64,000 nucleotides of DNA, taken from the NCBI RefSeq assembly GCF_020405205.1, contig NZ_CP084469.1, forward strand, positions 496,001 through 560,000. The letters run 5' to 3'. Positions 1 through 64,000 of this stretch are shown here, piece by piece; within the stretch, counting starts at the first letter, position 1, and each line of letters opens with the position of its first letter. Source of the stretch: Natrinema salinisoli (GTDB taxonomy: Archaea; Halobacteriota; Halobacteria; Halobacteriales; Natrialbaceae). The notes beneath the pieces are model-generated. The model ran no database searches. It worked only from the letters and a program-made list of their open reading frames with translations, and was not told the DNA's origin. The position numbers were made by a program, and so were the translations under genes.

Positions 1-168
1 CGTGTCGCTGCCCGGGGTATCGATCTCGACGTCGTGATGGATCGACTTGACGGTCGCGACGCGGCCCTCCGCGCCCAGTCGGGACACGAGTTCCTCGACG
101 AGCGACGTCTTGCCGGAATCGCTCGGTCCCGCCAGACAGACGGCACGGAGAGTCGAATCTTGACGCAT
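1..168 (-). CDS. mobB: MobB, molybdopterin-guanine dinucleotide biosynthesis adapter (partial, N-terminal 56 codons)
   Basis: The reading frame starts at an ATG whose complement is at 166-168 and runs off the left edge. The first 56 residues include a P-loop, GPSDSGKTS at about residues 14-22, followed by an AEGRVATVKSIHHD-like stretch in which the VK..H..H pattern is typical of MobB. MobB is a small GTPase that assists attachment of GMP to molybdopterin, giving the bis-MGD cofactor used by DMSO-reductase-family enzymes. Its position 90 bp downstream of, and on the same strand as, a molybdoenzyme operon supports the call. The C-terminal part is outside the window, so a fusion (for example MobB-MoeA) cannot be excluded. 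Confidence 0.85.
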   Translation of the reverse strand, partial: MRQDSTLRAVCLAGPSDSGKTSLVEELVSRLGAEGRVATVKSIHHDVEIDTPGSDT

Positions 169-258
169 GGCTCTTATCTCGGTGTAAGGCTACAAGACCC
201 GTTCGAACGGTCGATGAACGAGGGAGTTCCGGATCGCGTTTGCTTCGTCGCTCCGTGA

Positions 259-1536
259 CTATCGCGAGACGGCCATCACCCACTCGTCCGGCCCTCGCCG
301 GCGGACCTCGTACTCTTCGAAGGCGTCACCGGGCGATCCGTCTCGACCGACCGCTGCGACGAGCTCCGCCGCGAGCGGCGACGGATCGTGGTCGTTGATC
401 AGGTAGAACGTCTCGCCGGGCTCGGTCGCCCGGAACTCCTCGGTGGCCTGCTCGTGGCGGATCGGCTTCGGCAGCCCGCGCAGATCGAGCGCGTGATCGG
501 GCACCGAGAGATCGCCGACGTCCTCGAGTCGCTCGCGGACGGCGTCGGCGAGATCGATCGTCTCGGCTGGCACGTCGTCGCCGAAGTCCCGAACGCGCTC
601 GTCGAAGGGCAGTTCGCACAGTACCGGCTGGTCGAGTTCCCGCTCGACGTCCGTGTCCGGGAAGAGGTCGTGCTCGCGGCCGCACTCGCAGGTGAACCCG
701 CGCATGTTGACGACGGTTCCCAGCAGCGGGACGCCGTTTTCCTCGAACAGCGTGGCGCTGCGCGACGTGTCGTCCACGCTGGTCGGGTGGGGCGTGCTGA
801 CCAACACCGCGCCGTCGATCGGCAGCGACTGCAGCGCTGTCAGGACGATGTCGCCGGTCCCCGGCGGCAGGTCGACGACGAGGGTATCGAGATCGCCCCA
901 CGCGGTGTCCTCGAACAGCTCGCTGACGGCCTCGTGAGCCATCGCACCGCGCCAGGCCAACGGTTCGTCGTTCGCGATGAGGCCGACGCTCATCGCGGTG
1001 AGGTCGCCAGCGTCGATCGGTTCGGCGTTCCCTTCCGCGTTGGCGGAGACCGGGCCCTCGAGGTCCAGTAGTTCCGGCACGTTCGGCCCGTAGAGGTCGG
1101 CGTCGAAGATGCCGACGTCCCGATCGGAATCGGCCGCCAGCGCCCTGGCGAGCTGCGTCGAGACGGTCGTCTTACCGACGCCGCCCTTGGCGCTCGCGAC
1201 GGCGATCACGGTGTCGACGCCCGCGGGACCGTCGATCTCGTCGTCCGTGGCCGCATCGGGCGCGTCGCCTTCGACCGTCGCACGCTCGACGCCGGGCGTT
1301 GCCAGGGCCCGTCGGCGGATCGCCTCGGTGACGTCTTCTGCGGTCGGTTCGTCGAATCCGGCGAGGTCCGCGGCGATCCGAACGGTCCCCTCGTCGGCCG
1401 AGACGTCAGTGACTAGCCCGGACTCGAGCACGTCGCCGCCCAGATCCGGGTCTTCGACGTCTCGCAGGCCGTTCCGGACGCGGTCGGCGAGGTCGTCGGT
1501 CGGGACGTCGTCGGGAACGATATCGTGTTTCGCCAT
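259..1536 (-). CDS. Mrp/NBP35-family ATPase with N-terminal MIP18 and C-terminal DUF2249 domains
   Basis: This 425-aa protein has three parts. Residues about 15-100 are a MIP18/DUF59-like domain (DVEDPDLGGDVLESGLV). Residues about 110-345 are the ParA/MinD-type ATPase with a deviant Walker A, SAKGGVGKTTVS, and the Mrp signatures VDLPPGTGD and a CEC cysteine pair. The last 75 residues (LDLRGLPKPIRHEQ, then GETFYLINDHDPSPL) look like a DUF2249 domain. Mrp/ApbC proteins carry or insert Fe-S clusters. As the distal gene of an operon whose alpha and beta subunits need about five clusters, it may be a dedicated Fe-S factor; that is inference. It starts 2 bp after the previous stop, so the two are translationally coupled. 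Confidence 0.88.
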   Translation of the reverse strand: MAKHDIVPDDVPTDDLADRVRNGLRDVEDPDLGGDVLESGLVTDVSADEGTVRIAADLAGFDEPTAEDVTEAIRRRALATPGVERATVEGDAPDAATDDEIDGPAGVDTVIAVASAKGGVGKTTVSTQLARALAADSDRDVGIFDADLYGPNVPELLDLEGPVSANAEGNAEPIDAGDLTAMSVGLIANDEPLAWRGAMAHEAVSELFEDTAWGDLDTLVVDLPPGTGDIVLTALQSLPIDGAVLVSTPHPTSVDDTSRSATLFEENGVPLLGTVVNMRGFTCECGREHDLFPDTDVERELDQPVLCELPFDERVRDFGDDVPAETIDLADAVRERLEDVGDLSVPDHALDLRGLPKPIRHEQATEEFRATEPGETFYLINDHDPSPLAAELVAAVGRDGSPGDAFEEYEVRRRGPDEWVMAVSR

Positions 1537-1537
1537 G

Positions 1538-2191
1538 TTACCAGGCCTCGAATTCGTCGGCGTCCTCGTCGGGTTCGCGCTCGGTCATCAGCGTCCCGCC
1601 GTAGGGACGGTAGTCGAGGTCGTACGTGTTGGCGACCGTCTCCAGCGCGTCCTCCCGCTCGGCGATCGTCGCGGTATCGAACTCGAAGGCCTCGACGGCG
1701 TCGACCAGTTCGTCGTCGCTCACCCGTCCCTCGGCGTAGCCCGCGGCGATGCCGTCGCGGAGGACGTCGGCGTTCCGGCGCAGCCGCGTCGCCTCGTCGA
1801 ACTGCTCGCGCATATTGTCGTCGAGTCCGCCCCGATCGAGGGGGATTCCCTCGAGCAACTCGGTTGCCCGCTCGTCGAACCCATCGGCCATTGTCAACAG
1901 TTCGACGACCTGTTTCTTCGGGGTGAGCGATTGCCAGGCGCTGCGGGCGTCCTCCGCGACGACGGCGTCGACGGCTTCGGTCCACTCCGTCGACCGTTCG
2001 ACGTCCTCGAACGCCTGCGCGACGAAGGCACCGACGTGGTCGTCGGGAATCGTGACGCCGAGCGATTCCTCGATGGTCGATCCCGCAGCGCTACTGTCCG
2101 TCGTACAGCCCGCGTCCGGGTCGTGGTTCGCGTGCGATTCGTCTGCGCTCCGTGGCTCGTCCGTGGGTGTGCTGTCGAGTTCGTAGGTCAT
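1538..2191 (-). CDS. Uncharacterised acidic protein of the molybdoenzyme operon
   Basis: I do not recognise this 217-aa protein. The first 45 residues are a low-complexity, Asp/Ser/Thr-rich segment with one Cys. The rest is predicted mostly helical (for example WQSLTPKKQVVELLTMADGF and EQFDEATRLRRNADVLRDGI), with no membrane segment or signal peptide. It ends in an acidic tail, EREPDEDADEFEAW. Its start codon overlaps the stop of the HEAT-repeat gene by 4 bases (ATGA) and the Mrp-like gene follows after 1 base, so it belongs to the same transcript. Context suggests an accessory or maturation role, possibly as a partner of the HEAT-repeat protein. No function can be assigned from motifs. Confidence 0.8.
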   Translation of the reverse strand: MTYELDSTPTDEPRSADESHANHDPDAGCTTDSSAAGSTIEESLGVTIPDDHVGAFVAQAFEDVERSTEWTEAVDAVVAEDARSAWQSLTPKKQVVELLTMADGFDERATELLEGIPLDRGGLDDNMREQFDEATRLRRNADVLRDGIAAGYAEGRVSDDELVDAVEAFEFDTATIAEREDALETVANTYDLDYRPYGGTLMTEREPDEDADEFEAW

Positions 2192-3078
2192 CGTCGATCA
2201 CGCTGTCCCTGCGTTAGCCCGTCGATCGAGCCGGCCGGCCCCTGTCCCGGGCCCGGGCCCTGTCGTTCCTGTTCCCGCCGCGATCCCGGCCCGCCGCCGG
2301 GTGCGGCATCGTCGTCCAGTCCGGCGTCGATCTGCTCCGGGTCGACGCCGCGTGCCGTCGCGAGCGCTCGCTTCGCCGACCGTCGTACGTCGTCGCTTCG
2401 ATCGTTCAGGCCGTGGCGCTCGAGGACCTCCTCGGCGCGGTCCGTCCCGAGGTCGCCGAGACTGGTCGCGGCCTTCGCCCGGACGAACGCCTCCGGATCC
2501 CGAGCCAGCACCGCCGCGAGGATCCGGACGGTTTCGCTCACGTCATCGGCGTACTCCCGCAGGTAGTCGGCGGCGTACTCCCGCACGCCGGAGTGGGGAT
2601 CGTGTTTGAGTTGCTCGATCAGCAGCTCCTGGGACGCTGCACCCGTCTTCGACAGCGCGATGACGGCGTTGCGCCGCACCCAGCCGCTGTCGTCTTCGAG
2701 CGCCTCGCGCAGCCGCCCGTCGTTTCCGGGCTCGGCCCGCGACTGGGCGACGACCGCCTCGGCGCGGACCCACTCGTGGTCGTCGTTCAGCGCCGCCCGA
2801 ATCGCGTCGCCGGCTGCGTCTCCGCCGTCAGCACCCGCGGCGAGGCCGAGCGCCTCGACCGCGAACTGCCGCACGTCCGGGGAGTCGTCCGCGAGCACCA
2901 GCTCGGTGAGCCCTCCGATCGTCGCCGGTGTCAATCCGCCGTCGTCCGCCAGATCGATCAATCCGAGCGCGGCGCGGCGCCGATCGCGTTCGCGATCGGC
3001 CTCGAGCCGCGTGCGGAGCGTTGCCTCGTCGTCGTCGGGTGCCCGACCGCGGGCACTTCGGTTCGCGTAGTCGGTCAT
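2188..3078 (-). CDS. HEAT-repeat protein of the molybdoenzyme operon
   Basis: This 296-aa soluble protein is made of helical HEAT/PBS-lyase-type repeats of about 31 residues, recognisable by recurring cores such as SPDVRQFAVEALG, HEWVRAEAVVA, SGWVRRNAVIALS, HSGVREYAADYL and EAFVRAKAATSLG. The C-terminal 50 residues are a Gly/Pro/Gln-rich tail with no repeat. The start chosen is the ATG at 3078 because it overlaps the gamma-subunit stop as ATGA; an ATG 30 bases upstream would lie inside that gene. HEAT proteins are scaffolds, and haloarchaeal nitrate and DMSO reductase clusters are known to carry them. A role in enzyme assembly is likely but inferred. Confidence 0.88.
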   Translation of the reverse strand: MTDYANRSARGRAPDDDEATLRTRLEADRERDRRRAALGLIDLADDGGLTPATIGGLTELVLADDSPDVRQFAVEALGLAAGADGGDAAGDAIRAALNDDHEWVRAEAVVAQSRAEPGNDGRLREALEDDSGWVRRNAVIALSKTGAASQELLIEQLKHDPHSGVREYAADYLREYADDVSETVRILAAVLARDPEAFVRAKAATSLGDLGTDRAEEVLERHGLNDRSDDVRRSAKRALATARGVDPEQIDAGLDDDAAPGGGPGSRREQERQGPGPGQGPAGSIDGLTQGQRDRR

Positions 3079-4115
3079 TCGAGTTTCCTCCAGTAGCTGA
3101 CGAGCCACGCGGCGACCGTCGCGAGGACGATCGCGGCGGGCCAGTTCGTCGCGGCACCGACGAGCCAGCTCGCGGATTCGGTCGCGCTGGCCCCGGCACC
3201 GCCGTCGGCGCTTTCGGCCTCGCTGCCGTCGCCGTTCCCACCGGAGTCGGCCGTGGTGAGCGTTCCGTCCTCCGTATTGAGCGTGAGGAACTCGTAGGAC
3301 AGCGACTTCTGTCCGTTCGCCTCGTCGGCGCTCCCGTTCCAGACGGCGTACGAGAGGTACATCCGCTCGCCGTCCTCGAACGACGCATCGTATTCGCCGC
3401 TCGCGTCGTGTTCGCGCTGGAACACGACGGCCCAGCCGTCGTCGGTCCGCTCGCCGTTCGCCGCGACGGGCTGGGTCTCCGCGTGAGTCAGCGAGCCGTA
3501 GCCCATCGCGTAGTAGTTCTGGCCGTAGCGGTTATACGAGGACTGCGAGAGCGGGTTGCCGGCAGCCTGTCCCGGTTTCGTCCGGTTGTCCGGATGCGGA
3601 TAGGTGTACATGTCGCCGCCGGGGTCGGACTCCGAGAACTGCCAGCTCGAGCGCCAGTACCAGATGTTAACCGGATTCCCGTTCGCACCCATGGTGATCG
3701 GCGGCTCCTCCCCGCTCCGGAGCATAATCGCTGCGGCGTCGCTGTAGGCGTTCGGCTCGTTGATCTCCGTGTCCATCGTCGGGTCCTCCCACTCCATGCG
3801 GAAGGCGACGTGCGTGTCGTTCGTCACGGACTGAACCGTCACGTTGTCGACGCTCCCGCCGCCGTAGGGTGGAATCATCTGCTGGTTCTGGAGCGAGACG
3901 GTCTCGGTCGGCGCGTCTTCCCACGCCTCGGCGTCCGGCTCCGCCGGCACCTCGTTGACCGACAGGAGCGGCAGCGGACCGCCCGTGAGGACGGCGACCG
4001 CCAGCACCTGCACGATCATTACCAGACACAATACGATTGCGGCCAGCTTCGTCGCGTGGCGCGCGGCGGTGCGGTCGATCGAGAGCGGGCCGATCTCGAC
4101 GGGGTCAGAACTCAC
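3075..4115 (-). CDS. Type II DMSO-reductase-family enzyme, heme-b gamma subunit (ethylbenzene dehydrogenase-related)
   Basis: This 346-aa protein resembles the gamma subunit of ethylbenzene dehydrogenase, DMS dehydrogenase and selenate reductase (EbdC/DdhC/SerC), which binds one heme b and passes electrons between the Fe-S subunit and an external partner. A membrane helix at about residues 24-45 and a second at about 318-341 flank a beta-rich exported domain containing VAFRMEWEDP (a candidate Met heme ligand, M107), AAIMLRSG and WAVVFQREH, all typical of this fold. Free DdhC and SerC are periplasmic; here two anchors would hold the heme domain on the outer face. It lies third after alpha-beta-TorD, overlapping both neighbours by 4 bases. 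Confidence 0.85.
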   Translation of the reverse strand: MSSDPVEIGPLSIDRTAARHATKLAAIVLCLVMIVQVLAVAVLTGGPLPLLSVNEVPAEPDAEAWEDAPTETVSLQNQQMIPPYGGGSVDNVTVQSVTNDTHVAFRMEWEDPTMDTEINEPNAYSDAAAIMLRSGEEPPITMGANGNPVNIWYWRSSWQFSESDPGGDMYTYPHPDNRTKPGQAAGNPLSQSSYNRYGQNYYAMGYGSLTHAETQPVAANGERTDDGWAVVFQREHDASGEYDASFEDGERMYLSYAVWNGSADEANGQKSLSYEFLTLNTEDGTLTTADSGGNGDGSEAESADGGAGASATESASWLVGAATNWPAAIVLATVAAWLVSYWRKLE

Positions 4116-4816
4116 GGCGTCTCACCCCCGTTCGCCGCGTCGGCCGACACGCTCGGATCCGGGTGTTTCCCGTTGTCGTAGGTCACCAGTTCCTCGACGA
4201 GGTCCGCCGCGGCCTCGTAGACCGGTTCGTCCGTCGCCCGACGGAGATCGTGTGCGAGCGCCGGCACGAACTCGACGAGGTGGTCGGCGAGCACCGTCGA
4301 CTCGGCCTGCCCGACGCGCTCGGCGGCCGCGGGTTCGCCCGACTCGAGCGCGACGGCCCGCTGGCCGGCCAGTACCTGCGCCAACTCGAGTTCGGCGGCG
4401 ACGTGGTCCTGCCGTTCCGCGAAATCGTCGCTGGGCTCGAGGCCAAACTCCTCCATCAGCCCGACGACGGTCGCGATCCGACGCTGCTCGCTGCTGATCT
4501 CGTCGCGGGTCGTGTAATGGGCCTCGTAGGGGATCACGGCGTAGGTCCCGTCGTCGCTGGGGAGGCCGAACAGTTGATTGTACGCCGTTTGCAGGTCCTC
4601 GAGGTCGGTCGACTCGAGGGCCTCGAGCAGCGCGGTCGCCTCCTCGGAGACGGTGAGCTCCTCGGCGGCCCGTTCGATCCCCGCTCGGGCCTCGGGGTCG
4701 AGCAGTTCGCGAACGGTGTCCTCTGTCGGGTAGGTAAACGCCGCGGCGGCGGCGCAGTACAGCGTGGCCCGCGCGGCGTGATACTCGGGATCCGGAGTGG
4801 TGTGTGTCGGTGTCAT
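4112..4816 (-). CDS. TorD/NarJ-family molybdoenzyme chaperone (delta subunit)
   Basis: This 234-aa helical protein is of the TorD/DmsD/NarJ type. It begins with ARATLYCAAAAAFTYPTED and contains LQTAYNQLFGLP and the family signature YAVIPYEAHYTTRDEI (compare the E-P-x-D/Y-E segment of TorD proteins). These cytoplasmic chaperones bind the Tat signal of the catalytic subunit and delay export until the bis-MGD cofactor is loaded. It is not part of the final enzyme. The position between beta and gamma genes is the ABDC arrangement of clr/ser/ddh operons. It starts 7 bases after the beta stop and overlaps the gamma start. Confidence 0.87.
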   Translation of the reverse strand: MTPTHTTPDPEYHAARATLYCAAAAAFTYPTEDTVRELLDPEARAGIERAAEELTVSEEATALLEALESTDLEDLQTAYNQLFGLPSDDGTYAVIPYEAHYTTRDEISSEQRRIATVVGLMEEFGLEPSDDFAERQDHVAAELELAQVLAGQRAVALESGEPAAAERVGQAESTVLADHLVEFVPALAHDLRRATDEPVYEAAADLVEELVTYDNGKHPDPSVSADAANGGETP

Positions 4817-4823
4817 GGGTCTG

Positions 4824-6005
4824 TCAGGGCTGGTTGGTCCACATCTCGCCCTCGCGGACCTCCATCTCTTCCTCGAAGGGCATGTCGACGACCTTGTTCC
4901 CCTTGCGATCCCACCCCTTCACGCGGTTCTCTTTGACGTTGTAGGTCTCGATGAGGCGGGTGGTCGCGCCGAACAGCTGGAGGATCCCGAGGGTGTGGTG
5001 GCTCGGATTTCGGACGCGATCCTGCACGATCTTGATCGATTCCTCGAAGGTGCTGCCGGGCCACTCGTTTTGCTTGTCCTCGGTGTTCGGCGTGAACATC
5101 TGGGTGAGGAACTCCGGCGGCACGTGGTAGGGCGGCATGTAGAACACCTGCGGCCGCGTCCCGAACTGCGGGTACAGCGGCAGCGCGATCTTCTCGTCGC
5201 TCTTGGCGAGGTAGTTCACCGGACTCCGACCGGCTGCAGCGGAGGTGTTTCCGCCCGGGTGGCCGGCGTCGGGACCGCGATTGATGTTGCCGTGCAGGCG
5301 CGTCTTCCCGATACACGAGGAGACGCAGCGTGGAACGTTGCCCTCCTCGATGCGCGGGAAACAGCCGACCGGCTTCTCCGAGACGCCGGTTTCGGGGTTG
5401 TACATCGGCTTGTGGTACGGACAGGACTTCACACACTTCCGGTAGCCCCGGCACCGCTCCTGATCGAGCAGGACGATCCCGTCCTCCTCGCGCTTGTAGA
5501 TCGCCTTCCGCGGACACGCGGCGAGGCAGGCCGGGTTCTTGCAGTGGTTACAGAGCCGCGGCAGGTAGAACTGCCACATGTCGTGGTACTCGTCGTTCTC
5601 GAGGTCGCTCTCCACGACGTCGCCGGTGGGGTACTCGCCGTGAACCTGGTCGTCGCCCAGCGCGGGGTACTCCCACTCCTCTTTCTGGGCGATGTAGCCT
5701 TTGACTTTCTCGCCGTCGTCGGCGGCCTCGAAGATCGTCTCGTCGTCACCGAGGTCGTCGAGGAGCCGCATGTCCCAGCCCATCGGATAGCCGCCGTAGG
5801 GCTCGGTCTCGACGTTCATCCACCACATGTACTCCTCGCCCTTCCCGCTCGTCCACGTGGACTTGCAGGCGAACGAGCAGGTGTTGCAGTTGATACACCG
5901 ATTGATGTTGATGATCATCCCCCAGTGCCAGTCGCGCTCCTCCTCGCGGTGTTCGTAGGGGTAGCTGTGCTCGCGCCCGAGTTGTGGATTGTAGGTTTCC
6001 GGCAT
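4824..6005 (-). CDS. Type II DMSO-reductase-family enzyme, iron-sulfur beta subunit
   Basis: This 393-aa protein is of the NarH/DdhB/SerB type. It has four cluster-binding groups: C37-x2-C40-x2-C43-x3-C47, then CNHCKNPACLAACP, then CRGYRKCVKSCPYHKP, then CFPRIEEGNVPRCVSSC. In the third group a Tyr stands where a fourth Cys would be (NarH has Trp there), which is the known hallmark of a [3Fe-4S] centre, so three [4Fe-4S] and one [3Fe-4S] are predicted. There is no signal peptide: it is expected to be co-exported with the Tat-borne alpha subunit. Its ATG overlaps the alpha stop (TGATG). Confidence 0.93.
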   Translation of the reverse strand: MPETYNPQLGREHSYPYEHREEERDWHWGMIININRCINCNTCSFACKSTWTSGKGEEYMWWMNVETEPYGGYPMGWDMRLLDDLGDDETIFEAADDGEKVKGYIAQKEEWEYPALGDDQVHGEYPTGDVVESDLENDEYHDMWQFYLPRLCNHCKNPACLAACPRKAIYKREEDGIVLLDQERCRGYRKCVKSCPYHKPMYNPETGVSEKPVGCFPRIEEGNVPRCVSSCIGKTRLHGNINRGPDAGHPGGNTSAAAGRSPVNYLAKSDEKIALPLYPQFGTRPQVFYMPPYHVPPEFLTQMFTPNTEDKQNEWPGSTFEESIKIVQDRVRNPSHHTLGILQLFGATTRLIETYNVKENRVKGWDRKGNKVVDMPFEEEMEVREGEMWTNQP

Positions 6006-9000
6006 CAGCTGTCACCTCCCTGCAGCGAGCCGCTCACGTAGTCCTGGAATAGTTCGTCCTTCCGCGCGTCGCCGGGCCACCAGTCCGCCTCCTCGTACTT
6101 CTCGACTTCCACGAGGTCGTCCCGGTTCGTGCCGGTCGGTGCCCAGACGGTTTCCTCGTAGCCGTGCTCGAGTTCGGCCCCCTTCCAGACGATGTCGTCC
6201 TCGACCTCCTCGGAGATGTTCGGATCGCCGAAGACGGCCTTGTGGACGAGGTCGTCTGTCTCCTGGGCGGGATCGAGCCAGATGTTCGTCGTGACGTTGT
6301 ACCCCTTGACGCTGTCCTCGTTCTCCTCGTCGTCCGGGAAGTGCTGGGGCCACCAGCCGTGCCAGATGGTCAGTTGGCCCATGTCGCCGGCTGAACGCGG
6401 CCGCTGGCGTTCGCTAATCATCACGCGCACGACGAGATCGCCGCGCTTGCCGCTGATCCGAACGTAGTCGCCGTTCTCGACGTCGATGTCCGCGGCGTCT
6501 TCGGGGTGCATCTCGACGAAGGCTTCGCCGAGCGGGGGCGTCTCCTCCGTCTCGCCCTCCCCTTGCGGGAACGAGAAGTCGTCGACCAGCCGTTCGGTTC
6601 CCTCGGGATCGGCGTTGGTCGATCCGAAGTCGCGCGACGCCCAGATCAGGTTCCAGTCCGTCATCCCCCACGAGGAGTGCGTGCGGTACTTCGGGTGAGG
6701 CGTGTTGAAGTAGAACTGATACTCCTCGTCGTGATACAGCGGGTTCTCCTCGTCTTTCGCCTCGTCCCACTTCTTGTTCACCCCGTATGGCGTCCCCTCG
6801 GGGCTCTCGATGTGGTCCAGATCGGCCCGGCCGAGCTCGAGGAAGCGGTCTTCCTCCTTGTGGAACTCCATGCGGCCGGTCTTGGTGTAGAACGGCCGGT
6901 CCTCGTTGATCTGGGAATAGAAGGAGATCCGCGGATACGTCTTGAGCTGGAGCCGTTCCGGGCCGTCCTCGATGTCCTCGACGTCGATATCGCGGGTCGT
7001 CATCCCCGCGTCCAGCGTCTGCTGGATGTAGTCGCGGACGTCCTTGTCGTCGTCGAGGAACTTGTCGAAGTACGCCCGGTAGGAGTCGACGTTGCGCTCT
7101 TCGGGCGGGATCTTCTCGTCGAGCTTCTCGGCGACGAGCGCGACCGCCTCGCCGTCCTGTTTCGTATCGTAGATCGAGTCCATGACCCCGTGGTCCATGT
7201 GGATGAACGGGTTCTCCGGCCCGACGGTGATGTCGGGGTAATCACACTCGAGCCAGGAGGGAACCGGGAGCACGATGTCCGCGTGGCGCGCGGAGTAGGT
7301 CATGTGCATGTCCGAGACGATCGAGAGCTCGTTGCTCGTGTCGGGGTGTTTAACGAAGTTCTCGATGACGTGCTCCTGATGTTTGGTCTGGTTCAGGAGG
7401 TTGCAGTTCATCGTCCACAGGATCGTCGGCTTGGACATCGTGTACGACTCGGCGTTCGTCGGCACCACCGGCTCCTCGGCGTCGCCCTGTGGCACGAGGT
7501 CGAGTTCGCGGTCGAAGTCGCCGCGGATGTCGTGGGCGTCTAGCTGCTCGCCCCCGAAGAACGCGAACGCGTAGCCGGGATACATCCCGTGGGCCGCGTT
7601 GCCGTCGGGGTTGACGTATTCGGGGTAGCCGTCGAGCAACTCGATTTTGTACTGACCGGAGTAGTTGTAGTAGCCGGCCCCTCGCTCGCCGATGTTGCCA
7701 AGCATCGACTGGACGAAGAAGATCGTCCGCTGGAGCGAGTCGTTGGAGTGGAACCAGTGGTTGATCCCCTCGCCCGTGAACCACTGCCCCTTGTCGGCCG
7801 CGGCGAACTCCCGAGCAGTCGTCCGGAGCGCGTCGGCCGGGATCGTCGTGATCTCCTCGACCGTCTCCGGATCGTAGTTTTCCATGATGTTCGCCTTCTG
7901 CCGGGTGAAGTCGGTATGAACGCCGACCGACCCACCGTCGGCCAACTCGATCTCGGAATCGACCTCGAGTCGGGGCGTGACAGCCATTTCGTCGCCGACT
8001 TCTTCGCGGGTAACGGGAACGGGATCACCGTTCTCGTCGAGGGCGACGAAGTCGCCCCAGTCGTTCTCCTCGTGGCGCTGTTTGCTGTCCTCGGCGGGCG
8101 GCTCGTGGTCCGAGAACACCTCGTGGGCGCGGAGGTACTTCCCGTTATCCTGCCGGATCAACAGCGGCAGGGTCGTGAACTTCCGCATGAACTCCGCGTC
8201 GTAGAGTTCCTCGTCGATGATGACGTTGGCAATTCCCAGCGCGAACGCGGGGTCGCTCCCGGGGCGGACCGGAAGCCAGCGGTCGCACTTCTGGACCGTC
8301 GGCGAGTAATCGGGGTAGACGCCGACCATCTTCCCGCCGCGCTCACGAGTCTCCTGCAGGAAGTGGTTGTCCGCGAGCTTGTTGTGGATCAGGTTCTTCC
8401 CCTGGATGATCGTGTAGTCGGCGGCCCGCCAGGCCGACGCGTCGGCGTCGCTGGTCTGATAGCCCGTCGTGATGACGTGACCCGGCGGCAGATCGGCGTA
8501 CCAGTCGTACTCGGTCCACTCGCAGCCGCCGAAAATCGAGGCTAGTCGCCGTCCGGCCCCGTGCCGGGTGATCAGTCCGTCCGACTTGATCGCGTTGAAA
8601 ATGTGGAATCGCTTCTCGTCCTCGAGACTCGCCATCTTTTCGGCGATCAGGTCGATGGCTTCGTCCCAGGAGACGCGCTCGAACTCGTCCTCGCCGCGGC
8701 CCTCGGGGTTTGGATCGTCTGGACTCCACCCCTTGCGAACCATGGGATACTTGATCCGGCTCGGTTCGAACGTTCGGCGGTGGAGGGTCAGTCCCTTCAT
8801 ACAGCCGCGGGGGTTCCAGTGGCGGCTGACGCCCGCTTCCTCGTATCCGCCGGGACTGCCCGGCCCGGGACTCCCCTCTTCCTCGTGGTAAATCTGCTCG
8901 GCGCGGATCGGCACGCCGTTTTTCATGTAGAAGTTCAGCGCACACGACTGCGTACAGTTGGGGTGACAGACCGTCCAGTCGACCCTGTCGTACGAGTAGA

Positions 9001-9166
9001 TGTCGTGATAGACTTGCTCCCAGTCCCGATTCGGATACGATTTGAGCGGGTTGTCGACCTGCGTGATCGGGTCGACAGTTTGCGTCGCTCCCCACGCGGA
9101 GCCGATGAGGGACCCGACAGCCCCCGTCCCGGCCGCCGCCAGGAAATCGCGTCGCGAGAGACTCAT
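6005..9166 (-). CDS. Type II DMSO-reductase-family molybdopterin oxidoreductase, catalytic alpha subunit
   Basis: This 1053-aa protein starts at 9166, where GAGGTGGT forms a Shine-Dalgarno about 8 bases upstream and the N-terminus is a Tat signal (SRRDFLAAAGTGAVGSLIG). A longer frame reaching 9325 lacks these. The mature enzyme therefore acts outside the membrane. Proximal Fe-S ligands are C67-x3-C71-x3-C75 and C122. In NarG and EbdA the first ligand is His; here Cys takes that place, with a His next to it. The Mo-ligand Asp is D221 in EYDWYADLPPG, which places it in the type II (Nar/Ser/Clr/Ddh/Ebd) branch. Length, operon order and gamma subunit fit selenate/chlorate/DMS-type enzymes. The substrate and direction remain unknown. 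Confidence 0.92.
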   Translation of the reverse strand: MSLSRRDFLAAAGTGAVGSLIGSAWGATQTVDPITQVDNPLKSYPNRDWEQVYHDIYSYDRVDWTVCHPNCTQSCALNFYMKNGVPIRAEQIYHEEEGSPGPGSPGGYEEAGVSRHWNPRGCMKGLTLHRRTFEPSRIKYPMVRKGWSPDDPNPEGRGEDEFERVSWDEAIDLIAEKMASLEDEKRFHIFNAIKSDGLITRHGAGRRLASIFGGCEWTEYDWYADLPPGHVITTGYQTSDADASAWRAADYTIIQGKNLIHNKLADNHFLQETRERGGKMVGVYPDYSPTVQKCDRWLPVRPGSDPAFALGIANVIIDEELYDAEFMRKFTTLPLLIRQDNGKYLRAHEVFSDHEPPAEDSKQRHEENDWGDFVALDENGDPVPVTREEVGDEMAVTPRLEVDSEIELADGGSVGVHTDFTRQKANIMENYDPETVEEITTIPADALRTTAREFAAADKGQWFTGEGINHWFHSNDSLQRTIFFVQSMLGNIGERGAGYYNYSGQYKIELLDGYPEYVNPDGNAAHGMYPGYAFAFFGGEQLDAHDIRGDFDRELDLVPQGDAEEPVVPTNAESYTMSKPTILWTMNCNLLNQTKHQEHVIENFVKHPDTSNELSIVSDMHMTYSARHADIVLPVPSWLECDYPDITVGPENPFIHMDHGVMDSIYDTKQDGEAVALVAEKLDEKIPPEERNVDSYRAYFDKFLDDDKDVRDYIQQTLDAGMTTRDIDVEDIEDGPERLQLKTYPRISFYSQINEDRPFYTKTGRMEFHKEEDRFLELGRADLDHIESPEGTPYGVNKKWDEAKDEENPLYHDEEYQFYFNTPHPKYRTHSSWGMTDWNLIWASRDFGSTNADPEGTERLVDDFSFPQGEGETEETPPLGEAFVEMHPEDAADIDVENGDYVRISGKRGDLVVRVMISERQRPRSAGDMGQLTIWHGWWPQHFPDDEENEDSVKGYNVTTNIWLDPAQETDDLVHKAVFGDPNISEEVEDDIVWKGAELEHGYEETVWAPTGTNRDDLVEVEKYEEADWWPGDARKDELFQDYVSGSLQGGDS

Positions 9167-9406
9167 CGCCGACCACCTCGTGTGGCGGAGCGTTTCGGTA
9201 GCATACACGACGGGGTTGCCACTCCATTCTTTAACCGAAACCGCCCGTTCCCACGCGTTGGGGACGCTACCGCCAGAATCCTCTGAATAGTGGGTGTTTA
9301 TATGGGGGGAGATACCTTCGCTCATAACGATCTCTCCATCGCGGATCGGTCCCAGTATCCCGGGATCGAGGCGCGAAATTTATACGGGGATCTCCTCTGC
9401 TTCGGT
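9167..9406. promoter_or_regulatory. Divergent promoter region between the molybdoenzyme operon and the SRPBCC gene
   Basis: This 240-bp stretch holds no gene. On the minus strand a TATA-like box (CATATAAAC) at about 9297-9305 would start a transcript with a leader of roughly 100 bases and the GAGGTGGT ribosome-binding site just before 9166. On the plus strand AAATTTATAC at 9377-9386 lies 21-30 bp before the ATG at 9407, giving a leaderless mRNA. The long leader of the operon is unusual for a haloarchaeon and leaves room for regulation; no clear palindrome was found. Confidence 0.6.
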
Positions 9407-9883
9407 ATGCCGACGTATAGACGGAGTTCGATTATCGACGCCGATTTCGAGACCGTCTGGGAATTCTACGATACCGTCGACGAGCTCCCCATACTGACGC
9501 CCGACTGGATGGGACTCCGCGTCCCTCGAGTGATCGGACCCGACGGCCAGCCCGACCCCGACGGCTATCTCGTCGGCACGGAGATTCACCTCGAGACGCG
9601 GCCGCTCGATCTGTTCACGGCGACCGAGTGGGTCGTCGAGATCGTCGACCGCGAGGTGAGCGAGAATCGCGCGTCGTTCGTCGACGAACAGGTCGGCGAT
9701 CGCGGCCCCTTCGAGGCGTGGCGGCACACCCACCGATTCGTGGACCTCGGCGACGAGACGCTGATCCACGACCGGATCGAGTACCGGGTGCCCGGTGGCG
9801 GCGAGCGTCCGTTGGCCACGCCGTTTCTCGCGGGTATGCTGTGGTACCGACACCGTCGAACGCGCGCGTTGCTCGCCGACTGA
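9407..9883 (+). CDS. SRPBCC (START/Bet v1-fold) family protein
   Basis: This 158-aa protein has the coenzyme-Q-binding/cyclase-like SRPBCC pattern: YRRSSIIDADFETVWEFYDTVDELPILTPDW at the N-terminus, a central beta sheet, and WRHTHRFVDLGDETLIHDRIEYRVPGG before a final helix ending in MLWYRHRRTRALL. Such proteins form a hydrophobic cavity for lipids, quinones or polyketides; the ligand here is unknown. The start at 9407 is chosen because a TATA-like box sits 21-30 bp upstream and the longer frame from 9290 would include that promoter. It is divergent from the molybdoenzyme operon, and co-regulation is possible but not shown. Confidence 0.85.
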   Translation: MPTYRRSSIIDADFETVWEFYDTVDELPILTPDWMGLRVPRVIGPDGQPDPDGYLVGTEIHLETRPLDLFTATEWVVEIVDREVSENRASFVDEQVGDRGPFEAWRHTHRFVDLGDETLIHDRIEYRVPGGGERPLATPFLAGMLWYRHRRTRALLAD

Positions 9884-9916
9884 TGAGTTCGGTGTGGACG
9901 TCCGCGGCGATCCCGA

Positions 9917-10582
9917 TCAGAACAACTCAACGCGGATCCCGTCGCTCTCGAGGTCCTCGGCGAACGCCTCGGCGTCAGTCTCGATCGGCTCGAAGGTGTC
10001 GTAGTGCTCCGGAAGCACCAGCTCGGGGTCGACGCTCCGCGCGAACTCCGCCGCCTCGTGACGGTCCATCGTGAAGTGGCCGCCGATGGGCGGGACGAAC
10101 ACGTCCGCCGAAATCGATTCGTGGTGGTCGAGGAAGTCCGTATCCGACGGGAAAAAGACGGTCGTTCCCTCGAGGGTCAGCACCAGCCCGATCACCTCGC
10201 CCTCGGCGTGGAACGGCTCCCCGTCGTCATCGACGTGATCCCCGTCGGGATCGTTGTAGGCGGGCACCGTCCGCACGTCGATTCCCTCGACGGTCGCCTC
10301 GCCCTCGTGGGGCAGGTCGATCACGTCGAACGCGAGATCACTGGTGTCGACGGCCTCGTAGACAGCGACAGTCGCGTCTGGTCCCGCGACCGCCTCGATC
10401 GCGTCCGCGTCGTAGTGATCCATGTCGTCGTGTGTGACGAATACGACATCCCCGTCGTTCGGTTCGCTCTCGAGGACGTCCCCCCACGGGTCGACGTAAA
10501 TGACGGTTCCGTCCGCCGTCTCGAGACGGATGCTTGCGTGGCCGAGCCGTTCGAACGTGATCCCTTCGTAATCGACTGGCAT
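9917..10582 (-). CDS. MBL-fold metal-dependent hydrolase (UlaG-like) with altered metal motif
   Basis: This 221-aa protein has the UlaG/YtnP-like metallo-beta-lactamase fold: LGHASIRLETADGTVIYVDPWG, the metal loop VTHDDMDHYDADAIE, FPSDTDFLD, GGHFTMDRHEAAEFA and LPEHYDTFEP. The canonical metal motif is H-x-H-x-D-H; here it reads H-D-D-M-D-H, so the second His is an Asp. The later His and Asp ligands are present, so a one-metal or altered-metal site is possible. A TATA-like CTTATAAG at about 10609-10617 lies 27-35 bp before the ATG at 10582, which supports this start and a leaderless mRNA. The substrate is unknown. Confidence 0.88.
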   Translation of the reverse strand: MPVDYEGITFERLGHASIRLETADGTVIYVDPWGDVLESEPNDGDVVFVTHDDMDHYDADAIEAVAGPDATVAVYEAVDTSDLAFDVIDLPHEGEATVEGIDVRTVPAYNDPDGDHVDDDGEPFHAEGEVIGLVLTLEGTTVFFPSDTDFLDHHESISADVFVPPIGGHFTMDRHEAAEFARSVDPELVLPEHYDTFEPIETDAEAFAEDLESDGIRVELF

Positions 10583-10773
10583 TGTGGCTCGAGGGTACGA
10601 TACGAGTCGTCTTATAAGTCGGTTCGGTCGGTGTGCGAGAGGGTTCGGTTATCTACTTTCGGGACGCCGATATCGTCCGCCGGGTTCTGGTTCGGCGCCT
10701 CGAGTCACGGATTTCGTTACCTCAAATCGCGGTTGCCGCGTTGCTTGTCACGAATTTGTTCGCAGAAGAACAG

Positions 10774-10847
10774 CGGGCCGGGCGCGATTTGAACACGCGA
10801 CCGTCTGATTAAGAGTCAGACGCTCTGCCGAACTGAGCTACCGGCCC
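10774..10847 (-). tRNA. tRNA-Lys (anticodon CTT)
   Basis: Read on the minus strand, the 74 bases fold as a standard tRNA: acceptor GGGCCGG/CCGGCCC, D arm GCTC...GAGC, anticodon stem TCTGA/TCAGA around the loop CTCTTAA (anticodon CTT at positions 34-36), a 5-base variable loop, T arm GCGTG/CGCGC with loop TTCAAAT, and a discriminator G. CCA is not encoded. No intron is present. A TATA-like CGTATTTGAA lies about 25-35 bp upstream. Confidence 0.97.
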
Positions 10848-11012
10848 TGTACCTCCGACTTTCCCTCGGTCGTTCAAATACGTTTCCCTTGGCAGGCAGC
10901 GTGGCAGTGACCCACGCGCGACGGGTATCGGCCGCGAGCCCTCGAGTTCGGACTTTCAGGACGTACCACTCTTCGGGAGCGTTAAGTGCGACCGGTCCGA
11001 CCACTCGGGCAT

Positions 11013-12467
11013 ATGAGTACGGGGGTTACGATTTCGTCGATTTCTGACTACGCTATCTTGGGCTGTGGCAGCGTGGGCTACGCCGTCGCGGAGGAACTCG
11101 TCGAGCAAGGGAAAGACGTCTCCATCATCGACCGCGACGAGAGCCGCGTCGAATCGCTCCGGGATCAGGATCTGGACGCCCAGACGGCTGACATTCGCGA
11201 ATCGGAGATCGCCGAGCTGGTGGCCGACCGCGACGTCGTCCTCATTCTCGCCTCGGACGTCGAATCGAACAAACGCGCCGTCGAGCACATTCGCAACAGC
11301 GGCACCGACCAGTTCATCGTCGCCCGCGCGAGCGATCCCGTCTCCGGCGACGAGCTCTCGGATCTGGGAGCCGACATCGTCATCAACCCTTCGTCGGTCA
11401 TCGCCGAATCCGCCCTGCGCGCCCTCGAGTCCGGTGAACTCGAGTACAACGCGGGCAAGCTGGCCCAACTGGTCGAGGAGACGTCGACGCGGCTGGCGAT
11501 CATCACCCAGGACAGTCCGGACCCGGACTCGATCGCCAGCGCAGCGGCCCTCCAGGCGATCGCGACGCACCTCGGCATCGAATCCGACATCATCTACCTG
11601 GGTGACGTCGGTCACCAGGAGAATCGCGCGTTCGTCAACCTGCTCGGGATCGATCTCGTTCAGTGGGACGAGATCGAGGACCACTCCGTCTACGATACCG
11701 TCGCCCTGGTCGACCACGCGACTTCGAGCGACATGGAGCTCCCGGTCGATATCGTCATCGATCACAGCGAGACGGAATCGGAGTACGAACCCGAATTCGT
11801 CGATATTCGGCCGAACATGTCATCGACGTCGACGATCATGACGAAGTACATCCAGGAGTTCGACATGAACGTCTCCGAGGAGGTGGCCACGGCCCTGCTC
11901 TACGGCATCCGGGCGGAAACCCTGGATTTCAAACGCGACACGACCCCCGCGGATCTCACCGCCGCCGCCTACCTCTATCCCTTCGCGAACCACGACACGT
12001 TAGAGCAGGTGGAGTCGCCGTCGATGTCCCCGGAAACCCTGGACGTGCTCGCGGAGGCCATCACCAACCGCGACGTTCAGGGGAGTCACCTCGTCTCCAA
12101 CGCCGGCTTCGTCCGCGACCGCGAAGCCCTCACGCAGGCGGCCAGCCATCTCCTGAACCTCGAGGGCGTGACCACGACCGCGGTCTTCGGCATCGCTGAT
12201 GAGATGATCTTCCTCGCCGGGCGCTCGAAGGACATCAGGATCAACATCGGCAAGGTGCTCGACGACGCCTACGGTGAAATCGGCGAGACGGCCGGCCACT
12301 CGACGCAAGCCAGCGCAGAGATTCCGCTGGGGATCTTCACGGGAATCGAGATTTCGGAGGATACGCGCGACACCTTGCTCGATTTGACCGAAGAAGCCGT
12401 CAAGCGAACGCTGTTCGACGCGATGGGCGTCGAAGGGAGCAGCAGCGAAGGATCGAACGGAAGTTGA
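11013..12467 (+). CDS. TrkA-N/DHH-family phosphoesterase
   Basis: This 484-aa protein joins an N-terminal Rossmann/TrkA-N (RCK) domain, ILGCGSVGYAVAEEL (GxGxxG) to about residue 130, to a DHH/RecJ-type phosphoesterase. The latter shows motif I DSPDPDSIASAAAL, motif II YLGDVGHQENRAF, a degenerate motif III VDHATSS with a following IDHSE, and a DHHA1-like C-terminal domain with GRSKDIRINIGKVL. Such fusions are common in archaea. Hydrolysis of a nucleotide such as c-di-AMP, oligoribonucleotide or pAp is possible. ATG 11013 is preferred: GTTAAG at 10981-10986 is 27-32 bp upstream. Confidence 0.88.
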   Translation: MSTGVTISSISDYAILGCGSVGYAVAEELVEQGKDVSIIDRDESRVESLRDQDLDAQTADIRESEIAELVADRDVVLILASDVESNKRAVEHIRNSGTDQFIVARASDPVSGDELSDLGADIVINPSSVIAESALRALESGELEYNAGKLAQLVEETSTRLAIITQDSPDPDSIASAAALQAIATHLGIESDIIYLGDVGHQENRAFVNLLGIDLVQWDEIEDHSVYDTVALVDHATSSDMELPVDIVIDHSETESEYEPEFVDIRPNMSSTSTIMTKYIQEFDMNVSEEVATALLYGIRAETLDFKRDTTPADLTAAAYLYPFANHDTLEQVESPSMSPETLDVLAEAITNRDVQGSHLVSNAGFVRDREALTQAASHLLNLEGVTTTAVFGIADEMIFLAGRSKDIRINIGKVLDDAYGEIGETAGHSTQASAEIPLGIFTGIEISEDTRDTLLDLTEEAVKRTLFDAMGVEGSSSEGSNGS

Positions 12468-12472
12468 GACGG

Positions 12473-12766
12473 TTACGCGAGGAGGTCCTCTTCTTCTTCG
12501 TCGGGCTCGCGAACGCGTTCGACCACGTCGTTGATGAGAATGATGTCCCCCACGGAGCGGACCCAGCGGTAGGGAACGATGATTCCCTGTCCGCTGCGGG
12601 CTTCCTGCGCGAACAGTTCGCCGTTCAGGTTCGAGAGCGCTAATCCGGTGACGGCTTCGTTGTCGACGTTCAGTCGCAGATCCTCGACTTCGCCGACGAA
12701 GATGCCGTTGTTCGAGTACACCTCGCGGCCGACGAGAGACGTGATTTCCTGGGGAATATCGTCCAT
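12473..12766 (-). CDS. PRC-barrel protein, similar to haloarchaeal cell-division factor CdpB2
   Basis: This 97-aa protein is a single PRC-barrel: DIPQEITSLVGREVYSNNGI, FVGEVEDLRLNVDNEAVTGL, then VPYRWVRSVGDIILINDVVERV and an acidic tail. From memory, this arrangement and start resemble CdpB2 of Haloferax, a PRC-barrel protein that works with CdpB1, CdpA and SepF in FtsZ-based division; identity is not proven here. I take the ATG at 12766 over the one at 12778 because the TATA-like AATTAAGA at about 12790-12797 is then 25-31 bp away. It is convergent with the DHH gene, 5 bp apart. Confidence 0.85.
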   Translation of the reverse strand: MDDIPQEITSLVGREVYSNNGIFVGEVEDLRLNVDNEAVTGLALSNLNGELFAQEARSGQGIIVPYRWVRSVGDIILINDVVERVREPDEEEEDLLA

Positions 12767-12855
12767 ACGTTGCCCCATGCGTGGTGGACTCTTAATTCTT
12801 GGTCAGACGTGACAGTCACCGGTGCAAACTCGACGGGAATACCCCCACTCGAGGC

Positions 12856-13968
12856 CTATCCCAGAATCGCGTCGACGGCCGCGTGATCGGCCAACAGCCG
12901 TTCCATTCGATCGACGGTATCGGCGTCTCGAGTGCGCCCGCTGCGAACGATATCTTCCGCGCGCTCGACGGTAGTGAGCGTGTCCGTCTGGACCGACAGG
13001 ATGGGGACGCCCTTCTCGCTGGCCTGTCCCACGATCGCGCCGGAGGGCCGGTGGCCGCCGGTGAGGATGAGACAGCGGACGCCGGGGGCCTCGAGCGCGG
13101 CGGTGTGGATCTCGGCCCGGTCGCCACCCGTGATGACGGCGGCGTCTTTCGTTCGCCGGAAGTGTCGCAGGGCGCTGTCGGGCCCCATCGCGCCGACTGT
13201 AAAACGCTCGACGTAGCTGTCCTGCCCCTCTTCGACGAGCGTCGCCGCCCCGAGTTCGTCCGCGAGGTCGGCGACGGTCACGCCGGATAGCTCCCGTTCG
13301 CTCGGGAGGACGCCGTGGACCGGAACCCCGCGCCCCTCGAGGAACGGGACGACGTCCGTCTCGAGCTGATCGTAGGCCGCGTCGGGGACGTCGTTGAAGA
13401 CGACGCCGGCGAGTCGGTCGCCGAACGCGTCGGCGGCGGCGAGTACGTCGTCGACGTCCGCCGGGATTTCGTACGGTGCGACGAGCAGCACGCGGGCGTC
13501 CAGCAGTGCCGCGATGTCGGGGTCCGCGAGATCGACGATCCCGCCGACGTCGTATCGGCCGCCGCCCTCGACGAACATCCGGTCGTGGTCGGCAGCGAGC
13601 GTATCGAACGCCTCCGCGACGCGCTCGCGGAGCTCCGCGGGATCTTCGCGACCGCGGATCGCCTGCTCGACGAACGTCGGCGAGTAGACGACGGGCTCCA
13701 GGTCGTGCATCTCGGCCTCGAGACCGAGCAGGTCGCGGGCGAGCAGCGGATCCTCGTCCAGGGTCTTCCCGACGTTGCTCTGCAGGCGGGTCCCCTTCGG
13801 TTTCATGTAGCCGACGCTGTCGCCCTCGGCCGCCGCAAGTCGGGCGAGCGCCAGCGTGATCGCGGTTTTGCCGGTGCTCTCCTCGAGCGAACTGACGAGG
13901 AGGGTCTCGACGGCGCTGCTGCCGGACGTGCTGTCGGTGTCGGTGGATTCGGGTGCTGAGTCGGTCAT
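12856..13968 (-). CDS. Phosphotransacetylase-like family protein (BioD-type P-loop domain plus DRTGG domain)
   Basis: This 370-aa protein has a dethiobiotin-synthetase-like P-loop domain (LLVSSLEESTGKTAITLAL, then FVEGGGRYDVGGIVDLADPD) and a DRTGG domain in the middle (residues about 215-330, with FRRTKDAAVITGGDRAEIHTAAL). It matches the N-terminal half of bacterial Pta but lacks the phosphotransacetylase catalytic domain. Its start overlaps the stop of the ADP-forming acetate-CoA ligase gene (13965-13968), so it is co-translated. A regulatory or sensing role for acetyl-CoA metabolism is the usual suggestion; no reaction is established. Confidence 0.87.
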   Translation of the reverse strand: MTDSAPESTDTDSTSGSSAVETLLVSSLEESTGKTAITLALARLAAAEGDSVGYMKPKGTRLQSNVGKTLDEDPLLARDLLGLEAEMHDLEPVVYSPTFVEQAIRGREDPAELRERVAEAFDTLAADHDRMFVEGGGRYDVGGIVDLADPDIAALLDARVLLVAPYEIPADVDDVLAAADAFGDRLAGVVFNDVPDAAYDQLETDVVPFLEGRGVPVHGVLPSERELSGVTVADLADELGAATLVEEGQDSYVERFTVGAMGPDSALRHFRRTKDAAVITGGDRAEIHTAALEAPGVRCLILTGGHRPSGAIVGQASEKGVPILSVQTDTLTTVERAEDIVRSGRTRDADTVDRMERLLADHAAVDAILG

Positions 13969-16061
13969 AGGTCCTCGGTGTCGACGGTGAGTCGCAGATC
14001 GATCGCCTGTACGCCATCGGGGCCCGCCACGAGCGGGTTGATATCGAGTTCGAGGATCGACGGGAAGTCCGTCACCAGCTGCGAGAGTCGCTGGATCGTC
14101 TCCACGACCTGCTCGACGTCCGCGGGCTCGCGACCGCGGGCACCGCGCAACAGCGGCGCGGCCTTGATCTCGTCGACCATTTCGCGGGCCTCGCCTTCAC
14201 CGATCGGGGCCACGCGAACGGACGTGTCCTCGAGGATCTCGACGAAGATCCCGCCGAGTCCGAACAGCAACAGCGGGCCGAACTGCGGGTCGCGGTTCAT
14301 GCCGACGATGGTCTCGGTCGACGCCTCGAGATCGAGCAGTTCCTGGATCTGGACGCCGATGATGGTCGCGTCGGGCTGATAGTTTCGAGCCCGGGAGACG
14401 ATGTCTTCGTACGCGTCGTAGACGTCTTCGTTCGCGATGCCGACTTTGACGCCGCCGATGTCGGACTTGTGGGAGATGTCGGGGCTGACGATCTTCATCA
14501 CGACGTCGCCCTCGATCGCCTCGGCGACCTCGCGAGCGCGGTCAGGGTCGTCGACGATCTCGCCCTGCGGGGTCGGGATTCCGTAGGCATCGAGTAGCTC
14601 CATCGACTCGACGCCGAGACGGTTGTCGGTCCGTCCGCGAGCGCGCTCGAGGATCTCGCGGGCACGCTCGCGGTCGACGTCGAACCGCTCGGGCCCGTCG
14701 ACCGATCGTTCGCGAACGTCTCGGAAGCGTGCGAGCGCGTCGAGACCTGAGACCGCCCGCGAGGGATCGAAGTAGTTCGGGATCCCCGACTCGCGCAGCG
14801 TCTCCTCGGCCTCGCGAGCCCGTCTGCCGCCCATGAAGCAGGCGACGACCGGCGTCTCGTGTGCCTCGAGCTTCTCGATCACCGCCTCGGCGAGGTCGTC
14901 GTAGGACAGCACCGCGGTCGGCGCGGCCACGACGACCGCACTCCCGACGTTCGGATCCTCGAGTGCGATCTCGAGGGCCTCGCCGAAGCGCTCGACGTCG
15001 GCGTCGCCGATCGCGTCGATCGGATTGTAGACGTTGGCCTCGTCGGGCATTGCGTCGCTCAGCGCCGCGATCGTCTCGTCTGTGAAGTTGGCCATCTCGA
15101 GGGCCGAATCGCCGACGGCGTCTGTCGTGAGCACGCCGGGCCCGCCCGCGTTGGTGACGACGGCGACCCCGTCCGATTCGGGTTCCGGCAGGCCTGCGAG
15201 CGCCCGCGCGTAATCGAACAGTTCCTGCACCGAGCGGGCGCGGATGACGCCCGCCTGCTCGAGGCCGGCCTCGTAGGCCCGTTCACTGCCCGCGATCGCG
15301 CCGGTATGGGACGAGGCCGCCTGCGCGCCGGCGTCCGTCCGGCCGGACTTGACGAGGACGATCGGGGTATCGTCCGTGACCTCGCGGGCTGCCTCGATGA
15401 ACCCCTGTCCGTCGTCGATGTCCTCGAGGTAGCCGATGATGACGTCGGTGTCCGGATCGTCGCCCCACTCGCGGACGAAATCAGTCTCGTCCAGCACTGT
15501 CTTGTTCCCCAGCGAGACGACGTCTCGGAAGCCGATCCCCTGCTCGTTGGCCCAGTCGAGGACGGCGGTGATGAACGCGCCCGACTGGCTCATGAAGGAG
15601 ATCGACCCCTCGAGGGCGTCCTCGGGCCCGAACGTGGCGTTCACGCCGGCGGCCGTGGCCATGATACCGAGGCTGTTCGGGCCGACGACGTTGAGGTCGT
15701 GCTCCGTCGCAATGTCGCGGAGCTGCCGTTCCCGGTTGGCTCCCTCGCTCCCCGTCTCGGAGAACCCGGCGGTAATGACGACGACGTCGTCGGTCCCCGC
15801 CTCGGCGAGGTCGCGAATCGAGTCGATGACGATCGCGGGCGGTACGACGACCACCGCCAGATCGATCGGCGGTGCGCTCTTCGCATCCTGATAGCACTCG
15901 AGCCCGAGCACCTCCTCGCGCGAGGGGTTGATCGGGACGATCTCGCCGTCGAACCCGTCTCGCAGGTTCTCGAGAATCGCCCGTCCGACAGCGCCCTCGC
16001 GGTCGGTCGCGCCGACCACGGCGACGCTCTCGGGATCGAAGAGTGCGGATAACCGTCCCAT
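13965..16061 (-). CDS. Acetate--CoA ligase (ADP-forming), fused alpha-beta subunits
   Basis: This 698-aa protein is an archaeal Acd: CoA-binding Rossmann domain (FDPESVAVVGATDREGAVGR), succinyl-CoA-ligase-like domain with the phospho-His motif SSHTGAIAGSERAYEAG, then a C-terminal ATP-grasp domain (VVMKIVSPDISHKSDIGGVK; LLFGLGGIFVEILED). It converts acetyl-CoA, ADP and Pi to acetate, CoA and ATP, a route haloarchaea use for acetate overflow. Alternative acyl-CoA substrates are possible. The start at 16061 is supported by the TATA-like CCTTAACAC at about 16086-16094 and by the family length near 700 residues. Confidence 0.92.
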   Translation of the reverse strand: MGRLSALFDPESVAVVGATDREGAVGRAILENLRDGFDGEIVPINPSREEVLGLECYQDAKSAPPIDLAVVVVPPAIVIDSIRDLAEAGTDDVVVITAGFSETGSEGANRERQLRDIATEHDLNVVGPNSLGIMATAAGVNATFGPEDALEGSISFMSQSGAFITAVLDWANEQGIGFRDVVSLGNKTVLDETDFVREWGDDPDTDVIIGYLEDIDDGQGFIEAAREVTDDTPIVLVKSGRTDAGAQAASSHTGAIAGSERAYEAGLEQAGVIRARSVQELFDYARALAGLPEPESDGVAVVTNAGGPGVLTTDAVGDSALEMANFTDETIAALSDAMPDEANVYNPIDAIGDADVERFGEALEIALEDPNVGSAVVVAAPTAVLSYDDLAEAVIEKLEAHETPVVACFMGGRRAREAEETLRESGIPNYFDPSRAVSGLDALARFRDVRERSVDGPERFDVDRERAREILERARGRTDNRLGVESMELLDAYGIPTPQGEIVDDPDRAREVAEAIEGDVVMKIVSPDISHKSDIGGVKVGIANEDVYDAYEDIVSRARNYQPDATIIGVQIQELLDLEASTETIVGMNRDPQFGPLLLFGLGGIFVEILEDTSVRVAPIGEGEAREMVDEIKAAPLLRGARGREPADVEQVVETIQRLSQLVTDFPSILELDINPLVAGPDGVQAIDLRLTVDTEDL

Positions 16062-16146
16062 CGCTCGAGGGTTGGCGGAGTACTGTGTTAAGGGTATGGC
16101 ATGTTCCCGCCAAATGGTGGCAAAGGAGGGAGAGGAACTGATCGTG

Positions 16147-17163
16147 CTAGTGCGTCGAAATGGCGGCCGTCGACCGGCTCGAGGCGAGGATTGCGAGGAG
16201 GTAACAGGCGATGGCGACGACGACGATCGAGCCGCCGGTTGGGAGTCCCTGCGAGATCGAGACGACGAAGCCACCGATAACTGCTATCTGCCCGAACAGT
16301 ATCGAGAGGTACAGGGTTTCCCGGAAGCTGTAGGCGAGCTGCGTGGCAGTTGCGACGGGAACGACGAGCATCGCGGCGACGAGGATCACGCCGAGAATCT
16401 GGATCGCGCCGACGACGACGACGGCGGTCATCACGATCAGCAGCGTGTTGTACCAGGTGACGTTGAGTCGAGCGACCCGGGCGGCTTGCTCGTCGAAGGT
16501 GATGAAGAGCAGTTGCTTGTAGGTCGCGACGACGGTGACGACGACGAGGACGCTGATGACGGCCATCAGCTGCGCCCCGGACGGGGTGACGACGGAGATA
16601 TTGCCGAAGAGGTAGTCCCTGACGTCGATTCCGGTCGTTCGATCCAGACTGATGATGAGCGTCCCGATCGCGAAACTGCCGGTCAGCATGATCGCGATCG
16701 GCACGTCGCCGTAGGTGTCGGTCCGCTCGATCAGCCACTGAACGCCGAGGGCACCGAGAACGCCCACAACCAGCGCGACGACCATCAGCGGGCCGTCCCA
16801 GCCGGTCGTCGCGTTCACGAGAAGCCCGATCGCGACCCCGGCGAACGCCGTGTGCGCCAGCGTCTCGCCGATGAGGGCCATCTCGCGGTGGACGAGGTAG
16901 GTCCCGACCAGCGGTGCGACGATCCCGATCAGAACTCCCGTCGCGACTGACCGCCAGATGAACGGATGGGAGAACACGTTCGTCCCGAGAACGCTATCCA
17001 GCAACCGACCCGCGATCCGCGTCTGGTCGTACAACCCACCGAAGACGGGGTACGACCGCAACGCGTCGACCGCTAACACGCCGAGCATCGCGACCGCGAG
17101 GATCGCGGTCAGACCGATACCGACCAGTTCGAGTCGTCGTCGGAGAGATCTGGACTGACTCAT
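16147..17163 (-). CDS. znuB: Metal ABC transporter permease (ZnuB/TroC family)
   Basis: This 338-aa integral membrane protein has eight to nine hydrophobic helices and the ABC-3 permease signatures, for example LVGTYLVHREMALIGETLAHTAFAGVAIG and DVRDYLFGNISVVTP. The C-terminus ends SSRSTAAISTH. It forms the channel of the importer encoded with the ATPase (its ATG 17163 overlaps the ATPase stop) and the binding protein. Zinc is the likely substrate because of the His-rich binding protein; manganese is the main alternative. Confidence 0.9.
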   Translation of the reverse strand: MSQSRSLRRRLELVGIGLTAILAVAMLGVLAVDALRSYPVFGGLYDQTRIAGRLLDSVLGTNVFSHPFIWRSVATGVLIGIVAPLVGTYLVHREMALIGETLAHTAFAGVAIGLLVNATTGWDGPLMVVALVVGVLGALGVQWLIERTDTYGDVPIAIMLTGSFAIGTLIISLDRTTGIDVRDYLFGNISVVTPSGAQLMAVISVLVVVTVVATYKQLLFITFDEQAARVARLNVTWYNTLLIVMTAVVVVGAIQILGVILVAAMLVVPVATATQLAYSFRETLYLSILFGQIAVIGGFVVSISQGLPTGGSIVVVAIACYLLAILASSRSTAAISTH

Positions 17164-17900
17164 CAGTGATGGTGATGGACGACCTGGCCCGTCGCGCCGT
17201 AGGCCTCGGTCAGGGCGTCGCTTTCGACGAACGATTCCGTGTCTCCGTGATGGTAGAGTTCCGTGTTGATGCAGGCGATTCGGTTCGCCCGATCCGTGAC
17301 GACGCCGATGTCGTGTTCGATCAGGATGATCGTGATTCCCGAGTCGTTGAGCAACTCGAGCAACTGGTAGAACGCGTCGCGGGACTCGGCGTCGACGCCG
17401 ACGGTCGGCTCGTCGAGAGCCAACAGGTCCGCCTCGGAGGCCAGCGCGCGTGCAATGTAGGCCCGCTGGCGCTGGCCGCCCGAGAGCTCGTTGACCTGTC
17501 GGTCGGCCAGTTCTGCGATGCCGACCGTCTCGAGGGCGTCGTCGACGGCCGCGCGGTCCGCGTCGGAGAGCCGCCCGTGGCCCGCGTGGGCGAATCGGCC
17601 CATGGTGACGGCCTCGCGGACGGTAACCGGCATCGAGCCGCCGCCGCTCGTCGCCTGTTGAGAGACGTAGCCGATCCGCTCGCCGTCGTCGAACTCGGCG
17701 ACGGGCTCGCCGAAGAGCTCGATCGAACCGCTGTCGGGACTGCGAAGCCCGAGCATGAGATGCAAGAGGGTCGTCTTGCCCGAGCCGTTCGGGCCGATCA
17801 ACCCGAGAAAGTCGCCTTCCTCGACCGTCAGCGAGACGTTACTGACGGCCGGCTGCTCGCCGTAGGCGAACGATACGTTCTCGAGATCGACGACGGTCAC
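17163..17900 (-). CDS. znuC: Metal ABC transporter ATP-binding protein (ZnuC family)
   Basis: This 245-aa ATPase shows Walker A GPNGSGKTTLLH, Q-loop YVSQQ, signature LSGGQRQRAYIARAL, Walker B LLALDEPTVGVD and the switch His in LIEHDIGVV. I start it at GTG 17900, whose bases overlap the stop of the binding-protein gene (GTGA); the longer ATG frame from 17981 would run back through that gene. The C-terminus ends in HHHH, which may contact metal. It energises metal import with the permease immediately downstream. Confidence 0.92.
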   Translation of the reverse strand: MTVVDLENVSFAYGEQPAVSNVSLTVEEGDFLGLIGPNGSGKTTLLHLMLGLRSPDSGSIELFGEPVAEFDDGERIGYVSQQATSGGGSMPVTVREAVTMGRFAHAGHGRLSDADRAAVDDALETVGIAELADRQVNELSGGQRQRAYIARALASEADLLALDEPTVGVDAESRDAFYQLLELLNDSGITIILIEHDIGVVTDRANRIACINTELYHHGDTESFVESDALTEAYGATGQVVHHHH

Positions 17901-18967
17901 TGTGCGTCTAGTACCTCTCTGAACGCGGGCAGGTTTATTTCTTCCATTTGGTCGCGGTACCCCCATCCCTTCTCCTGCCATTGCCCGAGCGTCCCGGACA
18001 GGTGCGTGATCGGCATCGCGTCCGTGGCGTTGCTTCCCTCGAGGATGTTCTCCACCATCTGATACGATCCGTCGGTCGCCTTGAACGGGTTGTAGAGGAT
18101 GGTCTCGATCCCCTCTTCGTCGACGAGGTCGATCGTTGCGGCCATATCCTCGGTGGTAGCCTGATCCTGCGCGGAGACGCCGACGGGCGTGTGGATCTCG
18201 AACCCGTATCGCTCCTGCAGGTAGGTGAACGAATCGTGGCCGGCGAAGACGGCGACCCGCCGGTCGGCCGCGTCGATCAGGTCTTCGAACTGCTGATCGA
18301 GGTCCTCGAGCTCGGCGACGTACTCGGCGGCGTTATCCTCGTACGTTTCGGCGTTATCCGGATCGGCGTCGGCGAGGCCGGTCGCGATAGTGGTGACGAC
18401 GTCCTGAGCGAGCACGGGATCGAGCCAGACGTGGGGGTCGATCGACGTTTCGTCGTGGTCGTGACCGCCCTCGTGTGACTCGTTGTGATCGTCCTCGTGC
18501 GATTCGTTGCCGTCTTCGTGCGACTCGTTGTGCTCGTCCTCGTGGCCATCGTCGTGGCCGCCGGCATCGACCTCGTGATCCCAGCCGAGCAGCTCGTCGT
18601 CGAGACCTTCGAGGCCGTCGATCACGGTGACGGAGTCGTAGTCGGTCTCGAGTGTCGACGCGATATCCTGGGCCCAGGAGAACTCGGGCGTATCGAGGTA
18701 GACGAACGCCCCGGCACTGGCAATCTCTCGAGTGAGGTCTCCACCGGGAGACCAGCCGTGTCCCGCTTCGCCAGTTCCCACGGGGTTCTCGAACGCGACA
18801 GCGTCGCCGCTAACCTGCTCGGCCCAGTCCCACAGGGTAAAGAAGGCGGCGTACCCGTCCTCGAATCCCGCGCTGGCACTGCCGACGTCGTCGAGGCAAC
18901 CGGCGAGGGCGCCAGTCGCGACTGCGCCGGCACCCGTCTTCACCAGCGCTCGTCGTGTAACGTCCAT
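17897..18967 (-). CDS. znuA: Zinc-type ABC transporter substrate-binding lipoprotein (ZnuA/TroA family)
   Basis: This 356-aa protein begins with a Tat lipoprotein signal (TRRALVKTGAGAVATGALAGC), so it is anchored outside the membrane through Cys24. The TroA/ZnuA fold is recognised from DPHVWLDPVLAQDV, FAGHDSFTYLQERYGFEIH and TILYNPFKATDGS. Residues about 148-183 form a His/Asp/Glu-rich loop with many HDDGH/ESHED-like repeats, the hallmark of zinc-binding ZnuA proteins. It is the first gene of the three-gene importer operon. A TATA-like CCTTATACT at about 18987-18995 lies about 20-28 bp before its ATG. Confidence 0.92.
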   Translation of the reverse strand: MDVTRRALVKTGAGAVATGALAGCLDDVGSASAGFEDGYAAFFTLWDWAEQVSGDAVAFENPVGTGEAGHGWSPGGDLTREIASAGAFVYLDTPEFSWAQDIASTLETDYDSVTVIDGLEGLDDELLGWDHEVDAGGHDDGHEDEHNESHEDGNESHEDDHNESHEGGHDHDETSIDPHVWLDPVLAQDVVTTIATGLADADPDNAETYEDNAAEYVAELEDLDQQFEDLIDAADRRVAVFAGHDSFTYLQERYGFEIHTPVGVSAQDQATTEDMAATIDLVDEEGIETILYNPFKATDGSYQMVENILEGSNATDAMPITHLSGTLGQWQEKGWGYRDQMEEINLPAFREVLDAQ

Positions 18968-19019
18968 ATCCGGAACTAGCCCTATCGCAGTATAAGGGTT
19001 GTTATCCTTGGGGGTGGTT

Positions 19020-19058
19020 TTATTAACTCCCGTCGTTGAGGATCCGCTTTGTTAATAA
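19020..19058. promoter_or_regulatory. Inverted repeat upstream of the zinc importer promoter
   Basis: TTATTAAC at 19020-19027 and GTTAATAA at 19051-19058 are perfect inverted copies separated by 23 bp, about 55-90 bp before the importer start and upstream of its TATA-like box. It could be two half-sites for a metal regulator. The arms are AT-only in an AT-richer stretch, so chance is possible. Confidence 0.3.
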
Positions 19059-19149
19059 TATTCGTCGATATAGCGAGACGAGTTGTTATCGGAATCGGCG
19101 GGGCGTCGATCCGGCCGTGGCGACAGTTTTCCGATTGCACGCGGACTGC

Positions 19150-19572
19150 TCACTCGAGCGAAACCGCGACTCCGATTCCGTCGCTTCGTCGGTAGGCAGG
19201 CCGCCGTTCGGGGCCAGAATTGCGAACGACGTCGAACGCATCGAATCGGATCACGAGTCGACCCGGGTCGATTGTCGCTCGGAGAACCGGGCCTCGACTC
19301 GTCACGACGACGTAGGGCGGCCCCGGAACGGGGGGAGCCTGAAGGTCGTACCCCGTCGCGTCGACTGCGTCGGCCAGCACCGCCGGGAGCGCCTCGAGGA
19401 TCCCGGTCTCTCCGAGGGTTCGATCGAGACCGTCGACGACGGCCTCGCGATCGGTCGTTCGGGAGGTATCCCAGGGATCGGCGATCGCGTCGGCACAGGC
19501 GTCGATCCCATCGACGACCGACACGTGTTCCGACTGAATTCGACGTCGGGCAGCCCGGACTGGATGGGACAC
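19150..19572 (-). CDS. Uncharacterised haloarchaeal protein
   Basis: I do not recognise a named family for this 140-aa protein. It is soluble and amphipathic: an N-terminal helical half (RRRIQSEHVSVVDGIDACADAI, then LDRTLGETGILEALPAVLAD) followed by a beta-rich half (APPVPGPPYVVVTSRGPVLRATIDPGRLVIRFDAFDV). Codon bias and acidic composition fit a real gene, and overlapping frames do not look coding. It sits alone between the zinc importer and the YihY gene, convergent with neither; the start at 19572 is the first ATG. Confidence 0.7.
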   Translation of the reverse strand: MSHPVRAARRRIQSEHVSVVDGIDACADAIADPWDTSRTTDREAVVDGLDRTLGETGILEALPAVLADAVDATGYDLQAPPVPGPPYVVVTSRGPVLRATIDPGRLVIRFDAFDVVRNSGPERRPAYRRSDGIGVAVSLE

Positions 19573-19666
19573 GAGTTCCAGTCTGACGGGAACTCACTAA
19601 GAAACTCCGACTTCGACCCGAACGTATCTTTCATCCGTCGACGGACCGCGACGTGCCATCCGGCCG

Positions 19667-20833
19667 TCACTCGCGCCGATCCTCGACGACGAAGACGTTC
19701 AGCGTCCGAAGCCGCGCCAGCACGCCGCGCGCCCGCCGTCGCCACGACGATCCCTGCTGTGAAGCGATTTCGCGGCGAAGTCGCTCGTTTTCGTCCTCGA
19801 GCTCGCGGTTTTCCGTCTCGAGTCGCTCGATCTGTTCCGCGAGCTCATCGACGCGATCCTCGAGCCGGTAGCGCCGCGACTGTTGCGCGTCGTGGTCGTT
19901 TCGCAGTTGATCGCGCTCCCGCCGGAGCGTCACGAGTCGCTCCTCGAGGTGCTCGCGTTCACGCTCGTCGGAATCGACGAAGGGGCCGCGGTCCGCGTCC
20001 TCGGGGACCCCCTCGAGCGATTCGTCCCCCGCCGCTTCGGACTCGATATCGATGTGTCCCGAGCGGGTAGCGTTGACGACGCCGCCGACGAGCAGTATCA
20101 ACCCGCCGAAGTACAGCCAGGTCAACAGGAGGAGGATCGCGCCGATCGGCCCCGCCGACTCGGAACTACTCGAGAGGGCGACGTATACCTGAAAGAGCGA
20201 CTGAAGGGCGGCCCAGCCGACGGCGGCGACGACGACGCCCGGCAGTACCTCCCGGACCGAGACGTCGACGTCGGGGAAGTGGTAGTACATCGGCAGGAAG
20301 GCAATCGTCAACCCGACCACGAGCAGTATCGGGTTCAACAGGCCGATGAAGAGACTGTTCGGGAAGAACGCGAAGACGATACTGGTCGCCCCGGCCGCCA
20401 CGAGCGCGACGCCGATGGTTCCGAAGACGACGATCCCGTCGCGCAACTGGTCGACCAGCGAGTTTTCCTCGGTCGACGCGTAGATTTCGGAGAACGCGGT
20501 GTCCAGCCCCCGGAAGATCTTCAGCGACCCCCACAGGAGGACGAGGAGCCCGATGACCGACGTTCCCACGCTTCCGGTCGACCCCTCGATCCCGTCCTCG
20601 AGGATGATCTGGCCGCTCTCGGGGAGGAACCCTTCGGTCGCCGCCGACACCTGCGTGGCGAGCCCCTCGTTCCCGAGGAACGAGACGAGGAAGAAGACGA
20701 GCACGAGAAGCGGAATCAGCGAAATGAAGGCCTGATACGCGATGCTCGCAGCCATGAACGTCACGTTCTTCTCCTGAATCCCGGTCACGACCGACTTCGC
20801 GAACGGGAGCGCGCCGCGGACGTTGCTACCCAT
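19667..20833 (-). CDS. YihY/virulence factor BrkB family membrane protein with C-terminal coiled coil
   Basis: This 388-aa protein has the YihY pattern: MAASIAYQAFISLIPLLVLVFFLVSF, a large second segment VIGLLVLLWGSLKIFRGLDTAFSEIY, and four further helices ending LLLLTWLYFGGLILLVGGVVNA. Six membrane helices are expected up to residue about 265. The last 110 residues are hydrophilic and form a long coiled coil (EREHLEERLVTLRRERDQLR; ELAEQIERLETENRELEDEN), then a basic stretch. The role of the family is unclear despite older labels such as RNase BN. The coiled coil suggests oligomerisation or tethering. Confidence 0.88.
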   Translation of the reverse strand: MGSNVRGALPFAKSVVTGIQEKNVTFMAASIAYQAFISLIPLLVLVFFLVSFLGNEGLATQVSAATEGFLPESGQIILEDGIEGSTGSVGTSVIGLLVLLWGSLKIFRGLDTAFSEIYASTEENSLVDQLRDGIVVFGTIGVALVAAGATSIVFAFFPNSLFIGLLNPILLVVGLTIAFLPMYYHFPDVDVSVREVLPGVVVAAVGWAALQSLFQVYVALSSSSESAGPIGAILLLLTWLYFGGLILLVGGVVNATRSGHIDIESEAAGDESLEGVPEDADRGPFVDSDEREREHLEERLVTLRRERDQLRNDHDAQQSRRYRLEDRVDELAEQIERLETENRELEDENERLRREIASQQGSSWRRRARGVLARLRTLNVFVVEDRRE

Positions 20834-20928
20834 ATATCGTCTCTGCCACAGCGCGGGATAGCGACCCGGCTTGCAACCACACGGACGAAGTCGTCGCTGC
20901 CCACAGACGACTCACCGCCGCCGTTCGC

Positions 20929-21888
20929 CTACTCCCGCTCGAGCAACGATGTCACCGCGTCGCGAGTCGGCAGCGCCGTCATCGCCCCCGGTGCGGTGGT
21001 CGCCGTCGCGGCGACTGCGTTCGCGAAGGCAACTGTCCCCTCGAGCCGTCGGCTGGCACGCAGGGCGGAAATCGCGCCGCCGACGAAGGCGTCGCCGGCC
21101 CCGGTCGTATCGACCGTCTCGACCGAAAATCCGGGATGATCGACCGTCGCCGCGCCCCACGGCGCGTCGTCGTCTGCAACGGCGATGGCGCCCTCGTCCC
21201 CTCGCGTCACGAGGACGGTATGGATCGGACCGCGCTCGACGGCTGCGCTCGCGATCGCCGTCGGCGTGTCGCCCGCGAACCCGAGTGCTTCGAGTTCCTC
21301 GACCGTCGCGACACAGACGTCTACGCACGCGAGCGCGTCGCGAACGACGCTCGCGAACGTCTCCGTGTCCGGCCACAGCTCGGGTCGCAGGTTCGGATCG
21401 AAGGACACCGTACAGTCCGCGGCCGCTGCTCGCTCGAGCAAATCCATCGTCGCCGCGCGCGAGGACCCGCTCGCGAGCGTCACCCCGCCGGCGTGAACCC
21501 ACTCGCACTCCGACAGCGTCTCGTCGTCGATTCGGCCGGGCTCAAGGCGGGTGTCGGCGGTGCCGTCGCGATAGAACGTGAACTCGCGGTCGCCGGTCTC
21601 GTCGTGGGTGACAAAGGCGAGCGAGGTCTTCGCATCGGGGTCGCGGTCGACGAACTCGTCCGGAAGCCCGCGATCGGCGAGCGTCCGCTCGAGGTACCGA
21701 CCGAACGGGTCCTCCCCGACGCGGGTCCAGAACAGCGGCGGCTCCTCGAGTCGCGAGAGCGCGACGGCGACGTTCGCCGGCGCACCGCCGGGACGGCGCT
21801 CGAAGCCCGCCACATCCTCGAGCGGCCCGGGTCGCTCGGGAATGCAGTCGATCAGCGTTTCACCGGCGACGAGTACGTCGTGGGGCAT
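20929..21888 (-). CDS. PfkB-family carbohydrate kinase
   Basis: This 319-aa ribokinase-like enzyme begins VLVAGETLIDCIPERPG, has the N-terminal PfkB sugar motif GGAPANVAVALSRL and the C-terminal signature VDTTGAGDAFVGGAI with the catalytic Asp. The overall pattern fits fructokinase or KDG-kinase-like members; the sugar cannot be decided by eye. It lies upstream, on the same strand, of nothing obviously linked; the next gene (aldehyde dehydrogenase) is 189 bp upstream, so a shared transcript is uncertain. ATG 21888 fits the family's usual N-terminus. Confidence 0.87.
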   Translation of the reverse strand: MPHDVLVAGETLIDCIPERPGPLEDVAGFERRPGGAPANVAVALSRLEEPPLFWTRVGEDPFGRYLERTLADRGLPDEFVDRDPDAKTSLAFVTHDETGDREFTFYRDGTADTRLEPGRIDDETLSECEWVHAGGVTLASGSSRAATMDLLERAAAADCTVSFDPNLRPELWPDTETFASVVRDALACVDVCVATVEELEALGFAGDTPTAIASAAVERGPIHTVLVTRGDEGAIAVADDDAPWGAATVDHPGFSVETVDTTGAGDAFVGGAISALRASRRLEGTVAFANAVAATATTAPGAMTALPTRDAVTSLLERE

Positions 21889-22077
21889 ACCGATGCCTCG
21901 CCCGTCGATGAGGGTAGTTCTATCGACAGCAGACCGTCAACGGACCGTTCGATCCCGATGCGGCCGACGGAACCGGGTGGTCGTTGGCAGACAATCGTTT
22001 TCGTTTTGAAATAGAATCATCGTCTCGATCGCTGAGAGGAGAGAAAACTGTCGTGACGTCCGATACTAGCGGCCGTC

Positions 22078-23547
22078 CTACAGAATGATGCTCTTCTTGC
22101 GCATCATCGCGTGGATCGAGGCGTCGAGCCCTTCGCGACCGATCCCCGAATCCTTGTTCCCGCCGAAGGGAATGTCGCCCATCCCGTGGCTCGGTGCGCC
22201 GTTGATCCGGACCGCACCGGCGTCGATGCGTTCGGCCATCCGCATCGCACGCTTGTAGTCGGCCGTAAAGACGGCCGCGTCGAGCGCGAGGTCGGAGCCG
22301 TTCGCGATCTCGAGCGCCTCGGCCTCGTCCTCGAAGGTGGTGACGGCGGCGATGGGGCCGAACTGTTCTTCGTCGACGATGCGGGCGTCCTGCGGGACGT
22401 TCGCGAGCAGCGTCGGCTCGAAGAACTGGTCGGCGAGTTCGTCGGGGACGCCCTCCGGTGCGCGCCGTTCTCCGCCGCGGACGATCTCCGCGCCCTTCTC
22501 GACGGCGTCGTCGACGAGTTCTTCGACCCAGTCGGCCTGATCTTCGCTGATGAGCGGGCCGAAGGCGGTGTCCTCGTCGAAGAGGTCACCGGCGTTCCAG
22601 GTGTCCATCTGGCCCTCGATCGTGTCGACGACCTCGTCGTGGACCGACTCCTGAGCGAGGACGCGAGAGACGGCCGAGCAGCGCTGGCCGGCGTACTTGA
22701 ACGAGCCTTTGACGCAGTTTTCCGCGACGTCGGTGATGTCGGCATCGTCGAAGACGACCGCCGGCGCGTTGCCGCCGAGTTCCATGTGCAGGTTGACCAT
22801 GCCGCTTTCGCTGGCGACGTGCTTCCCAGCGCCCGAGGAGCCGGTCATGGCGATCGCGTTGACGCGATCGTCGCCGGAGAGGACGTCGCCGATCTCGCTC
22901 GCCTCGCCGGGAACGAAGTTGAACGCGCCGTCCGGAATCCCGTCGACGTCGGCGATGACGTCGGCGAGGATCGCCGCCGAGATGGGTGTCTTGGTCGCCG
23001 GCTTGAGCAGGACGCTGTTGCCGGCCGCGAGCGCGGGTGCGACCTGCAGGGCCGTCGTCGCGAGCGGGTAATTGTAGGGAGTGATACAGAGAACGGCCCC
23101 GATCGGTTCGTGCTTGACGATCGCCTGCCAGCCCTCGTGGCCCTCGGTCGAGCCCTCGCGGTACTCGCCCTTGCTGACGATGTTGCGCGCTTCCTCGGCC
23201 GCCCGGTCGAAGCGCTCGGCCGCCTGCCCGACCTCGCCGCGAGCCGAGGAGATCGGTTTGCCCGCCTCGCGGACGATGACCTCCGCGAGTTCTTCCTCGC
23301 GCTCGCGGAGCGCTTCGGCGATCGATTCACACCACTTCGCGCGCTCGACCACGGTCGTCTCGCGGAGCGCCGGCTTGATCTCGTGGGCAGCTGCCAGCGC
23401 GGCTCGAGCCTCCTCCGGCCCCGCGGCAGCTACTTGTGCGAAGGTCCCGCCTTCGGCGAGATCAGAGACCGACAGCGCGGTTTCGGTCTCGAGCCACTCG
23501 CCGTCGACGTATATCCGCTCCCGCCGTTGTGCGACTCTCGTTGCCAT
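22078..23547 (-). CDS. NAD(P)-dependent aldehyde dehydrogenase (GapN/lactaldehyde dehydrogenase-like)
   Basis: This 489-aa enzyme has the ALDH signatures CITPYNYPLATTALQVAPAL, LHMELGGNAPAVVFDDAD (catalytic Glu), FKYAGQRCSAVSRVL (catalytic Cys) and EEQFGPIAAVTTF. The C-terminal MGDIPFGGNKDSGIGREG and the overall spacing resemble archaeal non-phosphorylating GAPDH and lactaldehyde dehydrogenase (CofA) members, but the substrate is not decided. The upstream region from 23548 to about 23750 holds its promoter, divergent from dpsA. Confidence 0.88.
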   Translation of the reverse strand: MATRVAQRRERIYVDGEWLETETALSVSDLAEGGTFAQVAAAGPEEARAALAAAHEIKPALRETTVVERAKWCESIAEALREREEELAEVIVREAGKPISSARGEVGQAAERFDRAAEEARNIVSKGEYREGSTEGHEGWQAIVKHEPIGAVLCITPYNYPLATTALQVAPALAAGNSVLLKPATKTPISAAILADVIADVDGIPDGAFNFVPGEASEIGDVLSGDDRVNAIAMTGSSGAGKHVASESGMVNLHMELGGNAPAVVFDDADITDVAENCVKGSFKYAGQRCSAVSRVLAQESVHDEVVDTIEGQMDTWNAGDLFDEDTAFGPLISEDQADWVEELVDDAVEKGAEIVRGGERRAPEGVPDELADQFFEPTLLANVPQDARIVDEEQFGPIAAVTTFEDEAEALEIANGSDLALDAAVFTADYKRAMRMAERIDAGAVRINGAPSHGMGDIPFGGNKDSGIGREGLDASIHAMMRKKSIIL

Positions 23548-23683
23548 ACACGTCCCTTGGACCCCCTCACTGAAAATGTTTACTCAGGGCTGAAAAAACA
23601 ACGTGTACTTTGATGATATTGTTCTTAGATTCTCATATTCCAGAGACGAATCAAGTATAGGGCAGAAGATTGGGAAGATGTTT

Positions 23684-23697
23684 TTAGGTTTCCCAAA
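23684..23697 (+). promoter_or_regulatory. IdeR/DtxR-like box upstream of dpsA
   Basis: TTAGGTTTCCCAAA reads TTTGGGAAACCTAA on the other strand, fitting a TTWGG-N4-CCTAA pattern close to the DtxR/IdeR-family consensus (TTAGGTTAGCCTAA core). It ends 23 bp before the TATA-like TTTAAG at 23721-23726, where an activator or repressor could act. Iron-responsive DtxR-type regulators (Idr1/Idr2) control dpsA in Halobacterium by established work; the assignment here is inference. Confidence 0.45.
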
Positions 23698-23753
23698 GAA
23701 ATGTTCTCTCATGGGAAGTCTTTAAGTGTGATGCGACCGTATCGATGGATAGG

Positions 23754-24299
23754 ATGAGCACCCAAGAAACCGTCCGCCAATCGGCCGACACCGTCGAGGA
23801 GAACGCGCTTCGCCTCGAGCAGGACAAAGCCGAGCAGATCGTCGATGCGCTGAACACGGAGCTTGCGAACTCGTACGTGCTCTACCACCAGCTGAAGAAA
23901 CACCACTGGGTCGTCGAGGGCGCCGAGTTCCTGCCACTCCACGAGTTCCTCGAGGAGGCGTACGAACACGTCGAGGAGGGAGCAGACGTCATCGCCGAGC
24001 GCGCGCAGGCACTGGGCGGCGTCCCGGTGTCGGGACCGTCGAACCAGGAAGAACGCGCGACCGTCGAGTTCGAGGGCGAGGACGTCTACGACGTCCGCAC
24101 GATGTTCGAAAACGACCTCGAGATCTACGGGGACATCATCGAGTCGATGCGCGACAGCATCGAACTCGCCGAAAACCTCGGCGATCACGCGACCTCCGAA
24201 ATCCTGCGCGAGATCCTCGTGACGCTCGAGGAAGACGGGCACCACTTCGAGCACTACCTCGAGGACGACACGCTGGTGCTCGAGGACGCGACTCACTAA
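23754..24299 (+). CDS. dpsA: DpsA ferritin-like iron-storage/DNA-protection protein
   Basis: This 181-aa protein closely follows the DpsA of Halobacterium salinarum from memory: MSTQ start, DALNTELANSYVLYHQLKKHHW (ferroxidase His residues at the subunit interface), FLEEAYEHVEEGADVIAERAQALGG, DVYDVRTMFENDLEIYGDIIE and ENLGDHATSEILREIL. It assembles into a 12-mer that oxidises and stores iron and limits Fenton chemistry. The ATG at 23754 rather than 23745 is chosen: TTTAAG at 23721-23726 is 28-33 bp upstream, and the family begins MSTQ. An iron-box-like element lies further upstream. Confidence 0.95.
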   Translation: MSTQETVRQSADTVEENALRLEQDKAEQIVDALNTELANSYVLYHQLKKHHWVVEGAEFLPLHEFLEEAYEHVEEGADVIAERAQALGGVPVSGPSNQEERATVEFEGEDVYDVRTMFENDLEIYGDIIESMRDSIELAENLGDHATSEILREILVTLEEDGHHFEHYLEDDTLVLEDATH

Positions 24300-24463
24300 A
24301 CTCCCCGAGCAACTGGCGCAGGAAGTCGAACGCACCGGTAGCACGTCGACGAGAACCGGAGACGGAGGGCCGAACAGCGAGGATAGTTTTTTCGATGCCG
24401 CAGTCAGTCGTCGTTCGAAGTCGATACTAGATCAGGAACCGCTCGTCCCGAGCGATGACGAGG

Positions 24464-24631
24464 TTAGGGTTCGAGATCGACGGCGAGATCCGTCGCGATC
24501 CAGCCGTCGCAGTTGTTCCGTTCGGTAAAGACGATCTTTCCGGGGCGGGTTTCGTGACACGTTACAACCGCCGCCGGCTCCTCGAGTTCCTCGTCGAGTT
24601 CGGGGTCCTCCCTTCGGGCGGGTACGTCCAT
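24464..24631 (-). CDS. 55-aa acidic protein under apparent DtxR/Idr-type iron control
   Basis: This short gene encodes 55 residues starting MDVPARREDPELDEELEEPA, followed by VVTCHETRPGKIVFTERNNC and ending DGWIATDLAVDLEP. The C-terminal GWIATD segment with one Cys on each side (C25 and C41) recalls small haloarchaeal families of unknown function. The gene is supported by its promoter: TTTTTAGATTTA at about 24654-24665 is 23-34 bp before the ATG, flanked by two 14-bp iron-box-like palindromes. The plus-strand frame over the same bases has no promoter and a biased composition. Iron regulation is inferred; no function is assigned. Confidence 0.72.
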   Translation of the reverse strand: MDVPARREDPELDEELEEPAAVVTCHETRPGKIVFTERNNCDGWIATDLAVDLEP

Positions 24632-24640
24632 CACGCTGAG

Positions 24641-24654
24641 TTAGGTGGGCCTAA
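24641..24654. promoter_or_regulatory. Iron-box-like palindrome (proximal) of the 55-aa gene
   Basis: TTAGGTGGGCCTAA is an inverted repeat (TTAGGT, 2-bp spacer, GCCTAA) matching the DtxR/IdeR/Idr consensus. It lies between the TATA-like box and the start codon at 24631, over the expected transcription start, where binding would repress. Confidence 0.6.
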
Positions 24655-24666
24655 ATCTAAAAAGGT

Positions 24667-24680
24667 TTTGGTCCGCCTAA
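24667..24680. promoter_or_regulatory. Iron-box-like palindrome (distal) of the 55-aa gene
   Basis: TTTGGTCCGCCTAA differs from the proximal site mainly in the spacer and one arm base. Its centre is 26 bp from the proximal centre, so the two sites bracket the TATA box at about 24654-24665. Two sites on each side of a TATA box suggest cooperative occlusion of TBP/TFB. Confidence 0.55.
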
Positions 24681-24884
24681 GATCCTGGGATCGGCGCGGG
24701 TGAATGAACGACTGGAATCGGCGGGGCTCGCACTCCACTGTCGCCACCGATGCCAGCCAACAGCACGCCACAATGGCTGAGGAAACATCTCGTATCGGTT
24801 CCCGTTCGAATACGCGTTCACTCTGCGAAAGGCGTCCACACGGAGATAGTATCTTTTTTCGGGGCTCGGCGAAACGGTTAGTAC

Positions 24885-25208
24885 ATGCGTTCACACGAGA
24901 ACCGGTCACAGGGAACACTGGGTCGGCGCGGTCGGAATCTGATCGCTCACCTGTTCGACGTCGATCTCGAGCGCGTCGAGTCGCTGAGCTGGCCGCTCGG
25001 TAATCGCGTCACTGTCGAAGCAAACGCGCCCTGCCTCTTTCGGTTCGCTCATCGACGGTCCACCCGAACGGTGACCGCGTTCGAGGTAGCTGACTACACC
25101 CGGGTTTTGCGACTGCGGACGCCGGTCGGCCGCGAGAAGTTTTACGGCCTCGCGACCCCCGACGTCAGTGCCCAGCCGGTTCGGGACGACTGGGTTCGAA
25201 CGGACTAG
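24885..25208 (+). CDS. Hypothetical protein
   Basis: This is a possible 107-aa protein with no recognised domain. It starts MRSHENRSQGTLGRRGRNLI, contains a plausible beta-rich core (NRVTVEANAPCLFRFAHRRS; TVTAFEVADYTRVLRLRTPV) and ends QPVRDDWVRTD. It is less acidic than its neighbours, which weakens the case, but a T-rich element (TATCTTTTTTC) lies about 26-37 bp before the ATG and no better frame covers the region. The antisense frame from 25238 is the alternative and looks worse. Confidence 0.45.
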   Translation: MRSHENRSQGTLGRRGRNLIAHLFDVDLERVESLSWPLGNRVTVEANAPCLFRFAHRRSTRTVTAFEVADYTRVLRLRTPVGREKFYGLATPDVSAQPVRDDWVRTD

Positions 25209-25278
25209 CCGCCACCCGTTCGGGGCGAATCGGTCCACCGGGACCAGTTTCTTTGCGTTCCGTCCGGAACCCTCGTAT

Positions 25279-25782
25279 ATGGAGTACGACGTCGTTCAGG
25301 GCGACATCGCCGCAGAGTCGGCCGACGCGCTCGTCAACGCTGCCGGAACGAGCCTCCGGATGGGGTCCGGCGTCGCCGGTGCGCTCCGCCGGGGGGCGGG
25401 CGAAGAGATCAACGAAGCGGCGATGGCGGAGGGACCCGTCGAACTCGGCGAAGTCGCCGTCACCGACGCCTACGATCTGGACGCCGAGTACGTCATTCAC
25501 GCGGCCGCGATGCCCCATTACGGCGACGGCGAAGCCACTGCCGAAAGCATCAGCGACGCGACCCGGAACGCCCTCGAGCGAGCCGACGACCTCGGCTGCC
25601 GGTCGCTCGTGATTCCGGCACTGGGGTGTGGCGTCGCCGGCTTCGATCTGGCGACCGGTGCCGAGATCATCGGGTCGGAACTCGAGGCGTACGAGCCGGA
25701 GACGCTCGAGGACGTCCGGTTCATCGCCTACAGCGGCGACGAGTACGACGAGATTCGGGCGGCGACCGGCGAAACCGAATAA
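25279..25782 (+). CDS. Macro-domain protein (ADP-ribose-binding family)
   Basis: This 167-aa protein is a stand-alone macro domain: VVQGDIAAESADALVNAAGTSLRMGSG (ligand loop with the N of VNAA), HAAAMPHYGD, and SLVIPALGCGVAGFDLATGAEIIGSEL. Macro domains bind ADP-ribose and some hydrolyse O-acetyl-ADP-ribose or remove ADP-ribose from proteins or nucleic acids. The start at 25279 is chosen because the fold begins right there and a T-rich TATA-like element (AGTTTCTTTGC) lies about 25-33 bp upstream. Neighbours give no hint of a substrate. Confidence 0.9.
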   Translation: MEYDVVQGDIAAESADALVNAAGTSLRMGSGVAGALRRGAGEEINEAAMAEGPVELGEVAVTDAYDLDAEYVIHAAAMPHYGDGEATAESISDATRNALERADDLGCRSLVIPALGCGVAGFDLATGAEIIGSELEAYEPETLEDVRFIAYSGDEYDEIRAATGETE

Positions 25783-25952
25783 TCGACACTGGCTCAGGCG
25801 GGACGGATCGGTGACGGGGCCGGAGACGAATTCGGTCGGGACGGTGCCGAAGTCGATGCTCGGAGCACAGCGTCGTGCCGGGACATGGGAGCACGTGAGA
25901 GACCGCTCTTCGTGGCCGATATAGGTGGTCGCGGACGCTCGGTACGGCCCGT

Positions 25953-26084
25953 TTAGACGACCGTCTCCCAGGTGTGCCCACAGTTCTCACATTCGAACGT
26001 TCGCTTCACTTCCGGTCCCAGCAGTTCACCACCGACTTCGGTTCCGGCACTTCCCGTACAGTTCGGACAGCGAACCCCTCTCAT
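25953..26084 (-). CDS. 43-aa zinc-ribbon protein
   Basis: This tiny protein reads MRGVRCPNCTGSAGTEVGG at the N-terminus and ends FECENCGHTWETVV, giving CPNC and CENC knuckles 22 residues apart, a rubredoxin/zinc-ribbon pattern. Its coding is supported by the preserved Cys spacing and by a promoter: a TATA-like CATATTAG on the minus strand at about 26141-26148 with a palindrome directly upstream, which implies a leader of about 30-40 bases. Small zinc-ribbon proteins are abundant in haloarchaea; some affect biofilm and stress responses. The partner is unknown. Confidence 0.75.
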   Translation of the reverse strand: MRGVRCPNCTGSAGTEVGGELLGPEVKRTFECENCGHTWETVV

Positions 26085-26150
26085 AGTTACCCTTCGACGT
26101 CCCGTTCTGGCTCTTTCGTTCGATGCATCGCCGCTATCGAACTAATATGA

Positions 26151-26166
26151 GGTATGATAACATACC
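26151..26166. promoter_or_regulatory. Perfect palindrome upstream of the zinc-ribbon gene
   Basis: GGTATG (26151-26156), ATAA, CATACC (26161-26166) is a perfect 6-4-6 inverted repeat. It abuts the TATA-like box of the 43-aa zinc-ribbon gene on its upstream side. The same half-site GGTATG/CATACC recurs in the palindrome at the start of another small zinc protein at 33554-33581. Confidence 0.5.
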
Positions 26167-26284
26167 GCTTTCGTTAATACACATTGCTACACTATCCGTC
26201 CGTGGAGGGGTCGGGACGGATCGAACGGCTCGTACGCAGTCAGCTGCAACTTCCAGAGCGAGAGGGGACTGTTATCCGACGGTT

Positions 26285-27286
26285 TCAGGACAGCGAAAGA
26301 CCGTGAATATCGACGGCGTTACCGTCGGCGACGTGGCCGATAACCTGCCCGTCCGTTTTTCCAGCCAGTTCTTCGGCACGGCCGTCGGGGAGCGCGACGA
26401 CGAACCCGGTTCCCATGTTGAACGTTCGGTGCATCTCGTCGTCGGTCACGTTTCCTTCGGTCTGGACGAACTCGAAGACCGGCTGGGCCGGGCACGGATC
26501 GTCGACGACGTACTCGTGGTCGCCCATTCGCAGCAGGTTCGTCCAGCCGCCACCGGTAACGTGGGCCGCCGCGTGGACCTCGTGGTCGCGCATCGCCTCG
26601 AGCAGGTCCGTATAGATCCGCGTGGGCCGCAGTAACTCCTCCCCGATCGTTCGCTCCGGGTTCGGCGGGAACGCGTCGGTGTACTCGTGCTCGCGGGTGA
26701 CGGCCTCGCGGGCGAGGGTCAGCCCGTTCGAGTGGATTCCGTTGGAGGGGAAGCCGACGAGCGCGTCGCCGACCTGCGCCTCACCGTCGAAAATTTCGTC
26801 TTTCCCGGCGAGGCCGGCACACGTCCCTGCGAGATCGAAGCCGTTGACGACCTCGGGCATGACTGCCGTCTCGCCGCCGAGCATGGTGAGATCGGCCTGC
26901 TCGAGGCCCACTGCAAGCCCTTCGCCGATCTGATTCGTCAGCCCCTCGTCGGGCTCGTCGATCGCGAGGTAGTCGACGAACGCGACCGGCTCGACGCCCG
27001 CCGCGACGAGGTCGTTGACGTTCATCGCGATGCAGTCGATTCCGATCGTCGAGAAGTCTCCGATCGCTTCGGCGACGAGCAGTTTCGTCCCGACGCCGTC
27101 GGTCGCCAGCGCGAGATAGCGGTCGCCGATGTCGAGCAGGCCGGCGTACTCGGTCGTCAGGTCGCTGCCGAAGGCCTCGAGCAGCGCCGCCGTCGCGTCC
27201 TCGCTGGCGTCGATATCGACGCCGGTGTCGGCGTAGGTGAGTCCATCCGGCTCCGCATCGCTTCCCTCGTCGTCGCTATCGGTCAT
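26285..27286 (-). CDS. purM: Phosphoribosylformylglycinamidine cyclo-ligase (AIR synthetase)
   Basis: This 333-aa enzyme of purine synthesis converts FGAM and ATP to aminoimidazole ribotide. Signatures are LTYADTGVDIDASEDATAAL, LATDGVGTKLLVAEAIG, DCIAMNVNDLVAAGVEPVAF, MLGGETAVMPEVVNGFDLAG and SNGIHSNGLTLAR. The first 18 residues are an acidic halophilic extension. The start at 27286 avoids a 9-residue upstream extension with a different composition. It is a single gene, upstream on the same strand of the M50 protease gene end but 69 bp from it. Confidence 0.95.
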   Translation of the reverse strand: MTDSDDEGSDAEPDGLTYADTGVDIDASEDATAALLEAFGSDLTTEYAGLLDIGDRYLALATDGVGTKLLVAEAIGDFSTIGIDCIAMNVNDLVAAGVEPVAFVDYLAIDEPDEGLTNQIGEGLAVGLEQADLTMLGGETAVMPEVVNGFDLAGTCAGLAGKDEIFDGEAQVGDALVGFPSNGIHSNGLTLAREAVTREHEYTDAFPPNPERTIGEELLRPTRIYTDLLEAMRDHEVHAAAHVTGGGWTNLLRMGDHEYVVDDPCPAQPVFEFVQTEGNVTDDEMHRTFNMGTGFVVALPDGRAEELAGKTDGQVIGHVADGNAVDIHGLSLS

Positions 27287-27355
27287 ACTCGAACGACCTC
27301 CCGGCGCGAGCAAAAGGTCACCGGTCCGCCGAAGAGTTCGGTGGTCGACGGCGCA

Positions 27356-27985
27356 TCAGAACAGCCCGACGCGGAAGATCACGAATCCCGCGAGCAGGAC
27401 GCTCGGAACGAAGACGAGCGCGAAGATCCCCTTGTGCCACTCGAGGACGGACTTCCCGTCCAGCGGGCCGAAGGGAATCATGTTGAACGCGGCCAGGAAG
27501 AGGTTGATCCAGATGCCCATCTGGCCGATCTCGCCGAGGAGGCCGGGTGCGATCATCAACGGGAGGAAGAGCAGGGCGAGCAGGAGGTTCGTGACCGGTC
27601 CCGCAAGCGCGATCAGCCCGTTTTCGCGCTGGCTTACCCTGCCGCGGTGGTAGACGGCACCCGGTGCAGCGAAGAGGAAGCCGACGAGCGCGCCCATGAT
27701 CGCCAGGAAGAGCATCTGATAGTCGGCTCGGAACTCGGCGATCTGCCCGTGTTCGATCGCGACCACCTTGTGTGCGATCTCGTGGAGGAGGAAGCCGACG
27801 CCGACGGTCACGAAACTCAACCCGACCATCGTGACGAACGTGCCGACGTCTCCACCGCGGTGGACCGGCGCGAACAACAACGCGAACGCGACGCTGAGCG
27901 TGATCCACGCGATGGCGAGGTCGCGCAGTTCCGTGTTGCTGAACGTCAGGTTCCGATCGGATTTGCGTTCCGTGCGATAGCTCAT
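27356..27985 (-). CDS. Site-2-protease-family (M50) membrane metalloprotease
   Basis: This 209-aa protein has five to six membrane segments and the S2P-type zinc motif GFLLHEIAHKVVAIEHG (HExxH), with the second motif NMIPFGPLDGKSV (the usual N-x2-P-x2-x-LDG) supplying the third zinc ligand Asp. It would cut membrane-embedded substrates. Its ATG at 27985 overlaps the stop of the TraB-family gene (ATGA), so the pair is translationally coupled; upstream in-frame codons lie within that gene and were not used as start. The substrate is unknown. Confidence 0.9.
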   Translation of the reverse strand: MSYRTERKSDRNLTFSNTELRDLAIAWITLSVAFALLFAPVHRGGDVGTFVTMVGLSFVTVGVGFLLHEIAHKVVAIEHGQIAEFRADYQMLFLAIMGALVGFLFAAPGAVYHRGRVSQRENGLIALAGPVTNLLLALLFLPLMIAPGLLGEIGQMGIWINLFLAAFNMIPFGPLDGKSVLEWHKGIFALVFVPSVLLAGFVIFRVGLF

Positions 27986-29751
27986 AGTAGCCCCCGAATC
28001 AGTTCGAGGCTGTTCCGTGCTCCTTCCAGCAACAGCCCCATGAGTGCGTCGACGCCGCCGACATCGGGTGCCAGCCACGGCAACACGACGAACGGGAACA
28101 GGCCCGTCGCGATCATGCTGCCGATGTTGGTCAGCGCGACGATCATGATCAATCGGAACAGCGGAACGTTGAACATGTCTTCGACGGCCTCACCCAGTGG
28201 CCGCTCCGTGTCGCCGACGATCTCGTTCAACGTCTGAATGTCTCGGACGTTGACCGGTCGGTGTTTGAGTTCGACGTAGCCGGCGAACCAGCCCGGCGCG
28301 AGCAGCGGATTGATGCTCGTCAGCCAGGCGACTGCGCCGCCGACGCCGGCGCTAGTCCACCGCGCGCCGGCCAACCGCGCCAGCGTGAACGCGAAGATCC
28401 CGTTGAACAGGAACCAGGCCGCGAACAGCTTTAGCAGGAACGTGTTTCTGACCCCCGCCATGATCAACAGGAAGAAGAATCCGAGGAAGCCGACCATGAT
28501 CAGGTAGCCGACGATCTTCATCGGCGAGAACCGGCGACTCGAGGCGGTTCCGGACAGCGACTCGAGCGTAGGGATCCCCTCGGGGTTCTGCAGGTGGCGT
28601 TCGATGCCGGTTTTGTGGCCGGCACCGACGACGGCGAGGACGTCGTACCCCTGTTCGCGGAGGTCGTGGAGGTTGTTCGCGATGTAGGCGTCGCGTTCGT
28701 CGATCAACGCGTTCGCGCCGCGGGGGCTGAACTGACGGAACTCCTCCATCATGGCGTCGACGACGTTGCCGTCGGTCATTTCCTCGATGTCGATCTCGTC
28801 GATCTCGTCGACGTCGGCGCTGAGGGCGTCGAGCCCGAGTCCGAGGACGGCACCGAGGGTGACGCCGACGCCGAGGCCGGCCAGTATCCCGGCCGTCCCC
28901 CGAACCGCATAAACCCCGGCGCTCTCGACGGTCGCGGTCGAGAACGGGCCGACGAACGTCCCGGTGGCGACCAGTGCGAGACAGCCCGCGGTTCCCAGAA
29001 CTACCCCTGCAAGAACTCGTATGGAGAACCCCGAGAGGTAGCCACCGGTGTATTCTCCGGCCGAGTCGAGCGGCGGGAGAAAGAGGAGCCCGACGAACGC
29101 ACCGACGAGCGCTCCGAGCGCGCCGCCGCCGATGTACTGTAACGTCGTCGGGTCGGTGATGCCGACCAGCAACACGTCTCCGAACCCGAGCAGCGGGGCC
29201 AGAAACGCGGCGACGATGAATCCGAGGAACGCGCCACCGATGGCGCCGAACGTAAGCCCGATCGTTCGGGGGTCCGTGATCCCGAGCGCGAGACCGCCGA
29301 CCATCTTCAGCTTCTCGGTGAACGAGAGGCGGCTCCAGAACCGCTGGATCGTCACCTGAATGTCGCGGTCGACGAGGGCGACGCCGTTCCCGTTCGCTTC
29401 GGCGGCCTCGATGGCGGCTCGCATGTCGGCACCGGGTTCGATGTCGAACTGTTCGCCGAGCCGGGACTGGACGTACGACAGCATCCAGTAGGCCAGAAAC
29501 TGGAAGACGGTGTTGCCCGAGAGGAGGTCCTCCGCTTCGATGTCGTCGGGCGTGCCGCCCTGCATCTGGCGGTAGCGCCCCTCGTCGAGTTCCACCGCGA
29601 CGACGTCGGGATCCTCCCGATCGATCGTTTCACGCACCTCGTCGACGCTCGCTTGCGAGACGTGTGCCGTCCCGAGAACCTCCACGGACCCACGCTCGCG
29701 GTCGGGTGGTGCTGGCGGCTCCGGCACGTCAGCCTCGCCTGCATCGCTCAT
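27982..29751 (-). CDS. TraB/GumN-family protein with large membrane domain
   Basis: This 589-aa protein starts with a TraB domain (EVLGTAHVSQASVDEVRETI; VVAVELDEGRYRQMQGG; GVALVDRDIQVTIQRFW) and returns to it at about residue 370-410 (DALIDERDAYIANNLHDL; VLAVVGAGHKTGIERHL), interrupted by some five membrane helices and followed by five or six more. TraB/Tiki folds are EreA-like and some are metalloproteases using conserved GxH and E residues. The coupling to an M50 protease suggests a membrane proteolysis pair, which is inference. The start 29751 follows the family N-terminus. Confidence 0.88.
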   Translation of the reverse strand: MSDAGEADVPEPPAPPDRERGSVEVLGTAHVSQASVDEVRETIDREDPDVVAVELDEGRYRQMQGGTPDDIEAEDLLSGNTVFQFLAYWMLSYVQSRLGEQFDIEPGADMRAAIEAAEANGNGVALVDRDIQVTIQRFWSRLSFTEKLKMVGGLALGITDPRTIGLTFGAIGGAFLGFIVAAFLAPLLGFGDVLLVGITDPTTLQYIGGGALGALVGAFVGLLFLPPLDSAGEYTGGYLSGFSIRVLAGVVLGTAGCLALVATGTFVGPFSTATVESAGVYAVRGTAGILAGLGVGVTLGAVLGLGLDALSADVDEIDEIDIEEMTDGNVVDAMMEEFRQFSPRGANALIDERDAYIANNLHDLREQGYDVLAVVGAGHKTGIERHLQNPEGIPTLESLSGTASSRRFSPMKIVGYLIMVGFLGFFFLLIMAGVRNTFLLKLFAAWFLFNGIFAFTLARLAGARWTSAGVGGAVAWLTSINPLLAPGWFAGYVELKHRPVNVRDIQTLNEIVGDTERPLGEAVEDMFNVPLFRLIMIVALTNIGSMIATGLFPFVVLPWLAPDVGGVDALMGLLLEGARNSLELIRGLL

Positions 29752-29917
29752 TACTGGCTCAACTCGGCGGCGACTTTTACCAGTATCGGACCGCGAAGGA
29801 GTGCAAAATATCCGCACGATCGCACTGTCGAACCGATCGAACTGTCACGTGGACTGACTCGTCCCCGACGACTCAGTGAAAGCAAGACTAATCCCCGCCG
29901 TCGAAAAACACGGACCA

Positions 29918-30367
29918 ATGACGGACCTTCGGGAGACGGTAGTCGAGAACCGGGAGATGGTTCAGCCCAACCACGCCAACACCCTCGACGTCGCTCACGG
30001 CGGAAACGTGATGAAGTGGATGGACGAGGTCGGAGCGATGAGCGCCATGCGATTCTCCGGCGAGATGTGCGTCACCGCCAGAGTCAATCAGATGAACTTC
30101 GAACGGCCGATTCCGGTCGGTGACACGGCCTACATCACCGCCTACGTCTACGACGCCGGCACCTCGAGCGTGAAGGTCAGGCTGATCACCGAGCGCGAGA
30201 ACCTCCGGACTCGCGAGCGCGAACGGACGACGGAGTCGTACTTCGTCTACGTCGCGATCGACGAAAACAATACGCCGACGACGGTTCCCGAGTTAACGGT
30301 CAGCACCGACGAGGGCAAGCGGCTTCGACGGGAGGCGCTCGAGGACGAGATGGGGAGAGCCGACTGA
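29918..30367 (+). CDS. Acyl-CoA thioesterase (hotdog fold)
   Basis: This 149-aa protein matches YciA/BACH-type hotdog thioesterases: NREMVQPNHANTLDVAHGG (active-site Asn), GNVMKWMDEVGAMSAMRF with the catalytic Asp, and the beta-sheet segments CVTARVNQMNFERPIPVGD and YITAYVYDAGTSSVKVRL. It hydrolyses acyl-CoA to free acid and CoA. The ATG at 29918 is chosen over a GTG at 29876 because a TATA-like GACTAAT lies about 26-32 bp upstream of it. Confidence 0.92.
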   Translation: MTDLRETVVENREMVQPNHANTLDVAHGGNVMKWMDEVGAMSAMRFSGEMCVTARVNQMNFERPIPVGDTAYITAYVYDAGTSSVKVRLITERENLRTRERERTTESYFVYVAIDENNTPTTVPELTVSTDEGKRLRREALEDEMGRAD

Positions 30368-30483
30368 CGGGATCGAAAGACGTGTCGCCGCAAGTGGGCT
30401 GCTCGGCTTTGCTGTCGGACTCGCGCACAGTTCCGAAAAATGATCCGCGACGAACTCGTCGTCGGGCGGTCGGTGGCCCGCTG

Positions 30484-30711
30484 TTACTCCGCGTCGCTCG
30501 TCTCGGACCGCGGATCGCGCTCTTTGACGTCCTCGAGGAGGGCGTCGACGGTGCCGCGGGTGTCGGCGACGGTTGCGCCGACGAGCCCGCCGATCGCGCC
30601 GCCGGTGCTGGCCGCGTTGCGGCTGAACAGTCCGCCGATCGCTGCGCCGATTCCCGCGCCGAGTGCTGCGTATCGTGCTCGGAGTAGCACTGCTGATATA
30701 CGTTCTCTCAT
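30484..30711 (-). CDS. Small glycine-zipper protein
   Basis: This 75-aa protein has a basic N-terminus (MRERISAVLLRARY), two glycine-zipper segments (AALGAGIGAAIGGLFS and GGAIGGLVGATVA) that could form a membrane hairpin, and an acidic tail, RDPRSETSDAE. ACTTATCC at about 30733-30741 lies 22-30 bp before the ATG. No family function is known; a small membrane protein or stress-type glycine-zipper protein is the best description. Confidence 0.65.
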   Translation of the reverse strand: MRERISAVLLRARYAALGAGIGAAIGGLFSRNAASTGGAIGGLVGATVADTRGTVDALLEDVKERDPRSETSDAE

Positions 30712-30813
30712 GTATCGTCCTTGGTGACTGTGACGGATAAGTATACCTCTCGAGTCCGTGGCAAATCGCTCGCCGCCTACCCTGCTATCGCCCGTGTGGT
30801 CGTGATCGACTCC

Positions 30814-31599
30814 TCACAGCAGCGTCTCGACGGCGGCGAGCGACTCGAGGACGTGGTCGGGCTCGCTGTCCGGATCGACGGCCGCGAGATCCGCGCGATC
30901 GGTGACGCCGGTGAGGACGAGCGCCGTCTCCATGCCCGCGCGATTGCCGAGTTCGATGTCGGTGTTGAGTCGGTCGCCAACGACCAGGACGTTCCGCGGG
31001 TCGGCGTCCAACCGGCCCATCGCCGCAGCCGCAGCGATCGAGGACGGTTTGCCGAGGATCGCGTCCGCCTCGCGACCGGCGACGGTTTCCATCGCGGCGA
31101 GGATCGCCCCCGTGCCGGGAATCTCGCCGTCGTCGATCGGGATCGTCGCGTCCGGGTCGGTGCCGTAGAAGGGCACGTCGCCCTCGAGCGCCCGTAGCGA
31201 CTCCCAGAGCGTGCCAAAGGAGAAGTCGCTGTCGAACGAGCCGAGGACGACCTCGGCCGCGTCGGGGTCGCTCGTCAGCTCGACGGCCGCGTCCTCGAGG
31301 ATTCCCTCGAGTCGCTCGCCGCCGACGAGGTAGACCGCCTCGTCGGGATGGGTCGCTGCGAGATACTCCGCCGAGACGGTCGCCGAGGTGAGGACGGTAC
31401 CGGGATCGACGTCGATTCCGTGGGGCGCGAGCTTCTCGCCGTAGTGATCGGCCCCGCGCGTCGGGTTGTTCGAGAAGAGCAGCCGCGAACAGCCCGCCGC
31501 CTCGAGGGCGCGCAGGCCGTCGGTCGCGCCCGGCAGTAGTTCCTCACCCCGGACGATCGTGCCGTCGACGTCGAGGATCACCGCCTCGTAGTCAGTCAT
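30814..31599 (-). CDS. HAD-superfamily IIA hydrolase (NagD-like phosphatase)
   Basis: This 261-aa enzyme has HAD motif I VILDVDGTIVRGEELLPG, motif II LLFSNNPTRGADHYGEKL, and motifs III-IV ILGKPSSIAAAAAMG and VLVVGDRLNTDIELGNRAGM, with the subclass IIA cap between. Family members dephosphorylate sugar phosphates, phosphoglycolate or nucleotides (NagD, PGPase, AraL). The start at 31599 is right before the HAD domain; upstream in-frame sequence is Arg-rich and looks non-coding. Substrate unknown. Confidence 0.9.
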   Translation of the reverse strand: MTDYEAVILDVDGTIVRGEELLPGATDGLRALEAAGCSRLLFSNNPTRGADHYGEKLAPHGIDVDPGTVLTSATVSAEYLAATHPDEAVYLVGGERLEGILEDAAVELTSDPDAAEVVLGSFDSDFSFGTLWESLRALEGDVPFYGTDPDATIPIDDGEIPGTGAILAAMETVAGREADAILGKPSSIAAAAAMGRLDADPRNVLVVGDRLNTDIELGNRAGMETALVLTGVTDRADLAAVDPDSEPDHVLESLAAVETLL

Positions 31600-31691
31600 C
31601 GCCCGAGGGTACGGCCGGCCGGCGATTGAGTGTTTGGATGCGCAATCGACCTGCGGAGCGGCTCGTACTCGGTGAGAGCGGCGGTTCCAGG

Positions 31692-32099
31692 TTAGCCTCG
31701 GCGCTCGAGGGAGAGGTCGTCGGTTTCGACGCCCGCGGAATCGGCTCGCTCGTTCGACTCGATCAGTCGATCCAGCTTCGCCTCGAACTCCGCCTCCGAC
31801 AGTTCGCCGGCGGCGTATCGTTCCTGTAACGTCGTCACGGGATCGCTCTCGCTGGCAGTCGTCTCGGGATCCTCGAGCGCACGGTCCGGACCGGGATCGG
31901 GCGCTTCGTCGCTGCCAGTCCGTCCGGCGAGATACCACAGCAGGAGTCCGCCGACCACGATCAGAGCGGTGGCTGCGATCGCGTACACCGGACCGGCTAA
32001 CAGGAGCAACGCGATGATCAGCACGTCGGCCAGGACGAACTTGATCGCGAACAGCTCGACGAGAGAGTACTCCCGTCCGCCGGTGTTCCCGGTGGCCAT
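31692..32099 (-). CDS. SHOCT-domain membrane protein
   Basis: This 135-aa protein has two membrane helices (LFAIKFVLADVLIIALLLLA; IAATALIVVGGLLLWYLAG), an acidic linker rich in Asp, Pro and Thr, and a C-terminal SHOCT motif (LQERYAAGELSEAEFEAKLDRL). SHOCT domains are short oligomerisation or regulatory modules at the C-termini of many archaeal membrane proteins. It starts at 32099; the following 160 bp to the divergent neighbour contain the promoter. Confidence 0.82.
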   Translation of the reverse strand: MATGNTGGREYSLVELFAIKFVLADVLIIALLLLAGPVYAIAATALIVVGGLLLWYLAGRTGSDEAPDPGPDRALEDPETTASESDPVTTLQERYAAGELSEAEFEAKLDRLIESNERADSAGVETDDLSLERRG

Positions 32100-32259
32100 G
32101 TGCGCTAGTTGTGGGTCAGCTGAAATAACTGTGGGGGACTGCGAAACCGAGTTAGCAGGCGAGGTCTCGTCGGCAAGCGCCGGCGAAATTGGTGCGGCGT
32201 GATCGCGGGAAATCCGTTGCTGGGAAAACACCATACCGCTGCCGACCGAACGTGAGACC

Positions 32260-32709
32260 ATGACACTCGATGTCGAGATTCCGGATCCGCCGACGCTCCA
32301 CGGGTCACAGAACGTCGGCGACTTCGACGCCGTGGACGAACCCGACGAGCGGACGGGAGACACCGTTCGCCGCGAGGCGCTGGCCGACTTTCTCGAGGCG
32401 GGTGCGTGGGAGGACGCCTTCGACCAGTGGGCCAATGACACGTATCTCACCGAAACGGAGTTTCGGGCCGTCGTCGAGCTCGGATTGATCGACGAGTTCG
32501 ACTTCTACTGGAATCAGTCCGCCGAGGACGTCGGCTATCGTGCACCGACGGTTCCCGCGGATTCCGTCGGCACTCGGGACGACCTCGACGAGCACGACGT
32601 CGAAGACATCGAGGAGGAACTCGACTCGCTCGGGTTGATCGTGAGCGAAGTGCTCGAAACCGATTACATCCACCGCGACGGAGAGGAGTTCGGGTATACG
32701 TGGGAGTGA
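32260..32709 (+). CDS. Acidic haloarchaeal protein, tandem paralogue A
   Basis: This 149-aa soluble protein has no recognised catalytic motif. Its core, LADFLEAGAWEDAFDQWAND, TEFRAVVELGLIDEFDFYWN and EDVGYRAPTVP, is shared with the next gene (FLEEGAWEEAFDEW; FDFFWDDFADRVGYHAPGIP), so the two are a tandem duplication. The N-terminus begins MTLDVEIPDPP, like MTLAVDPPEPP of the paralogue, which fixes the start of both. Function unknown. Confidence 0.82.
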   Translation: MTLDVEIPDPPTLHGSQNVGDFDAVDEPDERTGDTVRREALADFLEAGAWEDAFDQWANDTYLTETEFRAVVELGLIDEFDFYWNQSAEDVGYRAPTVPADSVGTRDDLDEHDVEDIEEELDSLGLIVSEVLETDYIHRDGEEFGYTWE

Positions 32710-32829
32710 TACCGCGAACGGGGCCCGAACGGTCGCTCGAGTGAGCGCGCTCACCGTCCGCCAGGTGCACCCGGTGGCGATCATCCCGTGGTGGGAATTC
32801 TTATCCGAGAACCCGACCTACGTCCGGCT

Positions 32830-33300
32830 ATGACACTCGCAGTCGACCCCCCCGAGCCGCCGGAACTGGAGTTCGTCGATCCGAACGAGTACGACGACGC
32901 CACCATCAGCGCCGACAGCGCCGAGGAGATCGATTACCGCCGCGAGGAACTCCAGGGCTTCCTCGAGGAAGGTGCCTGGGAGGAAGCGTTCGACGAGTGG
33001 CGGGCTGACACCGATCTCGAGGAGCGCGAGTACGAGATCGCCCGCGATCTCGATCTCTTCGCGGGCTTCGATTTCTTCTGGGACGACTTCGCCGACCGCG
33101 TCGGCTATCACGCGCCCGGCATTCCGGAGGACTGGCAGGCGCGAGAGTACCACCCCGAACTCGACACCTGGGGGACGGTCTCCTCGATCAACGCCGAGCT
33201 CACGGAGTTCGGACAGATCGTTTCGGTCACGCTCAAAGAGGAGTACGTCGACTGGGAGGCCCAGTACGAACCGCCGGAGGACCTGCCGGATTTCGACTGA
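32830..33300 (+). CDS. Acidic haloarchaeal protein, tandem paralogue B
   Basis: This 156-aa protein is the second copy of the family described at 32260. The matching start MTLAVDPPEPPELEFVD at 32830 is preferred to the longer frame from 32788, which has no homologous N-terminus. The shared block covers about residues 35-100. The C-terminal third diverges (TVSSINAELTEFGQIVSVTL against DIEEELDSLGLIVSEVLETD) but keeps the same spacing. The 120-bp gap between the copies has its own A/T-richer element (AATTCTTATCC) about 30-40 bp before this start, so each copy may have its own promoter. Confidence 0.84.
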   Translation: MTLAVDPPEPPELEFVDPNEYDDATISADSAEEIDYRREELQGFLEEGAWEEAFDEWRADTDLEEREYEIARDLDLFAGFDFFWDDFADRVGYHAPGIPEDWQAREYHPELDTWGTVSSINAELTEFGQIVSVTLKEEYVDWEAQYEPPEDLPDFD

Positions 33301-33416
33301 GCGACGGGTCACACCTGCGTCTCGCTCGTGTTCGCTCTCTCCGTACCGACGCGCCGCTCGAGTCAGCCGCGTCTCCCGGAAGCGATGCCTTCGCAGTTAC
33401 CGACGTCCGCTACCGA

Positions 33417-33557
33417 TCAGTCCCGCGGAACCGCGAGGTTCCGGGGACGGCCACCACACTCCGGACAGGTTCCGAGCGTGTCGGTCGCTTCCCGGTACCC
33501 ACAGTCTCGGCACTCGTAGTACGATCGGTCGGGCGTGTACGGGTCCGTGTAGACCAT
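33417..33557 (-). CDS. Rubrerythrin-like zinc mini-protein (46 aa)
   Basis: This 46-aa protein reads MVYTDPYTPDRSYYECRDCG with a second knuckle TCPECGGRPRNL, i.e. C-x2-C ... C-x2-C, as in the rubredoxin domain of rubrerythrins; haloarchaeal annotation calls these rubrerythrin-like domain proteins. The start at 33557 is chosen over 33614 because a 10-bp perfect inverted repeat and a T-rich ACTTTTCC element lie just upstream. A second member lies at 36237-36368. Function unknown. Confidence 0.8.
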   Translation of the reverse strand: MVYTDPYTPDRSYYECRDCGYREATDTLGTCPECGGRPRNLAVPRD

Positions 33558-33581
33558 GGTATGCGATACACCATACCATGG
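33554..33581. promoter_or_regulatory. Perfect 10-bp inverted repeat at the start of the rubrerythrin-like gene
   Basis: CCATGGTATG at 33554-33563 and CATACCATGG at 33572-33581 are exact reverse complements separated by 8 bp. The element covers the start codon and the region between it and the T-rich TATA-like ACTTTTCC (about 33582-33589), exactly where a repressor would block a leaderless promoter. The inner half-site GGTATG...CATACC equals that of the palindrome at 26151-26166. Confidence 0.6.
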
Positions 33582-33676
33582 AAAAGTGTTGTGTTGGAGT
33601 GGTTGTGTGGGCATTCATACAATTCTAATCGGCTAAATGCGTATAATATCTGGACATTCGTCCACCATTTCGACGG

Positions 33677-34267
33677 TTATCGCGTCGCGACGACCGCGAT
33701 CGTCTCCGGTCGATCGACGGCCGATTCGATCTCGAACCCCGCGTCCTCGAGCTGGCTCGTCGCGTCTGCGAGACTGAATCGTTCCTCGAGCGGCGGTCCG
33801 GCATCTCCAGTGCCGTCGGCCGACCAGTCGACCGTGATCAGTCGGCCGCCCGGACGGAGTACTCGAGCGAGTTCGGCGAGCGCGCCGTCATTCTTCCTTT
33901 CTGAGCCCGTGTCGTCTGTGTCGGTCGGCGCGTATTCGTGATGGGTCATCGTCGAGTACGCGCGATCCAGCTGATCGTCATTGAACGGCAGGGACGATAC
34001 CTCGGCCGTGACGAACTCGACGGCCTCGGGGACGCCCTTCTCCCGATAGCGGTCGTGCATCGCCGTCTGCACGTCGACTGCGTACAGCGTGTCGACGAAC
34101 GGTGCGACGTCGTCCGCGTAGAATCCCGTCCCGGAGCCGAGATCCGCCACGATGCTGTCGGCGGTCGGCTCGAGCATCGCGAGCAGTTCCTCGCGGGAAC
34201 AGTACCGGTAGCGCCCGGGGTCCTCGAGTGCATCCGCCCGGTCGACCGGATACGTATGAAATCCCAT
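33677..34267 (-). CDS. Class I SAM-dependent methyltransferase
   Basis: This 196-aa methyltransferase has the UbiE/type-11 pattern: motif I SIVADLGSGTGFYADDVAPF, acidic motif LYAVDVQTAMHDRYRE, motif II DDQLDRAYSTMTHHEYAPTD and motif III LARVLRPGGRLITVDWSADG. The start at 34267 follows the family; the 37 extra residues upstream are Arg/Ser-rich and not typical. The methyl acceptor is unknown; small-molecule or metal/metalloid methylation are options for this fold. Confidence 0.88.
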   Translation of the reverse strand: MGFHTYPVDRADALEDPGRYRYCSREELLAMLEPTADSIVADLGSGTGFYADDVAPFVDTLYAVDVQTAMHDRYREKGVPEAVEFVTAEVSSLPFNDDQLDRAYSTMTHHEYAPTDTDDTGSERKNDGALAELARVLRPGGRLITVDWSADGTGDAGPPLEERFSLADATSQLEDAGFEIESAVDRPETIAVVATR

Positions 34268-34433
34268 ACTGGTAGTGTGCGGTCTCTCACCTTCCGCGTT
34301 GTGTTCGCCCACCGATCTCGGAGCCGAGCGACGGGACCCGTGATCGAGCGACGCGGTCGCCACTCGGTCGATGGACACCGAGCGGCTGCGAAAATTCGAA
34401 ACCTACTCCTCGAGCGCCGATCCCATCGAATCG

Positions 34434-34616
34434 CTAGCCTGCCCATTCTCCGGCGAGATCGCCGGCGATGTTCTCCCGCCAGTGATCGAATCCGTCCTGA
34501 CAGTCGTCGTTGTCGTGAATGTGATCCACGAATCCGGCACCCGGCGATGCGAGTTCGTCTCCGCAGAAGGGACACGTGACCGGGTTGACCCAGTCTCTCG
34601 TCGTGTTCGCTGTCAT
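34434..34616 (-). CDS. Small zinc-finger protein (60 aa)
   Basis: This 60-aa protein has one C-x2-C pair followed by His/Cys residues: VTCPFCGDELASPGAGFVDHIHDNDDC, a C2H2/C2HC-like pattern, then DGFDHWRENIAGDLAGEWAG. It resembles small haloarchaeal DUF7501-type zinc proteins from memory. CTTATATGATAG at about 34640-34651 lies 24-35 bp before the ATG at 34616, supporting a leaderless gene. Function unknown. Confidence 0.78.
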   Translation of the reverse strand: MTANTTRDWVNPVTCPFCGDELASPGAGFVDHIHDNDDCQDGFDHWRENIAGDLAGEWAG

Positions 34617-34872
34617 CGGTGCCGAGATCTATCACGAACTATCATATAAGTCTCGTCCGTTAGGATCTATTACAATTTGTATGTCATATAATGCCAATAA
34701 GATACGATCCGCCAGTTCGATGCTGCTCGTCCGAACCGATGCACGCGATCGGGACGAGTCGCCAACCAGCCCCTCGTCGAGAACGAAACGGCAGTAGCAT
34801 CTCGTCGTAGAGTGACTGGGGGCAGAATCGGAGGATACTCGGCCGTTCGGTCGCGAGTCCCGGCGAGAACGC

Positions 34873-36099
34873 ATGTCGCTTCGACGAGCGGCCGGACGGC
34901 TCGCGAGGTACGACGCCCTCGTACTGACGGCTGCAATCTGGTTTCTCGCGAAGTTTCTCCGATACGTCTTTCCGCCGCTCTTCGATTCGTTCGGGGCGAG
35001 CTACGGCGTTTCGGACGCCGTCCTCGGAACCGCGTTTTCGGGACTTATGCTCGTCTACGCCGCGATGCAGTTTCCCTCGGGCGCCCTGGCCGATCGGGTC
35101 GGCTCGGTCACGGTCATCGCAACGGGGGCAGTCGTCGCGGCCGCCGCCGCGCTCGTGTTGGTCGCCGACTCGTCGTTTCCCGTCCTTGTCGGCGCGATGC
35201 TCGCGATCGGTGCGGGCACCGGCGCTCACAAGACCGTCGCTGTCCGGCTCCTGGCTCGAGCCTATCCCGCTCGGACGGGGCGAGCACTCGGCGTGCTCGA
35301 CACGACCGGTGCGCTCAGCGGTGTCGTCGCCCCCGCCGCAGTCGTCGCGGTCGCATCCCTCGCGATCGGTCCGATCGCGGATTGGCACCTGCTCTTTCTG
35401 GTCGCCGGCGTCGTCGTGCTGGCGCTCGCGGTGACGTTCCGGATTCGGGTGCCGAAACGGGTTCCAGACGACTCGGGGGACGGCGACGCGGGCTCGAGCA
35501 GCCACGGCGGCGAGATCGCCCGATACGTCTCGCTCTTTCGGGACTGGCGGTTCTCGACGTTCGCTCTGTTGACGGTCCTGTTCTCGTTTACCTACAACGG
35601 GCTGGTCGCGTTCGCGCCACGATACCTCACGGTGGAAGCGGAACTCACGACGGCGACCGCGAGCGTGCTCTACAGTGGGCTCTTCGCTGCGAGTCTGGTC
35701 CAGCTAGTGACCGGAAACCTCAGCGACAGGGTCGGACGGTTACCGATAATCGTCGCGACGCTCGGGTTCGCTTCCGTCTCGCTGGTCGCGTTCGTTACGT
35801 TCACTGGGACGGGCAGCCCGCTCCTGCTCGGCGGGTTACTCGTCACCGTCGGAATCGGGTCACACGGCTTCCGTCCGGTCAGGGGAGCGTACCTGATGTC
35901 GGCCGTTCCGGACGACGTGGCCGGCGGCGGCCTGGGCGTCGTCCGAACGCTGTTGATGGGTGCCGGTGCGGTTGCACCCGCAATCGTCGGGACGATCTCG
36001 GAGACCGCCGGTTTCAGCGCCGCGTTCTGGCTGCTCGCAACGACGATCGTCGGTGCAACGACCCTCGGCTGTCTGCTCCTGGCCTTCGAACCGGCGTAG
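34873..36099 (+). CDS. MFS transporter
   Basis: This 408-aa protein has twelve predicted membrane helices in two halves joined by an acidic loop (about residues 195-215). The motif-A-like loop between helices 2 and 3 reads MQFPSGALADRVGSVTV, repeated in the second half as VTGNLSDRVGRLPIIVA. It belongs to the sugar/nitrate/drug-type MFS carriers; no substrate motif is distinctive. It stands alone, 137 bp before the second rubrerythrin-like gene. Confidence 0.9.
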   Translation: MSLRRAAGRLARYDALVLTAAIWFLAKFLRYVFPPLFDSFGASYGVSDAVLGTAFSGLMLVYAAMQFPSGALADRVGSVTVIATGAVVAAAAALVLVADSSFPVLVGAMLAIGAGTGAHKTVAVRLLARAYPARTGRALGVLDTTGALSGVVAPAAVVAVASLAIGPIADWHLLFLVAGVVVLALAVTFRIRVPKRVPDDSGDGDAGSSSHGGEIARYVSLFRDWRFSTFALLTVLFSFTYNGLVAFAPRYLTVEAELTTATASVLYSGLFAASLVQLVTGNLSDRVGRLPIIVATLGFASVSLVAFVTFTGTGSPLLLGGLLVTVGIGSHGFRPVRGAYLMSAVPDDVAGGGLGVVRTLLMGAGAVAPAIVGTISETAGFSAAFWLLATTIVGATTLGCLLLAFEPA

Positions 36100-36210
36100 T
36101 ACGACCGATTTCCGCCATCAGTTCACCCCATGACCCACGTCTCGTGGCCGAAATCAGCGCTACGACCGCCCGCGATTACCCTCCAGCGATCGTATCCGTG
36201 GAAAGAGTTA

Positions 36211-36226
36211 ACACAGTACGCTGTGT
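36211..36226. promoter_or_regulatory. Palindrome in the promoter of the second rubrerythrin-like gene
   Basis: ACACAG, TACG, CTGTGT is a perfect 6-4-6 inverted repeat. It lies directly after the TATA-like AGTTAAC (about 36206-36212) and 11 bp before the ATG, at the expected transcription start, so it could be an operator. It differs from the GGTATG element of the first rubrerythrin-like gene. Confidence 0.45.
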
Positions 36227-36236
36227 ATGTCATATC

Positions 36237-36368
36237 ATGACACTCGAGGAGCAACGCGAGTACGTTTGCGTCCAGTGTGGCCGGCGGGAAACGGTCAGCG
36301 ACGCACTCCTCAGTACCTGTCAGCAGTGCGGAGGCGAAATGCGAAACGTCGAGCTGATCGCTGACTAG
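36237..36368 (+). CDS. Rubrerythrin-like zinc mini-protein (43 aa)
   Basis: This 43-aa protein reads MTLEEQREYVCVQCGRRETV with a second knuckle STCQQCGGEMRNVEL, giving C-x2-C ... C-x2-C and the same GG-x2-RN ending as the 46-aa protein at 33417-33557. It is therefore a paralogue. AGTTAAC at about 36206-36212 lies 25-31 bp before the ATG, so the mRNA is probably leaderless. Function unknown; a redox or zinc-dependent adapter is possible. Confidence 0.78.
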   Translation: MTLEEQREYVCVQCGRRETVSDALLSTCQQCGGEMRNVELIAD

Positions 36369-36477
36369 TCGGAAGCAGCGCCGATCCTCGGAGCAAACGG
36401 ACCCCCTCGAGCGGTGCCGCCGATTGCCTGCACTGCGACTCGGGTTTCTCCACTCTCCTCCCCACTTCGAGCCCTCC

Positions 36478-39400
36478 TCAGCGGGCGAGTCCGACTGCCA
36501 GACCGATCAGGACGAGTCCGACCATGGCCGCGCCGCCGCCGATCACGGCATCCCCAGTGAGCGCAGCGATACTTCCGGCGACGACACCCGCACCTCCGCC
36601 ACCGGCGACGACCGAGGCCGAAAGCATCGGCTCGGCGGCCATTCCGTCCTCCATGCTCTCGAGATCGGCCCGGATCGCCTCGATCTCGTCGCGCTGGCTC
36701 TCCGTATTCTCGCGCTCGGCGAGCTGTGCATCGACCGCGTCGATGCGTTGCTCGAGGCCGGAAAGCCGCTCGGTGACCGTTCCCAGCCGGTCGTCCAACG
36801 AATCGACATCGCGATCGAGCGTCTGTACCGCCGATTTGTCTGCAACTGAGCCGATGCTTCTGGCGAAGCCGTCGTGGTCCGATCGCAGCGAGTCGAGGCG
36901 GTCCTCGATAGCTGAAACCTCGTCCCGGATCGTCGCGATATCCTCGTCGCTCAGGTCCGAGTCGGCCGTTCCGTCGACCTGATCGGTGACGGACTCGAGC
37001 TCGCCGCTGACGGCATCGATATCGGCCTCGAGCCCCTCGAGTGTCGACTCTATTGCCTCCAAGCGCGCTTCGTGATCGGCTAGCCGCTGTTCGTTGTCCT
37101 CGGCTCGCCCAGCGGTCTCGGAGAGGGTTTCGCCGAGGGACTCGGTTTCGTCCTCGAGATCGGTCTCGAGAGCAGTGATGTCCGCCTCGAGTGCCGTCCG
37201 AACGTCGTCCACTCGACCGTCGAGCGTCGTTTGAACCTCTTCTACCCGGCTGTCGAGCGTCGTTCGAACGTCGGAGACTCGGTCTTCGAGTTCGCCGTCC
37301 AGTTCGTCGACGCTTCCCTCCAGTGCCTCGAGATCCGTCGCGATCGAGTCCACGTCGTCGGTCACCGTTTCGGCGTCGATTCGCTCGACGGTCGCCTCGA
37401 GCCCCGCGAGATCGTCCTCGAGGTCCTCGGTCGCCGTCGCGATCTGTGCCTCGACGTCCGTGACCGTCTCCTCGATCTGCGTTTCGAGCGCGTCCGCGGT
37501 CGATTCCAGCTTCGATTCGAGCGCCCGGACGTCTTCGTCGACCGTCTCGAGGTCGTCCGCGAGTCCGCCGACCGCGTCCCTACTGGCGGCCCGCGCTTCG
37601 AGGTCGTCCAGCGCGCTCGACGCGCCCGATACCGTGTCTTCGAGATCTGCAACCGCCTTCTCGAGGGTTTCCAGGTCGTCCAGAACGGCGTCGACCCGTT
37701 CCTCGTCCGCGGCGGTCGCCTCGAGGTCGCCGATCGTCTCCCGAACGGTATCGACATCGGTTTCGAGCGTCGCGATCCGGTCGTCGACCGTCTCTCGAAC
37801 GGCAGTCACCTCGTCGTCGACGGCCGCGATCTCCTCGTCGATCGTCGCTTCGACGGTGTCGAAGCGCGCGTCGGTCCGCTCGGAGTGCTCCTCGAGCCGG
37901 CCCGAAACGCCGTCGATTCGAGTGGTCACTTCTTCGACCCGTTCCGAGACACTGTCGATACGCGTCCCTGTTTGATCGATATCGTCCTCGAGGGCCTCGA
38001 GGTCGTCGACCAGCTGCGAGACGCGGTCGTCTACGGCCTCGAGTCCCGCTTCGGTTGCCGCGGTCGTCTCGAGATCGTCGAGGTCAGTTCGAAGGGTCTC
38101 GAGATCCGCATCGACGGTTTCGGTGCGGTCGGCAACGGCTTCGAGATCGCTCGTCAGTTCGGTGACTTGCTCCTCGAGATCCTCCCGCTCGCCGGCTGCA
38201 GTCGTCTCAATGGTTTCGATCTCGTCGTCGAGCGTGCCGACATCGTCCGCGAGGTCCGTGACCGTCTCCGACAGCGCATCGAGGTCCGTATCGACGGTTT
38301 CCGTCCGGTCTTCGACGGTCTCGAGATCGGCCGTTAGCGCGGTGAGTTCCGCTTCGAGCCGCTCCCGGTCGTCGGCCGCGGCGGTTTCCACAGCCCCAAG
38401 GTCGTCGCCGAGTTCGCCGATATCGTCCGCACGGTCCGCGAGCGCCGCCGACAGCTCGTCGAGCTCGTCGTCGACGCGCTCGATGTCACTCTCGAGGCTG
38501 GCGACGTCGTCGTCGCTCGCGTGCGCTTCGGCATCGGCCTCGAGGCGTGCGAGGTCGTCCGCGATCGATTCGAGACGATCGTCGAGTTCGTCGACGGCAT
38601 CGGACGCAGCCGTTCGGTCCTCGACGTATTCGAGCTCCTCCCGGAGGGACTCGATCTCGTCGTCGCGGTCCGCGAGCCGATCGAACAACTGGTCGATGGC
38701 GTCGTCGCTGCGGTCGGTCGTCGCGTCGGCCGCTGCCGACCCGTCGAACGCGAGTTCGGTCGCTCCGTTCGCGTCGGCCGTCTCGTCCGCGCTCGAGGAG
38801 TCGTGCGTAGCGTCGGTTTCGGTGCCGGAGTCGGATTCGGACCAGGTGACCGCTTCGTAGGCCTCGACGTCGTCCCGAGCGGCCGCGAGCGCACCGCTGG
38901 CAGCGCTCGTCGCGGGGTCGTCCGCCAGTCGCACGCCGCGGACCGAGAACGGGAGGGGTGCCGCGTCGAACCGACCGCCGACCAGGAACTCGACGCCCTC
39001 GATCGCGCCCTCGCCGGCGATCGAGATCGGAACCGACAGCCCCTGCTGGACGTCGCTCTCGTCGGCCTCCGCTCGGATCGCGTCGATCAACTCGCCTATC
39101 AGTGCGTCGTAAGCCTGTGCGAGCGCGCTCTCGATTCCACCTGCCGCAGCGTCGGGATCGAGCGCGAACTCCTCGAGCACGCCGGCGACCTGCGCCGGCG
39201 CGTGACCGGTTTCGCCGGCCGCGCGCTCCACGATCCACTCTCGTCCCTTGGCGAGGGAGACCGTCAGTGCCGGCACGCCGTAGTACGCGAGAGTGGCACT
39301 CGTCGTCTGCGAACCGATGCAGACCCCGAGGCCGGTGTAGTTGTCGGCCTCGAGGAGGTCGTAAATGACCGCGAATCCGGTGCTGATCGGCGTCGCGTCG

Positions 39401-39828
39401 AGTCCGCGCGTCGTCAGTACCGACTGGACGGTGTCGCGGTGTCTGTCGGTCGGCGCTGCTGTATCCACGAGCGTTCCCGGCGTCGTATAACAGAGTCGGC
39501 CATCCGTGGCGTCCTCGATCACGTCTCCGACGAGCAGATCCAGCGCGGCCGTCGCGTGCGCCGCTGTGTCAGTCGCGAGAACGCCGTCAGCGAACAGCGG
39601 CTCCGGCTCTTCGTCCGTTTCCGCCGCAACCGCTCGAGCGTCCCCGCCGACTGCGTACGTGGTTCCGTCCGCCTCGATCGTCCGTCCCTCCCCGGAGAGT
39701 CCGGCCGCATCGAGCGCATCGTCGTCGACCGGTAGCACGACCGGCGGGACCGATTCGATCATCGGGCCGTCGCCCGCGTCAGTGACGGCCCTGATCGCTT
39801 CCGGTCCGATATCGAGACCGTAATTCAT
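36478..39828 (-). CDS. Actin-like ATPase head fused to a giant coiled coil and membrane hairpin
   Basis: This 1116-aa acidic protein has three parts. Residues 1-310 look like an actin/FtsA/MreB fold: phosphate-1 MNYGLDIGPEAIRAV, phosphate-2 YTGLGVCIGSQTTSATLAYY and adenosine-like ISIAGEGAIEGVEFLVGG. After a Ser/Thr/Asp linker (about 325-375), residues about 375-1060 are an almost unbroken coiled coil (ETVEDRTETVDTDLDALSET and similar units). The last 55 residues are Gly/Ala-rich, with hydrophobic stretches ASVVAGGGGAGVVAGSIAAL and AMVGLVLIGLAVGLA: a membrane hairpin. The start at 39828 coincides with the actin fold. A cytoskeletal or cell-shape scaffold is inferred; an SMC-like label would be misleading because no ABC ATPase head is present. 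Confidence 0.85.
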   Translation of the reverse strand: MNYGLDIGPEAIRAVTDAGDGPMIESVPPVVLPVDDDALDAAGLSGEGRTIEADGTTYAVGGDARAVAAETDEEPEPLFADGVLATDTAAHATAALDLLVGDVIEDATDGRLCYTTPGTLVDTAAPTDRHRDTVQSVLTTRGLDATPISTGFAVIYDLLEADNYTGLGVCIGSQTTSATLAYYGVPALTVSLAKGREWIVERAAGETGHAPAQVAGVLEEFALDPDAAAGGIESALAQAYDALIGELIDAIRAEADESDVQQGLSVPISIAGEGAIEGVEFLVGGRFDAAPLPFSVRGVRLADDPATSAASGALAAARDDVEAYEAVTWSESDSGTETDATHDSSSADETADANGATELAFDGSAAADATTDRSDDAIDQLFDRLADRDDEIESLREELEYVEDRTAASDAVDELDDRLESIADDLARLEADAEAHASDDDVASLESDIERVDDELDELSAALADRADDIGELGDDLGAVETAAADDRERLEAELTALTADLETVEDRTETVDTDLDALSETVTDLADDVGTLDDEIETIETTAAGEREDLEEQVTELTSDLEAVADRTETVDADLETLRTDLDDLETTAATEAGLEAVDDRVSQLVDDLEALEDDIDQTGTRIDSVSERVEEVTTRIDGVSGRLEEHSERTDARFDTVEATIDEEIAAVDDEVTAVRETVDDRIATLETDVDTVRETIGDLEATAADEERVDAVLDDLETLEKAVADLEDTVSGASSALDDLEARAASRDAVGGLADDLETVDEDVRALESKLESTADALETQIEETVTDVEAQIATATEDLEDDLAGLEATVERIDAETVTDDVDSIATDLEALEGSVDELDGELEDRVSDVRTTLDSRVEEVQTTLDGRVDDVRTALEADITALETDLEDETESLGETLSETAGRAEDNEQRLADHEARLEAIESTLEGLEADIDAVSGELESVTDQVDGTADSDLSDEDIATIRDEVSAIEDRLDSLRSDHDGFARSIGSVADKSAVQTLDRDVDSLDDRLGTVTERLSGLEQRIDAVDAQLAERENTESQRDEIEAIRADLESMEDGMAAEPMLSASVVAGGGGAGVVAGSIAALTGDAVIGGGAAMVGLVLIGLAVGLAR

Positions 39829-40196
39829 GTCCCCGCAAATTCGAACGACCCTATTGGCTGTTTGCCCCACAGTACCAGATGTGAAAATCGGGGCCACTCA
39901 GCAGTTCGAATGCGCCCACTCGTTGCTATCGAATCCCTAATCCAGAGCCGATCCTCGTGGGCCGATTCCGAACGGTCTTCCCGACCGGCAGTTCCGTTCG
40001 AGTAGAATTATTTCTCACTCGAGTTCTTATCCATACCTCTCTGATATCGTATATTTATCTGGGAGAACAGGGATCCATTAATTACGCTATTATAAATTCG
40101 GAATATGCCATACGTAACTACGCTATTGGTAAATCATGACATACGAAGATCAAAATCCTTCATGTTTATGCATCAGGACAGTGGTGGGTTACGTGT
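39829..40196. other. Intergenic region between the coiled-coil gene and pckA
   Basis: This 368-bp stretch has no convincing gene. From about 39990 it is clearly AT-richer than the genome (runs such as TATATTTATC and TATTATAAATTC), and it contains the divergent promoters. The pckA promoter is GTTTATG at about 40164-40170, 27-33 bp before the ATG at 40197. Several further TATA-like runs (40047-40056, 40089-40096) are unexplained and could serve alternative starts or a small RNA; none is shown. Confidence 0.5.
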
Positions 40197-41708
40197 ATGT
40201 CTGAAACCGGGACGGAGTCCCGTCCACTGGTCCGTCAGCTTCCGGATCCAACGACAGCGTCGAACATCCGGTACAACCCGTCGCTCGAGGAACTGCGCGA
40301 ACTCGCCGGACCCGACGAGACGACGACCGAATTCGGGTCGGCGTCCTACGTGAGCGAGTTCCGCTCCCGGAGTTCGGATCGGACGAAAAACGCCGTCGAC
40401 CACGAGTTCGACGACCGCGATCACGACCTGATCGACACCGCCGTCGACGCCACGAATGACACCGAATTGCTCTGTGTCGACCGCCTGATGGGCCGCCACC
40501 CGGAGGCGACCTTCTGCTGTCGCCTCTTCGTTCCCGTCGACCACGCTCGAATCGCTTACGCGTGGGCGAGCCTGTTCGAGCCGGCCGACGGACAGGATCC
40601 CGATCTCTACACCGTCCAGCTCCCCGACCACGACGAGACTGCGATCCGCATCCGTCCCGACACCGGTTTCACCGCCGTCCTCGGCAGCGACTACACCGGC
40701 GAAGCCAAGAAGTCGTTCCTGCGGCTGTTCATGTATCGAATCAAGCAGCAGGGCGGCCTCGGACTCCACGCGGGCAGCAAACGGGTTCGCGTCCGCGACG
40801 ACGACGGCGAGCTTCGAACCGTCGGTCAGGTCTTCATGGGCCTCTCCGCCACCGGGAAATCGACCCTGACGTCCCACGGCTGCTGGCTCGAGGACCCCGA
40901 AGACGCGTCCATGCTGCAGGACGACGTCTGCGGCCTCCTCTCGGACGGCTCCGTCGCCGGCAGCGAGGGCGAAGGACTGTTCATCAAGACCATCGGACTC
41001 GACGAGGCGGAGCAGCCGGAACTCTACGAGGCCGCGACCGCCGAATCGGCGATCCTCGAGAACGTCGCGGTCGACGACGACGGTACCGTTCACTTCGAGG
41101 AGGACCGATACACCGCCAACTCTCGGGCGATCATCCAGCGCGACGAACTCGAGAGCGCGGACGAGGAGATCGACCTCGACCGGATGGATCAGGTCTTTTT
41201 CATCACCCGAAACCCGCTGATGCCGCCGGTCGCCAAACTCGACGAGGAGCAGGCCGCCGTCGCCTTCATGCTCGGAGAGTCGATCGAGACCAGCGCGGGC
41301 GACCCCTCGCGAGCCGGCGAATCGATCCGCGTCGTCGGGACGAACCCCTTCATCATCGGCTCCGAGGGAGAAGAGGGGAACATCTTCCACGAACTCATCA
41401 ACATTCTCGACATCGACTGCTACGTCATCAACACGGGCTATCTCGGCCAGAAATCGAAAGACATCGGCGTTACCGAGTCCGTGACGATCCTCACCGAGGC
41501 CGCCCGCGGCACCATCGAGTGGACCCGCGACGAGCGGATGGAGCTGACGATCCCCGACTCCGTCCCCGGGCTCGACATCGAGGACTATTACGTTCCCGAC
41601 CACGTCGACGACTACGACGATGCGCTCGCGGACCTGCGTGCCGACCGTCGTGACTACCTCGCCGAGTTCGACGAGCTTCGCGAGGAGATCACGGACGCCG
41701 TCTACTGA
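40197..41708 (+). CDS. pckA: Phosphoenolpyruvate carboxykinase (ATP)
   Basis: This 503-aa enzyme interconverts oxaloacetate and ATP with phosphoenolpyruvate, CO2 and ADP, the entry to gluconeogenesis. It shows the kinase P-loop FMGLSATGKSTLTSHGCWL, the metal-binding MLQDDVCGLL, the segment VFFITRNPLMPPVAKL and YVINTGYLGQKSKDIG. The archaeal form lacks the short N-terminal part of bacterial PckA and matches other haloarchaeal sequences in length. The leaderless start at 40197 is supported by the TATA-like GTTTATG upstream. Confidence 0.93.
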   Translation: MSETGTESRPLVRQLPDPTTASNIRYNPSLEELRELAGPDETTTEFGSASYVSEFRSRSSDRTKNAVDHEFDDRDHDLIDTAVDATNDTELLCVDRLMGRHPEATFCCRLFVPVDHARIAYAWASLFEPADGQDPDLYTVQLPDHDETAIRIRPDTGFTAVLGSDYTGEAKKSFLRLFMYRIKQQGGLGLHAGSKRVRVRDDDGELRTVGQVFMGLSATGKSTLTSHGCWLEDPEDASMLQDDVCGLLSDGSVAGSEGEGLFIKTIGLDEAEQPELYEAATAESAILENVAVDDDGTVHFEEDRYTANSRAIIQRDELESADEEIDLDRMDQVFFITRNPLMPPVAKLDEEQAAVAFMLGESIETSAGDPSRAGESIRVVGTNPFIIGSEGEEGNIFHELINILDIDCYVINTGYLGQKSKDIGVTESVTILTEAARGTIEWTRDERMELTIPDSVPGLDIEDYYVPDHVDDYDDALADLRADRRDYLAEFDELREEITDAVY

Positions 41709-41828
41709 CGCCGATTGCACCGGGGAGCAACAGTTCCGGTTTTCAGACAGATCACGCTCCTCACACGGTCTGGCAGCAATTGCCGGTCACGGCCACTGTT
41801 ATATGTGTCGAGTTCTCATGGTCGGACA

Positions 41829-42020
41829 ATGAGCGCACGGGTACGAAAACCGACCGCGAGAATCTGCGAAGCGTGCGGTCGAGGCGAACGGTGGGACGAG
41901 GATCTCGAGGCCTGGCAGATCGCCCGCGACGACGGCGAGAAACAGGTCGGCAGCCCCCACTGCATTCACGAGTGGGACATCACCGGGACGTTCAGACCGG
42001 TCGACGAAGCCGATAACTGA
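41829..42020 (+). CDS. HEWD family protein
   Basis: This 63-aa protein carries CEACGRGERWDEDLEAWQIA and the name-giving HCIHEWDITGTF, a conserved haloarchaeal zinc-binding mini-protein (Cys pair near residue 14, C/H near 45). The ATG at 41829 is 25-32 bp after the TATA-like TGTTATATG (about 41798-41806), so leaderless. Its role is unknown. Confidence 0.85.
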   Translation: MSARVRKPTARICEACGRGERWDEDLEAWQIARDDGEKQVGSPHCIHEWDITGTFRPVDEADN

Positions 42021-42094
42021 TCGGGGCCTCTTCTCTCCAGCCCGCAACCCTCGGTGAGCGTGCTCTTTTCCCGGACTCGAGCGTAGTATCCCCC

Positions 42095-42403
42095 ATGCCG
42101 ACTGTCTACATTACGGCCCCACCGGACGCGGCCGACGAGCTCGCTGAAACCCTGGTCGGGGACCGACTCGCCGCCTGCGTCAATCGGCTGTCGACGACGT
42201 CGACCTACCGCTGGGACGGCGAGATTCAGCAGGACGAGGAGGCAGTGTTGCTCGCGAAAACGACGGAGGAAGTCTACGATGACCTCGTGACGCGGGTTCG
42301 GGAGGTCCATCCCTACGACGTCCCCTGTATCGAGCGATTCGACGAGAGCGACGTCCTCGAGTCGTTCGCGGACTGGCGTGCGGACAGCGTCGCGGGGCAG
42401 TAG
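42095..42403 (+). CDS. cutA: CutA divalent-cation tolerance protein
   Basis: This 102-aa protein is a typical CutA1: VYITAPPDAADELAETLVGDRLAACVNRL, then YRWDGEIQQDEEAVLLAKTT and REVHPYDVPCIERFD. CutA forms very stable trimers with a ferredoxin-like fold and has been linked to copper and other divalent-metal tolerance, though its function in archaea is unproven. The Cys in LAACVN is conserved in the family. It is followed on the same strand by uL11 but has its own terminator-free 88-bp gap. Confidence 0.92.
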   Translation: MPTVYITAPPDAADELAETLVGDRLAACVNRLSTTSTYRWDGEIQQDEEAVLLAKTTEEVYDDLVTRVREVHPYDVPCIERFDESDVLESFADWRADSVAGQ

Positions 42404-42491
42404 CGCGGCCCGGACGATCACGTCAGACGGTCACAGACGATGACTGCCCGAATTAGCAACCCTTAAAACTCGCGCACGGGTTGTGACGGGT

Positions 42492-42980
42492 ATGGCTGGA
42501 ACCATCGAAGTGCTCGTTCCGGGTGGCCAGGCCAACCCTGGCCCACCGCTCGGTCCCGAGCTCGGACCGACTCCCGTCGACGTGCAGGCTGTCGTACAGG
42601 AAATCAACGATCAGACCGAAGCGTTCGACGGCACCGAAGTCCCCGTCACGGTCGACTACGAGGACGACGGCTCCTTCGAGATCGACGTCGGTGTCCCACC
42701 GACGGCGGCGCTGATCAAAGACGAGGCCGATTTCGAAACCGGCAGCGGCGAACCCCAGAAGGATTTCGTCGCGGACCTCTCCGTCGAGCAGGTAAAGAAA
42801 ATCGCCGAGCAGAAACATCCCGACCTGCTCGCCTACGATACGATCAACGCCGCGAAGGAAGTCGTCGGCACCTGCGCCTCGATGGGCGTCACCATCGAGG
42901 GCAACGACGCTCGCGAGTTCAAGCAGCGAGTCGACGACGGCGAGTACGACGACGTGCTTGCGGACGGAGCGGCGGCGTAG
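42492..42980 (+). CDS. rpl11: 50S ribosomal protein uL11
   Basis: This 162-aa protein starts AGTIEVLVPGGQANPGPPLGPELGPTPV, the signature of uL11, and contains KHPDLLAYDTINAAKEVVGTCASMGV. It binds 23S rRNA in the GTPase-associated centre with the uL10-P1 stalk. The ATG at 42492 is preferred over a GTG at 42483; CCTTAAAACT at about 42462-42471 gives a short or absent leader. Archaeal uL11 is often a separate transcript from uL1-uL10-P1, as here. Confidence 0.96.
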   Translation: MAGTIEVLVPGGQANPGPPLGPELGPTPVDVQAVVQEINDQTEAFDGTEVPVTVDYEDDGSFEIDVGVPPTAALIKDEADFETGSGEPQKDFVADLSVEQVKKIAEQKHPDLLAYDTINAAKEVVGTCASMGVTIEGNDAREFKQRVDDGEYDDVLADGAAA

Positions 42981-43005
42981 TCCGGAAGCGCTCGAAGCGC
43001 GAACA

Positions 43006-43025
43006 GAACGAGTGTTTCTTCGTTC
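43006..43025 (+). terminator. Possible hairpin terminator after uL11
   Basis: GAACGA (43006-43011) and TCGTTC (43020-43025) form a 6-bp stem with an 8-base loop containing TTTCT, 26 bp after the uL11 stop. Haloarchaeal termination usually relies on T-rich tracts, so this is only a candidate. Confidence 0.35.
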
Positions 43026-43232
43026 TCTCCCGCTCTGACCGGTGTGTACGCCGATCATTCGAGGAAGACTCGCGCAGTGTTACTTGTCGGCCGCGACCCG
43101 ATCGGAATCTGCCGGTTCGTTCCGGGTCACTAATCCTGATTTCGTCGGGACTCGAGGAATGGAGTGACGGGATCGAATTCGTCGGGTCCGAACGCTGTCG
43201 TGAGAGGGGACGTCGGTCGGACGACCGTCGAC

Positions 43233-43841
43233 CTATATTTTGTTCGCGGGCGGAACGGTCCGTTCGTTGGGGTTCCCGGTCCCGGACGCACCGAACAGAA
43301 CGCGGACGGTCGCGCCGGTGCCAAGCGCCGCGGCGACTCCGACGACTCCCACGGTTGCCGGAAACGCGAGCCCGGACACGCCGCTGAGAAGTGCACCAAC
43401 GAACAGGCCGGTACTGAGTCGATCGCTACCGAATCGGGAAGCGACGGTGCGCCCGATCGCGACGAAACCGACCGCCGTCGCGACCGGCAGAATTGCGGCA
43501 CCGATGACGACCATCGGAATCCCGAAGAACGCCCCGATACTCGAATCCACGATAATTATCCCCGTACTCGTGACCCCGCCGACGATGAGGAGGATGGGCA
43601 CACCGATACAGAACGAAATAATCGGACTGCCGCGTGATTTCGCCACCGCAGTTGTCCCGTATTGCTGAAGCAATCCGAGCACGATCATCGCGACGAGGGC
43701 AGTCCCGACGAACTGGATACCGGCCCGAACGATCGGCTCGAGCGACCGATACAGCTCGAGACCCTCGCCGTGTCCCGCCAGCGCGGCGACGGAGTCGAGC
43801 AGCAACCCCCCGGCGATAACGTAAAAATCTACTGGCCACAT
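43233..43841 (-). CDS. Hypothetical multi-pass membrane protein inside the ribosomal cluster
   Basis: This 202-aa protein has about five hydrophobic helices (IQFVGTALVAMIVLGLLQQYG; ISFCIGVPILLIVGGVTSTGII; FGIPMVVIGAAILPVATAVG; LSTGLFVGALLSGVSGLAFP; ATVGVVGVAAALGTGATVRV) and the sequence SRGSPIISFCIGVPI, seen in haloarchaeal membrane proteins of unknown function. A TATA-like CTATAATAC at about 43863-43871 lies 22-30 bp before the start. It is antisense to, and sits between, the uL11 and uL1 transcription units. No function is known. Confidence 0.78.
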   Translation of the reverse strand: MWPVDFYVIAGGLLLDSVAALAGHGEGLELYRSLEPIVRAGIQFVGTALVAMIVLGLLQQYGTTAVAKSRGSPIISFCIGVPILLIVGGVTSTGIIIVDSSIGAFFGIPMVVIGAAILPVATAVGFVAIGRTVASRFGSDRLSTGLFVGALLSGVSGLAFPATVGVVGVAAALGTGATVRVLFGASGTGNPNERTVPPANKI

Positions 43842-44172
43842 ATATCCGTGCTACACTATCACGTATTATAGATTTTTCGATTAGTGAATATACATTTGAC
43901 CAATATATATCGAAAGATATGGTGAAACGAACCCCATATTCACATGCCGGTCACGAGTACTCGGGATCACAGTGGACGAGGGCAGTCACCGAACGATACA
44001 GCCGCCGACTCTACGATAGTGTACACCCTTCGAGAGCCCAGTGCGACTGCGAGACGACCGTACAGGCAGTTCGACGGGTTTAAGTTCGGGATGACACTTG
44101 GTTCAAGGGAGACAGGCATCGCCTGTTTCACTGACCCGTAGGAGCACACCCTGCGTACTACGGAGGTGAACG
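43842..44172. promoter_or_regulatory. AT-rich promoter and leader region before the uL1-uL10-P1 operon
   Basis: From 43842 to about 43945 the sequence is strongly AT-rich, with several TATA-like runs facing both ways (for example CAATATATATCG at 43899-43910). The operon promoter is GGTTTAAGTT at about 44077-44086, predicting transcription from about 44108. A short frame at 43944-44141 overlaps this promoter and is not believed. No other gene is seen. Confidence 0.6.
44108..44172 (+). promoter_or_regulatory. Structured 5' leader of the uL1 operon (possible uL1 autoregulatory site)
   Basis: A leader of about 65 bases contains hairpin ACAGGC-ATC-GCCTGT (44112-44126) and a second pairing CCGTAG (44136-44141) with CTACGG (44158-44163). 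The Shine-Dalgarno GGAGGTGA (44162-44169) begins inside the second stem, so closing it would hide the ribosome-binding site. Archaeal uL1 is known to repress its own operon through a leader that mimics its 23S rRNA site; that this is such a site is inference. Confidence 0.5.
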
Positions 44173-44805
44173 ATGGCAGATTCGGATATTGAAACAGCAG
44201 TAGCCCGCGCACTCGAGGACTCACCGGACCGGAACTTTACCGAGACGGTAGACCTCGCGATTAATCTGCGCGACTTAGACCTGAACGAACCGTCGAACCG
44301 CGTTGACGAGTCGATCGTCCTGCCGGCCGGAACCGGCCAGGAGACCCGCATCGTCGTCATCGCCGAAGGAGAGACCGCAGTCCGCGCCGAGGAGGCCGCG
44401 GATGAGGTCCTTTCGGTGGACGATGTGGCCGATCTGGACGACGACGAGGCCAAAGACATGGCCGACGAGACGGACTTCTTCATCGCCGAAGAGGCGATGA
44501 TGCAAGACATCGCCCGGCACTTGGGTACCATTCTCGGTCCCCGAGGGAAGATGCCGGACCCGCTCTCGCCCGACGACGACGTCGTCGAAACCGTCAACCG
44601 GCTCAAAAACACCGTGCAGCTTCGCTCCGGCGACCGACGAACGTTCCACACGCTCGTCGGCGCCGAAGACATGGACGCCGAGGACATCGGCGACAACATC
44701 GACGTCATCCTGCGTCGCCTGCACGCCGACCTCGAGAAGGGGCCCCAGAACATCGACGCCGTCTACGTAAAGACGACGATGGGCCCGTCCGTGGAGGTGG
44801 CCTAA
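44173..44805 (+). CDS. rpl1: 50S ribosomal protein uL1
   Basis: This 210-aa protein begins [20 protein letters not shown] and contains [40 protein letters not shown] and [11 protein letters not shown], all uL1 signatures. It forms the L1 stalk near the E site and in archaea represses its own mRNA. A strong Shine-Dalgarno GGAGGTGA is 4 bases before the ATG, unlike most leaderless genes here. It heads the uL1-uL10-P1 operon. Confidence 0.97.
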
Positions 44806-44806
44806 T

Positions 44807-45850
44807 ATGAGCGCACAGGCTGAACGCAAAACCGAGAACCTTCCCCAGTGGAAGAAAGAGGAAGTCGCCGACCTCGCCGAGATCATCGACGAGTACGACA
44901 GCGTCGGCGTCGTCGGCATCGCCGGCATTCCCTCGAAGCAGCTCCAGGACATGCGTCGCGACCTGCACGGCACCGCCGTGCTTCGCGTCAGCCGCAACAC
45001 CCTGCAGACGCGTGCCCTCGAGGACGCCGGACTCGGCGACCTCGTCGAGCACATCGGGGGACAGGTCGGGATCATCGCGACCGACGAGAACCCGTTCTCG
45101 CTGTACAAGGAGCTCGAGGCGTCGAAGACGCCCGCTCCGATCAACGAGGGGGAAGTCGCCCCGAACGACATCGTCATCCCCGAAGGGGACACCGGTGTCG
45201 ATCCCGGGCCGTTCGTCGGCGAACTCCAGGGTATCGGCGCGAACGCGCGCATCGAAGAAGGGTCGATCCAGGTCATGGAAGACTCGACGGTCCTCGAGGC
45301 CGGCGAGGAAGTCTCCGTCGATCTGGCGAACGTCCTGAACGAGCTCGGCATCGAGCCCAAGGAGGTCGGTCTCGACCTTCGAGCCGTCATCGCCGACGGC
45401 GTGCTCTTCAGCCCCGAGGACCTCGATATCGACGTCGAGGCCTACGAGAGCGACGTGTCGACGGCCGCCGCCCGCGCTCGGAACCTCGCACTCAACGCGA
45501 GCTTCCCGACTGCGACGACGGCCCCGACGCTCATCGCGAAGGCCACGGGCGAGGCCAAGAGCCTCGGCCTGCAGGCCGCGATCGAGGACGAAGACCTGAT
45601 GCCCGATCTCGTCAGCAAGGCCGACGCGCAGCTGCGTGCACTCGCAGCACAGGTCGACGACGAGGAGGCACTTCCTGACGAACTCCAGGACGTCGAGGCG
45701 GCCGCCGAACCGGCGGCAGCCGACGACGAAGACGAATCGGCGGACGACCAGACTGAAGACGAGGCTGAGACCGAAGATACCGACGCCGACGATGACGACG
45801 ACGAAGACGACGGCGACGGCGCGGCCGGTCTCGGCGAGATGTTCGGATAA
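44807..45850 (+). CDS. rpl10: 50S ribosomal protein uL10 (P0)
   Basis: This 347-aa acidic protein matches archaeal uL10/P0: [81 protein letters not shown] and a C-terminal Asp/Glu-rich arm ending GLGEMFG. It anchors P1 dimers on the stalk base. A Shine-Dalgarno GGAGGTGG lies 6 bases before the ATG, within the end of uL1. The C-terminal arm has about 50 residues of almost pure acidic and Ala/Thr content, as expected for haloarchaea. Confidence 0.97.
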
Positions 45851-45869
45851 CGACTAGGAGGATCCAACA

Positions 45870-46217
45870 ATGGAATACGTATACGCTGCACTCATCCTGA
45901 ACGAATCGGGCGAAGAGATCAACGAAGACAACCTGACGAACGTCCTCGACGCTGCCGGCGTCGACGTCGAAGAGTCCCGCGTGAAGGCACTCGTTGCCGC
46001 ACTCGAGGACGTCGACATCGACGAGGCAGTCTCCGAGGCCGCCGCCGTCCCCGCTGCCGGTGGCGCCGCAGGCGGCGCGGCTGCCGAGCCCGCTGCCGAC
46101 GAGGGCGACGACGAGGACGAAGAGGTCGAAGAGACCAGCGACGTGCCGGACACGACGGACGACGACGATGACGACGACGAGGCCGACGGCGAGGGCCTCG
46201 GCGAACTCTTCGGATAA
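45870..46217 (+). CDS. rpl12: 50S ribosomal protein P1 (L12)
   Basis: This 115-aa stalk protein begins [20 protein letters not shown], has a dimerising helical N-terminal half ([20 protein letters not shown]), an Ala/Gly hinge ([19 protein letters not shown]) and the acidic tail ending GLGELFG, shared with uL10 and used to recruit elongation factors. An AGGAGGA ribosome-binding site at 45856-45862 lies 7 bases before its ATG. It is the last gene of the operon. Confidence 0.97.
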
Positions 46218-46256
46218 CGTCCACGTCGGTTCGGTTCCGACGAGTTGCAATCCCGA

Positions 46257-46262
46257 TTTTTT
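46257..46262 (+). terminator. T-tract terminator of the uL1-uL10-P1 operon
   Basis: Six T residues follow CCCGA 40 bp after the P1 stop codon. Poly-T tracts are the usual intrinsic terminators in archaea. No strong hairpin precedes it. Confidence 0.55.
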
Positions 46263-46334
46263 GTTCGACGATCGCCTCCAGCGACGCGGCTGTGATCCGT
46301 GAGTATATATCGGAAGACGCGGCCAGCATCAGCG

Positions 46335-47573
46335 ATGCCCGCACCAGTCGAACTCGGTCTCGAGCCGGCGGTGGCGTTCCAGGTGCTCGCGTGGACCCTC
46401 GCCGGCTCGCTGCTCGGCTGTTGCAGCGGGCTCGTCCCGGGAGTGCACGCGAACAACTTCGCCTTTCTCCTGGCTGGCGTCGTGCCGATAGTCCCCGGTC
46501 CGCCGCTGTTCGTCGGCTGTGCGATGCTCGCGGCCGGTGTCGTCCACACGTTCTGCAACGCCGTTCCCGCGATGGCGCTCGGCGTTCCCGACGCCGAGAT
46601 GGCCGTCACCGCGCTGCCGGGTCATCGAATGGTGCTCGAGGGCCGGGGGTACGAAGCGATTCGGCTCTCCGCGCTCGGCAGTATCCTCGCCGTGCTCGCG
46701 GCGGTCCCGCTCGCCGTCCCTGTCACGTGGGCAGTGACGGCGGCCTATCCGACGATCCGTGCCCATCTTCCGCTCGTCCTCGCGATGGTCGCAGTCGCGT
46801 TGATCGCATCCGAACGCACGTGGCGGGGCCGGCTCGGTGGCGTCCTGTCGTTCGCCCTCGCAACTGGCCTCGGCGCGCTCACGTTGGATCTCTCGACCGA
46901 CGCGCCCCTCGAGGCGGGTGGCACGCTCGCGCCCCTCTTCGCCGGCCTCTTCGGTGCGCCGGTGTTGATCGACGCGATTCGGGGGAGTGGGATTCCCCGG
47001 CAGTCGGGGACCGGGATCGAGACGTCGCGACGGTTCGTCGGCACCACAGCGATCGCGGGCACGCTGGCCGGTGCGATCGTCGGCTACGTCCCTGGCATTT
47101 CGGCGGCCATCGCTGCAGTCGCGGTGTTGGCGATCGTCCCCAATGGAGCCAGCGACCGCGGTTATATCGTCGCGACCAGCGGCGTCGACACGGCGAACGC
47201 GGTCTTCGCGCTCTTCGCGCTGGTAGCGATCGGCCAGCCCAGAACCGGGGTCCTGGTAGCGTTCGATGGCACGGCCGCACCCCTCGAGCTCCCGATCCTG
47301 CTCGGGGCCGTCGTTCTCGCTGGATTAATCGGGTTCGTCTTCGTGATCGTCGTCGGGGACGCCTACCTCGAACTCGTCGGCCGACTCACGTACTGGAAAC
47401 TCTCGGCTGCGATCCTCGTGGTCCTGCTCGGGCTCTCGTATCTGTTTACCGGTGGGCTCGGCATCGGGATTTTCGTCGTCGCGACCGCCATCGGCATGGT
47501 CCCGGTTCGATTGCGGTGTCGTCGCGTCCACCTGATGGGCGTTCTGATCGGACCGCTGATGCTGGGACTCTGA
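46335..47573 (+). CDS. TctA-like membrane permease (tripartite tricarboxylate transporter permease family)
   Basis: This 412-aa membrane protein has about ten hydrophobic segments and two TctA-type glycine-rich repeats: LLGCCSGLVPGVHANNFAFL and the later AIVGYVPGISAAIAAVAVL, like the GxxPGxG motifs of TctA/DUF112 permeases. No TctB or TctC partner is adjacent, as is common for archaeal members. The start at 46335 follows the TATA-like GAGTATATATC (about 46300-46310). Substrate unknown. Confidence 0.82.
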   Translation: MPAPVELGLEPAVAFQVLAWTLAGSLLGCCSGLVPGVHANNFAFLLAGVVPIVPGPPLFVGCAMLAAGVVHTFCNAVPAMALGVPDAEMAVTALPGHRMVLEGRGYEAIRLSALGSILAVLAAVPLAVPVTWAVTAAYPTIRAHLPLVLAMVAVALIASERTWRGRLGGVLSFALATGLGALTLDLSTDAPLEAGGTLAPLFAGLFGAPVLIDAIRGSGIPRQSGTGIETSRRFVGTTAIAGTLAGAIVGYVPGISAAIAAVAVLAIVPNGASDRGYIVATSGVDTANAVFALFALVAIGQPRTGVLVAFDGTAAPLELPILLGAVVLAGLIGFVFVIVVGDAYLELVGRLTYWKLSAAILVVLLGLSYLFTGGLGIGIFVVATAIGMVPVRLRCRRVHLMGVLIGPLMLGL

Positions 47574-47588
47574 ACGACACTTCCCTCT

Positions 47589-48434
47589 TCAGTCGCTCGA
47601 GCCCGCCGCTCGAGCCGCGGTCACGAGTTTCTCGACCCGTTCTTTCGAAACCGGGTTCGTCGTCACGCCGTCCGTTTTGAGTGCCGTGCCGACGATGACG
47701 CCGTCCGCACCCGCTTCGAAACAGTCGGAGACGGTGTCGCTCGTCACGCCGCTGCCGACGAACACCGGCACGCGGTCAGCGTCCCCGCTCTCGTCCGCCG
47801 CTGCGTCGGCGACGCGCTCGATATCCGCCAGCGCCGTTTCGACACCCGTCCCGGGACCGGAGACGATCAGCCCGTCGGCCCTGCCGCGTCCAACCGTTTC
47901 GCGCGCCGCGCGTTCGATATCCTGCGCACCGATCGGCGCGGCGTGTTTGACGTGGACGTCCGCCAGGATCGACACGTCGGCCTCGAGTCGGTCGCGAAGT
48001 CGAAGCGTCTCGTGGGCGCGTCCCTCGAGGATTCCCTGATCGGTCGCGGCGGTGCCGACGTGGACGTTGACGCGGACGAACTCGGCGTCGGCGGCCGCGG
48101 CGATCGACAGCGCTGCCGCCGCGTCGTTGCGGAGCACGTTGACGCCGACCGGCACGTCGACGGCGTCGGTCAGGGCCGTCGCGATAGCGGTCATCTCCGC
48201 GACGACGTGGTTCGGCACGTCGTCCGGGTAGAACGGCGCATCGCCGAAGTTCTCGAGGACGAGTCCATCGACCCCGCCGGCCTCGAGACGCCGTGCATCC
48301 TCGAGGGCGCGGGCTCGGACGGCCTCGCGGTCACCGTCGAAATCCGGTGCGCCGGGGAGCGACGGGAGATGAACCATGCCGACGATCGGACGGTCGACCT
48401 CGAACCGGTCTCCGAGGGTGCTGCCTGCTATCAT
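47589..48434 (-). CDS. BtpA/SgcQ family TIM-barrel protein
   Basis: This 281-aa protein has the BtpA signature: VGMVHLPSLPGAPDFDGD, GVDGLVLENFGDAPFYPDD, VGVNVLRNDAAAALSIAAA, FVRVNVHVGTAATDQGILEG, ADVHVKHAAPIG and DGVIVGTALKTDGVTTNPV. BtpA was linked to photosystem I stability in cyanobacteria and SgcQ to sugar metabolism; archaeal members have no set function but a phosphate-binding TIM barrel is evident. It is convergent with the TctA gene (15 bp gap). Confidence 0.9.
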   Translation of the reverse strand: MIAGSTLGDRFEVDRPIVGMVHLPSLPGAPDFDGDREAVRARALEDARRLEAGGVDGLVLENFGDAPFYPDDVPNHVVAEMTAIATALTDAVDVPVGVNVLRNDAAAALSIAAAADAEFVRVNVHVGTAATDQGILEGRAHETLRLRDRLEADVSILADVHVKHAAPIGAQDIERAARETVGRGRADGLIVSGPGTGVETALADIERVADAAADESGDADRVPVFVGSGVTSDTVSDCFEAGADGVIVGTALKTDGVTTNPVSKERVEKLVTAARAAGSSD

Positions 48435-48576
48435 ATCGGTGCTGGGACCGCGAGCGGGATAAGTTCGTGTGGGCGCTCCTTGCCAACGGCGTCGGCGTTC
48501 ATGTCGTTCGTCCGCGATCCGGCAATCCCCTCTCCCTCCACGGCTGTTTTCTCGCCACCGTCGTAACGTTCCTGCG

Positions 48577-49695
48577 ATGACTGACTTACTCTCTCCGTTA
48601 CCGTTGCGCGATCTCGAGACCGAGAATCGAATCGCCGTCTCACCGATGTGTCAGTACTCCTGTGAGCCGGACGGGCTCGCGACCGAGTGGCACCGCGTCC
48701 ACCTCGGGAGCCGAGCCGTCGGCGGCGCGGGGATCGTGATGACCGAGGCCACGGCGGTGGACCCGGCTGGCCGGATCACGCCTCACGACCTCGGGATCTG
48801 GAGCGACGAGCACGCGTCCGCGCTCGAGCCGACCACCGAGTTCATCCGCGACCAGGGTGGGGTGCCCGGGATCCAGCTCGCCCACGCGGGCCACAAAGCG
48901 AGCAAGGAGCGACCGTGGGAGGGCCACGTCCCGATCCAGCCCGACGGGACCGGTCCCAGCGGGGCATCCGGATGGGAAGTCCTCACGCCGTCCCCCGAGG
49001 CGTACCCGCCGTTCGACGGCGACCGCCCGGCGATGAAGAAGGCCGATCAGGGCGATATCGAGGGCGTCATCGACGCCTACCGCGCCGCGGCCGAGCGCTC
49101 GCTCGAGGCCGGATTCGAGATCGCCGAGGTCCACGCGGCCCACGGCTACCTGCTCCACGAGTTCCTCTCGCCGGCGACGAACCACCGCGAAGACGATTAC
49201 GGTGGGAGCTTCGAGAACCGAACGCGCCTGACCCGGGAGATCGTCAGTGCCGTTCGCGAGGTCTGGCCGGACGACAAGCCGCTCTTCGTTCGCATCTCCG
49301 GGACCGACTGGCTCGACGACCGTGAATCGTGGGATATCGAACAGTCAGTGCGACTGGCGGACGATCTCGCCGATCTCGGCGTCGATCTGATCGACGTCAG
49401 TTCGGGCGGGCTCCACCCCGAGCAAGCGGTTCCCGGCGGGCCGAACTTCCAGGTCCCGCTGGCCGAGAAGGTTCGCGAGGGTGCCGACGTCGCCGTTGGC
49501 ACGGTCGGCGGTGTCACCGAACCCGAGCAGGCCGACGCGCTGATCCGCAACGACCGCGCCGACCTCGTGCTCGTCGGGCGGGAGTTCCTCCGCGATCCGT
49601 ACTTCGGCCTCCGGGCGACCGGCGACCTCGAGCGCGATCCGGACGAAGTCGCGGAGCAGTGGCCGGTCCAGTACCGGCGAGCGGTCCAGCGGTAG
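48577..49695 (+). CDS. NADH:flavin oxidoreductase (old yellow enzyme, YqjM type)
   Basis: This 372-aa FMN enzyme begins LLSPLPLRDLETENRIAVSP and has the YqjM-type MCQYSCEPDG (the Cys that tunes FMN), IQLAHAGHKASKERPWEG, EVHAAHGYLLHEFLSP with the substrate-binding His pair, and DYGGSFENRTRLTREI. It reduces activated C=C bonds of enones or quinone-like compounds with NAD(P)H. The start at 48577 matches the family; the frame extending to 48469 overlaps the BtpA promoter. Physiological substrate unknown. Confidence 0.93.
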   Translation: MTDLLSPLPLRDLETENRIAVSPMCQYSCEPDGLATEWHRVHLGSRAVGGAGIVMTEATAVDPAGRITPHDLGIWSDEHASALEPTTEFIRDQGGVPGIQLAHAGHKASKERPWEGHVPIQPDGTGPSGASGWEVLTPSPEAYPPFDGDRPAMKKADQGDIEGVIDAYRAAAERSLEAGFEIAEVHAAHGYLLHEFLSPATNHREDDYGGSFENRTRLTREIVSAVREVWPDDKPLFVRISGTDWLDDRESWDIEQSVRLADDLADLGVDLIDVSSGGLHPEQAVPGGPNFQVPLAEKVREGADVAVGTVGGVTEPEQADALIRNDRADLVLVGREFLRDPYFGLRATGDLERDPDEVAEQWPVQYRRAVQR

Positions 49696-49728
49696 CGCGG
49701 TCAGGTCCGCCGCGCGTCGGCGCTGCGG

Positions 49729-50517
49729 TTACTCGTCGTCGTAGTCCTCGAGCCAGCCCGTGACGGACGACCGCAACGCGCCGGTCGTCGTGCCGATATT
49801 CAACAGCTGGTAGCCGTTCTGCGCCTTTTCGTTGACGTCGTCCATGCCGAATCCGAGCCCGCCGACCGGAACGTCCGCCTCGACGGCGGCCGATCGGATC
49901 GTCTCGACGGCCTCCTCCACGTCCGGATGATCGAACTCGCCCGGATGGCCCAGCGAAACCGAGAGATCGAGCGGGCCGATGAAGACGAACCCGAGTTCGG
50001 GGACCGCGAGTATCTCGTCGAGCTCGTCCAGCGCCGACTGGGTCTCGACCGTGACGCCGACGACGACGGAGTCGTCTTCGGTGCCCACGTAGTCGTCCGT
50101 CAGCCCCCAACGGCCCGCTCGAGGGCTGGCCATGCCGCGCCGGCCCGGCTCGCCGTCGTACTCGAACCGGCCAGCCCGGACCGCCGCTCTGAGTTCCTCG
50201 CTACTCCCGACTCGCGGGAGGAAGACGTTTCGAACGCCGGCGTCGAGGGCCTTCCGAACCAGCGACGGATCGGTGTCAGGAAGCCGCACCAGCAGCTCCG
50301 TGTCGGTGCCGTCCACTGCGCGCAGCAGTTCCTCCAGCCGGCCCGCGTCCCGCGGGCTCGGCCCGCCGTGCTCGAGATCGATCCAGACGAAGTCCGCGCC
50401 CAGCGCCGCGTAGAGTTCGACGACAGTCGGACTGTACGTGTTCTCGAGGACGCCGAGCGCGACCTCGCCGGCCTCGAGCGTCTCGCGGAGCGCGTTCCCT
50501 CGGGGGTGCTGGCTCAT
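49729..50517 (-). CDS. HpcH/HpaI aldolase/citrate lyase family protein
   Basis: This 262-aa protein has the class II pyruvate-aldolase fold: LGVLENTYSPTVVELYAALGADFVWIDLEHG, LVRLPDTDPSLVRKALDAG, VVGVTVETQSALDELDEIL (metal-binding Glu) and VFIGPLDLSVSLGHPGEF (metal-binding Asp). Members cleave 4-hydroxy-2-oxo acids to pyruvate and an aldehyde. The start at 50517 is chosen because it directly precedes SQHPRGNALRETL. It is convergent with the old yellow enzyme gene. Confidence 0.92.
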   Translation of the reverse strand: MSQHPRGNALRETLEAGEVALGVLENTYSPTVVELYAALGADFVWIDLEHGGPSPRDAGRLEELLRAVDGTDTELLVRLPDTDPSLVRKALDAGVRNVFLPRVGSSEELRAAVRAGRFEYDGEPGRRGMASPRAGRWGLTDDYVGTEDDSVVVGVTVETQSALDELDEILAVPELGFVFIGPLDLSVSLGHPGEFDHPDVEEAVETIRSAAVEADVPVGGLGFGMDDVNEKAQNGYQLLNIGTTTGALRSSVTGWLEDYDDE

Positions 50518-50600
50518 ACGGCCGGTAGGCACACCCGCTGGCGACTAAAGTCTGGGGCCGAACGACGCGGGTTCCGATTCTGGAACGGTTCTACCCGGCT

Positions 50601-51164
50601 TCAGTCGTCTTTCCACTTGATCGAACAGCCCCGAGAGGGCTGCCACTCGAGGTCGACCGGCTCGTCAGCCAGTACGGCGTCGATCGCCTCGCGGATCTGG
50701 AATCGGCTCGGCTCGTCGTCGGGATTGGGTGCGTCGTCGAGCCGGCCGTGGTAGGCCAGCCGAAACGCACCGTCTTCGCGCTCGAAGAGGAAGGGATCAG
50801 GGGTGCAAACTGCACCGTACTCTCGGGCGACCCCCTGACTCTCGTCGCGGAGATAGGCGTCGTACGCTACTTTTCCCGCGTCGACGAACTCCCGCATCCG
50901 CTCGAAGGAATCGTCGGGGTATTCCTCGGCGTCGTTCGGATTGATTCCGACCACCGAGACGTCGCCGTACTCGTCCGCGAGTTCGTTCAGCAAATCGAAC
51001 TTCGCCTGGGCGTACGGACAGTGATTGCACGTGAACACGACCAACAGCGCCTCGTCGTCCGCGAAGGACTCGAGCGTGTACGTCTCGCCGTCGACGCCCT
51101 CGAGTTCGAACGCCGGTGCAGCGTCGCCCGCCTCGAGTTCCGACTCGGACTCTGTGAGAACCAT
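50601..51164 (-). CDS. Thioredoxin-fold redox protein (AhpC/TSA-redoxin type)
   Basis: This 187-aa protein has a peroxiredoxin/thioredoxin fold: GDAAPAFELEGVDGETYTLE, LLVVFTCNHCPYAQAKFDLL with a CxxC (C-N-H-C) active site, VVGINPNDAEEYPDDSFERM and GVAREYGAVCTPDPFLFERE, and ends WQPSRGCSIKWKDD. Such redoxin-domain proteins reduce peroxide or disulfides; the CNHCP-x4 sequence is typical of the DUF-type ResA-like group. The start at 51164 is 27-33 bp after CGATTAAGG on the minus strand. Confidence 0.9.
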   Translation of the reverse strand: MVLTESESELEAGDAAPAFELEGVDGETYTLESFADDEALLVVFTCNHCPYAQAKFDLLNELADEYGDVSVVGINPNDAEEYPDDSFERMREFVDAGKVAYDAYLRDESQGVAREYGAVCTPDPFLFEREDGAFRLAYHGRLDDAPNPDDEPSRFQIREAIDAVLADEPVDLEWQPSRGCSIKWKDD

Positions 51165-51388
51165 GTCGAACGATTCGGTTCGTTCGTCCTTAATCGTCAC
51201 GTTCGGGGTAGTCGGTTCGCTCGTCTGCGGGTCGACCAATGACAGTGACGAGTCGATCTCTTCGAACAGCGCCGCGAGCGATCCGATCGCTGGGATCGCT
51301 TCATTCCAGCCCGGTTCGTACCGAGACCGATTCGCTACCGGAGTCGCGACGACTTACATATTAGTACCCCGACCTACATCCACAGGGT

Positions 51389-51958
51389 ATGAAGACGCTC
51401 GAGGTCACCGACGAGCAGTACGCGTTCATCCAGCACCTCCGCGAGGAAGTCGCCGAATCGGTCGTCGGCAAGTACGGGTTCGTCCGCGAACAGGACGCCG
51501 TCCAGTTCCTGATCGACAATTTCGACGAGGACGTCGAACTCGAGACCAGCGGCGAGTTCGGCTCGACCGCGGCCGACGACGTCGCCGCGTCCGTCGGGGC
51601 GGCCATCGACGGAGCGGCAGACCCCAACGAGCCCGAGGCAGTCAGCTACGACGAAAGCGAGGAGACGGACGGCGTCGATCCCGGATCGGACGAACCGGAT
51701 CCCGACGGCTCGACCGAGGCGTCAGCTGACGACGGCGGACCCGCCGGAGACCTGGGCGACGGCGACGACGGGGACGGCTCCGCCGACGACGACGACATGC
51801 TAGACGAGATGATGAGCCTGCTCGAGACCCACGACGACAAGTGGTCCGAGTCGGATTCCGCGGATTACCGGTACACCGTGGATCTCCCCGACGGCTCGAC
51901 CGAGCAGGTCCAGACGAAAGACGACGTTCGGGCGCTGTTGTTCAAGAATTATCGATAG
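51389..51958 (+). CDS. Uncharacterised haloarchaeal protein with acidic linker
   Basis: This 189-aa protein has two conserved-looking ends: an N-terminal helical part (MKTLEVTDEQYAFIQHLREE, then VGKYGFVREQDAVQFLIDNF) and a C-terminal beta part (YRYTVDLPDGSTEQVQTKDD). Between them, about 90 residues are almost pure Asp/Glu/Gly/Ser/Pro. The N-terminal half resembles a ribbon-helix-helix or dimerisation module in length, but no family is certain. The TATA-like TTACATATTAG (51353-51363) is 26-36 bp before the ATG. Function unknown. Confidence 0.75.
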   Translation: MKTLEVTDEQYAFIQHLREEVAESVVGKYGFVREQDAVQFLIDNFDEDVELETSGEFGSTAADDVAASVGAAIDGAADPNEPEAVSYDESEETDGVDPGSDEPDPDGSTEASADDGGPAGDLGDGDDGDGSADDDDMLDEMMSLLETHDDKWSESDSADYRYTVDLPDGSTEQVQTKDDVRALLFKNYR

Positions 51959-52197
51959 AGCAAAAATCGCGTATTTCGGTCGACCGGTCCCTGGAGTCCG
52001 AATACGAGGGACGCGTTGGGCCTCCGTGTCTGCACGGAGTGGTCTCGCCTTCCCCGTCGGCTTCGCTCGCACACCCTTCTCAGCACACCTCGCTATCCTT
52101 CGCCCGGATCGACCGAGCGAAGATACCGTTGGGCATCGATCCCGCTGCCGCGACGAACAACGTTAGACCTTTACTCGCGCTCGCGTTTGCAAGCGGT
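51959..52197. other. Intergenic region with a 7-bp hairpin
   Basis: Between the previous gene and the Lrp-type gene, 239 bp contain no gene. CTCCGTG (52022-52028) and CACGGAG (52033-52039) form a perfect 7-bp stem with a 4-base loop, perhaps a transcript end for the upstream gene. ACCTTTACTC (about 52167-52176) is a TATA-like element for the Lrp gene. Confidence 0.4.
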
Positions 52198-52683
52198 ATG
52201 AGCGAACGCGAGGTGCTCGAGTTGCTCCGTGAGAACGCGCGCTACTCCACGGCGGATATCGCGCGAATGACTGACCTCGAGGAGAGCGAGGTCGAGGCGA
52301 CCGTCGAGGAACTCGAGGCGGCGGGCGTCGTCCGGGGGTACCAGGCGGTCGTCGACTGGGACAAACTGGAAGACGAGCGCGTCCGGGCCGAGGTCGAGTT
52401 GAACGTCACGCTCGACCGCGAAACCGGCTACGACGATATCGCGGAGCGCCTCGCACGGTTCCCGCAGGTCAAGGCCCTGCGACTGATCAGCGGCGACTAC
52501 GACTTCGACATGGAGGTCGAGGGCGACTCCATTCGCGAGGTCTCCCAGTTCATCAGCGAAAAGGTCGCGCCAGTCCCCGAGATCACGCAGACGGTCACTC
52601 ACTACGTGATGACCTCCTACAAGGAGAACGGGATCGAACTCGGCGACGGCGAGGACGACGACCGCCTCTCGTACTCACCCTGA
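52198..52683 (+). CDS. Lrp/AsnC-family transcriptional regulator
   Basis: This 161-aa protein has an N-terminal winged HTH (REVLELLRENARYSTADIAR, then ESEVEATVEELEAAGVVRGY) and the RAM/AsnC ligand domain (AEVELNVTLDRETGYDDIAE; LRLISGDYDFDMEVEGDSI). Lrp proteins bind amino acids and control their metabolism. It is immediately upstream of, and 2 bp from, an aminotransferase gene, forming an operon, so it probably senses an amino acid and controls that operon. The start at 52198 is set by the TATA-like ACCTTTACT upstream. Confidence 0.93.
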   Translation: MSEREVLELLRENARYSTADIARMTDLEESEVEATVEELEAAGVVRGYQAVVDWDKLEDERVRAEVELNVTLDRETGYDDIAERLARFPQVKALRLISGDYDFDMEVEGDSIREVSQFISEKVAPVPEITQTVTHYVMTSYKENGIELGDGEDDDRLSYSP

Positions 52684-52685
52684 CC

Positions 52686-53843
52686 ATGACGTTCGAACTG
52701 TCAGACCGCGTGCAGGCGGTCCCGCCGTCGGGAATCAGGCGCTTCTTCGAGATCGCCGAGGAACGCGACGAGGTCATCTCGCTGGGCGTGGGCGAGCCCG
52801 ACTTCGCGACGCCGTGGGCCGCCCGCGACGCCGCGATCGCCTCCCTCGAGCAGGGAAAGACCTCCTATACGGCCAACCGGGGCAAGCGCGAACTCCGCGA
52901 ATCGATCGCCGACTACGTCGCCGACCGGTTCGATCTGGGGTATGACCCCGACGAGGAGATTATCGTAACTACTGGCGCGAGCGAGGCGGTCGATCTCGCC
53001 TTCCGGGCGTTCGTCAACCCCGGTGACACGGTCGCGGTCGCCCAGCCCTGCTACATCTCCTACGAACCCGGCGTCACCTTCGCCGGCGGCGAGGTGTTGC
53101 CCGTCCCGACGACCGAGGAAGACGACTTCCGGCTCACCGTGGAGAGTCTCGAGCAGGCCGGGGCGGCCGACGCGGACATGCTGGTCATCTGCTATCCCAA
53201 CAATCCGACTGGCGCGATCATGCCCGCTGAGGACCTCGAACCGATCGCGGAGTTCGCCCGCGAGCACGACCTGACGGTCCTCTCGGACGAGATCTACGCC
53301 GAGTTGACCTACGACGGCGAGCACACCTCGATCGCGAGCTTCGAGGGGATGCGCGAGCGGACCATCGTCTTCAACGGCTTCTCGAAGGCCTACGCGATGA
53401 CCGGCCTCCGGCTGGGGTACGCGCTCGGACCAGCCGACGCCATCGCCGCGATGAACAAGATCCACCAGTACACGATGCTCTCAGCGCCGACCACGCCCCA
53501 GTACGCCGCCCTCGAGGCGCTCGACACCTGCGACAACGACGTCCGGGAGATGGTCGAGGAGTACGACCGTCGACGCCAGTTCGTCCTCTCGCGGTTCCGC
53601 GAGATCGGGATGGACGTCTTCGAGGCCAAGGGGGCCTTCTACTGCTTCCCCGAGGTTCCCGATGGCTTCACCGCGGAGGAGTTCGCCGAGGAGGTCCTCC
53701 GCGAGCAGGGCGTCGCCGTCGTCCCCGGTGACGTCTTCGGCGACGTCGGCGAGGGACATCTGCGCGTGTCCTACGCGACCGGACTCGGCGATCTCCGGCA
53801 AGCGCTCAACCGAATCGAGGCGTTCGTCGAAGAACACGCCTGA
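52686..53843 (+). CDS. PLP-dependent class I/II aminotransferase
   Basis: This 385-aa enzyme has the AspC/alanine-type fold I pattern: LGVGEPDFATPWAARDAAIA, GKTSYTANRGKRELRESIA, VICYPNNPTGAIMPAEDLEP (Asn), VLSDEIYAELTYDGEHTSI (Asp/Tyr) and FNGFSKAYAMTGLRLGYALG, with PLP-binding Lys234. It transfers amino groups between an amino acid and a 2-oxo acid; the exact substrate is not set. Its ATG follows the Lrp stop by 2 bases, so they are co-expressed. Confidence 0.94.
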   Translation: MTFELSDRVQAVPPSGIRRFFEIAEERDEVISLGVGEPDFATPWAARDAAIASLEQGKTSYTANRGKRELRESIADYVADRFDLGYDPDEEIIVTTGASEAVDLAFRAFVNPGDTVAVAQPCYISYEPGVTFAGGEVLPVPTTEEDDFRLTVESLEQAGAADADMLVICYPNNPTGAIMPAEDLEPIAEFAREHDLTVLSDEIYAELTYDGEHTSIASFEGMRERTIVFNGFSKAYAMTGLRLGYALGPADAIAAMNKIHQYTMLSAPTTPQYAALEALDTCDNDVREMVEEYDRRRQFVLSRFREIGMDVFEAKGAFYCFPEVPDGFTAEEFAEEVLREQGVAVVPGDVFGDVGEGHLRVSYATGLGDLRQALNRIEAFVEEHA

Positions 53844-53936
53844 AGACCCGTCCCGTAGCCCGTCCGTCGACCCGCGTATCGGGTCGGAATATCGCGACCA
53901 CGAACAGTTTTCTCGGTCGCCCGCACTCTCGTTTGC

Positions 53937-55166
53937 ATGGTCGACTATCGCCCCATTCCGGACGAGCGGGACGTCTTCCACGAGTACAGCAGCTACGCGT
54001 TCAGGGCGGAAGAAGGGGTGCCGGCGTACGATCCCGACGAACACGAAACGCCGCGGTCGACGCTCGGCTCCCGTCGCGGGCTGTACGAAACCGATGCGAC
54101 CGACGACGCCGAGCCGCGCTGCGTCTCCCGCCACTACTGGCTCGAGTCCCGCGTCCGCGGCGACATTCATCGGACCACGGGGTTGGCGTCGGTCGCGACG
54201 CCGCCGGAGTACCGCCGCCGGGGGTACGTCAGACAGTTGCTCGCCCGTTCCCTCGCGGAGTATCGCGACCACGACGTCCGGTTCTCGGTGCTGTGGCCGT
54301 TCCGCTACCGGTTCTACCGCCAGTACGGCTGGGACACGTCTAACCGCATCGTCACCCACGAGTGCGACCCGGCGGTACTCTCGTTCGCTTCAGACGCCAT
54401 CGATCGGGAGTCAGGGTCGTTCCGTCGACTCGAGGCCGACGAGTACGAGACCCTCGAGCCCGCATACGACGTCCATGCCGACCGGTATGGTCTCGCACTC
54501 GAGCGCGACGAGGACTGGTGGCGCCATCGCGTCTTCGCCGGCGGCGATCGAGATCCGTTCGTCTACGCTTACGAGCGTGACGGGCAGGTACAGGGATATC
54601 TCGTCTACACGATCGACGACGATTCGGACGGACCGACGATGGCCGTCTCCGAACTGGCGTTCGTCGACCACGACGCCCTCCTGGCCCTGCTCTCGTTCTG
54701 TTACGATCACGAGTCGCAGGTCGAGCGGGTGCGTCTCGAAGTCCCTGTCGACGTTCCGATTCGAGATCTCGCTCGAGACCCCGACGAAATCGACACCGGC
54801 GTCGCGGATGGCCCGATGGTTCGCCTCGTCGACGTGGCGGAGACCCTCTCCGTACTTTCGTATCCGGACCGCGATGGTGCCCTCACGATCGCCGTCGACG
54901 ATCCGCTGGTCGACTGGAACGAGGGACCGTTCGCGCTCGAGGTGTCGGACGGGAACGGAGCGTGCGAGCGTCTGGACGACGCGGCCGACTCGAACGGGAC
55001 CGACGTTTCCCTAGATATCGCCGCACTCTCGCAACTCGCCGTCGGCGCTCGGTCTGCGACCGCCCTCGAGCGGACCGGGCGGCTCGAGGCGAAGGGATCG
55101 GGCGCGGTGGCGACGCTCGCGGAGCTCTTTCCGGAAACCGATGTCTATCTCGGCGAGTTCTTCTGA
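53937..55166 (+). CDS. GNAT N-acetyltransferase, Eis-like
   Basis: This 409-aa protein follows the Eis architecture: an N-terminal GNAT domain with the acetyl-CoA loop ASVATPPEYRRRGYVRQLLA, FSVLWPFRYRFYRQYGW, a second GNAT-like domain (DWWRHRVFAGGDRDPFVYAY; VQGYLVYTIDDD), and a C-terminal SCP2-like domain ending FPETDVYLGEFF with a free carboxylate, which serves as general base in Eis. It probably acetylates amines. The substrate is unknown. It is a separate gene 93 bp downstream of the aminotransferase. Confidence 0.88.
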   Translation: MVDYRPIPDERDVFHEYSSYAFRAEEGVPAYDPDEHETPRSTLGSRRGLYETDATDDAEPRCVSRHYWLESRVRGDIHRTTGLASVATPPEYRRRGYVRQLLARSLAEYRDHDVRFSVLWPFRYRFYRQYGWDTSNRIVTHECDPAVLSFASDAIDRESGSFRRLEADEYETLEPAYDVHADRYGLALERDEDWWRHRVFAGGDRDPFVYAYERDGQVQGYLVYTIDDDSDGPTMAVSELAFVDHDALLALLSFCYDHESQVERVRLEVPVDVPIRDLARDPDEIDTGVADGPMVRLVDVAETLSVLSYPDRDGALTIAVDDPLVDWNEGPFALEVSDGNGACERLDDAADSNGTDVSLDIAALSQLAVGARSATALERTGRLEAKGSGAVATLAELFPETDVYLGEFF

Positions 55167-55221
55167 GATCGAGCGCCCGCACGTTCGCGGGCCCCTCTCC
55201 GGGCGCACCCGCGGCGTCGTC

Positions 55222-56388
55222 TCAAACGACGTTCGTCTCCGCGCGCGTCGTCCCGGTTTCGAACCGGTCGCTCGAGAGCGGTTCGATGTCGACGAGCGAG
55301 GCCGTCCCTTCGGTGACGAGTTCGGCGACGAGCCGTCCGGTCGCGGGTGCGTGCTGGAACCCGTGGCCCGAAAAGCCGGCCGCGGTGACGAAGCCGGGAA
55401 CCGTCTCTTCGACGATCGCGGTATCGTCCGGTGTCACCGCGTAGAGCCCCGCCCAGCCGCGCTTGAGCACCGATTCGGGGCCGAAGTAGGAGGTCCACTC
55501 GGAGACGGTCTCGAGGGCGTCGGCGGCCCACGAGAAGTCGATAGACCGATCGTAGGCGTCGGGCTCGGCGACCGAATCGGACTCGCCGAAGTGCCCGCCG
55601 ATCAGCGCGTCGCCGCCGCGGTCCGGCCGGAAGTACGATCCGCTCTCGAGATCGATCGTCAGGGGATGACTCTCGGGGACCGGATGCTCGGGTTCGACGA
55701 CGGCGATCTGGCGTCGCTTCGGGGTGATCGGCAGCGAGCAATCTGCCATCGCCGCGACCTCGCCCGCCCACGGCCCCGCGGCGTTGACGACGAACTCGGC
55801 CTCGAGACTGCCGTCCGCGGTCTCGATACCCGTTACTCGGCCCCCCTCGCGACTGTCGGAGGCTCCCCGGAGCACGTCCGTGACCGGCGTATTCGTCCGG
55901 ACGTCGACGCCGGCGTCGGCCGCCGCTCGCGCGTATCCTTGCAACGCGAGATGCGGATCGGCGAAGCCATCCGTCACGGAGTACGTGGCCGCGGCGAACT
56001 CCTCGGGGTCGATTCCCGGACAGTAGTCCGCCGCCGCGTCGGGGTCGAGAACTTCGCTCGGAACGCCCCGGTCGTTCTGCATGGCGACGGTCTCCTCGAA
56101 CTGCGCGGCGGTAGCCTCGCTCCGAGCCAGAAAGAGATACCCCGTCCGGCGGTAGTCGATATCGGTTCCGAAGCGCTCCTCGAAGGAGTCCCAGACGCGC
56201 ATGCTCTCGAGCGACATGGTGACGTTGACCGGCGTCGAGAACTGCGCGCGGATGCCGCCCGCGGCCCGCTCGGTGCTGCCGTTGCCGATCGACCCCTGCT
56301 CGCAGACGACGACGTCGACGCCGCGGGTAGCGAGTTCGTATGCGCTCGAGAGGCCGACGATGCCGCCGCCGATCACGAGTACCGTCAT
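55222..56388 (-). CDS. FAD-dependent amino-acid/sarcosine-type oxidoreductase (DAO fold)
   Basis: This 388-aa protein begins MTVLVIGGGIVGLSSAYELA (GxGxxG FAD motif), followed by GSIGNGSTERAAGGIRAQFS, FVVNAAGPWAGEVAAMAD and VTAAGFSGHGFQHAPATG, which is the sarcosine oxidase beta/DadA/proline dehydrogenase-type pattern. It oxidises amino or imino acids with FAD. It is convergent with the Eis-like gene and lies downstream, on the same strand, of a second DAO-fold gene with 104 bp between them, so a joint transcript is possible. Confidence 0.9.
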   Translation of the reverse strand: MTVLVIGGGIVGLSSAYELATRGVDVVVCEQGSIGNGSTERAAGGIRAQFSTPVNVTMSLESMRVWDSFEERFGTDIDYRRTGYLFLARSEATAAQFEETVAMQNDRGVPSEVLDPDAAADYCPGIDPEEFAAATYSVTDGFADPHLALQGYARAAADAGVDVRTNTPVTDVLRGASDSREGGRVTGIETADGSLEAEFVVNAAGPWAGEVAAMADCSLPITPKRRQIAVVEPEHPVPESHPLTIDLESGSYFRPDRGGDALIGGHFGESDSVAEPDAYDRSIDFSWAADALETVSEWTSYFGPESVLKRGWAGLYAVTPDDTAIVEETVPGFVTAAGFSGHGFQHAPATGRLVAELVTEGTASLVDIEPLSSDRFETGTTRAETNVV

Positions 56389-56492
56389 ACGGTACCTAAC
56401 GACAAACCGAGCGAAAAGGATTCGCTTGAGAATGGGGTCGAAACGGGAGCGATTCGTCCGGCCGGAGCGACGACCGCAGCGGCGGGCCGCCG

Positions 56493-57599
56493 TCAGAAGC
56501 GATCGGTTGAGAGGTACATCTGGTGGTCTTCGTCAACGGTCCCCTCGAGTACGTCGTAGACGACGTCCGCGACGGCGGGCGCGAGCGTCACTCCCTGACC
56601 CGACATGCCGCAGGCGACGACGAACCCGTCGACGCTCGTCTCGCCGACGATGGGTCGACCGTCCGGGGTGACGGTTCGGAGGCCGATCCACTCGTCGACG
56701 ACCGTCGCGCCCTCGAGTGCGGGAACGACGCTCGCAACGTCGGTCGCTGTCTCGCGGAAGTCGTCCGAAACGGTACACCGGTCCGGATCGTAGCGCTGGC
56801 CGTCGGTGTATTCCGTTCGGTACTCGCCGACCCACGCCCCGGTCCCGTCGGTCCCGCCGGTGGGTCGAACGTACCGCTTGGACTCGAGGATCGTCACCGG
56901 ACCGTCGATCGGTTCGGTCGCCTCGAGTTCGACCATCGGTCCCAGCGTGTGCCCGAGCGGGAGCGAGACGCCGACCATGTCGTTCAGTTTCGGAGCCCAC
57001 GGACCGGTCGCGTTGATGACGCGGTCGGCCTGCAGTCGACCCCCGTCTGTTTCGATGCCCGAGATGGACGCGTCGCGGTCGCGCGCGATCATGTCAGTCA
57101 CGGTCACACCGGTTCGAATCTCGGCACCGTTCCGTCGAGCGCACGTCGCGAACCAGGACGCGACGTCGGTCGCATCACAGATGCGGTCGTTCGGCGTGTG
57201 AAGTCCCCCGACGAATCCGTCGGAGTCGATACCGAGCCGCTCGAGCTCCGCCGCCGACAGGAATGAGGCCTCGACGCCGTGGTCGCGAAGGATCTCCGCG
57301 GATTCTTCGAGCCGCTCCGCGAACGCCGTCGTTTCGGCGACGTAGAGCGTCCCGATCCGCTCCGATTCGAGCGGCCCGCGGTCGAACAGTCGTCGGTAGA
57401 CTGATCGGGAGCGCGCACGGAATCGCAGGTCGAAGGGCGTCGGTGCGACGATGGTTTCCATCAGGATGCCAGCGGAGGCCGCCGTCGTTTCGCCGCCGAT
57501 CCGCGAGCGCTCGAGGAGCGTGACGTCGTGATCGGTGTCGCTGAGGCGGGCCGCGATCGCCGTTCCGATGATCCCGCCGCCAACGATGACGATGTCCAT
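56493..57599 (-). CDS. FAD-dependent oxidoreductase, second DAO-fold enzyme
   Basis: This 368-aa protein begins MDIVIVGGGIIGTAIAARLSD and contains RIGGETTAASAGILMETIVA, DRVINATGPWAPKLNDMVGV, WIGLRTVTPDGRPIVGETS and FVVACGMSGQGVTLAPAVAD, typical of glycine oxidase/DadA/D-amino acid dehydrogenase proteins. The start at 57599 is at the Rossmann motif; the longer frame reaching 58166 runs antisense through the ornithine-cyclodeaminase-type gene and is rejected. It is divergent from that gene, sharing a 111-bp promoter region. Confidence 0.9.
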   Translation of the reverse strand: MDIVIVGGGIIGTAIAARLSDTDHDVTLLERSRIGGETTAASAGILMETIVAPTPFDLRFRARSRSVYRRLFDRGPLESERIGTLYVAETTAFAERLEESAEILRDHGVEASFLSAAELERLGIDSDGFVGGLHTPNDRICDATDVASWFATCARRNGAEIRTGVTVTDMIARDRDASISGIETDGGRLQADRVINATGPWAPKLNDMVGVSLPLGHTLGPMVELEATEPIDGPVTILESKRYVRPTGGTDGTGAWVGEYRTEYTDGQRYDPDRCTVSDDFRETATDVASVVPALEGATVVDEWIGLRTVTPDGRPIVGETSVDGFVVACGMSGQGVTLAPAVADVVYDVLEGTVDEDHQMYLSTDRF

Positions 57600-57710
57600 G
57601 CGCGCTGGTACCACACCAGACATCAAACAACTACCTGTCCACTCGATCGCCGAATCGACCGCCAGACGACTGACATCACGACTGAAGTGGCCATCCGTCG
57701 ATGTGCCCGT

Positions 57711-58694
57711 ATGGTTCGCATGCTCTCCGACGACGACGTCGCGTCCGTACTCGAGCTCGAAGCTCTCCTGCCGGTCGTCGCCGACGCGTTCGAAAAGCAG
57801 CGAGCGGGCGCGGTCGAACGACCGGAGCGACCACACTACCCGATCGGGATGGGGACCGATCCGGACGCACCCGGGGAACCGACGGGAACGGGCCTCTGCA
57901 TGCCGGCGTACGTTCACGGCGCGGCGTACGCGGCGACGAAGCTCGTGACGGTCGTCGAGGACAACCCCGAGCGCGGACTCCCGACCGTTACCGCACAGAT
58001 CGCACTCGCCGACGCCGAAACCGGCCAGCCGGCCGGCTACCTCGCTGGAAATCGAATCACCAGCGCGCGGACCGGGTGTATCGGCGGCCTCGCGGCCCGC
58101 GAACTCGCGATCGACGAGCCGATCGACCTGGCCGTGATCGGTGCCGGCACGCAGGCTCGCTGGCAAACGCGGGCCATCGCCGCTGCGACCGACCGCCTCG
58201 AGTCGATCCGCGTCTACTCGCCCAGCGACTCCCGAACGGCCTGTGCCAGCGATCTCGACGCGGAACTCGGCGTGCCCGCCACGCCGGTCTCGAGTCCGCG
58301 CGACGCCGTGGACGGTGCGACCGTCGTCGTCACAGCGACTACGAGTACGGAGCCGGTATTCCCCGGGGACGCGCTAGCTGACGGGACGCTCGTGATCGCC
58401 GTCGGCGCGTACACGCCGGCGATGCGTGAACTGGACGACGCGACGATAAACCGTGCGGACCGCGTCTTCGCGGACGTGCCGAGCGAAGCGCGCGAGACCG
58501 GCGATCTCCGCGATCACGCTGGACTCGCGGTTCACCCGTTCGGTGACGTGATCGCCGGCCAGCGAGGACGCGCGGCGCCGTCGGAGATCATCGTTTGCAA
58601 AAGCGTTGGGACCGCAGTATTGGACGCTGCAGCCGCAGAATTCGTCTTCGAACGCGCTCGAGAGGTCGGATCGGGAACGACGATCTCCCTCTGA
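57711..58694 (+). CDS. Ornithine cyclodeaminase/mu-crystallin family protein
   Basis: This 327-aa protein has the OCD fold: MLSDDDVASVLELEALLPVV, YAATKLVTVVEDNPERGLPT, LAGNRITSARTGCIGGLAAR, the NAD(P) motif LAVIGAGTQARWQTRAI and VVTATTSTEPVFPG. Members are ornithine cyclodeaminases, alanine dehydrogenases, ketimine reductases or pyrroline-2-carboxylate reductases. The last would match the adjacent divergent D-amino/imino-acid oxidases. Either ATG 57711 or 57720 could be the start; 57711 is used. Confidence 0.88.
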   Translation: MVRMLSDDDVASVLELEALLPVVADAFEKQRAGAVERPERPHYPIGMGTDPDAPGEPTGTGLCMPAYVHGAAYAATKLVTVVEDNPERGLPTVTAQIALADAETGQPAGYLAGNRITSARTGCIGGLAARELAIDEPIDLAVIGAGTQARWQTRAIAAATDRLESIRVYSPSDSRTACASDLDAELGVPATPVSSPRDAVDGATVVVTATTSTEPVFPGDALADGTLVIAVGAYTPAMRELDDATINRADRVFADVPSEARETGDLRDHAGLAVHPFGDVIAGQRGRAAPSEIIVCKSVGTAVLDAAAAEFVFERAREVGSGTTISL

Positions 58695-58870
58695 ACACCG
58701 TGTGACAGAGTCACAGTCGATCGCTCGGCCACGACACTGAAATAGGGGTTTCACTAACAATACCCTGACTATCTGTCGATGAGCACAACGGCTGTGAGAG
58801 GCGATAGCCTCGAGCGGAAGAGGGGATCGAATCCGTCGCCCGGCGGGGGACGGGGTGGAGCGTCGTGACG

Positions 58871-60730
58871 ATGCGATCCATCCCGACCGTCGACCGCGTG
58901 ACCGACCCCTTCTTCGCACTCGATACGGGGTTTCGCTTCACGTACCTCAACGAACGGGCCGAAACGTTGCTCGAGCGCACCCGCAGCGAGCTGATCGGTC
59001 GGGTTATGTGGGACGAGTTCCCGCAGACCGTCGAGACGCAGTTCCCCGACGGCTTCCACCGCGCGATGGACGAACAGGTACCGGTCTCCTTCGAAATCTA
59101 CCATACGGAACTCGAGACGTGGTTCGAAGCCCGGGCGTATCCCTCCGAAACAGGCCTGTCGGTGTACATGCGCGACGTGACCGAGCGCAAAGCACAGGAG
59201 CGGACGCTGGCCCAGCACGCCGCCGTCGTCGAAGCGGTTCACGACGCCGTCGTCACCCTCGACCGAAACCGCGAAATCGTCACGGTAAACGGTGCGACCG
59301 AAGCGATCCTTGACACCGATCGATCGACGCTCGTCGGCGAGCACGTCGAGACGCTGACCACGCTGGCGGGGATCGACGACAGACACGCCGTCGATATCGG
59401 ACAGGCGATCACCGACGTCGACATCGGCAACGCGGATCGCCGCCAACTCGAGGTGCCCTACGTCGGTCCGAACGGCGACGACCGGATGGGCGAATTCCGC
59501 TTCGTCCCGATCGAGGACAACACTGCGACCGTCGCGGCCGTCGTCCGGGACGTCACCGATCAACACGAGTACGACCGCGTCGTCGAATCCCTCCACGAGA
59601 TCACGCGGTGGCTCCTCGAGTCCGACGATCCCGAAGAGATCTGTGCGATCGCCGTCCACGCGGGCAGCGATCTGCTCGATCTCCCCATCAGTGGGATCTG
59701 GCTGCTCGAGGAGGAACAGGGGTATCTCGAACCAGTCGCGGGCACCGCCGGCGCCCACGACGAGTTCGGCGGTCTCCCGCGGTTCAACCCCGGCGAAGGC
59801 CTCGTCTGGGACGTCTTCGAAGGCGGCGAAGTTGAGCTATTCGACGACCTCGAGACGGTCGACGAACTCTACAACCCGGACACCCCGCTCCGATCGGAGA
59901 TCATCGCACCGATCGGCACACGCGGGGTCCTCATGACGGGAGCGCTCGACCCCCATCGATTCGACGAGACGGACGTCGACCTCATCTCGACGCTCGTCGA
60001 GAACACCCGGGCTGCACTCGATCGGGCTGACCGAGAGCGAGTCCTTCGGGAGCGGACGGACGAGCTCGAGCGCCAGACTGAACGCCTCGAGGCCGTCGCC
60101 GACGTCCTCTCGAACGATCTGAAACGGCAACTGGAAAGCGTTGCCGACGCCCTCGAGGAGGACGCGGCCGAAGAATGGGAGTTCCCGCTCGCGGAGGATA
60201 CGGTCGAAACGACCCTCGATCGGGCCGAGCGGCTCGTCGACGACGTCCGCGAATTCGCTCGCAACGGGACAGCCGTCGGTACCAGGAGTCGGCTCCACCT
60301 CGAGGAGGCGGTTACCGATGCGGTCAGCCAGTCCCGGCTCGCGGAGGACGCCGTCATCGTCGAGGGGGCGGCCGCGCTCCGGGCCGATCCCGATCGCTTC
60401 GCTCACCTCCTCCAGACGGCCTTCGATAGCGCCGTCGCCCGGGGAGATACCGACGTCACGGTCCAAATCGGTCTGGTCGGGTTCGACGACGACGGGGATC
60501 GAGGCATCTTCGTGCTCGACGACGCCGAAGAGATTCCCCCGAACGCACACGACCGCGTGCTCGACCCGACCGCCGACGACGACACCGCGATCGACGGTCT
60601 CGGACTCGCACTCGTTCGAGCGATCGCCGAGGCCCACGACTGGGACTGTACCGTTACGAACGGCGAGAACGGCGGCACGCGGATCGAAATTCGGGACGTG
60701 ACGACGCTCGAGCGTCGACTCGGGGGATAA
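58871..60730 (+). CDS. PAS-PAS-GAF sensor protein with degenerate histidine-kinase domain
   Basis: This 619-aa soluble protein has PAS 1 (residues about 8-105), PAS 2 (about 118-225), a GAF domain (about 245-385) and a kinase-like C-terminus. Where an active kinase has S-H-D-L-(R/K), this one reads DVLSNDLKRQL: the phospho-acceptor His is Asn. The N-box also reads LLQTAFDSAVARGD, without the Asn. The G2-like GLGLALVRAIAEAHDWDCTV remains. It is therefore probably a regulatory pseudo-kinase or signal scaffold. The ATG 58871 is preferred to GTG 58865. The convergent neighbour is the LOV kinase. Confidence 0.9.
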   Translation: MRSIPTVDRVTDPFFALDTGFRFTYLNERAETLLERTRSELIGRVMWDEFPQTVETQFPDGFHRAMDEQVPVSFEIYHTELETWFEARAYPSETGLSVYMRDVTERKAQERTLAQHAAVVEAVHDAVVTLDRNREIVTVNGATEAILDTDRSTLVGEHVETLTTLAGIDDRHAVDIGQAITDVDIGNADRRQLEVPYVGPNGDDRMGEFRFVPIEDNTATVAAVVRDVTDQHEYDRVVESLHEITRWLLESDDPEEICAIAVHAGSDLLDLPISGIWLLEEEQGYLEPVAGTAGAHDEFGGLPRFNPGEGLVWDVFEGGEVELFDDLETVDELYNPDTPLRSEIIAPIGTRGVLMTGALDPHRFDETDVDLISTLVENTRAALDRADRERVLRERTDELERQTERLEAVADVLSNDLKRQLESVADALEEDAAEEWEFPLAEDTVETTLDRAERLVDDVREFARNGTAVGTRSRLHLEEAVTDAVSQSRLAEDAVIVEGAAALRADPDRFAHLLQTAFDSAVARGDTDVTVQIGLVGFDDDGDRGIFVLDDAEEIPPNAHDRVLDPTADDDTAIDGLGLALVRAIAEAHDWDCTVTNGENGGTRIEIRDVTTLERRLGG

Positions 60731-60793
60731 TCGACGAGTCGAGCCCGCGACGGTCCCAGCGCCCAGTACCGACGACCGATGGCTCGCAGCCGA

Positions 60794-62632
60794 TCAGTTG
60801 TCGGCGAACGTGACGTTTCGGATCTCGAACCGTGCGCCGCCGCGATCACCGTCGGTCACTCGAATCGCCCAGTCGTGGGCGTCGGCGATCTGTTCGACGA
60901 TCGCGAGCCCGAAGCCGGTTCCGTCCGTCGAGGTAGAGTAGCCCATATCGAACACCTCCTCGCGCTCGCGTTCCGGGATGCCCGGGCCGTCGTCCGCCAC
61001 GTAGAAGCCGTCGGCCAGTTCACCGATAGTGATGCTCACGTCCTCGCCGCCGTGCTCCACGGCGTTCCGCATGAGGTTCTCGAGCAGTTGCTGGAGTCGC
61101 CGCCGATCAGCCCGGATCGGCCGGGCGAGATCGGTACTGATCGTCGCGCGAGTCGCCTCGACGTTCCGCCAGCAGTCCCGCGCGAGCGCCGCGAGATCGA
61201 CCCGTTCGGGGTGACGAATCCGTTCCCCCTCCCGTGCCAGCGTCAGGAGATCGTCGATCAGGTCGTTCATACGCCGGTGGGCCCACGCGATGTCGTCGAG
61301 GTACTCGCTCTCACACTCCTCGCGGAGGAGTTCGAGTCTCCCCTCCGCGACGTTGAGCGGATTCCGCAAATCGTGACTGACGACGGACGCGAACTCCTCG
61401 AGCTGGTCGTTCTGCCGCCGGAGTTTCCGCTCCTGCTCCTTCCGGTCGGTGATGTCCTCCTGAAAGCCGACCCAGTTGGTGATCGTGCCGCTCTCGTCCT
61501 CGACGGGCGCGATCGTGACGCGATTCCAGAACATCGTCCCGTCGTTTCGGTAGTTCCTGAGTTCGACGGAGACCGGCTCCTGCTCGTCGATGGCCGCTCG
61601 CATCTCGGCCACCGGCTCCTCGCGCGTGTCCGCTCCCTGGAGGAACCGACAGTTTTCACCGATCGCCTCCGCTTCGGTGTACCCCGTTATCTCCTCGAAT
61701 TTCTCGTTGATGTATATCAGCTCGTTGTCCTTCTGGGCGGGCTCACTGATCGTAATCCCGACGGGCGCTTCGTCCATCGCTCGCGCGTTGCGTCGGAACT
61801 CGGCCTCGCGTTCCTTGCGATCGGAGATGTCTCGCGAGATCGCGACGAAGCGATCCTCGTGGTCGATATCGAGTCGGACGACGTGCACCTCGACGGGGAG
61901 CGTCGAACCGTCGGCCCGACGGTATTCGGTTTCGAACCGCAGTCGCTCGCCGACCTCGGTCCGGTTCCAGATATCCCGGAGTTCGGTCGGTTCGTACGTC
62001 TCGTCGATGTCCCAGACGCGCGTTCCGACGAGGTCGTCCGAGGACTGATTTAACACCTCGCAGAGTCGTTCGTTGACGTCGAGAATCGTGCCGTCGGCGT
62101 CGTGAATGTCGATCATGTCCGGCGAGTGTTCGAAGAGGGCATCGAGCTCACCCGCCGTCCGGTTTCGGCCGTCCCCGTCGGTAGTTGCGACACCGTCGCT
62201 CGAGGATGTTCTCGCCTCGGCACGCGGTTTCGACTCCGTTCGCGTCCGCGATCGGTCGACCGCCGCTCGGATCCGGTCCGCCACGAACTCGTACCCCTCG
62301 GCGTCGCTTTCCGACCCGAGATAGTCGGTGACGCCCGCCGATATCGCGTCGCTGGCCATCCGCTCGGACCCGTCGTCCGGGTACAGAATAAACGGGAGAC
62401 TCGGATGGTCCGCGCGGACGGCCTCGAGGAATTCGACACCGGTCCGGTCGGATAGGTGGTCGCCCGAGAGGATGCAGTCGACCTCGTGCGCCGCGAGGTA
62501 CTCGAGACCGTTACGCGCGTTGACCGCCGTTTCGACGACGAATCCGTCACCGTCACGCTCGAGAACGGTTGCGGCCTCGTCAGCGAGAGTCCCTTCGGGA
62601 GCGACGAAAAGGACCCGAACGGGATCTTCCAT
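60794..62632 (-). CDS. LOV-type blue-light sensor histidine kinase with N-terminal receiver-like domain
   Basis: This 612-aa protein has a receiver-like domain (residues about 1-120; the usual phospho-Asp site reads LSGDHLSDRTG, shifted by one), PAS 1 (about 150-265), a LOV-type PAS (about 275-395) and an HisKA/HATPase module. The LOV flavin motif reads GENCRFLQGADT with the adduct-forming Cys, backed by ELRNYRNDGTMFWNRV and FQEDIT. The kinase is intact: EFASVVSHDLRNPLN (His), ENLMRNAVEHG (Asn), DDGPGIPE and GTGFGLAIVEQI. It is probably a flavin-binding blue-light or redox sensor. The start could also be at 62659. Confidence 0.88.
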   Translation of the reverse strand: MEDPVRVLFVAPEGTLADEAATVLERDGDGFVVETAVNARNGLEYLAAHEVDCILSGDHLSDRTGVEFLEAVRADHPSLPFILYPDDGSERMASDAISAGVTDYLGSESDAEGYEFVADRIRAAVDRSRTRTESKPRAEARTSSSDGVATTDGDGRNRTAGELDALFEHSPDMIDIHDADGTILDVNERLCEVLNQSSDDLVGTRVWDIDETYEPTELRDIWNRTEVGERLRFETEYRRADGSTLPVEVHVVRLDIDHEDRFVAISRDISDRKEREAEFRRNARAMDEAPVGITISEPAQKDNELIYINEKFEEITGYTEAEAIGENCRFLQGADTREEPVAEMRAAIDEQEPVSVELRNYRNDGTMFWNRVTIAPVEDESGTITNWVGFQEDITDRKEQERKLRRQNDQLEEFASVVSHDLRNPLNVAEGRLELLREECESEYLDDIAWAHRRMNDLIDDLLTLAREGERIRHPERVDLAALARDCWRNVEATRATISTDLARPIRADRRRLQQLLENLMRNAVEHGGEDVSITIGELADGFYVADDGPGIPEREREEVFDMGYSTSTDGTGFGLAIVEQIADAHDWAIRVTDGDRGGARFEIRNVTFADN

Positions 62633-63047
62633 TACTTTATATATCGGCTCGATCGACATAACCGTTCTGGCAAGAAATGCAATTACCGGAAGAAATCGGG
62701 CCTGATGCACTCTATACTCTCGATTATTAAATCGATATGCGCGCTATAGAAACGTCTTCAGTTCAACATTTGTTCGAAAATGAAAGGGTTCCATACCATG
62801 TCACGGACCGCTCGTCCGCTACGGAGGTTCGACCGCTCACCGAACAGGGGGAAACCGTCTGTCGGTGTCGGTGTCCTCGAAACACGTCGCGTTCCTGTCT
62901 GATCTCTACGAGGCCGGGTTTCGTAACTGCAACCCGCAGCGTCCTCCCGGACGATCACGCGACACCAGTTGCGGGGGGTTTACTTTCTTCCCACGGCTGA
63001 AGTCGTGGGCCTCCGCTAGCTACCCGTCACAGCATCGGACGGGATAG
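62633..63047. other. Intergenic region between the LOV kinase and HalX regulator genes
   Basis: This 415-bp stretch has no convincing gene. At 62635-62645 a TATATAAAG run and at about 62724-62733 an AATAAT run (minus strand) are candidate promoters of the kinase gene. The right part ends in a hairpin like the terminus of IS200/IS605 elements (62990-63009). A frame at 62865-63047 reads into this hairpin and is not believed. Confidence 0.5.
62990..63009. repeat. Hairpin resembling an IS200/IS605-type element terminus
   Basis: CCCACG (62990-62995) and CGTGGG (63004-63009) pair around GCTGAAGT. The sequence TTTCTTCCCACGGCTGAAG followed by TCGTGGGC is, from memory, the kind of subterminal hairpin at the right end of haloarchaeal IS200/IS605 (tnpB) elements. 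No transposase or TnpB gene remains, so it would be a remnant or a non-autonomous copy. Confidence 0.45.
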
Positions 63048-63635
63048 TCACTCCTGAAGGACCGACTCGCTCGTAATATCTCGACACAGTTGTCGATAGC
63101 CGTCCTGCTCCAGGAGTTCCTGGATCGTGTCGTTGACCTGCACGCGGAGGACGGCCAGCCGATCCTTGAGTTCGGCGTACTCCTGACTCGACTTGCGCTC
63201 GGGTTCGGTTTTCTGATCGTCCAGCAACGCCTTCTTCGACGCGAGCGCGAAGAATTCCTGTAACTGTTCGTCGTACGTCCCCCGAAGGAGCAGTTGGTCG
63301 ATAATTTCGACCAATTCGTCGTTCGAGACCGGTTTGACGAGGTAATCGTCGAATCCCATTTCGATGATGTCGAAATCGGGTTCGACGGCCGTCACCATCG
63401 CAACCCGGCAGTCGAGCGCCCGGTCTCGAATCGTATCGAGAACGGTATCCCCCGAGAGGCCCGGCATCCGCCGATCGAGGAGGACGACGTCGATCGTTTC
63501 GTCGATAGCGTCCAGCGCTTCGTTGCCGTCGTAGGCCGTCTCGACGTCGCATTCGTCATCGAGCCAGGCGGCGTACAGGTTCGCGAGGTCGGGCTCGTCT
63601 TCGACGATCAGGACGGACGGGGTGTCGGTAGTCAT
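63048..63635 (-). CDS. HalX-domain response regulator
   Basis: This 195-aa protein has a receiver domain (VLIVEDEPDLANLYAAWLDD; phospho-Asp in DVVLLDRRMPGLSGD; DDYLVKPVSNDEL with conserved Lys) and a C-terminal helical HalX domain (YDEQLQEFFALASKKALLDD; YAELKDRLAVLRVQVNDTIQ). HalX regulators have no DNA-binding domain and are common in haloarchaeal signal transduction. It sits 415 bp upstream of the LOV kinase gene on the same strand, so a functional pair is possible. Confidence 0.92.
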   Translation of the reverse strand: MTTDTPSVLIVEDEPDLANLYAAWLDDECDVETAYDGNEALDAIDETIDVVLLDRRMPGLSGDTVLDTIRDRALDCRVAMVTAVEPDFDIIEMGFDDYLVKPVSNDELVEIIDQLLLRGTYDEQLQEFFALASKKALLDDQKTEPERKSSQEYAELKDRLAVLRVQVNDTIQELLEQDGYRQLCRDITSESVLQE

Positions 63636-63816
63636 CGAACTTCCTCCAGGGGTGTCTGTTCGTTGGACGAATTAGCCCCGTCGTATATCAATATACCGGA
63701 CAGTCGCTCGAGAACCGCGTGCCGGGACCGGTCCGGTTCGAGACACACTGATGAACCACTAGGCCGGTCGACCCCGACTGCGGTCCGGACGACACTACTC
63801 CGAACGAATCTCACAG

Positions 63817-64000
63817 TTACTCGAGTTCCCGTTCGATCGTCGCGCGACGCTCGCGGATCTCGGCTGCATCGGCCGTCAGCGTCCGACCGCCGTCGATCGT
63901 GAGCCGGCCGTCGTCAGTCCCCGAGCCGAGTTCGACGACCGGTGCGACGCCGTCGAACGCCTCGCGGACCGCTTCGGGCGACTCCGTCTGGACGAGCGCG
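63817..64000 (-). CDS. Hypothetical protein, C-terminal end (partial)
   Basis: The frame enters from the right edge and ends at a TAA whose complement is at 63817-63819. The visible 61 residues include QTESPEAVREAFDGVAPVVE, then LGSGTDDGRLTIDGGRTLTA, and end AEIRERRATIERELE. Halophilic acidic composition and codon bias fit a real gene. The family cannot be recognised from this tail. Confidence 0.6.
   Translation of the reverse strand, partial: ALVQTESPEAVREAFDGVAPVVELGSGTDDGRLTIDGGRTLTADAAEIRERRATIERELE

Follow-up and report, generated by a model that had tools for sequence, protein, structure and literature searches.

Does an open reading frame on the minus strand of the window (a 64,000-nucleotide stretch of the Natrinema salinisoli genome) encode a new class of archaeal actin, or has a known actin been put to a different use? 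The ORF (36478..39828; all features given below lie on the same minus strand) is intact, running from an ATG at 39828 to a stop at 36478, and encodes 1116 aa. Its start agrees with that of canonical volactin (MNYGLDIG vs. MAKGLDVG), and an in-frame stop lies shortly upstream of the start in several homologues. The protein and its long homologues are hereafter called long forms. Computation bears out the outline given in the initial annotation, namely an intact gene, an actin fold, a very long coiled coil, and a C-terminal hydrophobic hairpin. The actin-fold domain (residues 1–318; 38875..39828) is followed by an acidic linker (residues 319–380; 38689..38874) that contains a conserved TELxFD-like motif, and by a coiled coil (residues 381–1061; 36646..38688), into which the linker sequence DDAIDQLFDRL leads. 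The protein ends in a Gly/Ala-rich hydrophobic hairpin (residues 1069–1116; 36481..36624), a putative membrane anchor.

The N-terminal domain is not unrelated to the described archaeal actins. Residues 1–317 match Pfam PF25216 (Volactin) over the full profile (positions 1–321 of 321; E 3.6e-126; 421.5 bits vs. a cut-off of 35), and the salactin profile PF25229 was not among the domain matches at E <= 1. Volactin (VolA, HVO_2015, PF25216) has been reported to form dynamic filaments (available text of PMC10869688). The N. salinisoli genome holds two volactin-family genes, the long form and a canonical volactin of 343 aa located ~74 kb away, which share about 34% identity. Canonical volactin (~340 aa) has neither the coiled coil nor the membrane segment, whereas long forms have 575–1313 aa and are predicted to be membrane-anchored. 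In a maximum-likelihood tree, 38 long forms comprise one clade (SH-aLRT 100; bootstrap 100) that lies outside the canonical volactin clade and is its sister when the tree is rooted on phage sequences, a topology that fits one old duplication. Profile match and tree position make the long form a second subfamily of volactins, paralogous to the canonical one, and not a wholly new actin class. The architecture itself had been described as having no counterpart among known archaeal actins, and this part of the claim stands within the literature covered: no coiled-coil or membrane-anchored volactin appears in its passages on volactin and salactin (supplements, subscription papers, and preprints being outside this scope), although the domain belongs to a known family.

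The phylogenetic spread of the gene, which the initial annotation had proposed to determine, was surveyed in 391 Halobacteria genomes, with open frames over 600 aa counted as long forms. The long-form profile matched 233 of these genomes (E <= 1e-6), mostly via canonical volactin. The long form was found in ~75 of the 101 Natrialbaceae genomes sampled (an approximate count, the listed matches not having all been opened). Outside this family, five genomes from two others carry it (G058, G172, and G266; G060 and G284), and none was found in viral contigs. All 80 genomes found with the long form also carry canonical volactin. Three Natrinema genomes (L226, L227, L228) show an empty site, with the same zinc-ribbon and PEP carboxykinase-like flanks and nothing between them; the long-form gene is therefore dispensable and can be lost cleanly.

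Fold prediction of the N-terminal region, another proposed check, recovered RNase H-like actin subdomains. An earlier AlphaFold2 model built on nine long-form sequences was poor (pLDDT 63.6), and the addition of 33 phage volactins to the window protein and eight other long forms (42 sequences in total) gave a good model (pLDDT 91.4; pTM 0.90). This model shows the complete actin fold made of two RNase H-like subdomain pairs, but details of the degenerate loops described below are less certain than the overall fold because the alignment leaned on phage sequences. When the model was compared to known structures (Foldseek and VIA-align 2), the best PDB matches were MamK (Z 27.0 over 290 residues), BeeR (25.1), MreB (~24.5), FtsA (23.8), and actin (~23.7). 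At the sequence level, a PDB search using the domain alone or the long-form profile returned no actin match, and only a canonical-plus-phage volactin profile reached MamK. The comparison with FtsA, MreB, PilM, and volactin that had been called for thus puts the domain in the volactin family, with MamK and MreB as the closest structures, FtsA as a further match, and PilM less close.

The claimed coiled coil of ~700 residues is confirmed by a stretch of 681 residues with 0 prolines and a strong hydrophobic periodicity (peak at 3.53 residues; power 1.31 vs. a maximum of 0.36 in shuffles), and 25 homologues behave in the same way. As one straight continuous helix, the coil would span ~100 nm; among long forms, it ranges from 129 to 883 residues. 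Matches of the coil to DUF7310 and to SMC/Rad50-type proteins were taken as generic coiled-coil similarity, with DUF7310 not exceeding its cut-off in the N. salinisoli genome. The Gly/Ala-rich hairpin could also be substantiated: the last 48 residues consist of a pair of hydrophobic segments that, like the coil-plus-hairpin architecture as a whole, is present in 40 of 40 full-length long homologues, and the hairpin matched no further protein in 21 genomes.

Our leading, still tentative, reading of this architecture is that an ATPase-degenerate actin paralogue, anchored in the membrane, serves to tether or cap filaments, most likely those of volactin. Alternatively, the coils could bundle to form a meshwork beneath the membrane, similar to intermediate filaments, with the actin domain acting only as an oligomerisation head and volactin not being a partner. 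The long coil, its very variable length, its strong heptad periodicity, and the lack of a conserved partner gene adjoining the long form would all suit a self-standing scaffold of this kind, but we regard it as rather unlikely given the occurrence of canonical volactin in every genome with the long form and the purifying selection on an actin domain that has kept its fold. Across eight long-form pairs, the dN/dS of this domain is 0.16–0.33 in all but the closest one, where it is 0.51; the domain is therefore under selection and not decaying, and the genes have stayed intact. Judging from these ratios, the domain is constrained, though far less than canonical volactin, which is 95–99% identical among 12 sampled sequences and beside which the long-form domain evolves fast.

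All three hallmark regions of the actin ATPase had been thought present, and this did not withstand comparison with other volactins. The phosphate-1 motif LDIG (residues 5–8; 39805..39816) retains its Asp, with GT changed to GP, and this residue (Asp6) is kept in 36 of 38 long forms. The Glu of the motif INE in canonical and phage volactins aligns with MamK E143, the catalytic glutamate. All 12 canonical and all 11 phage volactins have Glu at this position, against none of the 38 long forms, which have K, T, R, S, P, A, or Q; in the window protein the residue is Thr150 (39379..39381; aligned with Glu152 of canonical volactin and Glu143 of MamK). The phosphate-2 loop GLGVCIGSQTTSATLAYYG (residues 166–184; 39277..39333) is degenerate (CIGSQTTS vs. 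SFGAGMTN in canonical volactin), with Gly174 replaced by Glu or Asp in 17 of 38 long forms and Gly176 changed in 34 and kept in four. Also degenerate is the adenosine motif ISIAGEGAIEG (residues 268–278; 38995..39027), in which GG has become AG and one residue is lost: the first Gly is Ala in 29 of 38 long forms, one residue is deleted in all of them, and Gly275 is kept in nine. The change at the phosphate-2 Asp position alone says little because canonical volactin already has Ser there.

Long forms lack the conserved Glu of canonical VolA, and its phosphate-2 and adenosine glycines are eroded in them. The initial annotation had held that loss of nucleotide-binding residues from homologues would speak against it; in the long forms, Asp6 is largely retained, the Glu is absent, and the glycine loops are eroded. 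By alignment, the nucleotide site of the long form is degenerate, and residual ATP binding is possible because Asp6 is so widely kept. A domain that still binds ATP, though in a changed manner, and builds membrane-bound filaments of its own, as FtsA does, would be in keeping with this Asp, with the full actin fold and FtsA among its matches, and with the dynamic filaments reported for canonical volactin despite its Ser at the phosphate-2 Asp position (available text of PMC10869688). Yet the replacement of Glu in every long form, including by K, R, T, and P, the altered Gly174 and Gly176, and the fast evolution of the domain compared to nearly invariant canonical volactin make such a still-active actin improbable.

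The gene surroundings give no partner. The long-form gene is monocistronic, with a PEP carboxykinase-like gene (assigned from its sequence, not by profile) upstream in divergent orientation and a zinc-ribbon ORF and an MFS-like transporter downstream in convergent orientation; these neighbours reflect vertical synteny, and no conserved functional neighbour was found beyond them. The idea that the protein is an adaptor for another cargo (chromosome, S-layer, archaellum, or chemoreceptor pole), its actin domain being a generic protein-binding module like PilM, draws on the presence of PilM and EutJ-type actin-fold adaptors among the structural matches, but it is the least probable account, since the domain is closest to MamK and MreB, the whole genome contains no PilM (PF11104) profile match at E <= 0.001, and the neighbourhood offers no cargo hint.

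In almost all of the 38 haloarchaeal loci, the gene immediately before canonical volactin, on the same strand, encodes a DUF7139 membrane protein (e.g., L029:498-1400), and a small membrane protein is encoded directly upstream of phage volactin in most of the viral contigs L079–L158 (e.g., L098:2661-3008 and L116:2669-2974). Because both adjoin volactin genes, an association with membrane proteins looks like a general trait of the family. This suggests that volactins as a rule act together with membrane proteins and that the long form has an anchor built in. The DUF7139 protein is a possible volactin partner, and the small phage-encoded protein a candidate membrane anchor. The cytosolic tail of the multi-pass DUF7139 protein has two conserved copies of a VDDQxxxLKxLK-like motif. 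The linker motif DDAIDQLFDRL was considered as a copy of this tail motif and rejected, as many chance sites in the same proteins rank well above it. The small phage-encoded protein (~100 aa) has a hydrophobic segment in its N-terminal part, and its C-terminal tail, like DDISSAANKLAQLKK, is conserved; it bears no family name.

Volactin filament tips are reported to be bound to the membrane, and the available text suggests binding factors without naming them (PMC10869688); in the volactin literature found, as far as its accessible text goes, no anchor for these tips is known. In Natrialbaceae, the long form is a candidate membrane-binding factor of this kind. As a tether or cap, its actin domain would have turned into an ATPase-degenerate binding module, while the C-terminal hairpin would insert into the cytoplasmic membrane, leaving both of its ends on the inner side, and the coil would dimerise and serve as a spacer of variable length. 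The actin domain may dock onto or cap volactin filaments, or assemble as a static oligomer, and filament ends or bundles would then be held off the membrane by a fixed distance. The observations that lend support to a tether or cap are computed ones (the full PF25216 match, the actin fold, the loss of active-site residues, the single origin, the shared coil and hairpin, and purifying selection), and the general link of volactins to membrane proteins and the presence of canonical volactin in all 80 long-form genomes also count for it, although this co-occurrence is confounded by descent because canonical volactin is present in all the Natrialbaceae genomes sampled. The monocistronic gene, the absence of a conserved functional neighbour, dispensability, and the possible residual ATP binding count against it. 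Moreover, among the 391 Halobacteria genomes, the families in which no long form was found include that of Haloferax volcanii, the species whose filament tips were seen in contact with the membrane, and its tips must therefore be held by something else. A narrower version, in which a dedicated, membrane-anchored and ATPase-dead paralogue receives or caps the ends of volactin filaments and a lineage-specific coil spacer (~20–130 nm) sets the distance, is possible but on the doubtful side. For the membrane-linked scaffold that had been proposed, an anchor, cap, or tether is more plausible than a self-sufficient ATP-driven filament.

MamK and MreB, the closest solved structures to its domain, are ATP-driven filament formers, and to our knowledge neither has a built-in long coiled coil or a C-terminal membrane hairpin, whereas the long form has a built-in long coil and a C-terminal hydrophobic hairpin. 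FtsA likewise ties an actin fold to the membrane via its own C-terminus, as the long form is predicted to do; it uses a short amphipathic helix and has a 1C subdomain, in contrast to the hydrophobic hairpin that follows a coil of hundreds of residues in the long form. Salactin (PF25229), also a haloarchaeal actin-fold protein, is a separate family, reported in chromosome partitioning (available text of PMC10746226), and no PF25229 match is listed for the long form. A volactin paralogue with a rod and a predicted membrane hairpin makes archaeal actin-membrane attachment directly testable. If the tether reading is true, it would be a clear archaeal case of a duplicated actin turned from a motor polymer into a fixed attachment, an actin tether built from an actin, conceptually akin to the actin-related proteins of eukaryotes.

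Volactin-family actins also occur in at least 203 viral contigs (IMG/VR; e.g., L079–L158), with 35–38% identity over the full length and PF25216 E-values down to 1e-69, and had no PHROG family match. Two huge-phage records (485 and 595 kb) encode them as well (LR745208.1 337426-338391; LR756511.1 548792-549799). Among canonical volactins, one gene (G383:C54:57721-67544) is apparently in two pieces ~8.8 kb apart (residues 1–102 and 96–321) and looks as if interrupted by an insertion. Three genomes (G143, G237, G293) have two full canonical-type copies each, on different contigs, and G143 carries a split third copy.
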